NCBI RefSeq assembly: GCF_002020135.1
Contig: NZ_MPZS01000003.1
Location: 124,001-188,000 of the forward strand
Reading direction: 5' to 3'
Length of the DNA stretch: 64,000 bases
Origin: Thioclava marina
GTDB lineage: Bacteria; Pseudomonadota; Alphaproteobacteria; Rhodobacterales; Rhodobacteraceae
Each line of letters begins with the position of its first letter. Positions within the stretch are counted from its first letter, which is position 1. The notes beneath the pieces were generated by a model. That model ran no database searches. It was not told where the DNA came from and worked only from the letters and a program-made list of their open reading frames with translations. This document shows positions 1-64,000 of this stretch, piece by piece. The position numbers were made by a program, and so were the translations under genes.

Positions 1-658
1 ACGTGTCATCTGGCTTCTTCCAACGGCAAGAAACCCCAGAAGCAGAATCTGCTTTTGGGGCGGTAATGCCGACATATCTTGAGATTTCAACGCGCCGTAG
101 CGAGCACATTTGCTCTGCGCTTAAGTGAACGCTAGGTAAGGATCACAAAGCTGTCAATAGGCGCGCATCATCGCTTCTCTCCTTCAATTCTTCAGTTGGA
201 ATTTGCTTGCTATTGAAGCCCGCTGCGAAACCCGTTGCTTGAAAATTGAGCGCAACTCGGACGCAAAGGGCGGATTCGGGTGCCGCCCGGATCTCTTTGC
301 AGGTGCTGGGGCTGATCCAGAGAGAGTGGGACTGTCACGCGCGAGAGGCATCTGCCGGGGCGCGGGCATCTTTGTTCGTGAGTCGCTGAAAGGGGAGGCC
401 TCGACGCATGTTCGGATGCGCCAGCTCCGATCGAGCGGCGCCATGTCATCAGAAGGATCGCAAGGGCCCCTCGGGCGTGCGCGTCGTGCCATCGCCGTAC
501 TGCGCCCCACTATGCGCGGTCGCGACGCCTCTCGATGGGCGCAGGCCACGACCCGCAAAACGCTCGCGAGAGATTACGCGAATATGCTGTACTGCCCTAG
601 ATGCTTGATTTTCCGGCGGTGCCTTCGCTAGATCAGGCGAGATGAGGAGGCAGGCCCG
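1..658. other. Left-end region without a recognised gene
   Basis: No convincing coding region is visible before the GTG at 659. The first ~250 bases are clearly less GC-rich than the rest and lack the strong G/C third-position bias of neighbouring genes. One frame is open from the window edge (3) to a TGA at 126-128 and could be the last ~41 codons of an upstream gene, but I do not recognise it and its codon use is unlike the neighbours. The longer open frames at 184-631 on both strands are arginine- and proline-rich with no recognisable motif, so I treat them as chance frames. The stretch may be degenerate or recently acquired intergenic DNA. Confidence 0.5.
34..60. repeat. 13-bp inverted repeat (hairpin)
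   Basis: Arms CCCCAGAAGCAGA and TCTGCTTTTGGGG are complementary except at one position and are separated by a single A, so the folded form would be an 11-bp stem with a 5-nt loop. No T-run follows on the plus strand. It could be the terminator of a gene that ends left of the window, but this is not demonstrable here. Confidence 0.4.
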
Positions 659-1387
659 GTGCTGATACAGGTTGGACAGGCGCGCACGATCGCGGTCGAT
701 CTCCGGCTGGCGATCTGGTTGTCGCTGGTTGCCGGTGCCGTCAATGCCGCCGGGTTCCGCGCCTTGGGCTATTTCTCGGCCAATATGACGGGCAATGTCT
801 CGACGGCCTCGGATATGCTCGCGCTTGGACGGTTCGCGGGCGCATTCTGGCTTTTGATGTTGCTGGCGGCCTTCGTGTTCGGAGCCTTTGTCTCCGGGCT
901 GCTGATCGCCGCCGGCGAACGGCGCAATCTGCGCGGGATCTATGCTTTCTCCATCCTGTTGGAGGCGGGTCTTCTGGTGGGGCTTGCGCTGCTGGACGTG
1001 ACCTGGTCGGCGCAGGCGGGCGGGCAGTTGATGATGGTGGGTCTGAGCATGCTGATGGGGCTGCAGAACGCCGCGACCACGAAAATCTCCGACGCGAAGG
1101 TGCGCACCAGCCATGTCTCGGGGATCGCGACCGATCTCGGCCTGGAGCTGGCGGAACTCTCGCGCGGGCGGGCGGCGCTCGATCCGGCGCGGCGCGACGT
1201 GCTGCTCGCAAGGCTGGTTCTGCATCTCGCGACGTTGTTTGCGTTCTTCGGCGGCGGGATTTCGGGGGTTTGGGGCTACGAGCAGATCGGGCCGATGGTC
1301 TTCGTGATCATCGCGGCGCTGCTGATGCTGATCGCGCTGCCCGAATTGCGCAAGGCCTATCGCTCCGGCGAGAATGGGCGCGGGTAA
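659..1387 (+). CDS. YoaK family (DUF1275) membrane protein
   Basis: A 242-residue hydrophobic protein with about six membrane segments. The N-terminal half carries the hallmark of the family: a small-residue-rich helix (SLVAGAVNAAGF) followed by the conserved SANMTGNVS stretch near residues 40-50. A second conserved block, GLQNAATTKISDAKVRTSHV, lies in the middle. Length agrees with the family (~220-250 aa). The GTG start at 659 is chosen because AGGAGG sits at 645-650 with good spacing. The function of DUF1275 proteins is not established; they are inner-membrane proteins of unknown substrate. The gene stands alone, with about 140 bp before the helicase downstream. Confidence 0.85.
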   Translation: MLIQVGQARTIAVDLRLAIWLSLVAGAVNAAGFRALGYFSANMTGNVSTASDMLALGRFAGAFWLLMLLAAFVFGAFVSGLLIAAGERRNLRGIYAFSILLEAGLLVGLALLDVTWSAQAGGQLMMVGLSMLMGLQNAATTKISDAKVRTSHVSGIATDLGLELAELSRGRAALDPARRDVLLARLVLHLATLFAFFGGGISGVWGYEQIGPMVFVIIAALLMLIALPELRKAYRSGENGRG

Positions 1388-1527
1388 CGCAATGCACCGC
1401 CGATTATGGGCCGCTTGCAAAGAATAAAGTATACATTCGCAAAAAGACCCGCTATGGACGCGCTTTCCGTCGCGCCCTGCGACCCTGCGCGGCACGGCTC
1501 GCCGCACTCGACTGGACTTCTCCTCAT

Positions 1528-3573
1528 ATGATCTCTCCCCTTTCCGAAGCGCTCGCCGAGCGCGGTTACGACACACTCACCCCGGTGCAGGAGGCGGTGA
1601 TCGCCCCCGAGCTTGCAGGGTCGGACCTGCTGGTCTCGGCGCAGACGGGGTCGGGCAAGACGGTGGGGTTCGGGCTTGCGATCGCGCCGACGCTGCTGGG
1701 CGAGGCGGAGAAATTCGGCCCGCCCGCGGTCCCGCTGGCGCTGGTCGTGGCGCCGACGCGCGAACTGGCCTTCCAGGTCATGCGCGAACTGAGCTGGCTT
1801 TACGCCAAGACCGGCGCGGTCGTGGCCTCCTGCGTGGGCGGCATGGATATCCGGCAGGAACGGCGCGCGCTTGATCGCGGCGCCCATGTCGTGGTCGGCA
1901 CGCCCGGTCGTTTGCGCGACCATATCGAGCGCGGCTCGCTCGATCTGGGCGATGTGCGCGCGGTGGTGCTCGACGAGGCCGACGAGATGCTCGATCTCGG
2001 CTTCCGCGAGGATCTGGAATTCATTCTCGGTGCGGCCCCGCAAGAGCGCCGGACGCTGCTGTTCTCGGCCACCGTCTCGCCGATGATCGCGCGGCTGGCC
2101 GAGCAGTTCCAGCGGGACGCACAGCGGATCAACACGATCGGCGCGGCCGAGCAGCATGCCGACATCTCCTATCAGGCGCTGCGCGTTGCGGCCTCCGACA
2201 GCGAGCACGCGATCTTCAACCTGCTGCGCTATCACGCTGACGAAAGCGCAATCGTCTTCGCCAATACCCGTGCAGCGGTGACGCATCTCACGACGCGGCT
2301 TGGCAATCGCGGCCTCGCGACGGTGAGCCTTTCGGGTGAACTGAGCCAGGCCGAACGCAGCCATGCGCTGCAAGCGATGCGCGACGGGCGGGCGCGGGTT
2401 TGCGTGGCGACCGATGTGGCCGCGCGCGGGATCGACCTGCCCAAGCTCAGCCTCGTGATCCATGCCGATCTGCCGACCAATACCGAGACGCTCCTGCACC
2501 GTTCGGGCCGCACGGGCCGGGCCGGGCGCAAGGGGATCTCGGCGCTCATCGTGCCGCCGAAGATGGTCAAGCGCGCCGAGCGCTTGCTGAAATGGGCGAA
2601 GATCGATGCGGAATGGGGGTTCGCGCCCTCGGCTGACGAGATCCTGCGCCGCGACGAGGAACGGCTGATGTCCGATCCGTCCTGGGAGGCGCCGCTGACC
2701 GAGGAAGAGACCGCTTTCGCCGAGCGCCTGCTCGCGCAGCGCAGCCCCGAGGTGGTCGCGGCGGCTTTCCTGCGCCTGCACCAGTCGCGCCATGCCGCCC
2801 CCGAGGATCTTCTGCCGCCGGAGACGAAACCCGCCCGCGAAGAGCGTGATTTCGGGCCGAGCCGCTGGTTCGCGCTTTCGGTAGGGCGCGATGACCGGGC
2901 CGAGCCGCGCTGGCTGTTGCCGGTTTTGCGTCGCGCGGCCGATCTCGAGCGCAACGCGATCGGCGCGATCCGCATTCAGCAGAGCGAGACCTTCGTGGAA
3001 ATCGCGGAGTCGAGCGCCGAGCAGTTCCTGGGCGCACTCGACGCCGAGGGAGCGCTGACCGAGGAGATCTCGGTGCGTCCGCTTGACGGTCCGCCGAATT
3101 TCCAACGTGGCCGCTCCCCGCGCCCCGAAGGCGGCAAGCCGCGCTTCGAGGGCAAGAAGCCGCGCCCGGACCGTCCCGCGCGCAAGTTCGACGACGCCCC
3201 CAAGCCCGAGCGCAAACCCAAGCCCGCGCCGGAGCGTCCGAAATCCTGGGAGCCGAGGGAAGAGGGGGGCAAGCCGTCGAAATTCGCCAAGGCGGCTCCG
3301 AAGGCAGAGGGCAAGCGCAAGGCAAAATGGGCCCCCGAGACCGAGGCGCTCGACCTGCCCGAGTTCGATGGCGAACCCGCGCGCAAGCCCGCGCCCTCGG
3401 GCAAGGGGGCGAAATACGCGCCGCGCAAGCCGGCGGGCGGAAAAGGTGGAAAACCGTTCAAGAAGGGCAAGCCCGGCGCTGCCGGGGACGGAAAACCCTT
3501 CAAGGGCGGTGCAAAACCCTCGCGCAAGCCGCGCGCCAGCGGCAATGACGCGCCGCGCCGACCGAAGCGCTGA
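1528..3573 (+). CDS. DEAD-box ATP-dependent RNA helicase with DbpA-like domain
   Basis: A 681-residue RNA helicase expected to unwind structured RNA in the cytoplasm. Visible motifs: a Q motif (TPVQEAVI, ~18-25), Walker A AQTGSGKT (38-45), PTREL (77-81), TPGR (125-128), DEAD (149-152), SAT (180-182), and HRSGRTGRAG (324-333). Residues ~446-520 resemble the DbpA/CsdA RNA-binding fold. From ~524 the tail is a long, disordered Lys/Pro/Gly/Arg-rich stretch typical of RNA chaperone helicases. The domain order resembles DeaD/CsdA. The ATG at 1528 is preferred because the Q motif begins shortly after it; the frame stays open upstream to about 1270 and no strong Shine-Dalgarno is visible, so the start is uncertain. 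An AT-rich stretch at 1420-1440 may hold the promoter. Confidence 0.9.
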   Translation: MISPLSEALAERGYDTLTPVQEAVIAPELAGSDLLVSAQTGSGKTVGFGLAIAPTLLGEAEKFGPPAVPLALVVAPTRELAFQVMRELSWLYAKTGAVVASCVGGMDIRQERRALDRGAHVVVGTPGRLRDHIERGSLDLGDVRAVVLDEADEMLDLGFREDLEFILGAAPQERRTLLFSATVSPMIARLAEQFQRDAQRINTIGAAEQHADISYQALRVAASDSEHAIFNLLRYHADESAIVFANTRAAVTHLTTRLGNRGLATVSLSGELSQAERSHALQAMRDGRARVCVATDVAARGIDLPKLSLVIHADLPTNTETLLHRSGRTGRAGRKGISALIVPPKMVKRAERLLKWAKIDAEWGFAPSADEILRRDEERLMSDPSWEAPLTEEETAFAERLLAQRSPEVVAAAFLRLHQSRHAAPEDLLPPETKPAREERDFGPSRWFALSVGRDDRAEPRWLLPVLRRAADLERNAIGAIRIQQSETFVEIAESSAEQFLGALDAEGALTEEISVRPLDGPPNFQRGRSPRPEGGKPRFEGKKPRPDRPARKFDDAPKPERKPKPAPERPKSWEPREEGGKPSKFAKAAPKAEGKRKAKWAPETEALDLPEFDGEPARKPAPSGKGAKYAPRKPAGGKGGKPFKKGKPGAAGDGKPFKGGAKPSRKPRASGNDAPRRPKR

Positions 3574-3592
3574 CCTCTCTAAACAGCTGACG

Positions 3593-3628
3593 AAAACGCC
3601 CTCCTTGCCGGGGGCGTTTTTCTTTTTT
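3593..3628 (+). terminator. Rho-independent terminator after the helicase gene
   Basis: A 9-bp stem, AAAACGCCC (3593-3601) with GGGCGTTTT (3612-3620), is followed by a T-rich tract to 3628. It lies 19 bases after the helicase stop codon. Confidence 0.9.
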
Positions 3629-3720
3629 GCCAAGCTGGCGCGCAAGGAAGCCCTCTCGCCCGCCCACTCGACGCGCCTCATCGTCACCCGCGCCCAGAGC
3701 CGCTTTCGATCTCTGGGCAC

Positions 3721-3749
3721 TTGACGCGACTCACTTTGCCTGAGTAAAT
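3721..3749 (+). promoter_or_regulatory. Candidate sigma-70 promoter of the liu operon
   Basis: A TTGACG -35 hexamer at 3721-3726 is followed by a 17-bp spacer and a GTAAAT -10-like hexamer at 3744-3749, about 36 bp before the isovaleryl-CoA dehydrogenase start. The -10 overlaps the palindrome at 3749-3762. Confidence 0.5.
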
Positions 3750-3762
3750 GAACGAGCGTTCA
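3749..3762. promoter_or_regulatory. Palindromic operator candidate upstream of the liu operon
   Basis: TGAACGAGCGTTCA is a perfect 6-bp inverted repeat with a 2-bp centre. Its position at the -10/+1 of the predicted promoter is typical of a repressor site, and its form resembles TetR-family operators. Fatty-acid and branched-chain acyl-CoA degradation genes in proteobacteria are often controlled by TetR or MerR family repressors; which one acts here is inference, and no regulator gene is adjacent. Confidence 0.5.
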
Positions 3763-3784
3763 ATAAACCGGGGGAGGAGATCCG

Positions 3785-4945
3785 ATGTTCGCAGGCTCGA
3801 TGGAGTTCGATCTGGGCGAGGATATCGCCGCACTTCGTGACATGGTGCGCCGCTGGGCGGCGGAACGGGTGGCGCCGATCGCGGCGAAGACCGATCTGGA
3901 CAATGAATTCCCCAATGAGCTCTGGACCGAGATGGGGGAGCTTGGTCTGCTCGGGATCACTGTCTCCGAGGAATATGGCGGGGCAGGGATGGGCTATCTC
4001 GCCCATGTGGTCGCAACCGAAGAGATCGCGCGGGCTTCGGCCTCGATCGCGCTCAGCTACGGCGCGCATTCGAACCTCTGTGTGAACCAGATCAAGCTGA
4101 ACGGGTCGGAAGAGCAGAAGAAGAAATACCTCCCCGGGTTGATCGCCGGGACGAGCGTCGGCGCGCTGGCCATGTCGGAATCGGGCGCAGGTTCGGACGT
4201 GGTGGGCATGAAGCTCAAGGCCGAGAAGCGCAACGGCTACTATGTGCTCAACGGTCATAAATACTGGATCACCAACGGGCCGGATGCCGATACGCTCGTG
4301 GTCTATGCGAAGACCGACCCGGAGGCCGGGAGCAAAGGCATCACCGCCTTCATCGTGGAAAAAGACTTCAAGGGCTTCTCCACCTCCAAGCATTTCGACA
4401 AGCTCGGCATGCGCGGCTCGAACACGGCGCAGCTCTTCTTCGAGGATTGCGAAGTGCCCTTCGAAAACGTGCTGGGTGCGGAAGGCAAGGGCGTGCGCGT
4501 TCTGATGTCGGGTCTCGATTATGAGCGCGTCGTGCTCTCGGGCATCGGCACCGGTATCATGATGGCCTGTCTGGACGAGGTCGTGCCCTATTCCAAGGAG
4601 CGCCAGCAATTCGGCCAGCCGATCGGGAATTTCCAGCTCATGCAGGCCAAGATCGCCGATATGTATGTCGCGATGAACACCGCGCGCGCCTATACCTACG
4701 AGGTTGCCAAGGCCTGCGATCGCGGCGCGGTGACGCGTCAGGACGCGGCGGCGACGGTGCTCTATGCGTCCGAGCAGGCGATGGTGCAGGCGCATCAGGC
4801 GGTTCAGGCGCTGGGCGGGGCCGGGTTCCTCAACGATTCCAACGTCTCGCGCCTGTTCCGTGACGCCAAGCTGATGGAGATCGGCGCGGGCACCTCGGAA
4901 ATTCGTCGGATGTTGATCGGCCGCGAGATCATGGGGGGCGCGTGA
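3785..4945 (+). CDS. ivd: Isovaleryl-CoA dehydrogenase
   Basis: A 386-residue FAD-dependent acyl-CoA dehydrogenase that oxidises isovaleryl-CoA to 3-methylcrotonyl-CoA in leucine breakdown, passing electrons to electron-transfer flavoprotein. The family signature [10 protein letters not shown] is at 129-138, the flavin segment GHKYWITNG at 157-165, and the C-terminal QALGGAGF motif is present. The catalytic base of isovaleryl-CoA dehydrogenases sits in a helix motif seen here as [10 protein letters not shown], giving Glu247 as the candidate; this position separates the family from most other acyl-CoA dehydrogenases. GGAGGAG precedes the ATG. It is the first gene of the liu operon, followed directly by an LprI-like gene and the methylcrotonyl-CoA carboxylase genes, which supports the substrate assignment. 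Confidence 0.95.
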
Positions 4946-5412
4946 TGCGCCCTCTGGCGATCCCTCTCGCATTGGCGCTGATGGCCGCCCCGGCCTTCGC
5001 GCAGGAGCCGCAGGTCGATCCGGCCACGGTCCGCGCCTGTTTTGACGATGCAAGGGGCACCACACCGGATTGCATCGGTGAGGCCGCCGCAGCCTGCCAG
5101 GCACAGCCGGGCGGGGAGACGACGCTGGGCATCTCGGCCTGCCTTCAGGGCGAGGCGCAGGCTTGGGACGATCTGCTGAACGCGCAATACAAGGGTGTGC
5201 GAGCGCGGCTGCTCGAACAGGGCGGCACCGAGTTGGCGGACCAACTGCTTGATGCGCAGCGCACCTGGATCGCCTTCCGCGATGCCGATTGCGGGCTGAT
5301 CTATTCGATCTGGGCCGAGGGTTCGATCCGCACCGTGATGGCGTCCGACTGTTATCTTCACAAGACCGCGCAGCGTGCTTTGGAGCTGCGCGATATGGGG
5401 AGCATGGAATGA
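4945..5412 (+). CDS. LprI/DUF1311 family exported protein
   Basis: A 155-residue protein with a signal peptide (residues 1 to ~20, ending APAFAQ) and a C-terminal DUF1311/LprI-type domain: a Gln-x-x-Trp-Ile-x-Phe-Arg-Asp-x-x-Cys pattern ([12 protein letters not shown]) and paired cysteines. LprI-type proteins include periplasmic lysozyme inhibitors, but for most members the role is unknown. The ATG at 4945 overlaps the ivd stop (TGATG); a GTG one codon earlier is possible. Its end overlaps the next gene as ATGA, so it is translationally coupled on both sides inside a cytoplasmic catabolic operon, an odd place for a periplasmic protein. Family assignment is good; function is unknown. Confidence 0.8.
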
Positions 5413-7013
5413 AACTGTCCTCTCAGGTTCTCACCTCCTCGGAGGGGTTTGCGAAAAACCGCACCGCGCATCTCGAGGCGCTCGCCACGGTGCGCGCGGC
5501 GGCCGAGGCCGCGGCGGCAGGTGGCGGCCCGGCTTCGCTCGAACGGCACCTGTCGCGTGGCAAGATGGCCCCTCGCGAGCGGGTGGCGGGGCTCCTGGAT
5601 CCCGGTTCCCCCTTCCTCGAAGTGGGCGCGACGGCGGCACATGACATGTATGGCAATGCCGCCCCCTGCGCGGGCGTGATCGCCGGGATCGGCCGCGTGA
5701 TGGGGCAAGAGGTCATGGTGGTCGCCAACGACGCCACCGTGAAGGGCGGCACCTATTACCCGCTGACGGTAAAGAAGCACCTGCGCGCTCAGGAGATCGC
5801 CGAGGAAAACCATCTGCCCTGCATCTATCTCGTCGACTCGGGCGGCGCGAACCTGCCCAATCAGGACGAGGTCTTCCCCGATCGCGACCATTTCGGGCGC
5901 ATCTTCTTCAATCAGGCGCGGATGTCGGCCAAGGGCATCGCCCAGATCGCCGTGGTGATGGGCTCGTGCACGGCTGGCGGCGCCTATGTGCCCGCGATGT
6001 CGGATGTGACGATCATCGTGAAGGAACAGGGCACGATCTTCCTCGCCGGTCCCCCGCTGGTGAAAGCCGCGACGGGCGAGGTGGTCAGCGCCGAAGACTT
6101 AGGCGGCGGCGACGTGCATACGCGGCTCTCGGGCGTGGCCGATTACCTCGCCGAGGATGACGCCCATGCGCTGGCGCTTGCGCGTCGCGCGGTCGGCTCG
6201 CTCAACCGTGCCAAGCCCTCCACAGTGAACTGGCAGTCGCCCGAAGAGCCCGCCTACGACCCCGAAGAAATCCTCGGCGTCGTCCCGGCAGACCTTCGCA
6301 CCCCCTACGACATCCGCGAGGTCATCGCCCGCATCGTCGACGGCTCGCGTTTCGACGAATTCAAACCGCGCTTCGGCGAGACCATCGTGACCGGTTTCGC
6401 CCATGTGAAAGGCTGCCCGGTGGGGATCGTCGCCAATAACGGCGTGCTCTTCTCGGAAGCCGCGCAGAAGGCCGCGCATTTCATCGAACTGTGCTCGCAA
6501 CGTTCGGTGCCGCTTGTTTTCCTGCAAAACATCACCGGCTTCATGGTCGGCCGTAAGTACGAAAACGAGGGCATCGCGCGCCACGGCGCCAAGATGGTCA
6601 CCGCCGTCGCCACGACCTCGGTCCCGAAGATCACGATGCTGGTCGGCGGCTCCTTCGGGGCGGGCAATTACGGCATGGCCGGTCGCGCCTATTCGCCGCG
6701 CTTCCTCTGGACGTGGCCCAATTCGCGCATCTCTGTGATGGGCGGCGAACAGGCCGCGGGCGTGCTCGCCACCGTCAAACGCGACGGGATCGAGCGCAAG
6801 GGCGGCCAATGGTCCGCCGAGGAAGAGGCCGAATTCAAACGCCCCACCATCGAGATGTTCGAGCGCCAGTCGCACCCGCTCTACGCCTCGGCGCGGCTCT
6901 GGGATGACGGCATCATCGACCCGCGCAAATCGCGTGAGGTGCTGGCGCTCTCGCTTTCCGCCGCGCTCAACGCGCCGATCGAACCGACCCGCTTCGGCGT
7001 GTTCCGGATGTAA
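5409..7013 (+). CDS. mccB: Methylcrotonyl-CoA carboxylase, carboxyltransferase (beta) subunit
   Basis: A 534-residue carboxyltransferase that transfers the carboxyl group from biotin to 3-methylcrotonyl-CoA, forming 3-methylglutaconyl-CoA. Features of the family are visible: [20 protein letters not shown] near the N terminus, the crotonase-fold acyl-CoA-binding stretch [28 protein letters not shown], and the C-terminal [16 protein letters not shown] glycine-rich motif followed by a conserved [13 protein letters not shown]. Length is as expected (~535). The ATG at 5409 overlaps the stop of the preceding gene by four bases. It is paired with the biotin-carrying subunit downstream after a 132-bp gap that contains repeated hairpin DNA. 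Distinction from the propionyl-CoA carboxylase beta subunit rests on these motifs and on the ivd/HMG-CoA lyase context. Confidence 0.93.
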
Positions 7014-7020
7014 GTTTTTC

Positions 7021-7117
7021 GCCTCCGGCGGAGATATTTCGAGCAAGATGAAAACCGCATTTCATCTTGCCCGAAAATACCTCGGGGGGCTCGCAGCGCG
7101 AGCGGGGGCAGCGCCCC
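7021..7117. repeat. Intergenic hairpin repeat element (copy 1)
   Basis: The gap between mccB and mccA holds two inverted copies of one motif, AGATATTT followed by CAAGATGAAA. The central arms GCAAGATGAAA (7043-7053) and TTTCATCTTGC (7060-7070) are perfect, and the pairing extends imperfectly to about 7035-7079. A GC-rich hairpin (GGGGGCAGCGCCCCC, ~7104-7118) follows. The outer part matches the stretch at ~58004-58052 downstream of gap1, so this is a dispersed repeat. The position after a stop codon suggests a role in attenuation or 3'-end protection between the two carboxylase genes; that is inference. Confidence 0.6.
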
Positions 7118-7145
7118 CTCCGACGCTCTCAAGAGGGAGACCGAC

Positions 7146-9062
7146 ATGTTTTCCAAGATCCTGATTGCCAATCGCGGGGAAATCGCCTGCCGCGTGATGG
7201 AGACCGCGCGAAAGCTTGGCGTCGCGAGCGTGGCCGTCTTTTCCGAGGCCGACGCGCAGGCGCGCCATGTCGCGATGGCCGATGAAGCCGTGGCGATCGG
7301 CGGCCCGGCGCCGAAAGACAGCTACCTGCGCGGTGATGTTATCATCGCGGCGGCGAAGCAGACCGGTGCGCAGGCGATCCATCCGGGCTACGGGTTCCTC
7401 TCCGAGAACCCCGATTTTGTCGAGGCCGTCGAGGCGGCGGGGCTCACCTTCATCGGCCCTTCGGCCAAGGCGATCCGCGCGATGGGGCTCAAGGATGCGG
7501 CCAAGGAGTTGATGGAAAAGGCAGGCGTGCCCGTCGTGCCGGGCTACCACGGCGAGAACCAGGACCCCGAGCATCTTTCCGGCGCGGCAGACACGATCGG
7601 CTACCCGGTCCTGATCAAGGCCGTCGCGGGCGGCGGCGGCAAGGGGATGCGGCTCGTCGAGAAACCGTCCGAGTTCGCCGATGCGTTGGCCTCGGCGCAG
7701 GGAGAGGCGCAGACCGCTTTCGGCAACCCCGCCGTTCTGATCGAGAAATACATCGGCTCGCCGCGCCATATCGAGGTGCAGGTCTTCGGCGATGGCGAAA
7801 AGGCCGTGCATCTGTTCGAGCGCGACTGCTCGCTCCAGCGCCGCCACCAGAAGGTGATCGAGGAGGCCCCCGCGCCGGGCATGACGCCCGAGATGCGCGA
7901 CGCGATGGGGCAGGCCGCGACGCGCGCGGCCGAGGCCATCGGTTATAAGGGCGCGGGCACGATCGAATTCATTGTGGACGGCTCGGACGGGCTGCGGCCC
8001 GACCGGTTCTGGTTCATGGAGATGAACACCCGCCTCCAGGTAGAGCATCCCGTGACCGAGGCGATCACCGGGGTCGACCTGGTCGAATGGCAGCTGCGGG
8101 TGGCCTCGGGCGAGCCGCTGCCCTGTGCCCAAGAGGATCTGACGATTACCGGCCATGCGTTCGAGGCCCGCCTTTACGCCGAGGACGTGCCCGCGGGGTT
8201 CCTGCCCGCGACCGGGACGCTCTCGCATCTGCGCTTCGCCGAGGGTTGCCGCGCCGATACCGGTGTGCGCACCGGTGACACGATCAGCCCGTGGTATGAT
8301 CCGATGATCGCGAAGGTCATCACCCATGGTCCGACCCGCGCCACCGCGCTGGGGCAGCTCGCCCGCGCGCTAGAAGAGACCGAGGTGGCGGGGACGGTGA
8401 CGAACCTCGCCTTCCTTGCACGGCTCGCGCGGCATGAGGGCTTCGCGGCCGGAAAGGTCGATACCGGGCTGATCGGGCGCGAGATCGACACGCTTTCGGC
8501 GCCCGTCGCCACGCCTGCCGCCGCCAAGGCGCTGGGGGTGATCGCGGCGGCCGGGCTTTGGGAGGCGGAGGCGAGCGGCTTCAACCTTTGGGGCGCACCG
8601 CGCCGGGCTGTCCCGTTCGAGGAAGAGGCCGCGATCCGCGTGCAGGGCCCGGGCCATGTCACGGTCGAGCTGGGCGAGGCGTCGCATGACTGCGTGCTCG
8701 CCGAGGATGGCTGGCGCGTCGATGGCGCGAAGACCGGCGCGCGGATGGCGCGCGAAGCGGATGCGGTGACGATCTTCCTGCATGGCGCGCATCGTTTCGA
8801 GATCCCCGATCCTCTGGCGCGCGGCAGCGATGCCGAGGCCTCGGACCTGACGCTCGCCCCGATGCCGGGGCTGGTGAAAGCGGTCTTCGTCGAGGCGGGG
8901 CAGCAGGTGTCCGCGGGCGACCGGCTCGCGATTATGGAGGCGATGAAGATGGAGCACACGATGCTCGCCGCGCGCGATGGTGTGGTGGCCGAGGTGCTCG
9001 TCACCGCAGGCGCGCAGGTCGAGGCGGGCGCGGCGCTGATCCGGCTGGAGGAAGAGGAATGA
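7146..9062 (+). CDS. mccA: Methylcrotonyl-CoA carboxylase, biotin-carrying (alpha) subunit
   Basis: A 638-residue biotin-dependent enzyme. The N-terminal biotin carboxylase domain begins with the standard ILIANRGEIACR and uses ATP and bicarbonate to carboxylate biotin. It carries the glycine-rich ATP loop AGGGGKGMRLV, and MNTRLQVEHPVTE in the catalytic core. The C-terminal ~70 residues form a biotinyl carrier domain with EAMKMEH; the biotinylated lysine is Lys601. The central BT linker region is typical of 3-methylcrotonyl-CoA and propionyl-CoA carboxylases. Together with mccB it makes 3-methylglutaconyl-CoA. It needs the biotin ligase, a candidate for which is encoded at 29.3 kb. The last codons overlap the GST gene as ATGA. 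Confidence 0.94.
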   Translation: MFSKILIANRGEIACRVMETARKLGVASVAVFSEADAQARHVAMADEAVAIGGPAPKDSYLRGDVIIAAAKQTGAQAIHPGYGFLSENPDFVEAVEAAGLTFIGPSAKAIRAMGLKDAAKELMEKAGVPVVPGYHGENQDPEHLSGAADTIGYPVLIKAVAGGGGKGMRLVEKPSEFADALASAQGEAQTAFGNPAVLIEKYIGSPRHIEVQVFGDGEKAVHLFERDCSLQRRHQKVIEEAPAPGMTPEMRDAMGQAATRAAEAIGYKGAGTIEFIVDGSDGLRPDRFWFMEMNTRLQVEHPVTEAITGVDLVEWQLRVASGEPLPCAQEDLTITGHAFEARLYAEDVPAGFLPATGTLSHLRFAEGCRADTGVRTGDTISPWYDPMIAKVITHGPTRATALGQLARALEETEVAGTVTNLAFLARLARHEGFAAGKVDTGLIGREIDTLSAPVATPAAAKALGVIAAAGLWEAEASGFNLWGAPRRAVPFEEEAAIRVQGPGHVTVELGEASHDCVLAEDGWRVDGAKTGARMAREADAVTIFLHGAHRFEIPDPLARGSDAEASDLTLAPMPGLVKAVFVEAGQQVSAGDRLAIMEAMKMEHTMLAARDGVVAEVLVTAGAQVEAGAALIRLEEEE

Positions 9063-9712
9063 TCCGGCTGCACCACGTTCCCGGTTCGCGCTCGATGCGA
9101 GTGTTGTGGCTGCTCGAGGAGCTGGGGCTGGAGTATGAGCTGAAAACCTGGTCGCTGACCGATGGCTCGCTGCGCAGCCCCGAGTTCCGCTCGATGTCCC
9201 CGGCGGGCCGCATTCCGGCGCTGGAGATCGACGGGCGCTCGATCTTCGAGAGCGGCGCGATCGTCGAATATCTTGCCGAGCGCCATCCCGAGGCGGGGCT
9301 GGCGCCGCCCTTGGGGGAGGCCTCGCGGGCTGACTATCTTGAATGGGTGCATTTCGCTGAGACGCAGGCCAACATCCTACAAAACCTCAACTTTCATCAC
9401 ATCTTCCTACGCCCTGTCGAGGCCCGTTCGGTTGCGATGACCAAGCTCGACACGAAGCGGCTCGAGGTCACGATGAAGGCGCTCGAGGCGCATCTGGAGG
9501 CGCGTGACTGGCTGCTCGGAGCGTTCTCGGCGGCCGATTGCATGCTGGGTTTCAACCTCGATGCAATGTTCCGTTTCGTGCGGGCCGAGGGCTTCCCGGC
9601 TATCGCGGCCTATCGCGCCCGGGTCGAGGCGCGCCCTGCCTATGCGCGGGCGGTCGCGGCGGGTGGCGCGAGCATGTATGCGCAGGAGTTCTACGAGGTT
9701 TCCGATGCCTGA
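9059..9712 (+). CDS. Glutathione S-transferase family protein
   Basis: A 217-residue cytosolic GST. Residues 1-80 form a thioredoxin-like N-terminal domain with GSRSMRVLWLLEELGLEY at the start of helix 1 and the glutathione-binding cis-proline/ESGAI stretch (IPALEIDGRSIFESGAIVEY). The C-terminal half is all-helical. The gene overlaps mccA at its start (ATGA) and the HMG-CoA lyase gene at its end by 8 bases, so it is a translationally coupled member of the leucine-degradation operon. A specific substrate cannot be read from sequence. Such GSTs may detoxify reactive acyl-CoA products or act as a glyoxalase/isomerase; this is speculation. Confidence 0.88.
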   Translation: MIRLHHVPGSRSMRVLWLLEELGLEYELKTWSLTDGSLRSPEFRSMSPAGRIPALEIDGRSIFESGAIVEYLAERHPEAGLAPPLGEASRADYLEWVHFAETQANILQNLNFHHIFLRPVEARSVAMTKLDTKRLEVTMKALEAHLEARDWLLGAFSAADCMLGFNLDAMFRFVRAEGFPAIAAYRARVEARPAYARAVAAGGASMYAQEFYEVSDA

Positions 9713-10565
9713 GTTGGTCGAGATCTTCGAGATGGCCCCGCGCGACGGGCTGCAGAACGAAAAGCGCGAGATCGCGCTGGCCGACAAGATCGCGCTGGTC
9801 GATTGCCTGAGCCGCGCCGGGTTCCGCCGGATCGAGGTGGGCTCTTTCGTCAGCCCGAAATGGGTGCCGCAGATGGCGGATTCGGCCGCCGTGTTCGCGG
9901 GGATCGCGCGCAAGCCGGGGATTTCCTATGCGGCGCTGACGCCCAACATGAAGGGCTACGAGGCAGCGATTGCGGCGGGCGCCGATGAGGTGGCGATCTT
10001 CGCCTCGGCCTCGGAAGGGTTTTCGCGCGCAAACCTCAATTGTTCGATTGCGGAAAGCCTGGAGCGGTTCACGCCGATCATGGAGGCCGCGAAGGCTGAT
10101 AATGTGAAAGTGCGGGGCTATGTCTCGGTCGTGACCGACTGCCCGTTTGACGGGGCGACGCCGCCCGAGAACGTCGCGAAGGTGGTGGCGAGCCTGCGGG
10201 ATATGGGGTGCTATGAGATCAGCCTTGGCGACACGATCGGGCAGGGCACGCCGGAAAGCGTGACGGCGATGTTGCGTGCGGTGCTGGAGGAAGCACCGGC
10301 GGAGCAGCTTGCCGGACATTACCATGACACGAGCGGTCGCGCGCTCGACAATATCGAGGCATCGATTGAACTGGGCCTGCGGGTCTTCGATGCGGCGGTG
10401 GGCGGTCTGGGCGGCTGTCCCTATGCGCCGGGGGCTGCAGGCAATGTCGCGACCGAGGCCGTGAATGCGCGGCTCGTCGCGCTGGGATATGAGACGGGGC
10501 TGGATGGGGCGGTGCTGGAAGAAGCAGCGGCGCTGGCACGGAAGATGAAAGGGCCCCAGAAATGA
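9705..10565 (+). CDS. mvaB: Hydroxymethylglutaryl-CoA lyase
   Basis: A 286-residue TIM-barrel lyase that splits 3-hydroxy-3-methylglutaryl-CoA into acetyl-CoA and acetoacetate, the last step of leucine catabolism. The N-terminal EMAPRDGLQNE motif supplies the catalytic Arg13 and metal-binding Asp14. His205 and His207 (HYHD) complete the metal site, and the active-site loop GGLGGCPYAPGAAGN places the catalytic cysteine at Cys238. Length fits bacterial enzymes (~285-300). The ATG at 9705 overlaps the GST gene, matches the conserved N terminus, and makes an upstream in-frame extension unnecessary. Confidence 0.94.
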   Translation: MPELVEIFEMAPRDGLQNEKREIALADKIALVDCLSRAGFRRIEVGSFVSPKWVPQMADSAAVFAGIARKPGISYAALTPNMKGYEAAIAAGADEVAIFASASEGFSRANLNCSIAESLERFTPIMEAAKADNVKVRGYVSVVTDCPFDGATPPENVAKVVASLRDMGCYEISLGDTIGQGTPESVTAMLRAVLEEAPAEQLAGHYHDTSGRALDNIEASIELGLRVFDAAVGGLGGCPYAPGAAGNVATEAVNARLVALGYETGLDGAVLEEAAALARKMKGPQK

Positions 10566-10577
10566 AGGAGCAACGCG

Positions 10578-11360
10578 ATGTTTGAGACGATCAGAATCAG
10601 CACGGACGAGCGCGGCATTTCGCGGCTCACGCTCGCGCGGGCGGATAAACATAACGCGTTGTCCGAACAGATGATGGAGGAGCTGACCACGGCCATCGCG
10701 CAGCTCGGCGCAGATGAGGCGGTGCGCGTCGTGATCCTTCAGGCCGAAGGGCCCAGCTTCTGCGCGGGCGGCGATCTGAAATGGATGCAGGCGCAAATCG
10801 CGGCTGGCGCGAAGGAACGCGCGGCAGCGGCGCGCAAGCTCGCCACCATGCTTCAGGCGCTCAACACCTGCCCGAAGCCCGTGATCGGCGCGGTGCAGGG
10901 AAATGCGTTTGGTGGCGGGATCGGCATGATGTCGGTCTGCGACGTGGCGATCGGCGTCGAGGGCGCGAAATTCGGCCTGACCGAGACCAGGCTCGGCCTG
11001 ACCCCGGCGACGATCTCTCCTTATGTGGTCGCGCGGATGGGCGAGGCGCGGGCGCGTCGCGTCTTCATGTCCTCGCGGCTCTTCGAGGCCGCCGAGGCAC
11101 GTGATCTGGGGTTGTTGGCCAAGGTCGTCTTGCCCGAGATGCTGGAGCGGGCCCTGATGGCCGAAGCCGAACCCTACCTTGCCTGCGCGCCCGGCGCGGT
11201 AGGCGAGGCGAAGGCGCTGGTCCGCGCTCTGGGACCGAAAATCGACGAGAGCACGATCGACATGACGATCGAGGCTTTGGCCACCCGTTGGGACTCTGCC
11301 GAGTCGGCTGAGGGAATCAGCGCCTTCTTCGAAAAACGCGCTCCTGCGTGGAAACGCTGA
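10578..11360 (+). CDS. liuC: Enoyl-CoA hydratase/isomerase family protein, probable methylglutaconyl-CoA hydratase
   Basis: A 260-residue crotonase. The two oxyanion-hole segments are visible: FCAGGDLKWM (~57-66) and the conserved AFGGGIGMMSVCD (~109-121). A catalytic glutamate is probably in FGLTETRLGLTP. The family is broad, but its place in the operon, between HMG-CoA lyase and the operon end, makes hydration of 3-methylglutaconyl-CoA to HMG-CoA the most likely reaction, completing the path from isovaleryl-CoA to acetoacetate. AAGGAG precedes the ATG by 8 bases. It is the last gene before a 270-bp gap and the nuo operon. Confidence 0.88.
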   Translation: MFETIRISTDERGISRLTLARADKHNALSEQMMEELTTAIAQLGADEAVRVVILQAEGPSFCAGGDLKWMQAQIAAGAKERAAAARKLATMLQALNTCPKPVIGAVQGNAFGGGIGMMSVCDVAIGVEGAKFGLTETRLGLTPATISPYVVARMGEARARRVFMSSRLFEAAEARDLGLLAKVVLPEMLERALMAEAEPYLACAPGAVGEAKALVRALGPKIDESTIDMTIEALATRWDSAESAEGISAFFEKRAPAWKR

Positions 11361-11497
11361 TTCGGCGCAATTTCCGAAAAATCAAAACCGCGTTAACGTT
11401 GTGATAATTTCGCGACGGCAGCATTTCGCCCCGGCCCAAGCGCCACAGGAGAAAGCGCGATCGGGCCTGCGGCCCATTTTCGCATGCATCGGTATAC

Positions 11498-11531
11498 AAA
11501 ATCGCTTTCCTCCCCTGCGGAAAGCGATTTT
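11498..11531. terminator. Perfect 13-bp inverted repeat between the liu and nuo operons
   Basis: AAAATCGCTTTCC (11498-11510) and GGAAAGCGATTTT (11519-11531) are perfectly complementary around an 8-nt loop. The A-rich left and T-rich right flanks give the form of a bidirectional terminator, although the T-run is only four. It lies 138 bp after liuC and 15 bp before the predicted nuo -35, so it could end liu transcription or act as a regulatory structure. Confidence 0.5.
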
Positions 11532-11546
11532 CCGACCCTCGCTCGG

Positions 11547-11575
11547 TTGACCCGCAGGGGGCGCGGGGCTATTGC
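11547..11575 (+). promoter_or_regulatory. Candidate sigma-70 promoter of the nuo operon
   Basis: TTGACC (11547-11552), a 17-bp spacer and TATTGC (11570-11575) lie about 57 bp before the nuoA start. The fit to the consensus spacing is good. Confidence 0.55.
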
Positions 11576-11631
11576 TCGCCTAGCCGGAACCTGCGCGACA
11601 TCTCGTCGCGATGTTAGGGAGCCAAAAGCCC

Positions 11632-12521
<890 letters not shown>

Positions 12522-12533
12522 GGAGAGCGAGAG

Positions 12534-13142
12534 ATGGACGATACTGCCCTTCAGGAACTGGCTGCGCATATCGAGCTGAAACGCCCCGATGACGTGGTCT
12601 CGACCGAGATCGCCTTTGGCGAGCTGACGGTGACGATCACCGCGCAATCGGCGGCGAGCTTCGTGGAATTCCTGCGCGACGATTCAAGCTGCCTGTTCTC
12701 GAACCTCGTCGACATCACCGCCGTCGACTGGCCCGAGCGCCCGCAGCGCTTCGATGTCGTCTGGCACTTCCTGTCGATGTATCGCAACCAGCGTATCCGC
12801 GTGAAGGCGGCGATCCGCGAGGAGGACATGGTCCCCTCGATCACCGACATTCACCCCAGCGCGAACTGGTTCGAGCGCGAGATCTTTGACATGTTCGGCA
12901 TCCTGTTCTCGGGGCATCCTGACCTGCGCCGCCTGCTGACCGATTACGGCTTCCGCGGGCACCCGCTGCGCAAGGATTTCCCGACTACCGGTTATGTCGA
13001 AGTGCGCTACGACGAAGTGCTCAAGCGCGTCGTCTACGAGCCGGTGAAGCTCACGCAGGAATACCGGCAGTTCGATTTCCTCTCCCCCTGGGAGGGCGCG
13101 AAATACATCCTTCCGGGTGACGAGAAGGGAGAGGCGAAATGA
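12534..13142 (+). CDS. nuoC: NADH-quinone oxidoreductase subunit C
   Basis: A 202-residue hydrophilic subunit of the 30-kDa/NuoC family, located in the connecting (Q) module between NuoB, NuoD and the input arm. The signature is seen as [20 protein letters not shown] followed by the conserved GHPLRKDFP. It is a separate protein, not fused to NuoD as in enterobacteria. GAGAG lies before the ATG and the 3' end overlaps nuoD as ATGA. Confidence 0.95.
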
Positions 13143-14383
13143 TGGACGGCGATATCCGCAACAATGTCTATGATGACGGCTCGCGCGATCAGCTGACCGA
13201 CGAGCAGCGTATCCGCAACTTCAACATCAACTTCGGTCCCCAGCACCCGGCCGCCCACGGCGTGCTGCGCATGGTTCTGGAACTTGACGGCGAGGTAGTG
13301 GAACGCGCCGACCCGCATATCGGCTTGCTGCACCGTGGCACCGAAAAGCTGATGGAGAGCCGCACCTACCTGCAGAACCTGCCTTATTTCGACCGCCTCG
13401 ATTACGTGGCGCCGATGAACCAGGAACATGCGTGGTGTCTCGCGATCGAGCGTCTGACCGGCACGGTCGTGCCGCGTCGCGGGCAACTGATCCGCGTGCT
13501 CTATTCGGAAATCGGGCGCATCCTGAACCACCTGCTGAACGTCACGACGCAGGCGATGGACGTGGGGGCGCTGACCCCGCCGCTCTGGGGCTTCGAGGCC
13601 CGCGAAGAGCTGATGGTGTTCTACGAGCGCGCCTGCGGTGCGCGCCTGCACTCGGCCTATTTCCGTCCCGGCGGCGTGCATCAGGACCTGCCGCCGAAAC
13701 TGCTCGACGATATCGAGGAGTTCTGCGGCCGCTTCCCGAAACTGCTCGACGATATCGAGGGGCTGCTGACCGAGAACCGGATCTTCAAGCAGCGCAACGT
13801 CGATATCTGCATCATCTCGGAAGAAGAGATCCAGCAATGGGGCTATTCGGGTGTGATGGTGCGTGGCTCGGGCCTCGCCTGGGACCTGCGGCGCGCGCAG
13901 CCCTACGAGTGCTATGACGAGTTCGACTTCCAGATCCCGATCGGTAAGAACGGCGATTGCTATGATCGCTACCTCTGCCGCATGGCCGAGATGCGCGAGT
14001 CGACCAAGATCGTCCTGCAATGCATCGAGAAACTGCGCATGCCCGAGAATCAGGGCGATGTGCTCGCGCGAGGCAAGCTGACCCCGCCGAAGCGCTCGGA
14101 CATGAAGACCTCGATGGAGAGCCTGATCCACCACTTCAAGCTCTATACCGAAGGTTTCCACGTCCCGGCAGGCGAGGTCTATGCCGCCGTCGAGGCGCCC
14201 AAGGGCGAATTCGGCGTCTATCTGGTCGCCGACGGCACCAACAAGCCCTACCGCGCGAAGATCCGTGCCCCGGGTTATCTGCACCTGCAATCCATGGACC
14301 ATGTCGCCAAGGGCCACATGCTCGCCGACGTGTCCGCAATCATCGGCACGATGGATATCGTGTTCGGGGAGGTTGACCGCTAA
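13139..14383 (+). CDS. nuoD: NADH-quinone oxidoreductase subunit D
   Basis: A 414-residue 49-kDa-type subunit that forms the quinone-binding cavity with NuoB. It begins with the conserved [14 protein letters not shown], contains LLHRGTEKL and MTQ-type helices, and ends in the canonical [10 protein letters not shown]. Residues ~185-207 hold two copies of KLLDDIE encoded by an identical 25-bp DNA repeat (13694-13718 and 13736-13760) 14 codons apart. Relatives have only a looser version of this symmetry, so it is probably local duplication or convergence and not damage. The start overlaps nuoC (ATGA) and the stop overlaps nuoE (TAATG). Confidence 0.95.
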
Positions 14384-15546
14384 TGCTTCGTCGTCTGCAT
14401 CCGGAACAACCCGCGAGCTTCGAATTCACGCCCGCGAACCTGGAATGGGCGAAAGCCCAGATGACCAAGTTCCCGGTCGGCCGTCAGGCCTCGGCGATCA
14501 TCCCGCTGCTGTTCCGCGCACAGGAGCAGGAAGGCTGGCTGAGCCGCCCGGCGATCGAATATGTCGCCGAAATGCTCGACATGCCCTATATGCGGGCGCT
14601 CGAAGTGGCGACCTTCTACTTCATGTTCCAGCTGAGCCCGGTGGGCTCGGTCGCGCATCTGCAGATCTGCGGCACGACCTCGTGCATGATCTGCGGCGCG
14701 GAAGACCTGATGAAGGTCTGCAAGGAAAAGATCGCACCCGAGCCGTTCCAGCTTTCGGCCGATGGCAAGTTCTCGTGGGAAGAGGTCGAATGCCTCGGCG
14801 CCTGCGCGAACGCGCCGATGATGCAGGTCGGCAAGGACTATTACGAGGACCTGACCGAGGAGAGCCTCGCGAAGATCATCGACGACATGGCCAAGGGCGA
14901 CGTGCCGAAACCCGGCTCGCAAACCGGTCGCTTCTCGTCGGAGCCCGCCTCCGGCCTGACCTCCTGCGCAGAAACCGCGGGCGAGAAGGAAGACTATAAC
15001 GGGTCTGTCGGCCTCGCGGTCGGCATCGGCGACACGATCAAGCGCATCGACGGCACCGAAGTGCCTCTGGCCGCCCCGTGGCAAAGCTCGGGCCAGCGCG
15101 GCCCGATCGGCACGATGGGGCAGGAGCGTCCGCGTTCGGCCGTCCAGCAGGACGAGGCCCGCAAGGCCGCGAACGCCGCAGCCCCGGCCGCTCCCGCGAA
15201 GGCACCGGAACCGGCGCCCGCCGCCAAGACCGGCGCGAGCGAGCCTGTCGAGGCCGGCGAGAAGCCCGCGATGCTCGAGGCGCCGCGCGACGGTCAGGCT
15301 GACGACCTCAAGATGATCAAGGGTGTCGGGCCGAAGCTCGAACAGCTCCTGCATTCGATGGGCGTCTACCATTTCGACCAGATCGCCGCCTGGAGCGAGG
15401 CCGAGCTGGCCTGGGTCGATGCCAATCTCGAAGGGTTCAAGGGCCGTGCCAGCCGCGACGAATGGGTCGCGCAGGCGCAAAACCTCGCGACCGGGGCGGA
15501 GACCGAGTTCTCGGCCCGCGCCAAGAAAGACGGTATTTACGAGTAA
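14383..15546 (+). CDS. nuoE: NADH-quinone oxidoreductase subunit E with C-terminal extension
   Basis: A 387-residue protein, far longer than a standard NuoE (~165-240). Residues 1-~180 are the 24-kDa thioredoxin-like subunit with the 2Fe-2S cluster N1a; its ligands are Cys96 and Cys101 (CGTTSC) and Cys137 and Cys141 (CLGAC). Residues ~180-255 form a less conserved link, ~260-300 are Ala/Pro-rich and probably disordered, and ~305-387 hold a helix-hairpin-helix-like domain ([17 protein letters not shown]). The same domain ends the next gene product at 15590-16411. Extended NuoE proteins are known in Rhodobacterales; what the tail does is unknown. Confidence 0.93.
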
Positions 15547-15567
15547 GCGAAGGGTGCCCCCCTTCGC
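15547..15567 (+). other. Hairpin in the nuoE to orf gap
   Basis: GCGAAGGG (15547-15554) and CCCTTCGC (15560-15567) can pair around a 5-nt loop directly after the nuoE stop. With no T-run it is not a terminator; it may modulate readthrough or mRNA stability inside the operon. Confidence 0.35.
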
Positions 15568-15589
15568 ATGGGGGTGAAGGAGAGCTAGG

Positions 15590-16411
15590 ATGGACGATCA
15601 GTCGCAAGGCTGCCGCGGAAAAGCAGGTATCTGGGCCGGGATCACGGGGCTCGTGGTTGCGGTGTTCCTCATGGTGGTGGCGCATGAGACGATCTTCGTC
15701 GCCGTTTTCATGGGGCTGCTGACCGTCCTTCTGTTCGGCGGGTTCCTGATCTGGGCCTTCTGCTCGGGCCGTGGTGCGCCGGGCGCGGCCGATGGCACGG
15801 GCGACACGCCCTCGCTCGAAGACACGACCCCGGTCGAGGCGTTCAGCGCGCAATCGCCCGAAGGGGCTGCGGCGCATGCTCAGGCGGCTGCCGCTATCCC
15901 GACGCCTGCGCCCGCACCTGCTCCCGAAGTGACGGCGACCGAGGTCGAGCCTCCCAAGGCCGAAGAGCCGACGCCTGAAGCGCCCGAGCCCGAAGAGACC
16001 AAAAGCGCCGAAGAGACGAAAAGCGCGGAACCGGAGGCCACTCCGGAAGCCTCGCCGCTGGCCGCGATGTCGGCGCAGGTCGATGCCGAGACCCAAGCGG
16101 GTCAGCCCGCCGCAGCCGAAGGCGCGGGTAAGAAGCCGCGCGGGCTGAAAGCGCCGCGCAAGGCGGGTGCGGATGACCTGAAGAAGATCGAAGGCGTCGG
16201 GCCGAAACTGGAAGAGACGCTGAACGGCTGGGGTATCTGGCATTACGACCAGATCGCGAAATGGGGTCCCGAAGAGGTGGCCTATGCCGACCAGAACGTG
16301 CCGCGTTTCAAGGGCCGCTGCACGCGCGACAAATGGGTCGCGCAGGCGAAAATCATCGTCGAAGAGGGCATGGACGCCTTCCTCGAACGGGCGAAGACGA
16401 ACGACTACTGA
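15590..16411 (+). CDS. Membrane protein with the same C-terminal domain as NuoE
   Basis: A 273-residue protein of unknown function inside the nuo operon. Residues ~12-57 contain two hydrophobic segments likely to cross the membrane. Residues ~60-185 are Ala/Pro/Glu-rich and probably disordered, with a short tandem (EETKSAEETKSAE). Residues ~192-273 form a helix-hairpin-helix-like domain (DDLKKIEGVGPKLEETLNGWG) that aligns without large gaps to the NuoE C terminus, including the ending FKGR..RD.WVAQA. AAGGAG precedes the ATG. The shared domain suggests that the protein associates with the same partner as the NuoE tail, possibly complex I or its assembly; this is inference. Confidence 0.85.
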   Translation: MDDQSQGCRGKAGIWAGITGLVVAVFLMVVAHETIFVAVFMGLLTVLLFGGFLIWAFCSGRGAPGAADGTGDTPSLEDTTPVEAFSAQSPEGAAAHAQAAAAIPTPAPAPAPEVTATEVEPPKAEEPTPEAPEPEETKSAEETKSAEPEATPEASPLAAMSAQVDAETQAGQPAAAEGAGKKPRGLKAPRKAGADDLKKIEGVGPKLEETLNGWGIWHYDQIAKWGPEEVAYADQNVPRFKGRCTRDKWVAQAKIIVEEGMDAFLERAKTNDY

Positions 16412-16421
16412 GCGGGGGTGA

Positions 16422-16637
16422 ATGAGCAAGGACCGGAACACGGACAGGCTGGACGGGCGCAAACCGGCGCTGATCATTGCCTTGACCACGGTCCTCTGGC
16501 TCGCCCTGCAATGGGTCGGAAAGCAACAGGGCTGGTCCGCGCAGGTGGCGCTGATCGGCGATCTCGCGGCACTGGCCGCCTATATCTACGCGCTGGCACT
16601 TGTCTGGCGCATCTGGCGCCGGGGCTCCGGCAAGTGA
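16422..16637 (+). CDS. Small two-helix membrane protein, DUF5337-like
   Basis: A 71-residue protein with a short charged N terminus and two hydrophobic helices (~16-31 and ~40-63), ending in a basic tail ([10 protein letters not shown]). Size, topology and place just before nuoF agree with the DUF5337 family of Rhodobacterales, a name I give from memory and not from a search. GGGGGTG lies before the ATG. No function is known; a role in complex I assembly or stability would fit the location. Confidence 0.7.
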
Positions 16638-16647
16638 GGGAAGCGAT

Positions 16648-17943
16648 ATGCTGAAGGATCAGGACCGGATCTTCACCAATATCTACGGCATGCATGACCG
16701 TTCGCTGAAGGGCGCGCAGATGCGCGGCCATTGGGACGGCACGGGCGAGATCCTGGCGAAGGGCAAGGACTGGATCATCGACCAGGTGAAGGCCTCGGGC
16801 CTGCGCGGTCGTGGCGGTGCGGGCTTCCCGACCGGCCTGAAATGGTCCTTCATGCCCAAGGAAAGCGACGGGCGTCCGGCTTTCCTCGCAATCAACGCCG
16901 ATGAATCCGAGCCCGCGACCTGCAAGGACCGCGAGATCATGCGCCACGATCCGCATACGCTGATCGAAGGCGCGCTGATCGCTGGCTTCGCGATGGGGGC
17001 TGCGGCGGCTTACATCTACATCCGCGGCGAATATGTGCGCGAGAAAGAGGCGCTCCAGCGCGCCATCGACGAGTGCTACGACGCGGGTCTGATCGGCAAG
17101 AACGCTTGCGGGTCGGGCTTTGACTACGACGTCTACCTTTCGCACGGCGCGGGCGCCTATATCTGCGGCGAGGAAACGGCGCTTCTGGAAAGCCTTGAAG
17201 GCAAGAAGGGCATGCCCCGGATGAAGCCTCCGTTCCCGGCGGGCGCGGGCCTCTACGGCTGCCCGACCACGGTGAACAACGTGGAATCCATCGCCGTCGT
17301 CCCGACCATCCTGCGTCGCGGCGCGGATTGGTATGCCTCCTTCGGGCGTCCGAACAATACCGGCGTGAAGCTTTTCGCGATGTCGGGCCATGTGAACACG
17401 CCCTGCGTCATCGAAGAGAGCATGTCGATCTCGATGAAGGAGCTGATCGAGAAACATGGCGGCGGCGTGCGCGGTGGCTGGAAGAACCTCAAGGCGGTGA
17501 TCCCCGGCGGCGCATCCTGCCCGGTCCTGCCCGCGCATCTGTGCGAAGACGCGATCATGGATTATGACGGCATGCGCGAGCTGAAGTCCTCCTTCGGCAC
17601 CGCCTGCATGATCGTGATGGATCAGCAGACCGACATCATCAAGGCGATCTGGCGTCTGGCCAAGTTCTTCAAGCATGAAAGCTGCGGCCAGTGCACGCCG
17701 TGCCGCGAAGGCACCGGCTGGATGATGCGCGTGATGGACCGTCTCGTGCGCGGCGAGGCCGAGATCGAAGAGATCGACATGCTCTTCGACGTGACCAAAC
17801 AGGTCGAAGGCCACACGATCTGCGCATTGGGTGACGCGGCCGCCTGGCCGATCCAAGGCCTGATCCGCCATTACCGCGAAGAGATCGAAGACCGCATCAA
17901 GGCCCGCAAGACGGGCCGCATGGGCGCGATGGCTGCCGAATGA
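16648..17943 (+). CDS. nuoF: NADH-quinone oxidoreductase subunit F (NADH/FMN site)
   Basis: A 431-residue 51-kDa-type subunit that oxidises NADH. The NADH/FMN-binding glycine-rich segment [16 protein letters not shown] is at 51-66, a second nucleotide-binding stretch [19 protein letters not shown] is at ~168-185, and the 4Fe-4S cluster N3 ligands are Cys346, Cys349, Cys352 (SCGQCTPC) and Cys392. The frame is open upstream to 16600, but the ATG at 16648 follows GAGGGAAG and matches relatives. The stop overlaps the DUF3291 gene as ATGA. Confidence 0.95.
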
Positions 17944-18440
17944 AGCAACCTGCCGGATATCACCTGGCCGAGCTGAATATCGGCCGACTGGTTGCCGAAC
18001 CGGGCGACCCGCGTGTGGAGGCTTTCATGAAGGCCCTCGACGCGGTGAACGCGATTGGCAAGCGGTCGGACGGGTTCGTCTGGATGATGGAGGGCTCGGG
18101 TGAGCCCGGCACCGGCAATACCGAGACCAAGATCGGCGGCGATCCGTGTTTCGTGTCGAACCTGACGGTCTGGGAAGACGTGGAAAGCCTCGAGAAATTC
18201 GTCTGGAACACCGTGCACCGCGCCTTCTACGAGCGCCGCGCGGAATGGTTCGAGGTCTTGGGCGAACAGCATTTCGTCATGTGGTGGGTGCCCGCGGGCC
18301 ATCGACCCACCCTCGACGAGGCGCTGGAGCGGCTCGAGGACCTGCGCGCGAATGGCTCATCCGACCGTGCTTTCGGCTGGAAGGACCTGCCGCAAGCCAC
18401 GCTGTGGAAGACGCGCGCCTGCGCGGCGGAGGCGGCATGA
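17940..18440 (+). CDS. DUF3291 family protein
   Basis: A 166-residue soluble protein with the family's features: [19 protein letters not shown] at the N terminus, DGFVWMMEG, a central [15 protein letters not shown], and the conserved [20 protein letters not shown] near the C terminus. The fold is expected to be a dimeric alpha/beta barrel related to monooxygenase-like ferredoxin folds; no reaction is established. It starts inside the nuoF stop and its own stop overlaps the following lipoprotein gene, so it is co-translated with complex I genes. A link to quinone or radical chemistry would be speculation. Confidence 0.85.
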
Positions 18441-18742
18441 TGCGCGCGGTGATCATATCGGGCTGCGCGCTCTCGCTGGCGGGCTGCATGGCGATGCCTG
18501 GCGATAACGAGGCCTCGAAAGGTCCGAACCGTCTGGCGGCGGTCGAGGGCTACACGGCGGGCTATGACGCGGAGGGCGCGCTCGTCGTGATGCGGCAGGC
18601 CACGCCGTTCGCGAATTACGACGGCGCCGAGGCGAAGCGCGCCGCGAATGCAATCTGCGGCGGGGCGGTGGCCTCGTCGATCGACGATACCTATCGGGAT
18701 GGCGCTTGGGTCTTCCCGAATGGCTGTGCACGCGCGGCCTGA
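18437..18742 (+). CDS. Small lipoprotein in the nuo operon
   Basis: A 101-residue protein with a lipoprotein signal peptide: a short hydrophobic core ends in the lipobox LAGC with Cys17 as the lipidation site. The mature part is short and has two further cysteines near its end (ICGG and NGC) that could form a disulphide. I do not recognise the family. ATG at 18437 overlaps the DUF3291 stop (ATGA); a second ATG follows immediately. Its location outside the cytoplasm contrasts with the neighbouring complex I arm subunits. Confidence 0.7.
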   Translation: MMRAVIISGCALSLAGCMAMPGDNEASKGPNRLAAVEGYTAGYDAEGALVVMRQATPFANYDGAEAKRAANAICGGAVASSIDDTYRDGAWVFPNGCARAA

Positions 18743-18794
18743 GATAAACCTGCGCGGGGATCGGTCCGCGCCCGAAGAGAAGTGACGGATAGCC

Positions 18795-20816
18795 ATGGCT
18801 GACCTGAAGAAGATCATCATCGACGGCATCGAGGTCGAGGCCGACCCGAACCTCACGCTGATCCAGGCGTGCGAGCAGGCCGGGATCGAGGTTCCGCGCT
18901 TCTGCTATCACGAACGCCTGTCGATCGCGGGCAACTGCCGGATGTGTCTGGTGGAAGTCGTGGGCGGCCCGCCCAAGCCCGCCGCCTCCTGCGCGATGCA
19001 GGTGCGCGACCTGCGCCCGGGCCCCGAAGGCCAGCCGCCGGTCGTGAAGACCAACTCGCCGATGGTCAAGAAGGCCCGCGAGGGGGTGATGGAGTTCCTG
19101 CTCATCAACCACCCGCTCGACTGCCCGATCTGCGATCAGGGCGGCGAATGCGATTTGCAAGACCAGGCAATGGCTTACGGGGTGGACTTCAGCCGTTACC
19201 GCGAGCCCAAGCGCGCCGCGACCGAGCTCAACCTCGGCCCGCTGGTCGAGACCCATATGACGCGCTGCATCTCGTGCACCCGCTGCGTGCGCTTCACGAC
19301 GGAAGTCGCGGGCATCACCCAGATGGGCCAGCTTGGCCGGGGTGAGGATAGCGAGATCTCGAGCTACCTGAACATGACGCTCGACTCCAACATGCAGGGC
19401 AACATCATCGACCTGTGCCCGGTGGGGGCGCTGGTCTCGAAGCCCTACGCGTTCACCGCCCGCCCGTGGGAGCTGACCAAGACCGAAACGATCGACGTGA
19501 TGGACGCGCTCGGCTCGAACATCCGTGTCGATACCAAGGGCCGCGAAGTGATGCGCATCCTGCCGCGCAACCATGACGACGTGAACGAGGAGTGGATCTC
19601 GGACAAGACCCGCTTCGTCTGGGACGGGCTGCGCCGCCAGCGTCTCGACAAGCCCTATATCCGCGTCGACGGCAAGCTGAAGCCCGCAAGCTGGGGCGAG
19701 GCGCTGAGTGCCGCCGCCGAAGCGATGAAGGGCAAGAAGGTCGCCGCGCTCGTGGGCGATCTGGTCTCGACCGAAGCCGCGTTCAGCCTCAAGCAGCTGA
19801 TCGAAGGTCTGGGTGGCAAGGTCGAATGCCGCACCGATGGCGCGCGCCTGCCGATTGGCAACCGCTACGGCTATGTCGGCAATGCGAAGATCTCGGATAT
19901 CGAGACGGCCAAAGAGGTCGTGCTGATCGGCACCAACCCGGCCATCGAGGCTCCGGTACTCAACGCCCGCCTCCGCAAGGTCTGGGCCAAGGGCGGCAAC
20001 GTCTCGCTGATCGGCGCGGCCTGCGATCTGACCTATGATTACGCGCATCTGGGCACGGACCGCGCGGCGCTGGCGAAAGCCGTGGCCGAGGCCGGTGCGA
20101 CCGAGGGCGCGCTGGTGATCGTGGGGCAGGGTGCCTTGAACGAGGCCGATGGCGAGGCCGTTCTCGCCCATGCGATGAAACTGGCCGAGGCGATGGGCGG
20201 CAAGCTCATGGTTTTGCACAACGCCGCAGCCCGCGTGGGCGCGATGGATGTGGGCGCTGTGACCGAGGGCGGTCTGCTGGCCGCGATCGACGGCGCCGAG
20301 GTGATCTACAACATGGGCGCCGACGAGGTGGAGATCGCACCGCGTTCGGAAGGCGGTCCGTTCGTGATCTATCAGGGCAGCCATGGCGATCGTGGCGCGA
20401 TGCGCGCCGACGTGATCCTGCCGGGGGCGGCCTACACGGAAGAACACGGGCTCTTCGTGAATACCGAAGGGCGTCCGCAGCTGGCCTTCCGTGCGGGCTT
20501 CCCGCCGGGCGAGGCGAAGGAGAACTGGGCGATCCTGCGTGCGCTTTCGGCCGAACTGGGTGCCAAGCAACCCTGGGACACGCTCGCCGGTCTGCGCCGC
20601 GCGATGGTGGCCGCGGTGCCGCATCTCGCGCAGGTCGACACCGTGCCGGAAAACGAGGTTCAGCCGATCGCGCCGCGCGACATGGGCGCTGCGACCTTCC
20701 GGCTGCCGATCCGCGAGTTCTACCTGACCAACCCGATCGCACGGGCCTCGGTGGTGCTGGCGGAATGCTCGGCGCTGGCCAAGGCGCGGGCCGAGACCCC
20801 GGTCGCGGCGGAGTAA
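18795..20816 (+). CDS. nuoG: NADH-quinone oxidoreductase subunit G
   Basis: A 673-residue 75-kDa-type subunit carrying three iron-sulphur clusters. The N-terminal 2Fe-2S cluster N1b has Cys37, Cys48, Cys51 and Cys66. N5 has His106, Cys110, Cys113 and Cys119, and N4 has Cys158, Cys161, Cys164 and Cys208. After these, the molybdopterin-oxidoreductase-like domain runs to the C terminus. The extra cluster N7 found in some bacteria is absent: no CxxC group occurs at ~220-260. Length matches mitochondrial and alphaproteobacterial relatives (~670-690), shorter than the E. coli form. Confidence 0.95.
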
Positions 20817-20822
20817 AGACTG

Positions 20823-21239
20823 ATGAACCTGAGCCTCACCCGGATCGCACCGCTTGCCCCCGGCCTTCTGGCCGGGCTGGCGGCCTGCGCGCCGAGCGAG
20901 GGGAAGGACAGCCGGGCCGAGCCCGGCAAGATCGACTATCGGGGCGTCGAGACGCGCCTTCTCGATGGCGATCTGGTGGAGTTTCGCGTCGCGCTTTCGG
21001 GCGAGGGCGCGGGGGAAGACGCGGTGAGCGATTACGCACAATGCGCGGCAGCGCAATATGCGCTGATCCGCGGTTACGGCTTCGCGCGCCACGTGCGCAC
21101 GAACGTCAAGGAAGAGGGTGGCATCTGGCGGGCGGATGCGGTCTACACCATTTCGCCCGCCCTGCCGCAAGGGCTGAAGACGATCGACGCTGAAGTGACG
21201 GTCGGCGACTGCGCGGATCGGGGAATTCCGACGGTTTGA
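20823..21239 (+). CDS. Lipoprotein of unknown function between nuoG and nuoH
   Basis: A 138-residue protein with a hydrophobic N terminus ending in a lipobox-like LAAC (Cys22), so probably a lipid-anchored periplasmic protein. The mature part is predicted to be a small alpha/beta domain with cysteines in YAQCAAAQYA and VGDCADRG that could pair. I do not recognise a family. It lies 6 bp after nuoG and 15 bp before nuoH. It does not resemble the 18437 lipoprotein, so the operon encodes two distinct lipoproteins. Confidence 0.75.
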   Translation: MNLSLTRIAPLAPGLLAGLAACAPSEGKDSRAEPGKIDYRGVETRLLDGDLVEFRVALSGEGAGEDAVSDYAQCAAAQYALIRGYGFARHVRTNVKEEGGIWRADAVYTISPALPQGLKTIDAEVTVGDCADRGIPTV

Positions 21240-21254
21240 GGACAGTGGGGAAAC

Positions 21255-22292
21255 ATGGCTGAGTTTTTGGCGACACCTTGGGGCACTTTCCTGCTCATTC
21301 TGCTGCAGGGCCTGGCGGTCATCGCATTCGTGATGATCTCGATGATCTGGCTGGTCTATGGCGACCGCAAGATCTGGGCTGCGGTGCAGATGCGGCGCGG
21401 GCCGAACGTGGTGGGTCCGTGGGGTCTGATGCAGACCTTCGCGGATGCGCTCAAATATGTGGTGAAGGAAATCGTCGTGCCTGCGGGCGCCGACAAGTTC
21501 GTCTATTTCCTCGCCCCGATCCTGAGCTTCGTGCTGGCGCTTCTGACCTTCGCGGTGATCCCCTTCGCCGACGGTTGGGTGCTGGCCGATATCAACGTGG
21601 CGATCCTCTTCGTCTTCGCGGCGTCCTCTCTCGAGGTCTACGGCGTGATCATGGGGGGCTGGGCGTCGAACTCGAAATACCCGTTCCTCGGCTCGCTGCG
21701 CTCGGCCGCGCAGATGATCTCCTACGAGGTCTCGATCGGCCTGATCATCATCGGCGTGATCATCTCGACCGGCTCGATGAACCTCTCGGCCATCGTGCAC
21801 GCGCAGGACACCGGCTATGGCCTGCTGGGCTGGTACTGGCTGCCGCACCTGCCGATGGTGGCGCTGTTCTTCATCTCGGCGCTGGCCGAGACCAACCGGC
21901 CGCCCTTCGACCTTCCCGAAGCGGAATCCGAACTCGTCGCGGGCTTCATGGTGGAATACAGCTCGACGCCGTACCTGCTGTTCATGGCCGGCGAATATAT
22001 CGCGATCTGGCTGATGTGCGCGCTGATCTCGATCCTTTTCTTCGGCGGCTGGCTCTCGCCCATTCCGGGTATCCCTGACGGGGCGCTCTGGATGTTCGCC
22101 AAGATGGTTTTCTGGTTCTTCATGTTCGCGATGGTGAAGGCGATCGTGCCGCGTTACCGCTACGACCAGCTGATGCGCATCGGGTGGAAGGTATTCCTGC
22201 CGCTGTCGCTCGCCTGGGTGGTGATCATCGCCTTCCTCGCGAAATTCGAAATCTTCGGGCAGTTCTGGGCCCGCTGGGCGATGGGGAGCTGA
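21255..22292 (+). CDS. nuoH: NADH-quinone oxidoreductase subunit H
   Basis: A 345-residue membrane subunit with about eight transmembrane helices that connects the quinone cavity to the proton-pumping arm. Conserved blocks seen are [20 protein letters not shown] in the first cytosolic loop, the acidic loop [20 protein letters not shown], and [14 protein letters not shown] near the C terminus. These match the ND1 family throughout; length is normal. Confidence 0.96.
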
Positions 22293-22295
22293 TAA

Positions 22296-23190
<895 letters not shown>

Positions 23191-23194
<4 letters not shown>

Positions 23195-23799
23195 CGGTGT
23201 TTGCTTTCGCCTTCTACCTCTTCGCCATCACGGCGGTGGTTGCGGGCTTCATGGTGGTGATTTCCAAGAACCCCGTCCATTCGGTGCTCTGGCTAATCCT
23301 GACTTTCCTCTCGGCGGCGGGGCTGTTCGTGCTGCTGGGCGCGGAATTCGTCGCGATGCTGCTGATCATCGTCTATGTGGGCGCGGTCGCGGTGCTCTTC
23401 CTCTTCGTGGTGATGATGCTCGACATCGACTTCGCCGCGCTCAAGGGCGAGCTGGCGCGCTATATGCCGCTGGGGCTGCTGATCGGGGTCGTGATGCTGA
23501 TCCAGCTCGGGATCGCCTTTGGCGCCTGGCGCACCTCCGACATGGCCGAGAGCCTGCGGATGGCGCCGATGCCCGAGGACCAGACCAACGCGCATGCGAT
23601 CGGCATGCTGATCTATGACAAGTATCTCTACCTGTTCCAGACCGCGGGGCTGATCCTGCTGGTGGCGATGATCGGGGCGATCCTGCTCACGCTGCGCCAC
23701 CGGGTGAACGTCAAGCGCCAGAACGTGATCGCGCAGATGCATCGCGACCCGGCCAAGACGATGGAAATGGTGGACGTCAAACCGGGGCAGGGGCTGTGA
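23191..23799 (+). CDS. nuoJ: NADH-quinone oxidoreductase subunit J
   Basis: A 202-residue membrane subunit of the ND6 family with five hydrophobic helices. The third contains the conserved [19 protein letters not shown] stretch, in which a pi-bulge couples quinone chemistry to pumping. Length and topology are typical. The start overlaps the CMD-family gene by four bases. Confidence 0.94.
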
Positions 23800-23848
23800 G
23801 CGGACAAAGAGAAGCGCAAGACGCGGACCGGAAAACGAGGGTGAGAAC

Positions 23849-24154
23849 ATGATCGGACTGGAACATTACCTTGGCGTCGCCGCCGCATTGTTCGTGATCG
23901 GCATTTTCGGGATCTTCGTGAACCGCAAGAACGTGATCGTCATCCTGATGTCGATCGAGCTCATGCTGCTCGCGGTCAATATCAACCTGGTGGCCTTCTC
24001 GGCCTATCTGGGAGACCTCGTGGGGCAGATCTTCACCATGTTCGTCCTGACCGTCGCCGCCGCCGAGGCCGCGATCGGGCTCGCGATCCTGGTGGTCTTC
24101 TTCCGCAACCGCGGCTCGATCGACGTCGAAGACGTCAACGTGATGAAGGGATAA
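23849..24154 (+). CDS. nuoK: NADH-quinone oxidoreductase subunit K
   Basis: A 101-residue, three-helix membrane subunit of the ND4L family. The two membrane glutamates needed for proton translocation correspond to Glu37 ([11 protein letters not shown]) and Glu73 ([11 protein letters not shown]). It lies 49 bp after nuoJ and 6 bp before nuoL. Confidence 0.95.
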
Positions 24155-24160
24155 GGGACG

Positions 24161-26332
24161 ATGGAAACGATCATTCTCTTTGCGCCGCTCGTCGGTGCGA
24201 TCCTCGGCGGCTTCGGCTGGCGTGTGATCGGCGAGAAGGGTGCCATGGTTCTGACCACGGGCCTTCTGTTCCTCGCCTGCGCACTCAGCTGGATCGTCTT
24301 CCTCACGATCGGTGAGACGACCCAGCATATCCACGTGCTCAACTGGATCACCTCGGGCGATCTGGACGTGAGCTGGTCGATCCGCATGGACCGCCTGACC
24401 GCGATCATGCTGATCGTGGTGACGACGGTCTCGGCGCTCGTGCACCTCTATTCCTGGGGCTACATGGCCCATGACGAGAACTGGACCGAGAAAGAGAACT
24501 ACAAGGCGCGCTTCTTCGCCTACCTGTCGTTCTTCACCTTCACCATGCTGATGCTGGTGACCTCGGACAACCTGTTGCAGATGTTCTTCGGCTGGGAAGG
24601 CGTGGGCGTCGCGTCCTACCTTCTGATCGGCTTCTACTACAAGAAACCTTCCGCCAATGCCGCGGCGATGAAAGCCTTCATCGTCAACCGCGTGGGCGAT
24701 TTCGGCTTCCTGCTCGGCATGTTCGGCCTGTTCTACATGACCGGCTCGCTGAAGATGGACGATGTCTTCGCCGCCGCCCCCGCGCTGGCCGAGACCGAGC
24801 TGCACTTCCTCTGGACCCAGTGGAACGCGGTCGAGTTGATCGGCTTCCTGCTCTTTGTGGGCGCGATGGGGAAATCGGCGCAGCTCTTCCTGCACACCTG
24901 GCTTCCCGACGCGATGGAAGGTCCGACCCCGGTGTCGGCACTCATCCACGCCGCGACCATGGTGACCGCGGGCGTCTTCCTCGTCTGCCGCATGTCGCCG
25001 GTCTACGAATACGCACCGCACGCGAAGGACTTCATCCTGATCATCGGCGCGACGACCGCCTTCTTCGCCGCGACCGTGGGTCTGGTGCAAAACGACATCA
25101 AGCGCGTGATCGCCTATTCGACCTGTTCGCAGCTGGGCTACATGTTCGCCGCCGCGGGCGTGGGCGTCTACTCGGCCTCGATGTTCCACCTGCTGACCCA
25201 CGCCTTCTTCAAGGCGCTGCTGTTCCTTTCGGCGGGTTCGGTCATCACCGCGATGCATCACGAACAGGACATGCGTAACTACGGTGGCCTGCGCAAAAAG
25301 GTGCCGGTGACCTTCTGGGCGATGATCCTGGGCACGCTCGCCATCACCGGCGTCGGCATCCCCTTCACCCATATCGGTTTCGCAGGCTTCCTGTCGAAGG
25401 ACGCGATCATCGAGAGCGTCTGGGGTGGCAACGGTGCGGGCTATGCCTTCTGGCTGCTCGTGATCGCGGCGGTCTTCACCTCGTTCTACTCGTGGCGTCT
25501 GATCTTCATGACCTTCTTCGGCAAGGAGCGGGGCGATCATCATGCGCATGAGCATGCCCATGAGAGCCCGCTCGTGATGACGGTGCCACTGATGGTGCTG
25601 TCGGTCGGCGCGGTCTTCGCGGGGATGGTGTGGTACAACGCCTTCTTCGGGGATCACACGAAGCTGCTGAAATTCTTCGGCATGCCCGCTCATGAAGAGC
25701 ACATGGTCGCCGAAGGCGCCGGTCACGGTGCGGGTGAAGAGGCGGCTGGCGAGCAGGCAGCGGCGGGTCACGGCGCGGCCATGACCGAGACCGAGGCTGA
25801 ACATGCCGTGGTCGAGGACGCCAAGGACTCGCCCGACATGGGCGCCGCGGCGGCCGTGCTCGCCAATCCGGGCGTGGCTCCGCAAGGCGCGATCTACCTG
25901 CATAGCGAGAACGACGTGCTCGACCGCGCGCACCACGCGCCGGCCTGGGTGAAGCTGTCGCCCTTCGTCGCGATGCTCTCGGGGCTGATCGTGGCTTGGC
26001 TCTTCTACATCAAGGACACGAGCCTGCCCAAGCGCGCCGCCGAGGCGCAGCCTGCGCTGTATCGGTTCCTGCTCAACAAGTGGTATTTCGACGAGCTCTA
26101 CGAGCGCATCTTCGTGCGCCCGGCGCTCTGGCTGGGCTACCAATTCTGGAAGAAAGGGGACGAGGGCTCGATCGACCGTGTCATCGACGGCATGGCCGTG
26201 GGTATCGTTCCGACATTCACAAGGTTCCTTAACAGGATGCAATCGGGCTATCTGTTCCACTACGCTTTCGCGATGGTGATCGGTCTCGTGGTGCTCATGT
26301 TCTGGGTCGTCCTGAACGGGGGGGCCAACTGA
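24161..26332 (+). CDS. nuoL: NADH-quinone oxidoreductase subunit L
   Basis: A 723-residue antiporter-like subunit (ND5 family) with ~16 membrane helices, at the distal end of the proton-pumping arm. Conserved charged residues are Glu146 (GWEGVG) and Lys238 (MGKSAQ). It is about 100 residues longer than the E. coli protein: a His-rich loop at ~459-468 ([10 protein letters not shown]) and a long acidic, His/Ala-rich insert at ~508-592 lie before the last helices and the lateral amphipathic helix. The stop overlaps nuoM (TGATG). Confidence 0.95.
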
Positions 26333-27870
26333 TGCAACACCTGCTTTCCATCGTCATCTTCACGCCAGCTTTCGCGGCGCTCATCCTTGCGCTGGTTCTG
26401 CGCGGGGGTACGGAGGCCGCTGATCGCAATGCGAAATGGGTGGCGCTGACCGCGACTTCGGTCACCTTCCTGATCTCGCTGTTCCTGCTCGCCGGGTTCG
26501 ACCCGTCGAACACGGGCTTCCAGTTCATGGAAAAATACGACTGGATCATGGGCTTCCAGTATCGCGTGGGTGTCGACGGTCTCTCGATCCTCTTCGTGAT
26601 GCTGACGACCTTCATGATGCCGCTCGTGATCATCGGCAGCTGGAACGTGACGGACCGCGTGAAGGACTACATGATCGCCTTCCTCGTCCTCGAAACGCTG
26701 ATGGTGGGCACTTTCGTCACGCTCGATCTGGTGCTGTTCTACCTGTTCTTCGAAGCGGGTCTCATCCCGATGTTCCTGATCATCGGGATCTGGGGGGGCA
26801 AGCAGCGCGTCTACGCCGCGTTCAAGTTCTTCCTCTACACCTTCTTCGGCTCGGTCTTCATGCTGGTGTCGATCATCTACATCTACTTCCACACCGGCAC
26901 GACCGACATGCCCGGGTTGCTCATCTACGAGTTCCCATACACACCGGTGCACATACTCGGGATAACGGTCCCCGGCGGGGTGCAAACGCTGCTCTGGCTC
27001 GGTTTCTTCATCTCCTTCGCGATCAAGATGCCGCTCTGGCCGGTGCACACCTGGCTGCCTGCCGCGCACGTTCAGGCACCGACCGCAGGTTCGGTCGTCC
27101 TGGCCGCGATCCTGCTGAAACTGGCCGACTATGGCTTCCTGCGCTTCTCGCTGCCGATGTTCCCGGTGGGCAACATGGTGGTGGGGCCCTGGGCGATGTG
27201 GCTTGCGGTGATCGCGATCGTCTGGACCTCGCTGGTGGCGCTGGTGCAGACCGATATCAAGCGCGTCATCGCCTATAGCTCGGTCGCGCACATGGCCGTC
27301 GTGCTGCTCGGGATCTTCTCGGGCACCCAGCAGGGTATCGAGGGCGGTATCTTCATGGTGATCGCGCATGGCTTCACCTCGGGTGCGCTGTTCCTCGTGG
27401 TGGGTGTGGTCTATGACCGGATGCACACCCGCGAGATCGCGGCCTATGGCGGGTTGGTGAAACGTATGCCGGCCTACGCCACGATCTTCATGTTCTTCAC
27501 CATGGCCAATGTGGGCCTTCCCGGCACCGCGAATTTCGTCGGCGAATTCCTGATCCTCGCCGGCGTCTTCCAAGTGAATACTTGGGTCGCGGTCTTTGCC
27601 ACCACGGGTGTGATCCTCTCGGCGGCCTATGCGCTCTGGCTTTACCGCCGGGTCGTGTTCGGCGACCTCATCAAAGAGAGCCTGCGCTCGATCACCGACC
27701 TGACCACGCGCGAGAAATGGATCTTCGCACCGCTCGTCGCGATGACGCTGATCCTCGGGGTCTACCCGGATCTGGTGACGAATATCATCGGGCCCTCGGT
27801 GACCCAACTTGTCCAGAACTACCACGATGCCTTGCCGGACAAACTGTTGTCCGACCTGGTCGAACACTGA
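26332..27870 (+). CDS. nuoM: NADH-quinone oxidoreductase subunit M
   Basis: A 512-residue ND4-family subunit, a Mrp-antiporter-like proton channel with ~14 helices. The conserved glutamate of helix 5 is in FEAGLIPMF, and the lysine-bearing stretch [19 protein letters not shown] is present, as is [13 protein letters not shown]. Length is typical. The start overlaps nuoL and nuoN follows after 12 bp. Confidence 0.95.
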
Positions 27871-27882
27871 GGAGCTAGAGGG

Positions 27883-29322
27883 ATGACTTCTGCGGATTTC
27901 TCGATCGTCCTTCCGGAGTTTCTGCTCGCCATCTACGCGATGGCGGCGCTTCTGGCGGGTGTCTGGTTCGGCAAGGACGCGCTGGCGCGCACGATCCTGT
28001 GGACCACCGTGGCCGCGATGCTGGTCATCGCCGCCTGGATCGGCCTCGCCGAAGCGGGCGCGCATGAAGCCTTCGGCGGGCTCTTCATCGACGACGCCTT
28101 CTCGCGCTTCGCCAAGGTCATGGTGCTGATCTCGGCCGCGCTGGTGATGGCGATGAGCGCCGATTACATGGAGCGCCGCGGTCTGCTGCGCTTCGAGTTC
28201 CCGATCCTCATCACGCTTGCCGTCATCGGCATGATGATGATGGTCTCGGCGGGCAACCTGATGTCGCTCTACATGGGCCTCGAGCTGCAATCGCTCGCGC
28301 TCTACATCGTGGCCGCCCTGCGCCGCGACAGCGAGCGGTCCTCCGAAGCGGGCCTGAAATACTTCGTCCTCGGCGCGCTCTCCTCGGGCATCCTGCTTTA
28401 CGGCGCCTCGCTGACCTATGGTTTCGCGGGCACCACGCAGTTCTCGGGCATCGTGCAGGTCGTTCAGGCCGGGCATCTGCCGATCGGGCTGCTCTTCGGC
28501 ATGGTCTTCCTGCTCGCGGGTCTGGCCTTCAAGGTGTCGGCCGTGCCCTTCCACATGTGGACGCCGGACGTCTATGAGGGCTCGCCCACCCCGGTCACCG
28601 CTTTCTTCGCGACCGCCCCGAAAGTGGCCGCGATGGCTCTGATCGCACGGGTTGTCTTCGACGCTTTCGGTCAGGTGCCCGATGAGTGGAGCCAGATCCT
28701 CGCGCTGCTGGCCGGGTTCTCGATGGTCTGGGGCTCGCTCGCTGCGATCGGCCAGAAGAACATCAAGCGTCTGATGGCCTATTCCTCGATCACCCATATG
28801 GGCTTCGTGCTGCTCGGCATGTCTGCGGGCACCGCCGAGGGCGTGCAGGCGATGCTGACCTATATGGCGATCTACGTGACGATGAACGTGGGCGTCTTCG
28901 CCTTCATCCTCTCGATGGAGCGCGACGGCCAGCCGGTGACCGACATCAAGTCGCTCAACCTCTATGCGCGTCAAGATCCCACGAAGGCGATGGCGATGCT
29001 GGTGCTGCTGTTCTCGCTCGCGGGCGTGCCGCCGATGCTGGGCTTCTTCGCCAAGTTCTCGGTGCTGCAAGCGGCGCTGCATGCCGGCTATATCTGGCTG
29101 GTGCTGCTGGGCGTGATCGCTTCGGTCGTGGCGGCCTTCTACTACCTGCGCATCGTCTACTACATGTATTTCGGCAAGGAGGTCGATCCGCTCGACAACC
29201 GGATGCCGGCGATCCAGTGGGTGTTCCTGATGGTGTCGGCTCTGGCGATGGTTCTGGGGATCTTCAACCTCTTCGGCATCGAAGGCGCGGCGCAGGCCGC
29301 GGCCGCCGCCCTTGTCAACTGA
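27883..29322 (+). CDS. nuoN: NADH-quinone oxidoreductase subunit N
   Basis: A 479-residue ND2-family antiporter-like subunit with ~14 helices. Family blocks include [41 protein letters not shown] and [19 protein letters not shown]. It completes the set of 14 complex I subunits encoded here (A-N). Its last 11 bases overlap the possible TTG start of birA. Confidence 0.95.
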
Positions 29323-30064
29323 TCGGGAGAACTGGCCCGAGGGCGTGGCGCGACACGTCCTGCCCTCGGTCGACAGCACGATGAACGAAGCGGCCCGGCT
29401 AGCGCCGGGCCTTTCGGGTTCTGCCTGGATCTTTGCGCACCGGCAGACGGCCGCGCGCGGGCGTCGTGGCCGCGACTGGCGCGCGCCGGAGGGCAATTTC
29501 TCGGCGACGCTGGTGATGCGGCCCGACGGGGGCCTGGCGCAGGCCGCGCTCTATTCCTTTGTCGCGGCGCTCGCGCTCGAAGCGGCGCTGGCCCATGTGG
29601 CGGGGCCCCATGCGCGGCTCTCGATCAAATGGCCCAATGATGTGCTGCTCAACGGCGGCAAGATTGCCGGTATCCTGCTCGAAAGCCTCAATGGCGGCGC
29701 GCAGATCGCGATCGGGATCGGGGTGAACCTCGCCCAAGCCCCGCCGCGCAACGAACTGGAGCCCGAGGCGATGCCCCCGGTGAGCCTTGCGGGCGAGACC
29801 GGCCTGAACGTCACCCCCGAAGAGTTCCTGCCCATGCTCGCGCAGGCCTTCGCCCATTACGATCGCCAATTCCGCGATTACGGCTTCGACGCGATCCGCA
29901 ACGCCTGGCTTGCACGCGCGGCCCGTCTGGGCGAAGAGATCACCGCGCGCACCGGCACACAGACCTATCGCGGGACGTTCGAGACCATCGACGAGACCGG
30001 CGCCCTGATCCTCACCGGCCCAGAGGGCCGCCGCGCCATCTCGGCTGCGGATATCTTCTTCTGA
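29312..30064 (+). CDS. birA: Biotin-[acetyl-CoA-carboxylase] ligase
   Basis: A 250-residue biotin protein ligase that activates biotin with ATP and attaches it to carrier-protein lysines. The glycine-rich biotin/AMP loop appears as [20 protein letters not shown], followed by the conserved [21 protein letters not shown]. There is no N-terminal winged-helix domain, so it is the monofunctional type that cannot repress transcription. The TTG at 29312 aligns the N terminus ([17 protein letters not shown]) with relatives but lacks an obvious Shine-Dalgarno; a GTG at 29345 is an alternative. The likely clients include acetyl-CoA carboxylase and the methylcrotonyl-CoA carboxylase encoded at 5.4-9.1 kb. 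Confidence 0.93.
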
Positions 30065-30082
30065 CGTGAAAGGGGGAGCCCA

Positions 30083-30859
30083 ATGCTTCTCTGCATCGAC
30101 TGCGGCAACACCAATACCGTCTTCTCGATCTGGGACGGCGAGGATTTCATCTCGACCTGGCGGATGGAGACCAATCACAAGCGTACCGCCGATGAATATT
30201 ACGTCTGGTTGACCGGTCTGATGCGTCTGCAGGGGATCGAGGCCGGGATCAACTCGGTGATCGTCTCCTCGACCGTGCCGCGCGTGGTGTTCAACCTGCG
30301 TGTGCTGGCGAACCGCTATTTCAACTGTCGTCCGCTCGTGGTGGGCAAGCCCGAATGCCGCCTGCCGGTCGATCCGCGCGTCGATCCCGGCACCGGGGTC
30401 GGGCCCGACCGGCTCGTCAACACGGTGGCGGGGTTCGACCGTCACGGCGGCGACATCATCGTCGTCGATTTCGGCACCGCGACCACCTTTGATGTGGTGG
30501 CCCGCGACGGCGCCTATATCGGGGGCGTGATCGCCCCGGGGGTGAACCTCTCGCTCGAGGCGCTCCATGCTTCGGCCGCGGCGCTGCCCCATGTCGATGT
30601 GACGATGCCCGAGAAGTCGATCGGCACGAACACCGTCGCCTGTATTCAGTCGGGGGTTTTCTGGGGCTATATCGGTCTCGTCGAAGGCGTGGTGCGCCAG
30701 ATCCGGCTCGAGCGCGACCGGCCGATGAAGGTCATCGCGACGGGCGGGTTGGCCGAGCTGTTCAGTCAGGGCTTTGACCTCTTTGACAGCATCGAATACG
30801 ACCTTACCATGCATGGCCTGCGCCTCCTCCACGACTACAACAAGGACTTCCCCGCGTGA
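30083..30859 (+). CDS. coaX: Type III pantothenate kinase
   Basis: A 258-residue kinase of the ASKHA fold that phosphorylates pantothenate in the first step of CoA synthesis. The N-terminal phosphate loop is CIDCGNTNTVFSIW, the pantothenate/Asp region is DPGTGVGPDRLVNTV, and the second phosphate motif is VVDFGTATTFDVV followed by GGVIAPGV. Type III enzymes need a monovalent cation and are not feedback inhibited by CoA. GGGGGAG precedes the ATG, and the stop overlaps the GTG of rnj. coaD, a later enzyme of the same pathway, lies at 55.7 kb. Confidence 0.95.
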   Translation: MLLCIDCGNTNTVFSIWDGEDFISTWRMETNHKRTADEYYVWLTGLMRLQGIEAGINSVIVSSTVPRVVFNLRVLANRYFNCRPLVVGKPECRLPVDPRVDPGTGVGPDRLVNTVAGFDRHGGDIIVVDFGTATTFDVVARDGAYIGGVIAPGVNLSLEALHASAAALPHVDVTMPEKSIGTNTVACIQSGVFWGYIGLVEGVVRQIRLERDRPMKVIATGGLAELFSQGFDLFDSIEYDLTMHGLRLLHDYNKDFPA

Positions 30860-32529
30860 GTGACAGACTGATTTACCTCCCCCTGGGCGGTGCCGGCGAG
30901 ATCGGCATGAACGCCTATGTCTATGGCTATGGTCCCGAGGGGAAGGAGCGGCTGATCGTGGTGGATCTGGGGGTGACCTTCCCGGATATGGACGGCACGC
31001 CCGGCGTCGACCTGATCTTCGCCGATCTCGAATGGCTCGAGGACAATGCCGACCGGATCGAGGCGATCTTTATCACCCACGCCCATGAAGACCATATCGG
31101 CGCGCTCCCCCACGTCTGGGGCAAACTGCGCAAGCCGGTCTATGCGCGTGCCTTCACCGGACGGATCGGGCAGCTGAAACTCGAAGAGGCCGGGATCCCG
31201 CCCGAGACGATCTCGATTGTCGAGCCGCGCCCGCAAACCATTTCCTGTGGCCCCTTCACGGTGCAATTCGTGCCGGTCTCGCACTCGATCCCGGAAAGCT
31301 CCGCGCTGGTGATCGACACGCCCGCGGGCCGCGTCGTGCATACGGGCGATTTCAAGCTCGACGGCAACCCGATCGTGGGCGAGCCCTTCGACCCCGAGCT
31401 CTGGCACGAGATCGCCAAGGAAGGCGAGGGCGTGAAAGTTCTGGTGAGCGATTCCACCAACGTGTTCTCGCCCCAGCCCGGCCGGTCGGAGGCCACGCTG
31501 GCCGAGCCGCTGGCCGAGTTGATCGCCTCGCAACAGGGCATGGTGGTTGCCACGACCTTCGCCTCGAACGTGGCACGGCTGAAGACGCTTGCCGAGGCGG
31601 GCAAGGCTGCGGGTCGCTCGGTCTGCCTGCTGGGCCGCGCGATGAAACGCATGGTTTCGACCGCCGAGGAAACCGGCGTTCTGATGGGCATGCCCGGTAC
31701 GATCCCGGCCGAGGAAGCCGTCGAGGTGCCGCGTCAGAACCTGATGCTGATCGTGACCGGCTCGCAGGGCGAGCGTCGTGCCGCCTCGGCCCAGCTTGCG
31801 CGCGGAAAGTATCTCGGGTTGCAGATGAAGGAGGGCGATACGTTCCTGTTCTCCTCCAAGACCATTCCGGGCAATGAGCGCGGCGTGATCCGCATCATGA
31901 ATTCGTTTTCCGAGATGGGCGTCGACGTGGTCGATGACCGGGGCGGGCTTTATCACGTCTCGGGCCATGCGAACCGGCCTGATCTCGAGGCCGTGCATGA
32001 CCTGCTGCGCCCGAAGATGCTGATCCCGATGCATGGTGAGCACCGCCACCTGCGCGAGCACGCAAAAATCGGCGCCGACAAGGGGATCGCGTCGGTCGTC
32101 GCGACCAACGGGACCATGATCGACCTGACCGGCGATTTCCCGAAGGTCGCGGAACATATCGAGGCGGGCCGGACTTATCTCGATGGCTCGGTGCAGATCG
32201 GGGCTCTGGATGGTGTGGTGCGTGACCGCATCCGCATGGCGCTCAACGGTCTGGTGCTGGTCACGGTCATCCTCGACGAGGAAGACCAGGCCCTTGGTGA
32301 GCCCTGGGTCGAGCTGATGGGCCTGCCGAAAACGGGGCGCTCGGGCGCGCCGCTGGCCGAGCAGATCGAGGATGAGATGACCGAGTTCCTCGACCGCGCG
32401 CCGGTCAAGATCCTGTCCAACGACGACAAGATCGACGAGGCTCTGCGCCGCATCGCGCGGCAGGTCTCGATGGAAGAGATCGGCAAGAAACCCGAGGTGA
32501 TCGTTGTCACTAGCCGCCTGATGGAGTGA
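30856..32529 (+). CDS. rnj: Ribonuclease J
   Basis: A 557-residue metallo-beta-lactamase/beta-CASP ribonuclease with 5'-3' exonuclease and endonuclease activity in mRNA decay and rRNA maturation. The zinc-binding motif HAHEDH is at 75-80, further metal ligands lie in PVSHSIPES and VHTGDFKLD, and the beta-CASP region and the C-terminal domain follow. Length is that of RNase J (~550). The GTG start overlaps the coaX stop by four bases (GTGA). The birA-coaX-rnj order after nuoN appears to be conserved in relatives. The operon ends at the terminator 32562-32602. Confidence 0.94.
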   Translation: MSDRLIYLPLGGAGEIGMNAYVYGYGPEGKERLIVVDLGVTFPDMDGTPGVDLIFADLEWLEDNADRIEAIFITHAHEDHIGALPHVWGKLRKPVYARAFTGRIGQLKLEEAGIPPETISIVEPRPQTISCGPFTVQFVPVSHSIPESSALVIDTPAGRVVHTGDFKLDGNPIVGEPFDPELWHEIAKEGEGVKVLVSDSTNVFSPQPGRSEATLAEPLAELIASQQGMVVATTFASNVARLKTLAEAGKAAGRSVCLLGRAMKRMVSTAEETGVLMGMPGTIPAEEAVEVPRQNLMLIVTGSQGERRAASAQLARGKYLGLQMKEGDTFLFSSKTIPGNERGVIRIMNSFSEMGVDVVDDRGGLYHVSGHANRPDLEAVHDLLRPKMLIPMHGEHRHLREHAKIGADKGIASVVATNGTMIDLTGDFPKVAEHIEAGRTYLDGSVQIGALDGVVRDRIRMALNGLVLVTVILDEEDQALGEPWVELMGLPKTGRSGAPLAEQIEDEMTEFLDRAPVKILSNDDKIDEALRRIARQVSMEEIGKKPEVIVVTSRLME

Positions 32530-32561
32530 GCGCGCTCCCGCGCCCATATTCCGACGACATG

Positions 32562-32602
32562 AAAAATCCCCGCCCGAGGATGCCTCCGGCGGGGATTTTT
32601 TT
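32562..32602 (+). terminator. Strong bidirectional terminator between rnj and the helicase
   Basis: AAAAATCCCCGCC (32562-32574) pairs with GGCGGGGATTTTT (32588-32600), followed by more T. Because the left flank is A-rich, it can terminate both the nuo-rnj transcript on the plus strand and the convergent helicase gene on the minus strand. Confidence 0.92.
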
Positions 32603-32617
32603 ACCAACTCGAAAGGA

Positions 32618-34168
32618 TCAGCCTTCGGCGCTGTCCTCGGCCGTTTCTTCCGATTTCGAGGGACGGAAGGAGACGGTGAGGAAGTCGGGGACGTGATCGC
32701 CCATGCCGACGACATCATTGTCGCGCTCGCGCCGGTTTCGGCCACCGCGCGAACGGCGGGACTTGTTATCGTCCTCGAATTTCGGCTCGGTCCGGGTCTC
32801 GATGCGCTGCTCCGGCTCGGCGGGTTTCGCCTCGGCCTGTTGCGGGGCGTCGGTCTGAGCCTCTTTGATCGCTTCGGGTTGGCTGGCTTCGCGCTTGCGG
32901 TCACGGCTACCGCGTTCGCCACGCTCGCCGCGTTCCCGGCCACGACCGCCGCGCGAGCGGCCGCCCTTGTCGTCTTCGCGCTTGCGCGCGGGTTGCTTCG
33001 CGCCTTCGGAAAGCTCGAACCCTTCCGGCGTCTCGGCGCGGGGGATTTCCATCTTCACGAGGCTTTCGATCTGGCTGAGGAATTTCTCGTCCTGCGGCAC
33101 CGCGATCGAGATCGCCGTGCCCTTGCGGCCCGCGCGACCGGTGCGGCCGATACGGTGGACATAGTCTTCGGCATGCATCGGCAGGTCGTAGTTGAACACA
33201 TGGCTCACTGCCGGAATATCGAGGCCGCGCGCGGCCACATCCGAGGCCACGAGCACCTTGAGCGAGCCGTCGCGGAACGAATCCAGCGTGCGCATGCGCT
33301 GGCTCTGGTCGAGATCGCCATGGATCGGGGCCGCGTCGAAGCCGTATTTCTGCAAGGACTTCGCAACGATATCGACATCGACCTTACGGTTGCAGAAGAC
33401 GATCGCGTTGGTGCAGGTCTCGCCCTCGGCGCTGATCAGCGCGCGCAGCAGTTCGCGCTTGGCCTTCGCCGTCTGGTCGCGCCGCGCCGGGGTGATCTCC
33501 ACCAGTTTCTGGGTGATCGTCTCGGAGGTCGTCGCCTGACGCGCAACCTCGACGCGCACGGGCGCGTGCAGGAACGTGTTGGTGATCCGCTCGATCTCGG
33601 GCGCCATGGTCGCCGAGAAGAACAGCGTCTGGCGGGTGAAGGGCGTAAGCTGGAAGATACGCTCGATATCGGGGATGAAGCCCATGTCGAGCATCCGGTC
33701 GGCCTCGTCCACCACCATCACCTTCACATCCGTGAGGATCAGCTTGCCGCGCTCGAAATGGTCGAGCAGGCGGCCGGGCGTGGCGATCAGCACGTCGACG
33801 CCCTTGTCGATGAGCTTGTCCTGCTCGCCGAAGGAGACGCCGCCGATCAGCAGCGCGCGGGTCAGTTTCGTGTTCTTCGCGTAGAGATCGAAGTTCTCCG
33901 CCACCTGCGCGGCCAGTTCGCGCGTCGGGCAAAGCACCAGCGAGCGCGGCATCCGCGCCCGGGCGCGGCCACGGCGCAGCAGGGTCAGCATCGGCAGCGT
34001 GAAGCTTGCGGTCTTGCCGGTGCCGGTCTGGGCGATGCCCAGCACGTCCTTGCCTTCGAGCGCGGGCGGGATCGCGCCCGCCTGGATCGGCGTGGGCGTC
34101 TCGTAGCCCGCATCGGCAACGGCGGAAAGGACCTTCGGGTCCAGCTTCAGATCGGAAAATTTGGTCAT
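32618..34168 (-). CDS. DEAD-box RNA helicase, RhlE-like
   Basis: A 516-residue helicase. Motifs: Q motif TPTPIQ (~25-30), Walker A AQTGTGKT (46-53), PTREL, TPGRLLDHF, DEAD (154-157), SAT, and HRIGRTGRAGRKG. The last ~115 residues are a disordered Arg/Gly/Glu-rich tail (SRGGRGRERGERGERG) typical of RNA-binding RhlE-type proteins. The frame is open upstream to 34321, but the ATG at 34168 has AAGGA six bases before it and starts at the conserved MTKFSDLKL. It is convergent with rnj; RNase J and DEAD-box helicases often act together in RNA decay, so the neighbourhood makes functional sense. Confidence 0.92.
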   Translation of the reverse strand: MTKFSDLKLDPKVLSAVADAGYETPTPIQAGAIPPALEGKDVLGIAQTGTGKTASFTLPMLTLLRRGRARARMPRSLVLCPTRELAAQVAENFDLYAKNTKLTRALLIGGVSFGEQDKLIDKGVDVLIATPGRLLDHFERGKLILTDVKVMVVDEADRMLDMGFIPDIERIFQLTPFTRQTLFFSATMAPEIERITNTFLHAPVRVEVARQATTSETITQKLVEITPARRDQTAKAKRELLRALISAEGETCTNAIVFCNRKVDVDIVAKSLQKYGFDAAPIHGDLDQSQRMRTLDSFRDGSLKVLVASDVAARGLDIPAVSHVFNYDLPMHAEDYVHRIGRTGRAGRKGTAISIAVPQDEKFLSQIESLVKMEIPRAETPEGFELSEGAKQPARKREDDKGGRSRGGRGRERGERGERGSRDRKREASQPEAIKEAQTDAPQQAEAKPAEPEQRIETRTEPKFEDDNKSRRSRGGRNRRERDNDVVGMGDHVPDFLTVSFRPSKSEETAEDSAEG

Positions 34169-34292
34169 TGGGGTCCTTGGAATTCCTGTATCGCGTCCTG
34201 TCGCGGCCCACGTCGGAGGGGAACCGCACTTGGGCGCTTGAGGAAACCGGGCGCCCTGACTGCGCCTCGCCGGATTGCGAGGCTTCGCGCAC

Positions 34293-34321
34293 GCCCTAGC
34301 CGATTGCGACGTAAAGGTCAA
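34293..34321 (-). promoter_or_regulatory. Candidate helicase promoter with long leader
   Basis: On the minus strand, TTGACC (34321-34316), a 17-bp spacer and a weak TAGGGC (34298-34293) would start a leader of about 120 nt before the helicase ATG. The leader contains a 7-bp hairpin, GCCTCGC/GCGAGGC (34264-34283). The -10 match is poor. Confidence 0.3.
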
Positions 34322-34329
34322 TCTTTACG
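34310..34329. promoter_or_regulatory. Operator-like inverted repeat between divergent genes
   Basis: CGTAAAG (34310-34316) and CTTTACG (34323-34329) form a perfect 7-bp inverted repeat with a 6-bp spacer. It overlaps the predicted -35 of the minus-strand helicase and ends 7 bp before the plus-strand -35 at 34336, an arrangement typical of a regulator acting on divergent promoters. No regulator is known from the sequence. Confidence 0.4.
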
Positions 34330-34335
34330 CCGGAA

Positions 34336-34364
34336 TTGACGCAGGGGGCGAGGGCTTGCATAGG
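34336..34364 (+). promoter_or_regulatory. Candidate promoter of the antiporter gene
   Basis: TTGACG (34336-34341), a 17-bp spacer and CATAGG (34359-34364) lie 60 bp before the antiporter start. The -35 is good and the -10 moderate. Confidence 0.4.
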
Positions 34365-34423
34365 GACACGGAACCTGACCTTCTGGAGCGGGTTTGGCCC
34401 GAGTAGGTTTCTGAGGGACGATC

Positions 34424-36304
34424 ATGGCAGTTGCGGAAAGCGCGGGGCTCGGCCCCGTCCTGGCCTTCGGGCTGGTGGGGGTATTCGGCGTGGGGGCGCA
34501 ATGGCTCGCCTGGCGGCTGCGCCTGCCCGCGATCGTCATCATGCTTGCCGCAGGTCTGATCGCGGGTCCCGCAACCGGACTTTTGAACCCGAGCCGTGAT
34601 TTCGGAGAACTTCTCAGTCCATTGATCGCGCTCGCCGTGGCGGTCATTCTCTTCGAGGGAGGGTTCTCACTCGATCTCCACCGGCTGGGTGATGCGAAAT
34701 CGGGTGTGAAGCGGCTTGTGTTCATCGGCGCGCCGCTGGGCTGGCTGTTGTCCACGCTGGCCCTTGTCTGGGGCGCGCAGCTCAGCTGGGAGAGCGCGGC
34801 CGTGTTCGGCGGCATCATGGTGGTCACCGGTCCAACGGTCATCGCCCCCTTGCTGCGCACGGCGAAACTGGCACGCAGGCCGGCGCGGCTTCTGCAATGG
34901 GAAGCGATCGTCAACGACCCGATCGGCGCGCTGGCAGCCGTTCTGGCCTTCGAGGTGGTGATCACCCTGCGCTCGAACCTGCCCATGGGAGAGGCGATCG
35001 GCCATCTCGCGCTTGGCATCGCCTTCGCGGCGGTGATCGGCGGGGCGGTGGGCTGGGGGATCGCGCGGGCTTTCGGCCGTGGTCTCGTGCCCGAATTCAT
35101 GAAGGTGCCGGTGCTGTTCGCGACGTTGTTGATCACTTTCGCCGTCACCGACAGCGTCCTGCACGAGAGCGGCCTTCTGGCGGTGACGGTGATGGGTCTG
35201 GTGATCGGAAACGCGGATCTGCCCTCTTACGAGGAACTCCGCCGTTTCAAGGAACATGCGACCGTGCTGCTCGTCTCGGGCGTCTTCATTCTGCTCGCGG
35301 CCAATATCGAGATCGACCAGCTTGCGGCGCTGGACTGGCATGCGCTTTTGTTCGTGGTGCTCGTGGTTCTCGTCGCACGGCCGCTGACGGTGCTGATCTC
35401 GCTGATCGGCTCGGGGTTGCCGCGCAACGAGCGGCTGTTCATTGCCTTTACCGGCCCGCGCGGGGTGGTGCTCGTGGCGGTGGCGGGGCTTTTCGGGCAG
35501 CGCCTTGCCGAGGTGGGGGTGCTTGACGGGGTCCGGATCGGGCCGCTGGCTTTCGTGCTCGTTCTGCTGACCGTGATTGTGCACGGCTTCACGCTGGCGC
35601 CGATGGCGCGGCGGTTGGGGCTGGCCAATACCGACAAGCCGGGGTTGCTGATCGTGGGGGGCTCGCGCTTTACGACGGCGCTGGCCGAAACGCTGACGAA
35701 AGCGGAGGTGCCGGTGTTGATCACCGATCCGAACCACGCTCACCTGATCCGGCCGCGCGCCAACGGGATCAAGACCTTCTACGGTGATATTCTCGGTGAA
35801 GCGGCCGAGGATACCGTCGAACTGATGTCCTATTCGACGCTGCTCGCGGCGACCGATAACGATGCCTACAACACGCTTGTCGCGACCGATCTCGCGCCGG
35901 AACTCGGTCGGGACAAGGTCTGGCAGATGCCGCGGCTCAAGGACGACCGCGAGCGCCATGCACTGCCCACCCAGCTTGGTGGACGGCGTTTCGGGGCTGG
36001 GCGGACGCTTGAAGGGTGGGAGAAGCTTCTTGCCGAGGGTTGGATCTTCCGCGTGACGAAGATCACCGAGGAATACGGTCTGCCGCAATGGCGCGAGAAG
36101 CGCCCCAATGCGCAGCCGGTGATGGTGATCGCTCGCAACGGAGACCTGCGCTTCGTCACCGATCCGGAGGCGATGAAGGTCGAGGCGGGCGCGCGGATCA
36201 TTTCTCTTCTGCCGCCTGAGGCACAGGAGGAAGAGGTCGCGCAGAAATCCAGGGCGGGAGAGAAACCCTCGGGTCAGCCGGGGCCTGCGGCGCCTATTCC
36301 GTGA
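34424..36304 (+). CDS. Cation:proton antiporter (CPA type) with TrkA-like tail
   Basis: A 626-residue membrane protein. Residues ~10-405 hold about 12 transmembrane helices of the Na+/H+ exchanger fold, with LFEGGFSLDL, a TGPTVIAPLLR segment and the ion-binding IVNDPIGALAAV (an ND-type centre suggesting an electroneutral exchanger). FTGPRGVVLVAVAGLFG is the conserved stretch near the end of the membrane part. Residues ~410-525 resemble a TrkA-N/RCK-like nucleotide-binding domain (LLIVGGSRFTTALAETL) and the C-terminal part resembles TrkA-C, so transport may be controlled by nucleotide binding. The transported ion (Na+ or K+) cannot be read from sequence. GAGGGACG precedes the ATG. Confidence 0.9.
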   Translation: MAVAESAGLGPVLAFGLVGVFGVGAQWLAWRLRLPAIVIMLAAGLIAGPATGLLNPSRDFGELLSPLIALAVAVILFEGGFSLDLHRLGDAKSGVKRLVFIGAPLGWLLSTLALVWGAQLSWESAAVFGGIMVVTGPTVIAPLLRTAKLARRPARLLQWEAIVNDPIGALAAVLAFEVVITLRSNLPMGEAIGHLALGIAFAAVIGGAVGWGIARAFGRGLVPEFMKVPVLFATLLITFAVTDSVLHESGLLAVTVMGLVIGNADLPSYEELRRFKEHATVLLVSGVFILLAANIEIDQLAALDWHALLFVVLVVLVARPLTVLISLIGSGLPRNERLFIAFTGPRGVVLVAVAGLFGQRLAEVGVLDGVRIGPLAFVLVLLTVIVHGFTLAPMARRLGLANTDKPGLLIVGGSRFTTALAETLTKAEVPVLITDPNHAHLIRPRANGIKTFYGDILGEAAEDTVELMSYSTLLAATDNDAYNTLVATDLAPELGRDKVWQMPRLKDDRERHALPTQLGGRRFGAGRTLEGWEKLLAEGWIFRVTKITEEYGLPQWREKRPNAQPVMVIARNGDLRFVTDPEAMKVEAGARIISLLPPEAQEEEVAQKSRAGEKPSGQPGPAAPIP

Positions 36305-36596
36305 CGGGACTTCATCCTTAGCAGGGAAGGGGCCCCCGGCGATGTTTGGCGGGGGCACGTCTGGCTCGCTACGCCAAAGCGCCGGTTTCGTTGAGAGGCA
36401 TGGGTGAGCGCGCATTGACGGCGGACGGGGCGTTGTCTCACCTTGTCAGACCGGAGGCGCGCGGGAGGTGGCCCGCTCCGCCCGGGCGTGCGCTGCGCCA
36501 CAAACGGCAAACGTGATCGGAGGGGCGCGCGAGTTTCAGCACCGAGTGCAGGTCATTGGGGCCAAAGAGTTCGCTATTGGCCAAACCCAAAGCTCT
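36305..36596. other. Gap between the antiporter and clpA without a recognised gene
   Basis: I see no supported coding region or RNA gene here. A GC-rich imperfect hairpin GCCCCCGGC/GGCGGGGGC (36332-36356) lies ~30 bp after the antiporter stop but has no T-run. The only clear terminator is the one at 36606-36645. Confidence 0.5.
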
Positions 36597-36645
36597 TGAA
36601 AAAGAAACCCCCGGCACTGTCTCGCAGTGCCGGGGGTTGGTTTTT
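36597..36645 (-). terminator. Strong terminator of clpA
   Basis: A 14-bp perfect stem, AACCCCCGGCACTG (36606-36619) with CAGTGCCGGGGGTT (36625-36638), lies 30 bp after the clpA stop on the minus strand and is followed there by TCTTTTTC. On the plus strand GGTTTTT follows, so it could also stop readthrough from the antiporter. Confidence 0.9.
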
Positions 36646-36668
36646 GCGTCAGCCTTTGACCGCGCCGC

Positions 36669-38987
36669 TTATTCCGCGGTGAGCAGCGGCGGCTTGGAGC
36701 CCGAGATCCGCTTGCGGCCCGGTTCCTCGACCTTGATGACGATCTTGTCGTCCTTGACCGAGACCTTGGCCACGCCGCCCTTCGTGAGCTTGCCGAAGAG
36801 CAATTCCTCGGCCAGCGGCTTCTTGATGTGCTCCTGAATGACGCGGCCCAGCGGACGCGCGCCCATCTTGTCGTCGTAGCCCTTCTCGGCGAGCCAGTTC
36901 GCGGCGGCCGGGGTGAGCTCGATATGCACGTTGCGGTCGATGAGCTGCGCTTCGAGTTGCAGCACGAACTTGTCGACCACCTGCAAGATGACCTCGCGCG
37001 GCAGCGGTGCGAAGCTGACCACGGCATCCAGACGGTTGCGGAATTCGGGCGTGAAGGTCCGCTCGATAGCGGCGGTATCCTCGCCCTCGCGCCGGTCGCG
37101 CCCGAAGCCGATCGCGGATTTCGCCTGTTCGGCAGCGCCCGCGTTCGAGGTCATGATCAGGATCACGTTGCGGAAATCGACGGTCCGCCCGTTATGGTCG
37201 GTGAGTTTCCCGTGATCCATCACCTGCAGCAGGATGTTGTATACATCCGGGTGCGCCTTCTCGATCTCGTCGAGCAGCAGCACGCAATGCGGGTGCTGGT
37301 CGATCGCATCGGTGAGCATGCCGCCCTGATCGAAGCCGACATAGCCCGGAGGTGCACCGATCAGGCGCGAGACCGCGTGTTTCTCCATGTATTCGGACAT
37401 GTCGAACCGGACCAGCTCGACCCCGAGCGTATCGGCGAGCTGCTTGGCAACTTCGGTCTTGCCGACGCCGGTCGGGCCCGCGAAGAGGTAGTTGCCGATC
37501 GGCTTCTCGGGCTCGCGCAGGCCTGCGCGGGCCAGCTTGATCGCCGAGGACAGCGCTTCGATCGCATTGTCCTGACCGAAAACGACACGCTTGAGCGACT
37601 TTTCGAGATCCTTCAGCACCTCGGCATCGTCCTTCGAGACATTCTTCGGAGGGATGCGGGCGATCTTGGCGACGACCGCTTCGATCTCCTTGGCGCCGAT
37701 CGTCTTGCGCTTCTTGCTCTCGGGCAAGAGGTGCTGGGCCGCGCCCGCCTCGTCGATCACGTCGATCGCCTTGTCGGGCAGCTTGCGGTCATGCACATAG
37801 CGCGCCGACAGCTCCACTGCCGCCTTGATCGCGTCATTGGTGTAGCGGATGTCGTGGTGCTTTTCGAAATAGGGCTTGAGACCCATGAGGATCTTGATCG
37901 AATCCGGCACCGAAGGCTCGTTCACGTCGATCTTCTGGAACCGGCGCGACAGCGCGCGGTCCTTCTCGAAATGCTGGCGGAACTCCTTGTAGGTGGTGGA
38001 GCCCATCGTGCGCAGCTTGCCGCCCTGAAGCGCGGGCTTGAGCAGGTTCGAGGCATCCATTGCGCCACCCGAAGTCGCGCCGGCGCCGATCACGGTGTGG
38101 ATCTCGTCGATGAAGAGGATCGCGTCGGGATGCTCTTCAAGCTCCTTCACGACCGCCTTCAGGCGCTCTTCGAAATCGCCGCGATAGCGGGTGCCTGCGA
38201 GCAGCGCGCCCATGTCGAGCGAGTAGATCGTGGTTTTCGACAGGATCTCAGGCGTTTCGCCCCGCACGATCTTGAGTGCGAGACCTTCCGCGATCGCGGT
38301 CTTGCCCACGCCGGGATCGCCCACCAGGAGCGGGTTGTTCTTGCGGCGGCGGCACAGCACCTGAATGCAACGCTCCACCTCGTGCTCGCGCCCGATCAGC
38401 GGGTCGATATCGCCCTTCTCGGATTTGACGTTGAGGTTGACGCAGTACTTTTCGAGCGCGCTGTCCTTCGCGTCGGCCTGAGCGGGCCCTTCGGCCTTCT
38501 GCTCTTCCTCGGCGCCGGACACGGGACGCGTTTCACCGAACTCGGGATCTTTCGCGACACCATGGGCGATGAAGTTCACCGCGTCATAGCGCGTCATGTC
38601 CTGCTCTTGCAGGAAATAGGCGGCGTTGCTCTCGCGCTCGGCGAAGATCGCGACGAGCACGTTCGCCCCGGTCACTTCCGAGCGGCCCGAGCTTTGGACA
38701 TGAATCGCGGCGCGCTGGATCACCCGCTGGAAAGCGGCGGTCGGCACGGCTTCGGACCCTTCGATCTCGGTCACGAGGGTGGAGAGTTCGTCATCGATGA
38801 ATTCGACCAGCGTTGCACGCAATTCATCGAGATCGACGGCGCAGGCTTTCATCACGCGCGCGGCATCGGGCTCGTCGATCAGTGCGAGGAGCAGATGCTC
38901 GAGCGTCGCCAATTCGTGTTTTCGGGCGTTGGCGAGCGCCAGTGCACCGTGAATGGCCTGTTCGAGCGTATTGGAAAACGACGGCAT
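36669..38987 (-). CDS. clpA: ATP-dependent Clp protease ATP-binding subunit ClpA
   Basis: A 772-residue AAA+ unfoldase that feeds proteins into ClpP. The N-terminal Clp_N repeats (residues ~1-150) bind substrates and ClpS. The first ATPase domain has Walker A GDPGVGKT (223-230) and the second GPTGVGKT (504-511), with [18 protein letters not shown] as Walker B of the latter. The ClpP-docking tripeptide is IGF (626-628, in [10 protein letters not shown]), and the long middle domain of ClpB is absent, which supports ClpA. The frame runs upstream to 39098, but the ATG at 38987 follows AAGGAG with good spacing. No clpS is adjacent on this side. Confidence 0.95.
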
Positions 38988-39053
38988 GAGCTGCTCCTTT
39001 CCTGCGAGAGGTGGCGCGAGGGGATACCCGAGCCATCCTGACCTCATACTTTT

Positions 39054-39082
39054 AAAGTTCGGTGGAATTTGCTGCGCTTCAA
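39054..39082 (-). promoter_or_regulatory. Weak candidate promoter of clpA
   Basis: On the minus strand, TTGAAG (39082-39077) and AACTTT (39059-39054) are separated by 17 bp. The longer CTTGAAG also resembles the -35 of heat-shock sigma-32 promoters, and a CCGAAC follows, but the match is not decisive. Confidence 0.25.
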
Positions 39083-39205
39083 GTCTTTTCACGCTCAAAA
39101 AGCGACACGGGTCCGATTCGTGCGGAAAAAACGGTCACTTCGTCGCACCGGCGGTGCATGAGCGCACCAAGGGCGCGCAATATGTTGGGGGTTTTGCGGA
39201 TGATG

Positions 39206-39221
39206 CTCCCCATATGGGGAG
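39206..39221. promoter_or_regulatory. Perfect 16-bp palindrome upstream of clpA
   Basis: CTCCCCATATGGGGAG is fully self-complementary with no spacer. It lies 30 bp beyond the stop of the HPP-CBS gene and ~120 bp upstream of the clpA promoter candidate. It has the form of a dimeric regulator site; no T-run makes it a terminator. Confidence 0.35.
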
Positions 39222-39250
39222 GGTTTCGGCCCGTTCAAGGGCTGTGCCTG

Positions 39251-40597
39251 TTACTTGGGCGACTCGGAGCGCGACCGGGCAGCGTCCTCCTGCGTGTCTT
39301 CAGGAACGGGCGGTCGCCGGGTCGTCGTTTTCTGCAACGCAGCCGCCATATCGGCCTCGTCGGCATCTTCGGGCGCGGTGTCATCTACGCCCGTCGCAGG
39401 CGCTTCCGGCGCGTCCATTTCGTCCGCCTCGTCTTCGTCGAGATCCGCTTCGCGATGGGCGGCCGGGGAATGTTCGAGAAGCAGTGCGATAATATCGGTC
39501 CGGGTCAGGATGCCCACCAGCCGCCTGCTTTCCGTCACCGGGATCACACGGGCCTCGCGGTGGGCGAGCCGTTCGAGAAGGGTGCCGATCGGGGTATCGC
39601 CCTCGACCGTTTCGATATCGGTGTGAAAAATTGCGCGCGCTTCCGCCTCGGGTGGGGCCGCGCGGAACCGCAGCGGGCGGCGCAGCACGTCGAATTCCTT
39701 GAACAGTTCCTCGAGCGCGTCATGCTGGTCGACCACCCCGAGGTAGTATCCCGCGCTGTCCACCACCGGCAGGGTGTGCACATTCAGCGCGGTCATCTTG
39801 CGCACGATCTCCGATAGCGGCGCCTCGGGCGATACGGTGACGGGGTTTTGCGTCATCAGATCGCGCACGCGGGTATCGGCCAGAAGCGCTTCGGCCGCGC
39901 GGTGCTCGGCTGCGGCCATCAGACGGGCCAGATCGGCGGGGGCCACGTTGGCGGACTGGTTGAATTCGACAAGCAGCTCTTGTAGGTCGCGCTGGCTCAG
40001 AGAGCGCGCAGGCCCGCGGGCGCGGCCCACATGGGCGGGATGATGGGCGAGCGGGCGGGTCGGATAGGCGATGCCGAAGAGACGGTTCCAGAGCATCGCG
40101 GAAAGGATCAGAATCGCCGTCATCATCCCGATCGGGAAGATCGCGAAGCCGAAGCCGACATGGCGGCCCGCCTCGTGTTCGAGCACCGCGAGCAAGGCGA
40201 TCCCGGCGGCCGGCGGATGCAGCGCACGCGCGGCCATCATCGCGACGATCGCGCCCGCGACCGCAATCCCGTCGGCATAGGGCGGAGGGATCAGCATCAG
40301 CACCGCGACCGGCACCACCGCCGAAATCATCATTCCCATCATCGCCGCCCAGGGCTGGGAGAGAGGTGAATTGGGCAGGACGAAGAGCAACACGGCGGTC
40401 GAGGCGAAGCTGGACACGAGATAGATCCCCGCCTCGCGTGAATGGGGCAGGGTGGTCACGATGAAGGTGACGAAGAGGATTGCCACGCCAGCCCCGATCG
40501 CTCCGCGCAGGATATCGACCGCCGGGCGGCGGCCCATCGAGGGACCGAAGCGGCGGAATTGGCGGCGGATGTCTTTCGGAAGCTGGCTGAGCGGCAT
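39251..40597 (-). CDS. HPP family membrane protein with CBS pair
   Basis: A 448-residue protein. Residues ~30-165 are an HPP domain of about four membrane helices, recognised by ALHPPAAGIALLAVL. HPP proteins in cyanobacteria and plastids have been linked to nitrite transport. Residues ~240-375 contain two CBS repeats (VRDLMTQNPVTVSPEAPL and later TPIGTLLERLAHREARVIPV) that commonly bind adenine nucleotides and regulate attached domains. The last ~65 residues are acidic, Ala/Glu/Asp-rich and probably disordered. The combination suggests a nucleotide-gated membrane transporter; its substrate is unknown. The gene is divergent from the TPR-sulfotransferase at 40781. Confidence 0.88.
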   Translation of the reverse strand: MPLSQLPKDIRRQFRRFGPSMGRRPAVDILRGAIGAGVAILFVTFIVTTLPHSREAGIYLVSSFASTAVLLFVLPNSPLSQPWAAMMGMMISAVVPVAVLMLIPPPYADGIAVAGAIVAMMAARALHPPAAGIALLAVLEHEAGRHVGFGFAIFPIGMMTAILILSAMLWNRLFGIAYPTRPLAHHPAHVGRARGPARSLSQRDLQELLVEFNQSANVAPADLARLMAAAEHRAAEALLADTRVRDLMTQNPVTVSPEAPLSEIVRKMTALNVHTLPVVDSAGYYLGVVDQHDALEELFKEFDVLRRPLRFRAAPPEAEARAIFHTDIETVEGDTPIGTLLERLAHREARVIPVTESRRLVGILTRTDIIALLLEHSPAAHREADLDEDEADEMDAPEAPATGVDDTAPEDADEADMAAALQKTTTRRPPVPEDTQEDAARSRSESPK

Positions 40598-40780
40598 CGG
40601 ATCGTGATTTGAAAAGGCGCGTCAGGTATCGCCTTTGCGCGGTCGGGATGCAAGCGGACGCGACGGTGCGGAACATGGAGGGCGCGATCGCGGGCGCGCT
40701 TGGCGATGCGGAGCAAACGCGCGCTTGTCATCCTCTCGCCCCCCGCTATGTTCGGGCGCGGTTTCACATCGGGAGAGAGT

Positions 40781-42583
40781 ATGAGCGGTTCGGTGGACAA
40801 GACCCTGCGCATCGCCAAGGCACAGGCGAAAAGCGGTGCCTTTGCCGAGGCCGAGGCGCTCTATCGCGAGGTGCTTGCCCGCTTTCCCTCGAACAAGCGC
40901 GCACAGGCGGGGCTGGCCGAGTTGCAAGCGGTGCGCGGACAGGGGCCGCTGGGTCAGCCACCGCGGGCGATGATCGAGGAGCTTGTCGGGCTGGCGCGGG
41001 CGCGCCGTTTTCGTGATCTCGTGGCCGCGACCGTCCCGGCGCTCGCGCGGTTCCCGCGCGCCGAGCCGATCCTTGAACTGCGCGCGGTCGGCCTGCTGAA
41101 TATCGGCGATCATCGTGGCGCGGCGGATCTTTACAAGCAGCTTGCCGATATGCGCCCGATGGATGTCGAATTGCTGGGCAAGCTTGGCAATGCGCAGCTG
41201 ATGGGGGGCGATGCCGAAGGGGCCGTCGACACCTTCTCGCGCCTGCTGGAGCTGCGTCCGGGCGATGCGGTGGCCCACAACAACCTCGGCAATGCGCTGG
41301 CCAATCAGCGCGAGCCCGAGCGCGCGATGGAGCATTACGCCGCAGCCGTCGCCGCCCGGCGCGACCTGCTCCCCGCGCAGGTGAACCTCGGCAAGCTTCT
41401 CTACCTGCGCGGCGAGGTGCCCGAGGCGCGCCGCCACATCGAGGCGGCGGTAAAGCTTGCGCCGGACAACCCGAACCTGCTCGATCTGCTGGGCAATCTG
41501 CTCAAGGCGCAGGGAGATACCGAAGGTGCGAAGGCGCATTTCGACGCGGCGCTGACGCTCGCGCCGAAATCGGCAGCGATCCATCTCAACCGGGCGCTGG
41601 TGCAGAAATTCCAGCCCGGAGACCCGCAGATCGCGACGCTCGAGGCGCTTCACCGCAACCCCTCGACGCCTGTCTCGGATCGCTCGCAGTTTGGGTTCGC
41701 TTTGGCCAAGGCCTATGAGGATCTGGGCGAGATCGAGCGTTCCTACGCCCGGCTCAAGCAGGCCAATGCCGAGCGCAAGGCCGAGATCGGATACGATACC
41801 GCGCAGTCGCGCAAGCTCTTTGACCAGATCCGCAAGGCCTTTCCCGCACCTCATGCGCCGATTGCACCGCTGGAGGCGCCGACGGGTCCCGAACCGATTT
41901 TCATCCTCGGTCTGCCGCGCTCTGGCACGACTCTGATCGAGCAGATCATTTCCAGCCATCCCGATGTGGTGGCGGGCGGCGAGCGCGAGGAACTCAACTC
42001 CGCGCTCAAGGCGCTAGACTGGTCGTCGGTCGCCGGTTTCGAGCGCGAGGGTGCGAAGATCGAGGCAAGCTATCGCGAGATGCTGCGTCGCTTCGGGGGC
42101 GAGGCGGGCTTCGTGACCGACAAGATGCCGTCGAACTTCCTTTGGATCGGTGCGATCCGGGCGCTCTTTCCGAAGGCGCGCATCGTGCATGTCCAGCGCG
42201 ATCCGCGCGCGGTGCTCTGGTCGATCTACAAGATGCGCTTCACCGGGACGGGTTATGGCTTTGGCTATGACCTTGGCGACCTCGTGGCCTATCATGGCTT
42301 GTACCGCGAGTTGATGGCGCATTGGCGCGCGCTTTTTGGCGATGCGGTGATCGATGTGGATTACGAGGCGCTGACGGCGGACCCGGAACCCGCGATCCGT
42401 GCGCTGATCTCGGCGCTGGGGCTGCCCTGGAACGATGCCTGCCTGCGCCCGCAGGACAATACCCGGGCCGTCAATACCGCCTCGAACCTGCAGGTGCGCC
42501 GCGCCATCTACACGGGCAGTTCGCAGGATTGGCAACGCTACGCGCATCTGATCGGCGAGGCTTTCGCCGGGCTGCCGGAATAG
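40781..42583 (+). CDS. TPR-containing sulfotransferase (copy 1)
   Basis: A 600-residue protein. Residues ~1-345 are tetratricopeptide-type repeats, with the clearest units at ~125-260. The C-terminal ~230 residues are a sulfotransferase domain: the PAPS 5'-phosphosulfate loop is LPRSGTTLIEQI (378-389) and the 3'-phosphate motif is RDPRAVLWS (473-481). Sulfotransferases move sulfate from PAPS to sugar or tyrosine hydroxyls; the acceptor here is unknown. The ATG at 40781 follows GGGAGAGAG and aligns its N terminus with the paralog (GSVDK.LR.A..QAKSGAF). It stands divergent to the HPP-CBS gene and 55 bp before a second copy. Confidence 0.9.
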   Translation: MSGSVDKTLRIAKAQAKSGAFAEAEALYREVLARFPSNKRAQAGLAELQAVRGQGPLGQPPRAMIEELVGLARARRFRDLVAATVPALARFPRAEPILELRAVGLLNIGDHRGAADLYKQLADMRPMDVELLGKLGNAQLMGGDAEGAVDTFSRLLELRPGDAVAHNNLGNALANQREPERAMEHYAAAVAARRDLLPAQVNLGKLLYLRGEVPEARRHIEAAVKLAPDNPNLLDLLGNLLKAQGDTEGAKAHFDAALTLAPKSAAIHLNRALVQKFQPGDPQIATLEALHRNPSTPVSDRSQFGFALAKAYEDLGEIERSYARLKQANAERKAEIGYDTAQSRKLFDQIRKAFPAPHAPIAPLEAPTGPEPIFILGLPRSGTTLIEQIISSHPDVVAGGEREELNSALKALDWSSVAGFEREGAKIEASYREMLRRFGGEAGFVTDKMPSNFLWIGAIRALFPKARIVHVQRDPRAVLWSIYKMRFTGTGYGFGYDLGDLVAYHGLYRELMAHWRALFGDAVIDVDYEALTADPEPAIRALISALGLPWNDACLRPQDNTRAVNTASNLQVRRAIYTGSSQDWQRYAHLIGEAFAGLPE

Positions 42584-42638
42584 GTAAAGCTCTTTGGCGA
42601 GCCTTCCGGGGCAGTGAAGGAATACTGAGGGGAAAGAC

Positions 42639-44450
42639 ATGGCTGGTTCGGTTGACAAGCTTCTGCGTACAGCTCAGACGCAGGCCAAGAGCGGAGCATT
42701 TCGCGAGGCGGAGGCGACCTATCGCGAGCTTTTGGCGCGTTTCCCCGCGAACAAGCGCGCTCAGGCTGGGCTGGCGGAACTTGCCGCGACTGTCGCGAAT
42801 GCGGTCGGCCGCGAGCCGCCGCGCCAACTGATCGGCCAGCTCTTCGCGCTCAAACGCGCCGGGCGAGATCGCGACATGGTGGCACTCGTCAAGAAGGCGC
42901 GCATGCAGTTTCCCCGCTCGCTCGCGCTGCTCGAGATCCACGCCAACGGGTTGTCGGCGCTCAATGACCGCGAGGGGGCTGCCGCGCTCTATCGCGAGCT
43001 GACCAAGCTCAACCCCTTGAACCCGGACTATTTCGGTAATCTCGGCAACGAGCTGATGCTGCTGGGCAAGTATGACGAGGCAGAGGACGCATATGAGCGT
43101 ATTCTGGAACTGCAACCGACCAATCCGGTTGCTCTGAACAATCTCGGCAACGTCAAGAACCGGCTCGAGTTCAACAAGGAGGCGCTCGATCATTACGAGG
43201 CGGCGGTGAAAGCGGCCCCGAATTATGTCGAGGCGCGGCTGAACCTCGCAGAGACGCTTCTGTCCTATGGTGACGTTGCGAAGGCCGGTCAGCAGGTCGA
43301 GGAAGTCCTCAAGATCGACCCGGGCAACCTCTACGCCCGGACCAAGGGCGCGATCGTCACGGCGCGCATGGGCGACAAGGAGGCTTCGCGCGAACAAATC
43401 GAAGCGGTGCTGGCGATCGAGCCGCATTTCGGCCCTGCGCTCAAGGTCAAGGCGGGCAACCATACCTTCGTGAAGGACGACCCCTTCTTCGGCGTGATGG
43501 ATGTCGCCCTTCAGGATCCGACGATCGTGGGCAAGGACCGGGCCAATCTCGAGTTCACGCTTGGTCGGGCCCGCAACGATCTCGACGAGCCGGAGGCCGC
43601 TTTCGCCCATTTCGCGCGCGGCAATGCCATCCGCAAGGAACTGGTCGGGTATCACATCTCGAAGGATGAAAAGCTCTTCGCCGAGATCAAGGCCGGGTTC
43701 GCCGAGCCGCGTCCCGCGTTGCCTGCGGAAACCGGGCAGGGCCCCGATCCGATCTTCATCCTCGGCATGCCGCGTTCGGGCACGACGCTGGTCGAGCAGA
43801 TCGTCACCGCGCACCCGATGGTCGCGCCGGGCGGCGAGCTTACCGATCTGGGTACGGGGCTGCGCCGTTTCGACTGGGCCGATCCGAATGGCCTGCAGGA
43901 GATCGGTCCCGAGCTGCGTGCCTCCTATCGCGAGACCCTGAAATCGCTCGCAGGCGACAAGCCCTATGTCACCGACAAGATGCCGCTGAACTTCCGCTTC
44001 ATCGGCGTGATCAAGGTCCTCTTCCCGGATGCGAAGATCATCAACCTGCACCGCGACCCGCGTGCGGTGCTCTGGTCGATCTATCACCACAACTTCGCTT
44101 CGGATGGGAACGCCTATGCGCACGATCTCGATGATCTCGTGGATTACTGGCATCTCTACAAGGATATGATGGCGCATTGGAACGCGCTCTATCCGGGCCA
44201 GATCTTCGACCTGAAATACGAGGCGCTGACCGAGGATCCCGACACGGTGATCCGCTCGCTGATCGATTATCTCGGCCTGCCCTGGGACGAGGCCTGCCTG
44301 CGTCCGCAAGACAACAAGCGCGTCGCCAAGACGGCCTCGCGCGAGCAGGTCAAGAAGCCGATCTACAAGGGCAGCTCGAACGCCTGGCAGAAATATCGAC
44401 CCTTCGTGGAGAAAGCCTTCTCGCGGCTTGATGTCTGGACAGACGCCTGA
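42639..44450 (+). CDS. TPR-containing sulfotransferase (copy 2)
   Basis: A 603-residue paralog of the preceding protein with the same architecture: TPR-type repeats over the first ~345 residues and a sulfotransferase domain with the PAPS loop MPRSGTTLVEQI (377-388) and LHRDPRAVLWSIYHHNF. The two share near-identical N termini and C-terminal stretches (LPWDEACLRPQDN and LPWNDACLRPQDN) but have diverged in the middle repeats, so the duplication is old. GAGGGG lies before the ATG. Shared TPRs suggest that both act on protein or complex-bound substrates; this is inference. Confidence 0.9.
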   Translation: MAGSVDKLLRTAQTQAKSGAFREAEATYRELLARFPANKRAQAGLAELAATVANAVGREPPRQLIGQLFALKRAGRDRDMVALVKKARMQFPRSLALLEIHANGLSALNDREGAAALYRELTKLNPLNPDYFGNLGNELMLLGKYDEAEDAYERILELQPTNPVALNNLGNVKNRLEFNKEALDHYEAAVKAAPNYVEARLNLAETLLSYGDVAKAGQQVEEVLKIDPGNLYARTKGAIVTARMGDKEASREQIEAVLAIEPHFGPALKVKAGNHTFVKDDPFFGVMDVALQDPTIVGKDRANLEFTLGRARNDLDEPEAAFAHFARGNAIRKELVGYHISKDEKLFAEIKAGFAEPRPALPAETGQGPDPIFILGMPRSGTTLVEQIVTAHPMVAPGGELTDLGTGLRRFDWADPNGLQEIGPELRASYRETLKSLAGDKPYVTDKMPLNFRFIGVIKVLFPDAKIINLHRDPRAVLWSIYHHNFASDGNAYAHDLDDLVDYWHLYKDMMAHWNALYPGQIFDLKYEALTEDPDTVIRSLIDYLGLPWDEACLRPQDNKRVAKTASREQVKKPIYKGSSNAWQKYRPFVEKAFSRLDVWTDA

Positions 44451-44512
44451 TGACTTGCGCGGTATCGCGCGGCGGACTGTAGCCCGACGACGGACCAGCA
44501 CGGAGTGCGGCC

Positions 44513-45145
44513 ATGCCCGAGATCTCTCATCTGATCGCCTTCGCGGCGGTGGCGCTTGCGATGGTGCTCAGCCCGGGGCCGAACATGATCTATCTGGTCT
44601 CGCGCACGATCTGTCAGGGGCGCGGGGCCGGGATGATCTCGTTGGGCGGGGTGGCGCTGGGCTTCGTCTTCTACATGTTTTGCGCGGCCTTCGGGATCAC
44701 CGCCTTCGTCCTTGCGGTGCCCTTCGCCTATGATGCGCTGCGGTTTGCGGGGGCGGCCTATCTGCTCTGGCTCGCCTGGCAGGCGGTGCGGCCCGGCGGG
44801 CGGTCCGCCTTCGAGACGCGCGAGCTGCCGCGCGACGGGCCACGCAAGCTTTTTGCGATGGGCTTCGTGACGAACCTTCTCAATCCGAAGATCGCGGTCA
44901 TGTATCTGTCGCTGCTGCCGCAATTCATCGACCCCGAGGCGGGTTCGGTTCTGGTGCGGTCGCTGGCGCTGGGAGGGGTGCAGATCGCGATCAGCGTGGC
45001 GGTGAATGCGGGGATCGTGCTTGCAGCGGGAACCATCGCGGGGTTCCTTGCCGAGCGTCCTTTGTGGATGCGGGTGCAGCGCTGGGCGATGGGAACGGTA
45101 CTTGCTGCGCTTGCGCTGAGCGTGCTGCGCGAGGCGCGGCGCTAG
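44513..45145 (+). CDS. LysE/RhtB family amino-acid exporter
   Basis: A 210-residue inner-membrane protein with six predicted helices. The conserved first-helix motif LSPGPNMIYLVSRTICQGRGAG and the NLLNPKIAVMYLSLLPQF stretch identify the LysE/RhtB translocator family, which exports amino acids such as homoserine, threonine or lysine. The substrate is not inferable. It follows the sulfotransferase pair by 62 bp with GGAG before the ATG and converges with gloB, leaving only 3 bp between the stops. Confidence 0.9.
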   Translation: MPEISHLIAFAAVALAMVLSPGPNMIYLVSRTICQGRGAGMISLGGVALGFVFYMFCAAFGITAFVLAVPFAYDALRFAGAAYLLWLAWQAVRPGGRSAFETRELPRDGPRKLFAMGFVTNLLNPKIAVMYLSLLPQFIDPEAGSVLVRSLALGGVQIAISVAVNAGIVLAAGTIAGFLAERPLWMRVQRWAMGTVLAALALSVLREARR

Positions 45146-45148
45146 GTC

Positions 45149-45919
45149 TCAGAACCGGTCCTTGCGGGCGCGCGCTTCGGTGAAGACGGCGAGCGGCGTG
45201 GCGTCTGCGGGCAGGCCAAGCGCCGCGCGCAGCCTTGAGTCGGCGCCGCGCAGGAAGGGATTGGTGGCTTTCTCCAGACCAAGCTCGACTGGCAGGGTTG
45301 GGCGCATCTGGGCGCGCGTGGCGCGCACTTCCTCCATCCGGGCGAGCAGGTTCGGGTTGTCGGGCTCGAGCGAGAGCGCGAACCGGCCATTGGCCTCGGT
45401 ATATTCGTGCCCCGAACAGACGAGCGTCTCGTCGGGCAGTTCGCTGAAGCGGGTCAACGTGTCGAACATCTGCGCCGCCGAACCCTCGAAGAGACGTCCG
45501 CAGCCCCAGCTCATCAGGCTGTCGCCGGAAAACAGCAGGCCCGCCTCGGGAAAGTAATAGGCGACATGGCCCACGGTGTGCCCGTCGGCAGGCATCACCT
45601 CGACATGCTCCATCCCGATCGCGAGCTTCTCGCCCGGCGCAACCTCCTGATCGAGCGGCGGAAGGCGATGCGCATCGGCCGCCGCCCCGATCACCTTCGC
45701 CCCGGTCGCCGCGGAAAGTGCCTTCACCCCGTCGATGTGGTCGGCATGGTGATGGGTGATCAGGATGAGATTCGCTTTCCAGCCTCGCTCGGTCAGTGCC
45801 TTGAGCACCGGCGGAGCCTCGGGCACGTCGATCACGGTGGTGGTATCGGTCGCTGCCTCATGCACGACATAGGCGTAATTGTCCGCCAGACAGGGAACGA
45901 TCAGCAATTCGACGGCCAT
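45149..45919 (-). CDS. gloB: Hydroxyacylglutathione hydrolase (glyoxalase II)
   Basis: A 256-residue metallo-beta-lactamase fold hydrolase that releases glutathione from S-D-lactoylglutathione in methylglyoxal detoxification. The binuclear metal motif THHHADH is at 55-61, further ligands lie in PADGHTVGHVAYYF and GDSLMSWGCGR, and the last third is the C-terminal helical domain that binds glutathione. Length fits the family. It is divergent from a methyltransferase gene with a 62-bp gap; the minus strand has a GATAAT -10-like hexamer there without a clear -35. Confidence 0.94.
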   Translation of the reverse strand: MAVELLIVPCLADNYAYVVHEAATDTTTVIDVPEAPPVLKALTERGWKANLILITHHHADHIDGVKALSAATGAKVIGAAADAHRLPPLDQEVAPGEKLAIGMEHVEVMPADGHTVGHVAYYFPEAGLLFSGDSLMSWGCGRLFEGSAAQMFDTLTRFSELPDETLVCSGHEYTEANGRFALSLEPDNPNLLARMEEVRATRAQMRPTLPVELGLEKATNPFLRGADSRLRAALGLPADATPLAVFTEARARKDRF

Positions 45920-45981
45920 GGTTTTTTCTACCGCATTGATTATCTTGTCACATAGCTAAGCCCAACGAAGCGGAAGGCGCA

Positions 45982-46740
45982 ATGCATCTCGACGTTCTCG
46001 ACCTGCGGAATTTCTATTACCGCACGCAGCTTGGCCGGGCGGCGCAACGGGCGATCCGTGATCGTGTCGAGGCGCTGTGGCCAGCGACCGGGCCGAGTAT
46101 GGCGGGGCAGACCGTTGCGGGCTATGGGTTCGCGGTGCCGCTCCTGCGTCCTTATCTGGAACCCGCGCGCCGGGTGATCGGCTTGATGCCGGCGGGGCAG
46201 GGGGTAATGCCTTGGCCGGCGGGGATGCCCAATGTTTCCGTGCTGTGCGACGAGGCGCGCTGGCCGCTGGAGACAGGGCGGGTGGATCGGCTGATCGTGA
46301 TGCATGGGCTCGAGACATCGGATAATTCCGACGCGCTCATGGAGGAATGCTGGCGCGTGCTGGGGCCGGGCGGGCGCGCGCTGTTCATCGTGCCCAACCG
46401 CGCCGGTCTCTGGGCGCCGCGTGAAACGACGCCCTTCGGTTTCGGCAAACCCTACACGCTGGGTCAGCTCGACCAGCTCGCGCGGCGCTCGGGTTTTGTC
46501 CCCGAGCGACACACCGGCGCGCTCTATATCCCGCCGAGTCACCGGCGCTTCTGGCTGCGTTCGGCCGCGATGTGGGAGCGGATCGGGGTGAAGGTCTCTG
46601 GGGTGCTCGCCGCCGGGGTGATCATGCTAGAGGTCTCCAAGCAGGTTCACGCACGACACAATTCGGGACTCGGCGCGCGGGTGCGCAAGCCGCTCTCGAT
46701 TCTCGAAGGGGCGGTGAAACCTGCGACGGACCCGGTCTGA
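45982..46740 (+). CDS. Class I SAM-dependent methyltransferase
   Basis: A 252-residue protein of the methyltransferase type-11 fold. The usual glycine-rich motif I is replaced by the degenerate [19 protein letters not shown], and motif-like segments [15 protein letters not shown] and [19 protein letters not shown] mark the later strands. The C-terminal part is longer than the core fold and basic. The substrate is unknown. The divergent pairing with gloB is common in Rhodobacterales. GGAAGG precedes the ATG. Confidence 0.8.
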
Positions 46741-47033
46741 CCCGGTCTAGCAGCAGGCTGATCCAGGGCGCGCGCTGGACGTCACGCGAAATTTTACTCC
46801 GCCCCGCGTCCTTCGCGACGAAATCACCTGTCGCGAATTGCCGTCGAGGGAGAAAGTTTCGAACCTGCCGCCGGTTTTTCCAAGCCTGTCGTGGTGAATC
46901 ACCGGGATCCGCGAAATCGCCGCGTGGGCCGGAAAATTCGTGTTAGCGCCCTCATTTTCGGCCCGCGTGTGTCACCTTCTCGCGACGAAGTGCAAAATGC
47001 GGGCTTCTGCTCACATTCTCGTGCTCAAGACGG
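46741..47033. other. Non-coding stretch upstream of the atp promoter
   Basis: I see no supported gene. The stretch contains four TCGCGA- or CGCGA-centred motifs, including TTCGCGACGAA at 46812-46822 and a variant at ~46980-46990. These could be protein sites or merely reflect base composition. The atp promoter candidate follows at 47034. Confidence 0.4.
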
Positions 47034-47062
47034 TTGCGAGGGGGGGATTGCTCTGCTAGTAG
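47034..47062 (+). promoter_or_regulatory. Candidate sigma-70 promoter of the atp operon
   Basis: TTGCGA (47034-47039), a 17-bp spacer starting with seven G, and TAGTAG (47057-47062) lie ~105 bp before the atpH start. They place transcription start near 47069, just ahead of the leader hairpin. Confidence 0.5.
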
Positions 47063-47075
47063 CCTCCCCGATAAG

Positions 47076-47127
47076 CGGTGCGGAGAGGCTGGATCTCCCG
47101 CGCCGGGGGAGCGCCCTCTCGGCACCG
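47076..47127 (+). other. Stem-loop in the 5' leader of the atp operon
   Basis: CGGTGCGGAGAGG (47076-47088) and CCTCTCGGCACCG (47115-47127) pair at 12 of 13 positions, and the internal CTCCC/GGGAG can pair too. The structure starts a few bases after the predicted transcription start and lies ~40 nt before the atpH GTG. It may protect the 5' end or adjust expression; it does not match a riboswitch I know. Confidence 0.5.
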
Positions 47128-47167
47128 AAACGGTCGAGTGAGGGCAACAAGCATCGGAAGGGTGGAC

Positions 47168-47728
47168 GTGTCCGAACCAGCTTCGATTTCCGCAAGCATC
47201 GCCGGCCGCTACGCGCTGGCAATTTTTGAACTTTCACGCGAAGAAAATTCCCTCGCGGCGCTCGAAGCCGATGTGACGGCGCTTTCGGACGCGCTGGCCG
47301 GTTCGGCCGAGATGCGCGAGATGATTTCCTCGCCGATCTACAGCCGCGACCAGCAGGCCGCCGCCGTCGGCGCGCTGGCTGGCAAGATGGGTTTGTCGGC
47401 TCCGATGTCAAACGGGCTGCAGCTGATGGGCGCCAAGCGCCGTCTCTTCGCGCTGCCGCAACTCCTCAACTCGCTCGCCGCTCTGATCGCCGACGAGAAG
47501 GGCGAAGTGACCGCCGAGGTCACCTCCGCCAGTGAACTTTCCGCAGCTCAGGCCAAGAAACTGGCCGAGGTGCTGAACAAGCAGACGGGCAAGACCGTCA
47601 AACTGAACACCGCTGTCGATGAAAGCCTCATCGGCGGCATGATCGTCAAGCTGGGCTCGCGCATGGTCGATACCTCGATCCGCTCGAAGCTCGCTTCCCT
47701 CAAGAACGCCATGAAAGAGGTCGGATAA
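47168..47728 (+). CDS. atpH: F1-ATP synthase delta subunit
   Basis: A 186-residue stalk subunit that links F1 to the peripheral stator (b subunits). It is recognised by the N-terminal [19 protein letters not shown] and the C-terminal [26 protein letters not shown] block. The GTG at 47168 is chosen because GGAAGGG lies just upstream and the product then begins MSEPASIS as in relatives; the open frame extends further upstream. First gene of atpHAGDC; the F0 genes are elsewhere, as usual in alphaproteobacteria. Confidence 0.93.
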
Positions 47729-47730
47729 AC

Positions 47731-49260
<1,530 letters not shown>

Positions 49261-49281
49261 TTGGCCTGAAAGGACAGGGAC

Positions 49282-50163
49282 ATGCCCAGCCTTAAGGACC
49301 TCAAAAACCGGATCGGAAGCGTCAAAAACACGCGGAAGATCACCAAGGCGATGCAAATGGTCGCCGCGGCGAAGCTGCGCCGCGCCCAGGAAAGCGCCGA
49401 GGCCGCGCGCCCCTATGCCGAACGGATGCATTCCGTGATGGCGGGGCTGGCGGGCTCGGTGAAGGGCTCGGACACTGCGCCGCGCCTGCTCAAGGGCACC
49501 GGCTCGGACAAGACTCACCTTCTCGTGGTGATGACGGCCGAGCGTGGTCTGTGCGGTGGCTTCAACGCCAACATCGCCAAGCTGGCTCGCCAGCATGCAG
49601 AAAAGCTTCTTGCCGAAGGGAAAGAGGTGAAAATCCTCACCGTCGGCAAGAAGGGCCGCGATGCGCTGCGCCGGGAATACGGCCAGTATTTCGTGGGTCA
49701 CGTGGACCTGAGCGAAGTCAAGAAGCTGAGCTATGACGACGCCCAGGGGATCGCGCGCGATCTCATCGGCCGCTTCGACAAGGGCGAGTTCGATGTCGCG
49801 ACGATCTTCTTCTCGATCTTCGAGAGCGTGATCTCGCAAACGCCGACCGCCAAGCAGATCATCCCCGCTTCCTATGAACCGGAAGAGGGCGAAGAGCACG
49901 TGCCGACGGTCAATTACGATTACGAACCCAGCGAGACGCAGATCCTCACCGACCTGCTGCCGCGCGGGATCGCGACGCAGATCTTCACGGCTCTGCTGGA
50001 AAACGGTGCCTCGGAACAAGGTGCGCGTATGTCCGCCATGGACAGCGCGACGCGCAACGCGGGCGAGATGATCGACAAGCTGACGATCGAATACAACCGC
50101 TCGCGCCAGGCCGCGATCACCAAGGAACTCATCGAAATCATTTCGGGCGCCGAGGCGCTCTGA
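49282..50163 (+). CDS. atpG: F1-ATP synthase gamma subunit
   Basis: A 293-residue rotor shaft subunit. The N-terminal helix [20 protein letters not shown] and the C-terminal helix with [20 protein letters not shown] form the coiled coil that turns inside the alpha/beta hexamer; [15 protein letters not shown] is the conserved central block. Length and order are normal. Confidence 0.96.
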
Positions 50164-50181
50164 CGGAACCGGAGAAATTGA

Positions 50182-51603
<1,422 letters not shown>

Positions 51604-51612
51604 GGAGGCGTT

Positions 51613-52014
51613 ATGGCCGACACGATGCAATTTGACCTGGTCGCCCCCGAGCGCAAGCTTGCCTCCGTCGAGGAAGCGGTCGAGGTCATGGTGCCCGGTT
51701 CGGATGGTGACCTCACGGTCATGCCCGGCCACGCGCCTATGCTGACGACGCTGCGGCCCGGCAAGCTGACGCTGGTGACGCGTTCGGAAACCCAGAGCTA
51801 CGCGGTAACGGGTGGCTTCGCCGAGATCACCCCCGAGGGGATCACGGTTCTGGCCGAACGTTCGATGCCCGCGGAAGAGTTCACCAAGGAAGTCCACGAT
51901 CGCCTGATCGAGGAAGCCCGCCGCGTCCATGACGAAGCGCATCCTTCGGTGGCCGATATGACCGCGAAGCTTCTGGCCGATATGGAAGCTCTTGGCGCGC
52001 ATATGCTGGGCTGA
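51613..52014 (+). CDS. atpC: F1-ATP synthase epsilon subunit
   Basis: A 133-residue subunit of the central stalk, with the N-terminal beta-sandwich (MVPGSDGDLTVMPGHAPMLT) and a C-terminal helical hairpin (EEARRVHDEAHPSVADMTAKL) that in many bacteria can inhibit ATP hydrolysis. The GGAGG at 51603-51608 precedes the ATG. Last gene of the operon. Confidence 0.95.
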   Translation: MADTMQFDLVAPERKLASVEEAVEVMVPGSDGDLTVMPGHAPMLTTLRPGKLTLVTRSETQSYAVTGGFAEITPEGITVLAERSMPAEEFTKEVHDRLIEEARRVHDEAHPSVADMTAKLLADMEALGAHMLG

Positions 52015-52034
52015 GCCGTCGTTTCAAGGAATGG

Positions 52035-52063
52035 AAAAAGCCCCGGGTTTCCGGGGCTTTTTT
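52035..52063 (+). terminator. Rho-independent terminator of the atp operon
   Basis: AAAAAGCCCCGG (52035-52046) pairs with CCGGGGCTTTTT (52051-52062) with a GTTT loop, and another T follows. It lies 20 bp after atpC. Confidence 0.95.
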
Positions 52064-52116
52064 ATTGCGCGGCCCATGCGTAAACTGAGGCGTGCAACGG
52101 CCGGGAAGAAAGCTCG

Positions 52117-52467
52117 ATGATCACAGTTGAGAGCCATCGATTGGGATTGCAGCAGGGCTCGCTGGTGCTGTTCTCCGATTTTCAGGATGGCGGCACGATG
52201 TGGACCGGCGACGGCCCGCGCGAGTTGCGCAAGGCGGTGCGATTCCCCGAACCTTTCCGTGGAAAGCCCATGGTGCATGTCTCGCTTTCGATGTGGGACG
52301 TGGATGGTGAGCACAACTCTCGGATGGATATCTCGAGCGATGGGGTGACGTCCGAGGGGTTCGTCATCGTCTTTCGCACCTGGGGCGACACCCGCGTCGC
52401 CCGGGTGCGCGCCGACTGGATTGCCATGGGCGGCGTCGGACATGAGGACGATTGGGATATCCCGTAG
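52117..52467 (+). CDS. H-type lectin domain protein
   Basis: A 116-residue protein made almost entirely of an H-type lectin (H_lectin) beta-sandwich, seen as the paired aromatic/acidic strands FSDFQDGGTMWTGDGPRELRKAVRF, HVSLSMWDVDGEHNSRMDIS and the ending VRADWIAMG. H-lectins such as Helix and discoidin types bind N-acetylgalactosamine; bacterial members are less studied. There is no signal peptide. It follows the atp terminator, so it is probably transcribed separately or by readthrough. No partner is visible. Confidence 0.85.
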   Translation: MITVESHRLGLQQGSLVLFSDFQDGGTMWTGDGPRELRKAVRFPEPFRGKPMVHVSLSMWDVDGEHNSRMDISSDGVTSEGFVIVFRTWGDTRVARVRADWIAMGGVGHEDDWDIP

Positions 52468-52510
52468 GGACCGTGCCCCGGCACGCGTCGCCGCCTTTTG
52501 ACGGTGGGCA

Positions 52511-52542
52511 AAGAAAAACGCCCCGCGCATGTGCGGGGCGTT
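52511..52542 (-). terminator. Terminator of mmsA
   Basis: AACGCCCCGC (52517-52526) and GCGGGGCGTT (52533-52542) pair. On the minus strand the stem is followed by TTTCTTTG, ~45 bp after the mmsA stop. It also separates mmsA from the convergent H-lectin gene. Confidence 0.85.
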
Positions 52543-52587
52543 CTCATTTGTCGCCGGGGAGGGCGGTCGAAACCGCCCGTCACCCTC

Positions 52588-54087
52588 TTAGTCAAGCGCC
52601 TTGAAGTTCAGCGCGGCGCCGTCCTTGATACCCGAGAACCAGCGCGCCGTGACGGTCTTGGTCTTGGTGTAGAAGCGGAAGGCGTCGGGGCCGTATTGGT
52701 TGAGGTCGCCGAAGGCCGACTTCTTCCAGCCGCCGAAGGTGTAGTAGCTCAGCGGAACCGGGATCGGGAAGTTGATGCCGACCATGCCGACATTGACCTT
52801 CGAGGCGAAGTCGCGCGCGGTGTCGCCATCGGCGGTGTAGATCGCGGTGCCGTTGCCATAGGGGTTGTCGATCACCAGATCGAGCGCCTCTTCGTAGTTC
52901 TTCGTGCGCACCATCGACAGCACCGGACCGAAGATCTCTTCTTTGTAGATGTCCATCTCCGGGGTCACCTTGTCGAAGAGCGACGGGCCGACGAAGAAGC
53001 CCTCCTCATAGCCCTGCAGCGAGAAGTCGCGACCGTCGACCACGAGATCCGCGCCCTGTTCGACGCCCGAGTTGATCAGGCCCTTGATGCGCTCTTGCGC
53101 CTGCTTGGTGATGACGGGGCCGTAATCCACGTCGTCGCCGCCGGTGTAGGGGCCGACCTTGAGTTTCTCGATCTTCGGCACGAGGCGCTCGATCAGGGCT
53201 TCGGCAGTGCCTTCACCCACGGGGACCGCGACCGAGATCGCCATGCAGCGCTCGCCAGCGGCGCCGTAGCCCGCGCCGATCAGCGCGTCGGCGGCCATGT
53301 CCATATCCGCATCGGGCATGATCAGCATGTGGTTCTTCGCGCCGCCGAAGCACTGCGCGCGCTTGCCGTTATTCGCCGCGCGGCCATAGATGTATTGCGC
53401 GATCGGGGTCGAGCCGACGAAGCCCACGCCCTGGATCGTCTCGTGGTCGAGGATCGTGTCCACGGCTTCCTTGTCGCCGTTGACGACCTGCAGGACGCCA
53501 TCGGGAAGACCGGCTTCCTGCGCCAGTTCCGCGAGCATGATCGCGGTGGTCGGCACGCGCTCGGAGGGCTTGAGGATCATCGCGTTCCCGGCCGACAGCG
53601 CCGGGCCCATTTTCCACAGCGGGATCATGGCGGGGAAGTTGAAGGGCGTGATGCCCGCGACGACACCAAGCGGCTGGCGCATCGAGTAGAGGTCGATGCC
53701 GGGGCCCGCGTCGCCGGTGTATTCGCCCTTGAGCAGCATCGGCGCGCCCATGCAGACTTCGATCACTTCGAGGCCGCGTTGCACGTCGCCTTTGGCGTCC
53801 GGAATGGTCTTGCCATGTTCCTTCGACAGCGCCTCGGCGAGCTTGTCCATGTCGCGCTCGATCAGTTGACCGAACTTCATCATCACGCGGGCGCGGCGCT
53901 GCGGGTTGACCTTCTGCCATTCGAGCTGCGCTTTCGCGGCATCCGCGATCGCGGCGTCAAGCTCGGCCGGGGTGGCCAGCGCGACCTTGGCGATGATTTC
54001 GCCCGTGGCGGGGTTGTAGACATCGCCGAAGCGGCCCGAAGTGCCTGCAACGCGCTTGCCGTTGATCCAGTGACCGATCTCTTCCAT
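52588..54087 (-). CDS. mmsA: CoA-acylating methylmalonate-semialdehyde dehydrogenase
   Basis: A 499-residue aldehyde dehydrogenase that converts methylmalonate semialdehyde to propionyl-CoA in valine and inositol catabolism, with NAD+ and CoA. The catalytic nucleophile is Cys281 (GAAGERCMAIS), the NAD-binding stretch is GFVGSTPIAQYIY, and the PFNFPAMIPLW motif near 148-158 is characteristic of the MMSDH group. The frame is open upstream to 54408, but the ATG at 54087 follows GGAGGAGG and begins the conserved MEEIGHWING. It is divergent from a LysR-type gene that probably regulates it. Confidence 0.94.
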   Translation of the reverse strand: MEEIGHWINGKRVAGTSGRFGDVYNPATGEIIAKVALATPAELDAAIADAAKAQLEWQKVNPQRRARVMMKFGQLIERDMDKLAEALSKEHGKTIPDAKGDVQRGLEVIEVCMGAPMLLKGEYTGDAGPGIDLYSMRQPLGVVAGITPFNFPAMIPLWKMGPALSAGNAMILKPSERVPTTAIMLAELAQEAGLPDGVLQVVNGDKEAVDTILDHETIQGVGFVGSTPIAQYIYGRAANNGKRAQCFGGAKNHMLIMPDADMDMAADALIGAGYGAAGERCMAISVAVPVGEGTAEALIERLVPKIEKLKVGPYTGGDDVDYGPVITKQAQERIKGLINSGVEQGADLVVDGRDFSLQGYEEGFFVGPSLFDKVTPEMDIYKEEIFGPVLSMVRTKNYEEALDLVIDNPYGNGTAIYTADGDTARDFASKVNVGMVGINFPIPVPLSYYTFGGWKKSAFGDLNQYGPDAFRFYTKTKTVTARWFSGIKDGAALNFKALD

Positions 54088-54139
54088 GAGAACCTCCTCC
54101 TGCAAAGACTCATTCGATTGGGTTGCGCGAACTCTAGCC

Positions 54140-54153
54140 TTGCGAAAATGCCG
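54140..54153. promoter_or_regulatory. Possible LysR-type half-site (distal)
   Basis: TTGC at 54140-54143, six bases, then GCCG: an imperfect TTGC-N6-GCAA match. Its centre lies 42 bp (four helical turns) from that of the better site at 54181-54196, between mmsA and the LysR gene, as expected for regulatory and activation sites of a LysR tetramer. Confidence 0.35.
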
Positions 54154-54180
54154 ATAAAAGAGGAAGTAACTCAAAAGCGT

Positions 54181-54196
54181 TTTGCAATTTCGCAAA
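54181..54196. promoter_or_regulatory. LysR-type binding-site candidate
   Basis: TTTGCAATTTCGCAAA is an inverted repeat (TTTGC-N6-GCAAA) containing the T-N11-A LysR box. It ends 11 bp before the LysR ATG and overlaps the region where its transcript would start, so it may be the autoregulatory primary site. Confidence 0.5.
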
Positions 54197-54207
54197 GGTG
54201 AGGCCGA

Positions 54208-55122
54208 ATGGACTGGGATGATCTGCGTATTTTCCTTGCCGTAGCGCGGGCGGAGAGCCTGTCCGGCGCGGGCCGCAGTCTGAAGCTCGACGCCGCGACG
54301 GTCGGGCGACGGGTCTCGCGGCTCGAGGAAGCCTTCGGCTCCAAGCTTTTCGTGAAATCGCCGCAGGGCTATGCGCTCTCGGAGGCGGGCGATCGGCTCT
54401 TGCCCCATGCCGAAGCCGCCGAACAGGCTTTCGCCGGCGCCGAGGAGGAGCTGTCAGGGATCGCGGGGCAACTGACGGGCCAGCTGCGCATCGGGGCCCC
54501 CGATGGCTGCGCGAATTACCTCCTGCCACAGGTCTGTGCGAAGATCGCCGCGGAGAATCCCGGCCTCGAGATCCAGATCATCGCCCTTCCGCGCGTGTTC
54601 AACCTCTCGAAACGCGAGGCCGACATGGCGATCGCGGTGTCGCGCCCGACGGCGGGGCGCCTGACGGTGCAGAAGCTGACTGATTATCATCTCAGCCTCG
54701 CCGCCCATCGCGATTATCTCGCCAACGCCCCCCCGGTGCGGGACAAGTCCGATCTCTCGGTGCATCGGATGATCGGGTATATCCCCGACATGATCTTCGA
54801 CAAGGAGCTCGACTATTTCGCCGAGACCGGGGCGGAGATGGTGGGGCTCGCCTCGAACTCGGCCTCGGTGCAGATGCGGATGATCGAGGCGGGGGCGGGC
54901 TTAGGCATCGTGCATGACTTCGCGATCCCCTTCGCGCCGGGGGTCGTGCGCGTGCTCGGCGACGAGATCCGGCTAGATCGGGCCTTCTGGCTGATCCGCC
55001 ATGCCGACGACCGCCGCTCGGAACGGCTGACGCGTTTCGCGGAGGCTTTGGGGCAGGGTTTGCGCGACGAGGTGGCCCGGCTTGAACGCGCCGCGTTTGA
55101 AACAACTCTGGCGGGCCTGTGA
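54208..55122 (+). CDS. LysR family transcriptional regulator
   Basis: A 304-residue regulator. Residues 1-60 form the winged helix-turn-helix (DLRIFLAVARAESLSGAGRSLKL then VGRRVSRLEEAFGSKLF), and ~90-300 form the periplasmic-binding-like effector domain. The gene is divergent from mmsA with a 120-bp gap containing LysR-box candidates, so it probably controls mmsA in response to a valine or inositol breakdown intermediate. This is inference from context; the effector is unknown. Confidence 0.93.
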   Translation: MDWDDLRIFLAVARAESLSGAGRSLKLDAATVGRRVSRLEEAFGSKLFVKSPQGYALSEAGDRLLPHAEAAEQAFAGAEEELSGIAGQLTGQLRIGAPDGCANYLLPQVCAKIAAENPGLEIQIIALPRVFNLSKREADMAIAVSRPTAGRLTVQKLTDYHLSLAAHRDYLANAPPVRDKSDLSVHRMIGYIPDMIFDKELDYFAETGAEMVGLASNSASVQMRMIEAGAGLGIVHDFAIPFAPGVVRVLGDEIRLDRAFWLIRHADDRRSERLTRFAEALGQGLRDEVARLERAAFETTLAGL

Positions 55123-55195
55123 ACGCGACAGAGTTGACAGATCGCGCCAACCGGTGAGACGCTTGAAACAAGAGGATGTTTTCAGGGAGGTCGCG

Positions 55196-55630
55196 ATGCA
55201 GGTTATGCAGATTCTCAAGGAGAAAGGGCAGGGCGGCGTGTACACCGTCTCGCCCGATATGAAGCTCAGCGATGTGATCGCGGCGCTCTCGTCGAAGCGG
55301 ATCGGCGCGGTGATCGTCTCGACCGATGGCGAGACCGTGGAGGGGATCGTCTCGGAACGCGACGTGGTGCGCGAGATCGCCCGGCGCGGTGCCGCCTGCC
55401 TGACGCTGCGCGCCTCCGAGGTGATGACGCGGGAAGTCTCGTGCTGTGCGCCGATGGACAGCACCGAGGCGGTGATGGAGCAGATGACCGAGGGGCGCTT
55501 CCGCCACATGCCGGTGAAGGACAAGGGCAAGATGGTTGGCGTGATCTCGATCGGGGACGTGGTCAAGGCGCGCCTCGGTGAACTTCACATGGAAAAAGAG
55601 TCGCTTCAGGGCATGATCATGGGCAACTGA
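55196..55630 (+). CDS. CBS domain-pair protein
   Basis: A 144-residue protein consisting of two CBS repeats (MKLSDVIAALSSKRIGAVIV and ASEVMTREVSCCAPMDSTEA). Such stand-alone pairs bind adenine nucleotides or related ligands and act as sensors; its target is unknown. AGGGAGG precedes the ATG at 55196. It lies downstream of the LysR gene and ahead of coaD without an obvious operon link. Confidence 0.9.
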   Translation: MQVMQILKEKGQGGVYTVSPDMKLSDVIAALSSKRIGAVIVSTDGETVEGIVSERDVVREIARRGAACLTLRASEVMTREVSCCAPMDSTEAVMEQMTEGRFRHMPVKDKGKMVGVISIGDVVKARLGELHMEKESLQGMIMGN

Positions 55631-55717
55631 TGCCGCACTGCGGCACCTTCGGGCTTGCATTTGGGTGCGCAATATAGTTGCGTGCCCAGAGCTTTGCGGG
55701 CGATTTTGGAGGATGCC

Positions 55718-56212
55718 ATGCGGATCGGTCTTTACCCCGGAACCTTTGATCCGGTCACGCTGGGCCATCTCGACATCATCGAACGCGCGATGGCGCTGGT
55801 CGATCGTCTGGTGATCGGCGTGGCGATCAATCGCGACAAGGGGCCGCTCTTCGCGCTGGAGGAACGTGTCGCGATGGTGCAGGCGGAATGCGCCAAGATC
55901 ACCGAACGTCGCGGCGGCGAGATCGTCGTGCACCCGTTCGAGAACCTGCTGATCGACTGCGCCAAGGATGTCGGCGCGAGCGTGATCGTGCGTGGTCTGC
56001 GCGCGGTAGCCGATTTCGAATATGAGTTTCAGATGGTCGGCATGAACCGCGCCCTCGACGCCTCGGTCGAGACGGTCTTCCTGATGGCCGATGCGCGTCG
56101 TCAGGCGATCGCCTCGAAACTGGTCAAGGAAATCGCGCGGCTTGGCGGGGATGTGTCGAAATTCGTGACCCCCGATGTCCGCACCAAGCTGGTAGGCAAA
56201 TTTTCAGCCTGA
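55718..56212 (+). CDS. coaD: Phosphopantetheine adenylyltransferase
   Basis: A 164-residue nucleotidyltransferase that makes dephospho-CoA from 4'-phosphopantetheine and ATP, the penultimate step of CoA synthesis. The HIGH-like motif is YPGTFDPVTLGH (6-17) with His17. The conserved LIVRGLRAV-type stretch (IVRGLRAVADFEYEFQM) and ASKLVKEIARLGGDV near the C terminus are also seen. GGAGG precedes the ATG, and the length matches the family. It converges with marC; a short hairpin CTGAGC/GCTCAG (56209-56223) spans both ends. Confidence 0.96.
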   Translation: MRIGLYPGTFDPVTLGHLDIIERAMALVDRLVIGVAINRDKGPLFALEERVAMVQAECAKITERRGGEIVVHPFENLLIDCAKDVGASVIVRGLRAVADFEYEFQMVGMNRALDASVETVFLMADARRQAIASKLVKEIARLGGDVSKFVTPDVRTKLVGKFSA

Positions 56213-56219
56213 GCGAGGC

Positions 56220-56846
56220 TCAGAACTGGGGCAGCGCCCCGATCGTTACCAAAGCCTTGAGGACCGCGTCCACCGCGACAGCGGCCAGGATCATGCCCAT
56301 CACCCGGCTGATCACCATGGCGCCGGTGGTGCCGATCAGGCGGTGCAGCGGGTTGGCCAGAAGCAAGATCACCAGCGTCACCAGCAAGACTGCGCCCATC
56401 AAGGCCGCGGTGATCGACTGATGAATGACCGAGAACCGGTCGTTATCCGTCAGGATAACCACGGCGAGCATCGCACCGGGCGAGGCGATCGACGGGATCG
56501 CCACTGGAAAGACGGAGGTTTCGCGGACCCGATCTGCCTCGTCGATCTCGCTCTGGGGTTTGCCCGAACCAAAGATCATCGTCAGCGAGAAGAGAAACAG
56601 TACGATCCCACCGGCGATCTGGAAGGCGGGCAAAGGCAGGCCAAGCGCTTCGAGTACGATTTGTCCCAGAACTATGAAAAGTCCCAGCACGATGAAGGAA
56701 ACGAGCACGGCGCGGCGCGCCACGGCATGCCGTTCAGCCTCGCTCATGTTGCGGGTCACCGCAAGAAAGACCGGCAAGGTGCCGATCGGGTCGATCACGA
56801 CCCAGAGGGTGATGAACTCCTGCAAAACCTGTGAAGGGCTGAGCAC
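56220..56846 (-). CDS. MarC family inner-membrane protein
   Basis: A 208-residue protein with six predicted helices. The first carries the conserved TLWVVIDPIGTLPVFLAVT and the middle loop VPVAIPSIASPGAMLAVVIL-like stretch (FPVAIPSIASPGAMLAVVIL). The MarC family's proposed role in drug resistance has been withdrawn; its function is unknown. I choose the GTG at 56846 because AAGGAAG lies six bases upstream; another GTG at 56894 lacks a Shine-Dalgarno and would add 16 residues. Confidence 0.88.
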   Translation of the reverse strand: MLSPSQVLQEFITLWVVIDPIGTLPVFLAVTRNMSEAERHAVARRAVLVSFIVLGLFIVLGQIVLEALGLPLPAFQIAGGIVLFLFSLTMIFGSGKPQSEIDEADRVRETSVFPVAIPSIASPGAMLAVVILTDNDRFSVIHQSITAALMGAVLLVTLVILLLANPLHRLIGTTGAMVISRVMGMILAAVAVDAVLKALVTIGALPQF

Positions 56847-56953
56847 TGATCTTCCTTCCCGAAGAAAATGTGTGAGAACAAGAGATGTTAGCACGGCGCC
56901 AATGCCAGTGCCATGCAGCCACTTGCCCGGATGCCCCTCTTCGCGGGCTGTCC

Positions 56954-57013
56954 ATACGGGCAGGAGGGAATACGGGCAGGAGGGAATGATCCCGAGACCA
57001 TCCCCTCCTGCCC
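56954..57013. repeat. Tandem 16-bp repeat merging into a hairpin
   Basis: Two identical 16-bp units beginning ATACGGGCAGGAGGGA lie at 56954-56985. The second forms the left arm of a 15-bp imperfect inverted repeat (56974-56988 with 56999-57013, one mismatch). It lies between marC and yfdX on the minus strand, where it may act as a terminator or 3'-end structure for yfdX, although no T-run follows. Confidence 0.5.
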
Positions 57014-57041
57014 TGCCGAAAACCGGCGGGCTTGCTCCCTG

Positions 57042-57788
57042 TCAGCCGTTCGACTTGGTCGCAGCGGTTTGCGGTGCGGCGGTGGTCGCCGAGGATTTCG
57101 TCGCCTGGCCCGCCTGCCGCGGCAGTTGGGCCAGCCCCCACTGGTCGATCACCACGCCGTCCTCGACGCCTTTCAGCGCCAGGTTGGCTTCGTAGTATTT
57201 GCCCGATTTGATCAGCTTCGCCGCAACCTGGAGATGGGTGAGCGAGAGTTTGGCCGGCACCATCGCCGCCGCGACCGACACGTCGATGTTGCTCGCCTTC
57301 AGCGTCTCGGCCGCTCCTTTCGCATCGCCCTTGGCCATCTGATCATTGGCCGCGCTCACCGCCTTGGAATTGTCCGGCGTGACAGTGAAACCCTCGCCCA
57401 GCATGATCGAGCTGTCGAAGGGCACATAGGTTACGCCCTGCTGGCCCGATTTCGACGGGACCCCCCATTTCGCCTCCGAGGTTTCGGCCGATTGCATCTT
57501 GGCGATCGCGTCATTCGTCATCTGCGTCGCCATGTCGGTATTGCCGTCGAACAGCGCCAGCCGCGCCGCGCGCACCTCGCGCATCGCGGTATAGGCATCG
57601 TCGACCGTGGTCAGCAGCTCCGTGTCATTCGAACTCGACGTGGTCTTCGCGACCGCATCCGCGCTTTTCTGGTTCGTGGCGGCGGGGCTCGTCTGATCGG
57701 CAAGGGCGGGCAGGACGCCATAGGCGAGCGGTCCCGCGACAAGCGTTCCCGAGAGCATCAGCGCAAGAAGCTTCGAATTGCGTTTCAT
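57042..57788 (-). CDS. YfdX family exported protein
   Basis: A 248-residue periplasmic protein with a signal peptide ending near residue 30 (VLPALA) and a YfdX-type helical domain with the family's repeat-like segments VREVRAARLALFDGNTDMATQM-type stretch and ALKGVEDGVVIDQWGL at the end. YfdX is associated with acid stress and regulation by the EvgA system in E. coli; its role here is unknown. AAAGGAA precedes the ATG at 57788; the frame extends upstream, but that part has no support. Confidence 0.85.
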   Translation of the reverse strand: MKRNSKLLALMLSGTLVAGPLAYGVLPALADQTSPAATNQKSADAVAKTTSSSNDTELLTTVDDAYTAMREVRAARLALFDGNTDMATQMTNDAIAKMQSAETSEAKWGVPSKSGQQGVTYVPFDSSIMLGEGFTVTPDNSKAVSAANDQMAKGDAKGAAETLKASNIDVSVAAAMVPAKLSLTHLQVAAKLIKSGKYYEANLALKGVEDGVVIDQWGLAQLPRQAGQATKSSATTAAPQTAATKSNG

Positions 57789-57963
57789 GAGTCTATTCCT
57801 TTCGAAAGTCTCGATACGGTTCTCTTGGGCTGCGCAAAACTTGCCGCCCATGGACCCAAAACGCGCGATCGTGCTCGGGGCTCCATCACCTGTCCTCAAT
57901 GATCCGGTCGCGATCGCGAGCGGTGGCCGCCGCTCCGTGAGGCATGTGTGAGCCGTGAGACGA

Positions 57964-57994
57964 AAAGGGCGACCCGCATCGGGCCGCCCTTCTT
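57964..57994 (-). terminator. Terminator downstream of gap1
   Basis: AAGGGCG (57965-57971) pairs with CGCCCTT (57985-57991), with further pairing of CCCG/CGGG inside the loop. On the minus strand TTCG follows. It lies ~65 bp after the gap1 stop, beyond the repeat element. Confidence 0.55.
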
Positions 57995-58003
57995 CTTGAT
58001 CCA

Positions 58004-58052
58004 AATATCTCGGGGGAGCCCGCCGATCCGGCGGGCGGGGGCAGCGCCCCGG
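58004..58052. repeat. Intergenic hairpin repeat element (copy 2)
   Basis: On the minus strand this reads GGGGCGCTGCCCCCGC..., then an inner GCCCGCC/GGCGGGC hairpin, then CCGAGATATTT. The same order occurs in the 7021-7117 element, where CCGAGGTATTTTCGGGCAAGATGAAA follows. Both copies sit just after a stop codon. This is a dispersed family and its function is unknown. Confidence 0.6.
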
Positions 58053-58059
58053 TTCTGCC

Positions 58060-59061
58060 TCAGATCAGCTTGCCCATCGCCACGGCCGTATCGGCCATGC
58101 GGTTCGAGAAGCCCCATTCGTTGTCGTACCAGGTCAGAATGCGGACCATCCGGCCCTCCATCACCTTGGTCTGATCCATCGCGAAGGTGGAGCTGTGCGG
58201 GTCATGATTGAAATCGACCGATACATTCGGGCGCTCGGTGTAACCGAGAATGCCTTTCATCGGCCCGTCGGCTGCGGCCTTGATCGCGGCGTTGACCTCT
58301 TCGACGGTGGTGTCGCGCGCGGCCTCGAAGACCAGATCGACGACCGAGACATTCGGTGTGGGAACGCGGATCGCGACGCCGTCGAGCTTGCCCGCCAGCT
58401 CGGGCAGTACCAGCCCGACCGCCTTCGCGGCACCCGTCGAGGTCGGGATCATGCTCATCGCCGCCGCGCGGGCGCGGTAGAGATCCTTGTGCATCGTGTC
58501 GAGCGTCGGCTGGTCACCGGTATAGGAGTGGATCGTGGTCATGAAACCCTTGGAGATCCCGATCGCGTCATTGAGGACCTTCGCCACCGGCGAGAGGCAG
58601 TTCGTGGTGCACGATGCGTTGGAGACCACGAGATCGTCCTTGGTCAGCACGCCCTCGTTCACGCCATAGACAATCGTCTTGTCGGCGCCGGCTGCGGGGG
58701 CGGAGACCAGCACGCGCTTCGAGCCGTTCTCGAGGTGGAAGGCGGCCTTTTCGCGCGCGGTGAAGATGCCCGTGCATTCCATCGCGATATCGACCTCGCC
58801 CCAGGGCAGTTCCTTCGGATCGCGGATCGCGGTGACCTTGATCTTGCCGCGGCCTGCGTCGATCCAGTCCTCGCCGGTCTTCACCTCTTGCGGGAAACGG
58901 CCATGGACGGAGTCGAATTGCAGCAGATGCGCGTTGGTCTCGACCGGGCCGAGATCGTTGATCGCGACCACCTCGATATCGGTGCGTCCCGATTCCACGA
59001 TGGCGCGCAGCACGTTACGCCCGATCCGTCCAAATCCGTTGATGGCAACCTTGACCGTCAT
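58060..59061 (-). CDS. gap: Glyceraldehyde-3-phosphate dehydrogenase, NAD-type
   Basis: A 333-residue tetrameric glycolytic/gluconeogenic enzyme. The dinucleotide-binding loop is NGFGRIGR (8-15), the coenzyme-selecting position is Asp36 (INDLGP), typical of NAD-dependent enzymes, and the catalytic cysteine is Cys151 ([11 protein letters not shown]). The end [14 protein letters not shown] is normal. AGGAG precedes the ATG. It is followed by the repeat element and a terminator, and preceded upstream by a 47-residue protein gene and a second GAPDH gene. Confidence 0.96.
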
Positions 59062-59168
59062 TTCCGTCTCCTCTGGCTGGCTGCCCGACGGGGAGTCGTG
59101 TCGGGCAGAATTCCCGTTAACGCTAACAAGCGCGTTTGCGCCCGCAGGTCAACCACCACGATAAACGC

Positions 59169-59312
59169 TTAGCGCCAGAAGGCGATATATTGAACGAGGT
59201 CCAGGAGCTCTTTTGCCAGAAAAAGAAGGATGCGCCCTTCATTGAAGAGCGCATCCGAAAAAATGAGCATGACGGTGATGCCTGCCAGCCAGAGCGCGAT
59301 GCGATTGGTCAT
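59169..59312 (-). CDS. 47-residue membrane protein between the two GAPDH genes
   Basis: A small protein starting MTNRIALWLAGITV and ending ELLDLVQYIAFWR. The first ~20 residues form a hydrophobic helix, and a second, amphipathic segment runs from ~28 to 46. AGAGGGA lies seven bases before the ATG. It is in the same orientation as both gap genes, ~30 bp after gap2 and ~107 bp before gap1, suggesting co-transcription. Proteins with this form and the same AFWR-like end seem to recur between gap genes in Rhodobacterales; that recollection is unverified. Function unknown. Confidence 0.7.
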   Translation of the reverse strand: MTNRIALWLAGITVMLIFSDALFNEGRILLFLAKELLDLVQYIAFWR

Positions 59313-59342
59313 CTGTCCCTCTCGCGCGCCCCTGCCGGCGCG

Positions 59343-60344
59343 TCAGTGCAGAAGCCGCCCCATCGCACCAGCCACGTCAGCCATGCGGCAGGAGAAGCCC
59401 CATTCGTTGTCATACCAAGCCAGCACGCGGACCAGCTTGCCCACGACCTTGGTCTGGTCCGGGGCGAAGATAGAGGATTGCGGGGTGTGATTGAAGTCGA
59501 TCGAGACCTTCGGCTCGGGATCGTAGCCCAGAACCATGCCCATGTAGCCGGCTGCGGCCTCGCGCACGATCTCGTTCACCTCGTCGCGGGTCACGGTTTT
59601 CTTGGCCTCGAAGGTCAGATCGACGGCAGAGACATTCGGCGTCGGTACGCGCAAGGCGGTCCCGTCGAGCTTGCCTTTCAGTTCGGGCAGCACTTCGCCG
59701 ATGGCCTTGGCCGCGCCCGTCGAGGTCGGGATCATCGCCATCGCAGCGGCGCGCGCGCGGTAGAGATCCTTGTGGCGGCGGTCCAGCGTCGGCTGATCGC
59801 CGGTATAGGAGTGGATCGTCGTCATCACGCCCGATTCGATACCGATCGCATCGTTGAGCACCTTGGCCAGCGGCGCGAGGCAGTTGGTGGTGCACGACCC
59901 GTTCGAGACGACGTGATGCGCCTCGGTCAACTCGCGGTGGTTCACGCCGTAGACGATCGTCTTGTCGGCATTGGTCGCAGGGGCCGAGACGAGCACGCGC
60001 TTGGCGCCGCGGCCGAGGTGGACGGCGGCCTTGTCACGGGCGTTGAACTTGCCGGTGCATTCGAGCACGACATCGACGCCGTCCCAGTCCAGTTCGTCGG
60101 GATTGTAGGTCGACATAACGTCGATCGGACCGCGGCCCAGATCGAGCGTCTTGCCCTCGACCTTCACCGGACCGCCGAAGCGGCCATGGACGCTGTCGTA
60201 TTTCAGCAGGTGGGCATTGGTCTCGATCGGGCCGGTGGCGTTGATCTTGACGACCTGCACGTCATTGCGCGCGGCTTCTGCGATATGGGCCAGAGTGCAG
60301 CGCCCGATACGGCCGAAACCGTTGATGCCGATAGTGACGGTCAT
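59343..60344 (-). CDS. Glyceraldehyde-3-phosphate dehydrogenase, second paralog
   Basis: A 333-residue GAPDH with the loop NGFGRIGR (8-15) and catalytic Cys151 (NGSCTTNCLAP). It differs from gap1 at the coenzyme site: position 36 is Ala (INATGP) in place of Asp, and the nicotinamide-contacting Asn near the C terminus is Cys (GFSCRMAD). Loss of the Asp is seen in NADP-using GapB-type enzymes, so this copy probably prefers NADP(H) and may serve gluconeogenesis or the Calvin-type direction; this is inference. The frame extends upstream to 60398; the ATG at 60344 has GGGGGAG upstream and begins MTVTIGINGF. Confidence 0.92.
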   Translation of the reverse strand: MTVTIGINGFGRIGRCTLAHIAEAARNDVQVVKINATGPIETNAHLLKYDSVHGRFGGPVKVEGKTLDLGRGPIDVMSTYNPDELDWDGVDVVLECTGKFNARDKAAVHLGRGAKRVLVSAPATNADKTIVYGVNHRELTEAHHVVSNGSCTTNCLAPLAKVLNDAIGIESGVMTTIHSYTGDQPTLDRRHKDLYRARAAAMAMIPTSTGAAKAIGEVLPELKGKLDGTALRVPTPNVSAVDLTFEAKKTVTRDEVNEIVREAAAGYMGMVLGYDPEPKVSIDFNHTPQSSIFAPDQTKVVGKLVRVLAWYDNEWGFSCRMADVAGAMGRLLH

Positions 60345-60388
60345 GGTGAACTCCCCCGCAAGGACCGGAATTTGGCGAGGGGATACCA

Positions 60389-60417
60389 TTGTATGCAAAT
60401 CGGGAAAAGATTTCAGA
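60389..60417 (-). promoter_or_regulatory. Candidate promoter of the gap2 unit
   Basis: On the minus strand, CTGAAA (60417-60412), a 17-bp spacer and TACAAT (60394-60389) lie 45 bp before the gap2 ATG. The -10 is close to consensus and the promoter could drive gap2, the 47-residue gene and gap1 together. Confidence 0.5.
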
Positions 60418-60565
60418 TCAGCTTGTTAGCGAAAACATCATGTGTTTGCGATAACGATTGGCGATTGGCGGCGCTTTGGGCCCCTCGAGTGCCGGCCAAG
60501 CGCATTGAGACAGGGGCGATGTCGTCTTGCAATCGCCGTCGCGAATCGTGGCGCCGGAATGGGAC

Positions 60566-61642
60566 CTAGTCTCCATCCTCGGCGACCAGGAAGATTTCTC
60601 CGGCGGTTTCCATCTCTCGGATCGCGCCGACGATCTCGCCCATCGCCTCCTCGGCATCCTTGTCCTTGACCTTTCCGAGATTGGCCATCTCGTCGCGCAG
60701 GTTCTGCGCCATGCGTTGCGACATGTTCGTGAGCATGAACTCGGCCGAAGCCTCCAGCGGGCCTTTCGCCCCGGCCAGCGCAACGACAAGGCGCGCCTGA
60801 TCGACAGTGCGCAGGATCTTGGGGATATCCCGCGGGTCGATGCGGGCGGGAATATTGGCGAAGGTGAAGATCGCTTTCTTCACCTCTTCGGCAAAGGCGA
60901 AATCTTCCTCTTCCAGCCCTTTCAATACCGCCTCGCGCGTCGCCGAGGCCGAATAGTTCAGGATGGCGCCGACGCGTTCGACCGGACCGGTGTCAAAGGC
61001 CTTTGCGGGCCGTGCATCGAGTTGAGATGCGAGCGCCTGCCCGATCCGCAGCACCGTCTCGGGGGCGACATTGCCGGTCAGCGAGACGGCGTAAGCCACA
61101 CGGCGCGCCTTGTCGCCGGGCAGCTTTCCAAGAAGCTCTGCCGCCTTCGCCACCGAGAGCTTCGAGAGCATCACCGCGCCCACCTCGGTGCTTTCCTCTT
61201 CGAGCACAGGCAGAAGCAACTCTGCCGAGAGGCCGGTGATCCGCTCCCACGGATCGGCGCGCGAACTGCCCGAGGCAAGGCGGCGCAGCCGGGTCGACGC
61301 GGCGGGCGAAAGCTGGCCGTCGAGCAGGGACAGCGCCCCGTCGAGCCCGCCGGGAAACGCCAGGCCCACTGCCTCCAGCGCGTCGCAAAATTCCTCTACC
61401 ACCGAGACGAGCGTGTCGCGGTCGACCAGGCGCAGTTCTGCCACCTGTTCGGCCAATGCGGTCTGGTGATCTTCGCTGAGTTCACTGAGCGGCAGTTTCA
61501 ATCCTTCGGAGGAGAGAAGCCGCACGATGATCGCGGCCTTCTGACGCCGCGACAAGCTGCCCGCCCCCGGTGAGGGGGCGCTGTCATCGTGGATGTCCGG
61601 CCCGGTCAGCTTGCCGAGCGCCATCGGCGCAATCGCGTTCAC
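60566..61642 (-). CDS. fliG: FliG-like flagellar motor switch protein
   Basis: A 358-residue protein. The C-terminal ~85 residues match the FliG_C torque domain (IPKILRTVDQARLVVALAG... MSQRMAQNLRDEMANLG), including the Arg of SQR and the acidic pair in RDE that correspond to charged torque residues in E. coli FliG. The middle and N-terminal parts are FliG-like but more diverged. No other flagellar gene is present in this window, so it is an isolated copy and may belong to a flagellar or repurposed motor system; a separate fliG could exist elsewhere. The ATG at 61642 is the first in the frame. Confidence 0.85.
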   Translation of the reverse strand: MNAIAPMALGKLTGPDIHDDSAPSPGAGSLSRRQKAAIIVRLLSSEGLKLPLSELSEDHQTALAEQVAELRLVDRDTLVSVVEEFCDALEAVGLAFPGGLDGALSLLDGQLSPAASTRLRRLASGSSRADPWERITGLSAELLLPVLEEESTEVGAVMLSKLSVAKAAELLGKLPGDKARRVAYAVSLTGNVAPETVLRIGQALASQLDARPAKAFDTGPVERVGAILNYSASATREAVLKGLEEEDFAFAEEVKKAIFTFANIPARIDPRDIPKILRTVDQARLVVALAGAKGPLEASAEFMLTNMSQRMAQNLRDEMANLGKVKDKDAEEAMGEIVGAIREMETAGEIFLVAEDGD

Positions 61643-61702
61643 CGTCCCCTCCGTTACTGCCTGAAACCAGCGGTTCGAGGCAGCCTCGCACGGGGGCGGT
61701 TA

Positions 61703-61719
61703 AGACGGTCTTACCGTCT
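61703..61719 (-). terminator. Short hairpin after the 50-residue protein gene
   Basis: AGACGGT (61703-61709) pairs with ACCGTCT (61713-61719) around a CTT loop. On the minus strand it is followed only by TAACC, so it is a weak terminator candidate at best. Confidence 0.3.
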
Positions 61720-61725
61720 GCGTGA

Positions 61726-61878
61726 TCAGCTTGATTGCAGCACGCAGGACTTGGCGTCCTTGTCCCAGATCTGACCGGTCGGGCAGGACATCGAGGCCTG
61801 ATGCTCGCGCGGGCATTCGGCGCTGGCGGCGAGCGGGGCAAGGATCAGCACGGTGGCTGCGATAATCGTACGGGTCAT
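61726..61878 (-). CDS. 50-residue exported Cys-containing protein
   Basis: A small protein with a signal peptide (MTRTIIAATVLILAPLAASA, cleaved about residue 20) and a 30-residue mature part with three cysteines and the pattern CPTGQIWDKDAKSC. That spacing (C..G..WD......C) recalls chitin-binding/peritrophin-like modules, but it is too short to assign. AAAGGGAG lies before the ATG. It sits between purB and fliG on the same strand. Function unknown. Confidence 0.65.
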   Translation of the reverse strand: MTRTIIAATVLILAPLAASAECPREHQASMSCPTGQIWDKDAKSCVLQSS

Positions 61879-61965
61879 CGGCAATCTCCCTTTGCAGATG
61901 ACTTAGCGTAATCCGAATCGCGCGCTGCGCCTATAGTCAGGTGACATAGGCGCAGCGCGGCTTTG

Positions 61966-63270
61966 TCATTCGCCGAAAACGCGGGCGAAAATCGTGTCGA
62001 CATGCTTGGTATGGTAGCCCATGTCGAATTTTTCGTTGATCCCGTCCACGCCGAGCGCGGCCACGACGTCCTTGTCTGCCAGCAGTTGCTCGCGGAAATC
62101 GACGCGGTCTTCCCAGACCTTGAGCGCGTTGCGCTGGACCATCGCATAGGCGTCTTCGCGCGACACACCGGCTTGGGTCAGTGCCAGTAGCACGCGCTGC
62201 GACATCACGAGGCCGGGGAACTTGTTCATGTTCGCCAGCATGTTCTCGGGGTAGATGATCATCTTGTCGACGACGCCCGCGAGACGGTTGAGCGCGAAAT
62301 CGAGCGTCACCGTCGCGTCCGGGCCGATGCCACGCTCGACCGAGCTGTGCGAGATATCGCGCTCATGCCAGAGCGCCACGTTCTCCATCGCGGGCACGAC
62401 GGTCATGCGTACGAGACGTGCGAGGCCAGTGAGGTTCTCGGTCAGGACCGGGTTTTTCTTGTGCGGCATCGCCGACGAGCCCTTCTGGCCCATCGAGAAG
62501 AACTCCGCGCCTTCGAGTACTTCGGTGCGCTGCATGTGGCGGATCTCGATCGCGACATTCTCGATCGACGACGCGATGACGCCGAGCGTCGCGAAGAACA
62601 TCGCGTGACGGTCGCGGGGGATGACCTGCGTCGAGATCGGCTCGGGGCGCAGGCCCATCATCTTGCAGACATGCTCTTCCACGCGCGGGTCGATATTGGC
62701 GAAGGTGCCGACCGCGCCCGAGATCGCGCCGGTGGCGACTTCTTCCTTGGCGGCCTGCAGGCGGGCCTTGTTGCGGTCCATCTCGGCGTAGAAGCGCGCG
62801 AAGGTCAGGCCCATCGTGGTGGGCTCGGCATGGATGCCATGCGAACGGCCGACGCGGATCGTGTCCTTATGCTCGTAAGCGCGCTTCTTCAGCGCGGCCA
62901 GAACCTTGTCGAGATCGGCGAGCAGGATGTCGGCGGCGCGCACGAGTTGCACGTTGAGGCAGGTGTCGAGCACATCCGACGAGGTCATGCCCTGATGCAC
63001 GAACCGGGCCTCTTCCGAGCCGACATGCTCGGCGAGGTGCGTCAGGAAGGCGATCACGTCATGCTTGGTGACGGCTTCGATCTCGTCGATGCGGTCCACG
63101 TCAAACTCGACATCCTTGGCCTTCCAGACGGCCTCCGCGTTTTCCTTCGGGATCACGCCGAGCTCGGCTTGCGCGTCGCAGGCATGGGCCTCGATCTCGT
63201 ACCAGATCTTGAACTTGGTGGCGGGTTCCCAGATGTCGACCATCTCTTTGCGGGCATAACGCGGGATCAT
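61966..63270 (-). CDS. purB: Adenylosuccinate lyase
   Basis: A 434-residue lyase of the fumarase/aspartase superfamily that acts twice in purine synthesis, releasing fumarate from SAICAR and from adenylosuccinate. The family signature GSSAMPHKKNP is at 264-274, with the flexible loop serine just before it; the conserved GRSHGIHAEPTTMGL is at 141-155, and QGMTSSDVLDT at 93-103. The frame is open to 63411, but the ATG at 63270 starts the conserved MIPRYARKEM with GAGG upstream. It is divergent from the DUF6314 gene. Confidence 0.96.
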   Translation of the reverse strand: MIPRYARKEMVDIWEPATKFKIWYEIEAHACDAQAELGVIPKENAEAVWKAKDVEFDVDRIDEIEAVTKHDVIAFLTHLAEHVGSEEARFVHQGMTSSDVLDTCLNVQLVRAADILLADLDKVLAALKKRAYEHKDTIRVGRSHGIHAEPTTMGLTFARFYAEMDRNKARLQAAKEEVATGAISGAVGTFANIDPRVEEHVCKMMGLRPEPISTQVIPRDRHAMFFATLGVIASSIENVAIEIRHMQRTEVLEGAEFFSMGQKGSSAMPHKKNPVLTENLTGLARLVRMTVVPAMENVALWHERDISHSSVERGIGPDATVTLDFALNRLAGVVDKMIIYPENMLANMNKFPGLVMSQRVLLALTQAGVSREDAYAMVQRNALKVWEDRVDFREQLLADKDVVAALGVDGINEKFDMGYHTKHVDTIFARVFGE

Positions 63271-63343
63271 CGGCGGCCTCTTCGATTGCAGGTGGTTGAG
63301 GCGGCTTCTAGACTGCACCTGCCTTTGGGGCAAGGGAGGCCTG

Positions 63344-63754
63344 ATGCCGCAACTGTCGGATTTCGAGGGAGACTGGGTGCTGACGCGCCAGATCGCCCAT
63401 TCAGACGGCAATCGCGCGCGGTTCGAGGGCGTGGCGTCGTTCGAGCCCGAAGGGGTGGGTCTGCATTACCGCGAGGCGGGCGATCTGATCCTGCCGACCG
63501 GGCAGAGCTTTCGCGCCGAGCGCAGCTATTTCTGGCGCGCCGAGGGCGGCAGGATTGCGGTCGCCTTCGAGGATGGCCGCCCGTTCCACAGTTTCGACCC
63601 GCTCTCGCCCGAGGCCGCGCATTGGTGCGAGCCTGATGATTACCGCGTGCGCTACGAGTTCGGCGATTGGCCGAACTGGCGCGCGGTCTGGCGGGTGCAG
63701 GGGCCGCGCAAGGATTACGAGATGATCTCGGACTATGCGCCGGGCGGCGACTAG
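63344..63754 (+). CDS. DUF6314 family protein
   Basis: A 136-residue soluble, probably beta-barrel protein with conserved FEGDWVLTRQI, LHYREAGDL, FRAERSYFWR, and the ending WRVQGPRKDYEMISDYAP. I recall this form as DUF6314, a family of unknown function with lipocalin-like appearance; the name is from memory. GGGAGG precedes the ATG at 63344. An upstream open extension to 63296 has no ribosome-binding site. Confidence 0.7.
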   Translation: MPQLSDFEGDWVLTRQIAHSDGNRARFEGVASFEPEGVGLHYREAGDLILPTGQSFRAERSYFWRAEGGRIAVAFEDGRPFHSFDPLSPEAAHWCEPDDYRVRYEFGDWPNWRAVWRVQGPRKDYEMISDYAPGGD

Positions 63755-63807
63755 GGTTGCGCTGATCCCTCTTGCCGAGGCGTGCGGGACGGGGCAGCAT
63801 CGCGGCC

Positions 63808-64000
63808 ATGAAAGACCTCGACCTGTCTCCGATCTTGCAAAAACGTCTGAGCTTCGCGCCCTGGGTGGACCCGCGCACGCGGCGGCTGCCCGGCGTGATC
63901 CCGGTCAGCGTCGAGGACTGGTTCGAAGTCGATGACGCCTATGCGGCGCAGATGGCGCTGCGCGACCGGTTGCTCTCGCAAGAGCCTGAACTGGTCTATG
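63808..64000 (+). CDS. DUF3445 family protein, haem-dependent N-demethylase type (5' part)
   Basis: The first 64 codons of a gene cut by the window edge. The visible start LSFAPWVDPRTRRLPGVIPV followed by SVEDWFEVDDAYAAQMALRDRLL matches the N terminus of DUF3445 proteins, described as haem-dependent oxidative N-demethylase alpha-type subunits. The Met at 63808 is preceded by GCGGCC without a strong Shine-Dalgarno. Length and catalytic residues cannot be judged here. Confidence 0.7.
   Translation, partial: MKDLDLSPILQKRLSFAPWVDPRTRRLPGVIPVSVEDWFEVDDAYAAQMALRDRLLSQEPELVY

Follow-up and report, generated by a model that had tools for sequence, protein, structure and literature searches.

Genes and Features between nuoE and nuoF

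The window, the whole stretch of 64,000 nucleotides analysed here, carries on its + strand two neighbouring complex I-operon genes whose products end alike. The first, nuoE (14383..15546), is an open reading frame (ORF) of 387 amino acids (aa) encoding the 24-kDa-type subunit of complex I with a C-terminal extension. Its thioredoxin-like [2Fe-2S] core at residues 24-169 (14452..14889) matches PF01257 (E=4.7e-52), and further downstream come a linker at residues 237-306 (15091..15300; 27% Ala, 14% Pro, net charge 0) and a helix-hairpin-helix (HhH)-like tail domain at residues 307-387 (15301..15543), placed by BLASTP against the neighbouring protein and by profile matches of the domain alone. 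Directly 3' of the nuoE stop codon lies an 8-bp GC-rich inverted repeat with a 5-base loop (15547..15567), at which no + strand terminator-like site was called; as an attenuator it was rejected, with 35 of 200 shuffles equally stable (z -0.99).

The second gene (15590..16411) is a protein-O-like ORF of 273 aa. It encodes a membrane hairpin with Cys8 and Cys58 (15599..15763), assigned by hydropathy, model pLDDT, and Cys alignment columns, a linker at residues 64-193 (15779..16168; 25% Ala, 16% Pro, net charge -14), and an HhH-like tail at residues 194-273 (16169..16408) with a GVG hairpin at 202-204. Between this gene and nuoF lies the gene for a small DUF5337 membrane protein of 71 aa (16422..16637; PF17272, E=2.6e-20). 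In many relatives, similar ORFs occupy this gap, as judged by eye, and one relative's ORF was scored.

A Shared C-terminal Domain and Its Carriers

The sequence-only reading held that the two C termini are homologous, and both its coordinates and the homology proved right. NuoE and its neighbour match by BLASTP with 44% identity over 134 aa (E=2e-29), and the neighbour's 66-aa domain alone, searched against its own genome, finds the NuoE tail at E=5.2e-21 (57% over 61 aa). Because the linker-free domains match, neither chance nor shared Ala/Pro composition is the cause of the similarity, and sequence comparison confirms that NuoE and the protein-O-like neighbour have in common a C-terminal HhH-like domain of about 80 residues behind an Ala/Pro-rich linker. 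The long linkers, which had also been pointed out, span 70 aa (NuoE) and 130 aa (neighbour) with the boundaries set in this analysis, and Ala and Pro make up 41% of each; most of residues 61-178 of the neighbour have pLDDT <50 and are predicted to be disordered. Likewise, one copy does sit on a subunit of the NADH arm (NuoE) and the other on a membrane anchor, a predicted two-helix hairpin.

Both window domains fall below the gathering cut-off of Pfam HHH_5 (20.3 and 16.8 versus 27 bits), and the host's own L21, which ends in the same tail domain, passes it (28.5 bits). A model of the 77-aa tail (pLDDT 78) has structural matches in the HhH-type domains of RadA, NusA, Hel308, DNA polymerase iota, DinB, and MutY; the best Foldseek E is 1.3, and the VIA Z scores of 7.9 (RadA), 7.0 (NusA), and ~5 (polymerase iota) all lie below 8, where a score may reflect merely a common arrangement. 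The GhG-type hairpin pattern is found in 120 of 124 NuoE tails and in 94 of 94 first non-NuoE tails, and, in a comparison of 164 tails from 82 genera, the ~65-residue domain shows >90% conservation at 28 positions. We file the window tails as HhH-like and as kin to the tails of L21, S2, and PhaH; the sequences support HhH kinship, a distant one.

A search with the domain for all its carriers, as had been proposed, found NuoE, anchored proteins, L21, S2, and PhaH, and across the family an HhH domain match occurs in at least 146 of 159 genera. The NuoE tail domain alone matches the profiles NF009040 (3.4e-35), L21 (4.1e-20), and PhaH (2.3e-18); the neighbour's tail domain alone matches L21 (2.8e-17) and PhaH (1.5e-16); and the S2 profile finds the two window domains at 8.9e-15 and 1.6e-13. 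The L21, S2, and PhaH profile matches fall on the tails of those proteins. L21, S2, and membrane-anchored carriers, named by eye, recur in other alphaproteobacterial families. PhaH proper exceeded its family cut-off of 250 bits in none of 115 genomes of the class, with a Caulobacter control above it; the window proteins score 71.2 and 74.1, with tail and linker matched and no phasin part. Third HhH proteins, encoded after the anchored gene and before nuoF, resemble phasins by eye; since neither Pfam nor NCBIfam recognises a phasin part in any of the three examined, we do not claim them as phasins.

The Anchored Neighbour as a Counterpart of Protein-O

Protein-O is described, in the parts of the source drawn on here, as an RC-LH1 subunit of Dinoroseobacter shibae with its gene between nuoE and nuoF, its hairpin between RC and LH1, and a tail already reported to be homologous to that of NuoE (PMC12079452). 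The window gene also lies between nuoE and nuoF, as does that of the D. shibae-type locus L243. Against the PDB, the neighbour matches 8yy9_O (1.2e-25; tail domain alone, 4.3e-23) and 9wqv_a (1.1e-24). The prediction puts its hairpin helices at residues 4-31 and 35-58, with a block-wise model pLDDT of 73-82 over residues 11-60, and we infer its topology in the host from that in D. shibae. In a direct pairwise comparison, the match between its hairpin and that of protein-O was not significant, and a PDB search with the tail-free hairpin of a relative gave no significant match; a hairpin profile built from 14 non-phototroph rows, the window included, finds the L243 hairpin at 3.3e-11 among the 9468 ORFs of the locus stretches. 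Cys8 and Cys58 align with the Cys pair of L243 in an alignment whose rows were all chosen for having the pair. The linker motif of D. shibae protein-O (…LAGEAELAGRKGSWSY) is absent from the host genome (best E 0.7).

None of the 16 genomes of the host genus, including that of the host (estimated completeness 100%), has a Photo_RC match, whereas the same search finds one in 63 of the 159 genera of the family. Since neither the host nor its 15 congeners have such a match, the neighbour is a counterpart of protein-O and not an RC-LH1 subunit; a role specific to RC-LH1 is ruled out for it, provided that the genome is complete. In 94 of the 150 genera analysed, an anchored HhH gene is found between nuoE and nuoF. 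Anchoring was judged by hydropathy, and five of these 94 first non-NuoE HhH proteins lack two helices at a second threshold; six locus stretches end at contig ends, and the first HhH piece of locus L245, probably the end of NuoE, was counted as a first non-NuoE tail. By phototrophy, 51 of the 93 non-phototrophic genera have the gene, as do 43 of the 57 phototrophic ones; six of the nine genera left out are phototrophs (two of the nine lack a NuoF match at 1e-150, and seven rank below the matches listed). At E<0.01, the hairpin profile recognises 80 of 108 non-NuoE HhH proteins. An earlier sample gave the anchored gene in 35 of 80 loci; the architecture counts from this sample and alignment A1 carry a bias, since its loci, the best 80 of 98, had been picked out by patterns derived from the anchored protein.

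Because the gene is common in genera without a reaction-centre match, its role cannot be specific to RC-LH1 and must be more general. Its presence in the host genus and in many genera without a reaction-centre match is new relative to PMC12079452. One could still regard the neighbour as an RC-LH1 subunit or assembly factor whose operon position is incidental, given its homologues in 8yy9, in three more entries containing that chain, and in 9wqv, an entry that also contains a reaction-centre M chain, the site between RC and LH1 reported for the hairpin, and the higher frequency of the gene in phototrophs (uncorrected p=0.015). We consider this very improbable, because the gene is intact in a host without Photo_RC matches and present in so many non-phototrophs, 35 of 51 non-phototrophic versus 23 of 43 phototrophic genera with the gene retain the Cys pair, and the association with phototrophy is reduced to five supported pairs when ancestry is counted, a number too small to judge it by. 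A recently named photosystem subunit is a complex I-operon protein in many bacteria without a detected photosystem, and the place to look for its function shifts.

Pairing and Copying of the Two Tails

The two tails had been suggested to dimerise or to bind a common partner, such as nucleic acid. Among the 149 genera with nuoE in the stretch, 82 have both tails, 42 the NuoE tail alone, 11 the anchored tail alone, and 14 neither, so at least one copy is present in 135. Because each tail is found without the other, they are not an obligate pair. The association between the NuoE tail and the anchored gene (uncorrected p=0.044) leaves just 8 and 6 supported pairs when ancestry is counted, again too small a number to judge it by.

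In locus L208, the NuoE and anchored tails share 98.5% nucleotide identity, third positions included. In a weakly resolved tail tree of 65 residues, the two tails are sisters in four genomes, with a branch support of 0 for the L208 pair. Over 82 genomes, tail identity is 69% within and 65% between genomes, and none of 2000 permutations was as high; the effect is small, as the best match of a NuoE tail is its own-genome partner in 13 of 82, and own-genome identity exceeds the mean of five near genomes in 50 of 82. On this comparative evidence, tails have been copied between nuoE and the anchored gene in some genomes. We considered two old, separate tail lineages and rejected them: typing by the two window tails (by best BLAST match in the 80-locus sample) separates the 150-genus set just partly, and type profiles, which were trained on the same sequences they classified, assigned 54 of 83 anchored tails to the anchor type and none to the NuoE type, and left 61 of 82 paired NuoE tails ambiguous. 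Some separate descent remains, since the gene label changes 53 times on the tail tree versus 59-83 times (mean 70) in 200 shuffles. Thirteen hairpins are tail-less (hairpin profile <1e-4), 11 of them beside a tailed NuoE; reciprocal arrangements of hairpin and tail are seen. In relatives, NuoE and anchored proteins also have a second linker motif in common.

The near-identity in L208, the changes counted over a tree of 147 genera (38 for the anchored gene, 21 for the NuoE tail), and the 14 genera without either copy could also mean that the tail is a mobile, near-neutral domain, spread by recombination between neighbouring genes and with no selected function in complex I. We think this improbable, because its conserved positions and the presence of at least one copy in nearly all these genera speak against it.

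Relation to Complex I

As given in the portion of the Paracoccus structure report drawn on here (PMC11522691), complex I has a NuoE of 239 aa without a tail and the extra subunits NDUFS4, NDUFS6, NDUFA12, and a PIMT, and the anchored protein is not among the subunits named there. Because that complex lacks the tail and 14 of the 149 genera have neither copy, the HhH tail of NuoE is accessory. None of the structures examined places the anchored protein in complex I, and its homologues occur in RC-LH1 structures. Judged by titles and abstract beginnings, the literature matches listed include no study of NuoE tail function.

The position of the anchored gene between nuoE and nuoF in most genera and the reciprocal arrangements of hairpin and tail would suit structural parts of complex I, the hairpin on the membrane arm and the NuoE tail stabilising the N-module. 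Such a role is still less probable than a near-neutral tail, with both parts missing from Paracoccus complex I, linkers predicted to be disordered, and the hairpin found in RC-LH1.

Possible Function of the Tails

The same domain family on L21, S2, and PhaH, and tails that are copied between the two genes and yet also occur singly, favour a shared partner over an obligate pair. We tentatively propose, at somewhat short of an even chance, that the two genes are carriers of one flexible tethering tail, probably a leash to nucleic acid, foremost nucleoid DNA. NuoE would display the tail on the cytoplasmic NADH arm, and the neighbour would extend it from a Cys-paired two-helix hairpin in the inner membrane. 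The hairpin would pack against membrane energy complexes, as seen for RC-LH1 in phototrophs; in a host without a reaction centre, its partner would most likely be complex I or another respiratory complex. With linkers 70-130 residues long, the HhH domain could extend into the cytoplasm and would there most likely bind nucleic acid nonspecifically, foremost nucleoid DNA, as reported for the homologous PhaH domain.

That nucleic acid is a plausible partner, as had been suggested, is borne out by the homologous HhH end of PhaH: a review states, in the part drawn on here, that it binds DNA nonspecifically and sets the position of the PHB granule in Caulobacter (PMC13052382). The homology to PhaH, L21, and S2, the kept GhG hairpin, the tail copying, and the likeness of the model to HhH regions in DNA-bound polymerase iota, DinB, and MutY count for the nucleic-acid leash. 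Against it count the review's subject, which is PhaH and not these tails, the mildly acidic domain (mean net charge -2.2 in 124 NuoE tails and -1.3 in 94 anchored tails), the 60 residues preceding it, which are not basic on average (+1.4 and -0.6), in contrast to the histone-like DNA-binding domains that the same review (PMC13052382) gives for PhaM and PhaF, and a fold also like the NusA C-terminal domain. Basic linkers, considered as a sign of DNA binding, were not found in NuoE or the anchored proteins.

The NusA C-terminal domain binds a protein partner. The HhH tails of NuoE, the anchored proteins, and L21 might likewise bind one protein hub or each other, with, for example, ribosomes or an assembly factor docked at the membrane beside complex I. 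The acidic domain, the NusA likeness, the same tail on L21 and S2, the many membrane-anchored versions (by eye), and the second linker motif agree with such docking, and copying fits one common partner here too. We judge it rather unlikely, as the HhH region of PhaH is reported to bind DNA, the GhG hairpin is kept, and the tails occur singly, so that they are not an obligate pair.

If the tails bind nucleic acid as proposed, a respiratory complex and a membrane anchor would be physically linked to the chromosome or to ribosomes. A wider extrapolation, which we regard as doubtful, is that in the Alphaproteobacteria one interchangeable HhH leash connects ribosomes (L21/S2), granules (PhaH), complex I (NuoE), and hairpins (protein-O) with the nucleoid or with some other scaffold they share; respiratory complexes would thereby be positioned relative to the chromosome, and RC-LH1 would be a later client of a complex I-operon hairpin.

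Comparison with Known Systems

The window NuoE is an ordinary member of the family of NuoE proteins with a C-terminal extension (NF009040/PRK12373), with no notable difference; it scores 572.8 bits (cut-off 514) over residues 1-384, tail included. The neighbour is most like protein-O of D. shibae (PDB 8yy9, 8yz2, 9jpb, and 9km0), with which, as far as the source describes it (PMC12079452), it shares gene position, a Cys-paired two-helix hairpin, a long flexible linker, a homologous C-terminal domain, and a similar length (273 aa versus 239 aa in D. shibae). The two have diverged in sequence outside the tail, and D. shibae has a reaction centre whereas the host shows none. Protein-U of Rhodobacter sphaeroides RC-LH1 is described there as similar to protein-O in hairpin architecture and position, with quite distinct sequences, and the text drawn on here makes no mention of an HhH tail in it. 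PDB 9wqv_a ('41 kd complex I subunit') matches the tail at 2.9e-22 and the hairpin weakly (0.033), and 9lts_A ('Protein LRC') matches the hairpin profile at 4.4e-16, in a stretch almost the same as in D. shibae, which had itself contributed a row to that profile; the 9lts entry, like 9wqv, also contains a reaction-centre M chain. L21 and S2 proteins with HhH tails (NF008915, NF008916, and NF008966) carry the same domain as the window tails, the carrier there being the ribosome. The Caulobacter phasin PhaH (NF045508) has a homologous HhH domain after a linker, as in the window tails, and this domain ties a cell structure to something else.

The nuo operon and a domain shared by two of its products

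The window contains a nuo operon in which nuoE (14383-15546, 387 aa) is followed by an ORF for a 273-aa protein (15590-16411) that starts 43 bases after it, by an ORF for a small DUF5337 membrane protein (16422-16637), and by nuoF. NuoF is 100% identical to that of T. pacifica, and Thioclava provides the nearest named relatives. In many relatives, ORFs that by eye resemble the DUF5337 ORF occupy the same gap upstream of nuoF. A perfect, GC-rich, 8-bp inverted repeat (15547-15567) lies between nuoE and its neighbour, upstream of the neighbour's ribosome-binding site. Non-core ORFs of the operon (17940-18440, 18437-18742, 20823-21239, and 22784-23194) comprise DUF3291, two short ORFs, lipoprotein-like by eye, for which a Pfam search gave no family over the cut-off, and a carboxymuconolactone decarboxylase-family gene.

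The sequence-only reading had claimed that the C-terminal parts of NuoE and its neighbour are homologous. This is confirmed: the two align with 44% identity (E=2e-29), and the neighbour's domain, with linkers removed, matches the NuoE tail of its own genome at 5.2e-21. The homology is not new, because the C-terminus of protein-O, the hairpin protein of the Dinoroseobacter shibae RC-LH1 photocomplex, was already reported to resemble NuoE (PMC12079452, available text). NuoE scores over the cut-off of the NCBIfam NuoE family, which includes the extension. The neighbour is modelled as a membrane hairpin (predicted helices 4-31 and 35-58), a linker whose pLDDT stays <50 for the greater part of 61-178, and a helical domain starting at about residue 205. 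Modelled alone, the tail domain reaches pLDDT 78 and pTM 0.60, and its closest solved folds, all modest matches, are the HhH-type domains of RadA, NusA, Hel308, DNA polymerase iota, DinB, and MutY. Both window domains score below the Pfam HHH_5 cut-off, and the related tail of the host's L21 scores above it. Judged by these scores and the modest fold matches, the tail is HhH-like but somewhat distant from the families curated in Pfam.

The wider tail family

The same domain ends the host's ribosomal protein L21, and searches with just the window domains give matches to the L21, S2, and PhaH families. Strong tail matches occur in 12 of 115 genomes of a class sample, including the host and one family member; the carriers, read by eye from their sequences, are NuoE, L21, S2, and membrane-anchored proteins. 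A predicted membrane protein of another alphaproteobacterial family (L298) has two tail domains in tandem, and HhH-tailed proteins elsewhere in Rhodobacteraceae genomes (L121, L122, L123) appear by eye to combine a single membrane helix with a linker resembling a coiled coil. In 11 of the 150 nuoE-nuoF stretches (L188, L196, L209, L211, L217, L235, L239, L250, L257, L263, L268), a further HhH-tailed ORF follows the anchored gene ahead of nuoF; some N-termini look phasin-like by eye, which Pfam and NCBIfam did not confirm in the three examined.

Tails copied in some genomes and single in others

The stretch upstream of nuoF was fetched for 150 of the 159 genera of the family. In 149 genera the stretch includes nuoE; both tails are present in 82 of these, just the NuoE tail in 42, just the anchored tail in 11, and neither tail in 14. 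Tail-less hairpins occur in 13 stretches, with a tailed NuoE alongside in 11. This split and the tail-less hairpins speak against obligate pairing. Tails of the same genome are 69% identical versus 65% between genomes (0 of 2000 permutations as high), and between-genome identity is 66% for both NuoE-NuoE and anchor-anchor comparisons. The same-genome effect is small: a NuoE tail's own partner is its best match in 13/82 cases and lies above the mean of five near genomes in 50/82. In one genome (L208), the two tail sequences share 98.5% nucleotide identity, third positions included; the next closest pair, among six other genomes compared, is that of L183 (91%). The gene label switches 53 times along the domain tree, against 59-83 in shuffles (mean 70), and the two tails are sisters in four genomes. 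Because tails have been copied in some genomes, each occurs singly, and hairpins exist without them, these observations suggest that the two tails have the same role on different carriers.

A second module, a motif of about 25 residues ([VI]KPSxxL[AP]GQxELAxRKGxWxY), is common to proteins of relatives (L158, L190, L147, L229, L243, and others) and absent from the window. Counted with the fitted pattern KG[DTSEHNA]WxY, it is present in 28 of 94 first non-NuoE HhH proteins (1-3 copies), 7/149 NuoE, 6/13 tail-less hairpins, and 1/9212 other stretch ORFs, that one being a hairpin protein (L179). The same motif stands at the N-terminus of a seeming ABC-transporter ATPase in a D. shibae-type genome (L335, G043:C1:1424294-1424368); the other 26 of 27 strong matches (E at most 4.5e-11; 20 genomes searched) lie inside the nuoE-nuoF stretch.

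What the tail may do

According to a review (PMC13052382, available text), Caulobacter PhaH sets storage granule position along the nucleoid and binds DNA nonspecifically through its HhH C-terminus. The GhG hairpin is retained in 120/124 NuoE tails and 94/94 first non-NuoE tails. Together with the fold and the copying of tails, the PhaH homology and this kept hairpin make a flexible leash the best reading, whose HhH end would bind nucleic acid, probably nucleoid DNA. Counting against it, the average charge of the domain and of the linkers is neutral to negative. It is also possible that the tail binds protein in the manner of NusA, which is among its closest solved folds and whose domain has a protein partner. 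The tail may be dispensable for catalysis, as suggested by Paracoccus complex I, where NuoE has 239 residues and the four extra subunits are all of other kinds (PMC11522691, available text).

Distribution relative to photosynthesis

Photo_RC (PF00124), our criterion for phototrophs, has matches in 63 of the 159 genera. The membrane-anchored HhH gene lies upstream of nuoF in 94/150 genera, namely 43/57 phototroph versus 51/93 non-phototroph genera. It is thus commoner in phototrophs (raw p=0.015), and with ancestry counted there are five supported pairs, too few to judge. An RC-LH1-specific role of the neighbour was rejected, in view of those non-phototroph carriers and of the lack of a Photo_RC match in all 16 genomes of the host's genus, the host included. 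In non-phototrophs, the partner of the hairpin is likely to be complex I, judging by gene order only.

In the literature that we found, there was no account of how the gene is distributed outside phototrophs, of tails being copied and occurring singly, or of the L21/S2/PhaH link. Together, these three findings put a shared scaffold ahead of the other ideas. Of the earlier proposal that the tails could dimerise or bind a common partner, the common partner is favoured; obligate pairing is not supported, since tails occur singly.

A counterpart of protein-O

A PDB search with the neighbour gave as best matches 8yy9_O, with the title "Reaction center protein O chain", and 9wqv_a, whose annotation reads 41 kd complex I subunit. 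Because 9wqv has, in addition, an M chain of the reaction centre, both were taken as RC-LH1 entries. According to the available text of PMC12079452, protein-O has 239 residues, of which only Met8-Cys59 is visible, with a disulphide joining Cys10 and Cys59 at the cytoplasmic face; its hairpin sits between RC and LH1, and its gene has nuoE on one side and nuoF on the other. One sampled genome (G043) encodes a 239-aa protein with both compared stretches of 8yy9_O, so by sequence this genome belongs to D. shibae or something very close to it. The hairpin of that protein is matched at 3.3e-11, among 9468 ORFs, by a profile built from 14 non-phototroph hairpins. The Cys pair is retained in 35/51 non-phototroph versus 23/43 phototroph anchored proteins. 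In the window protein, Cys8 and Cys58 share columns with the Cys pair of the 239-aa protein, and on such alignments the neighbour is the counterpart of protein-O.
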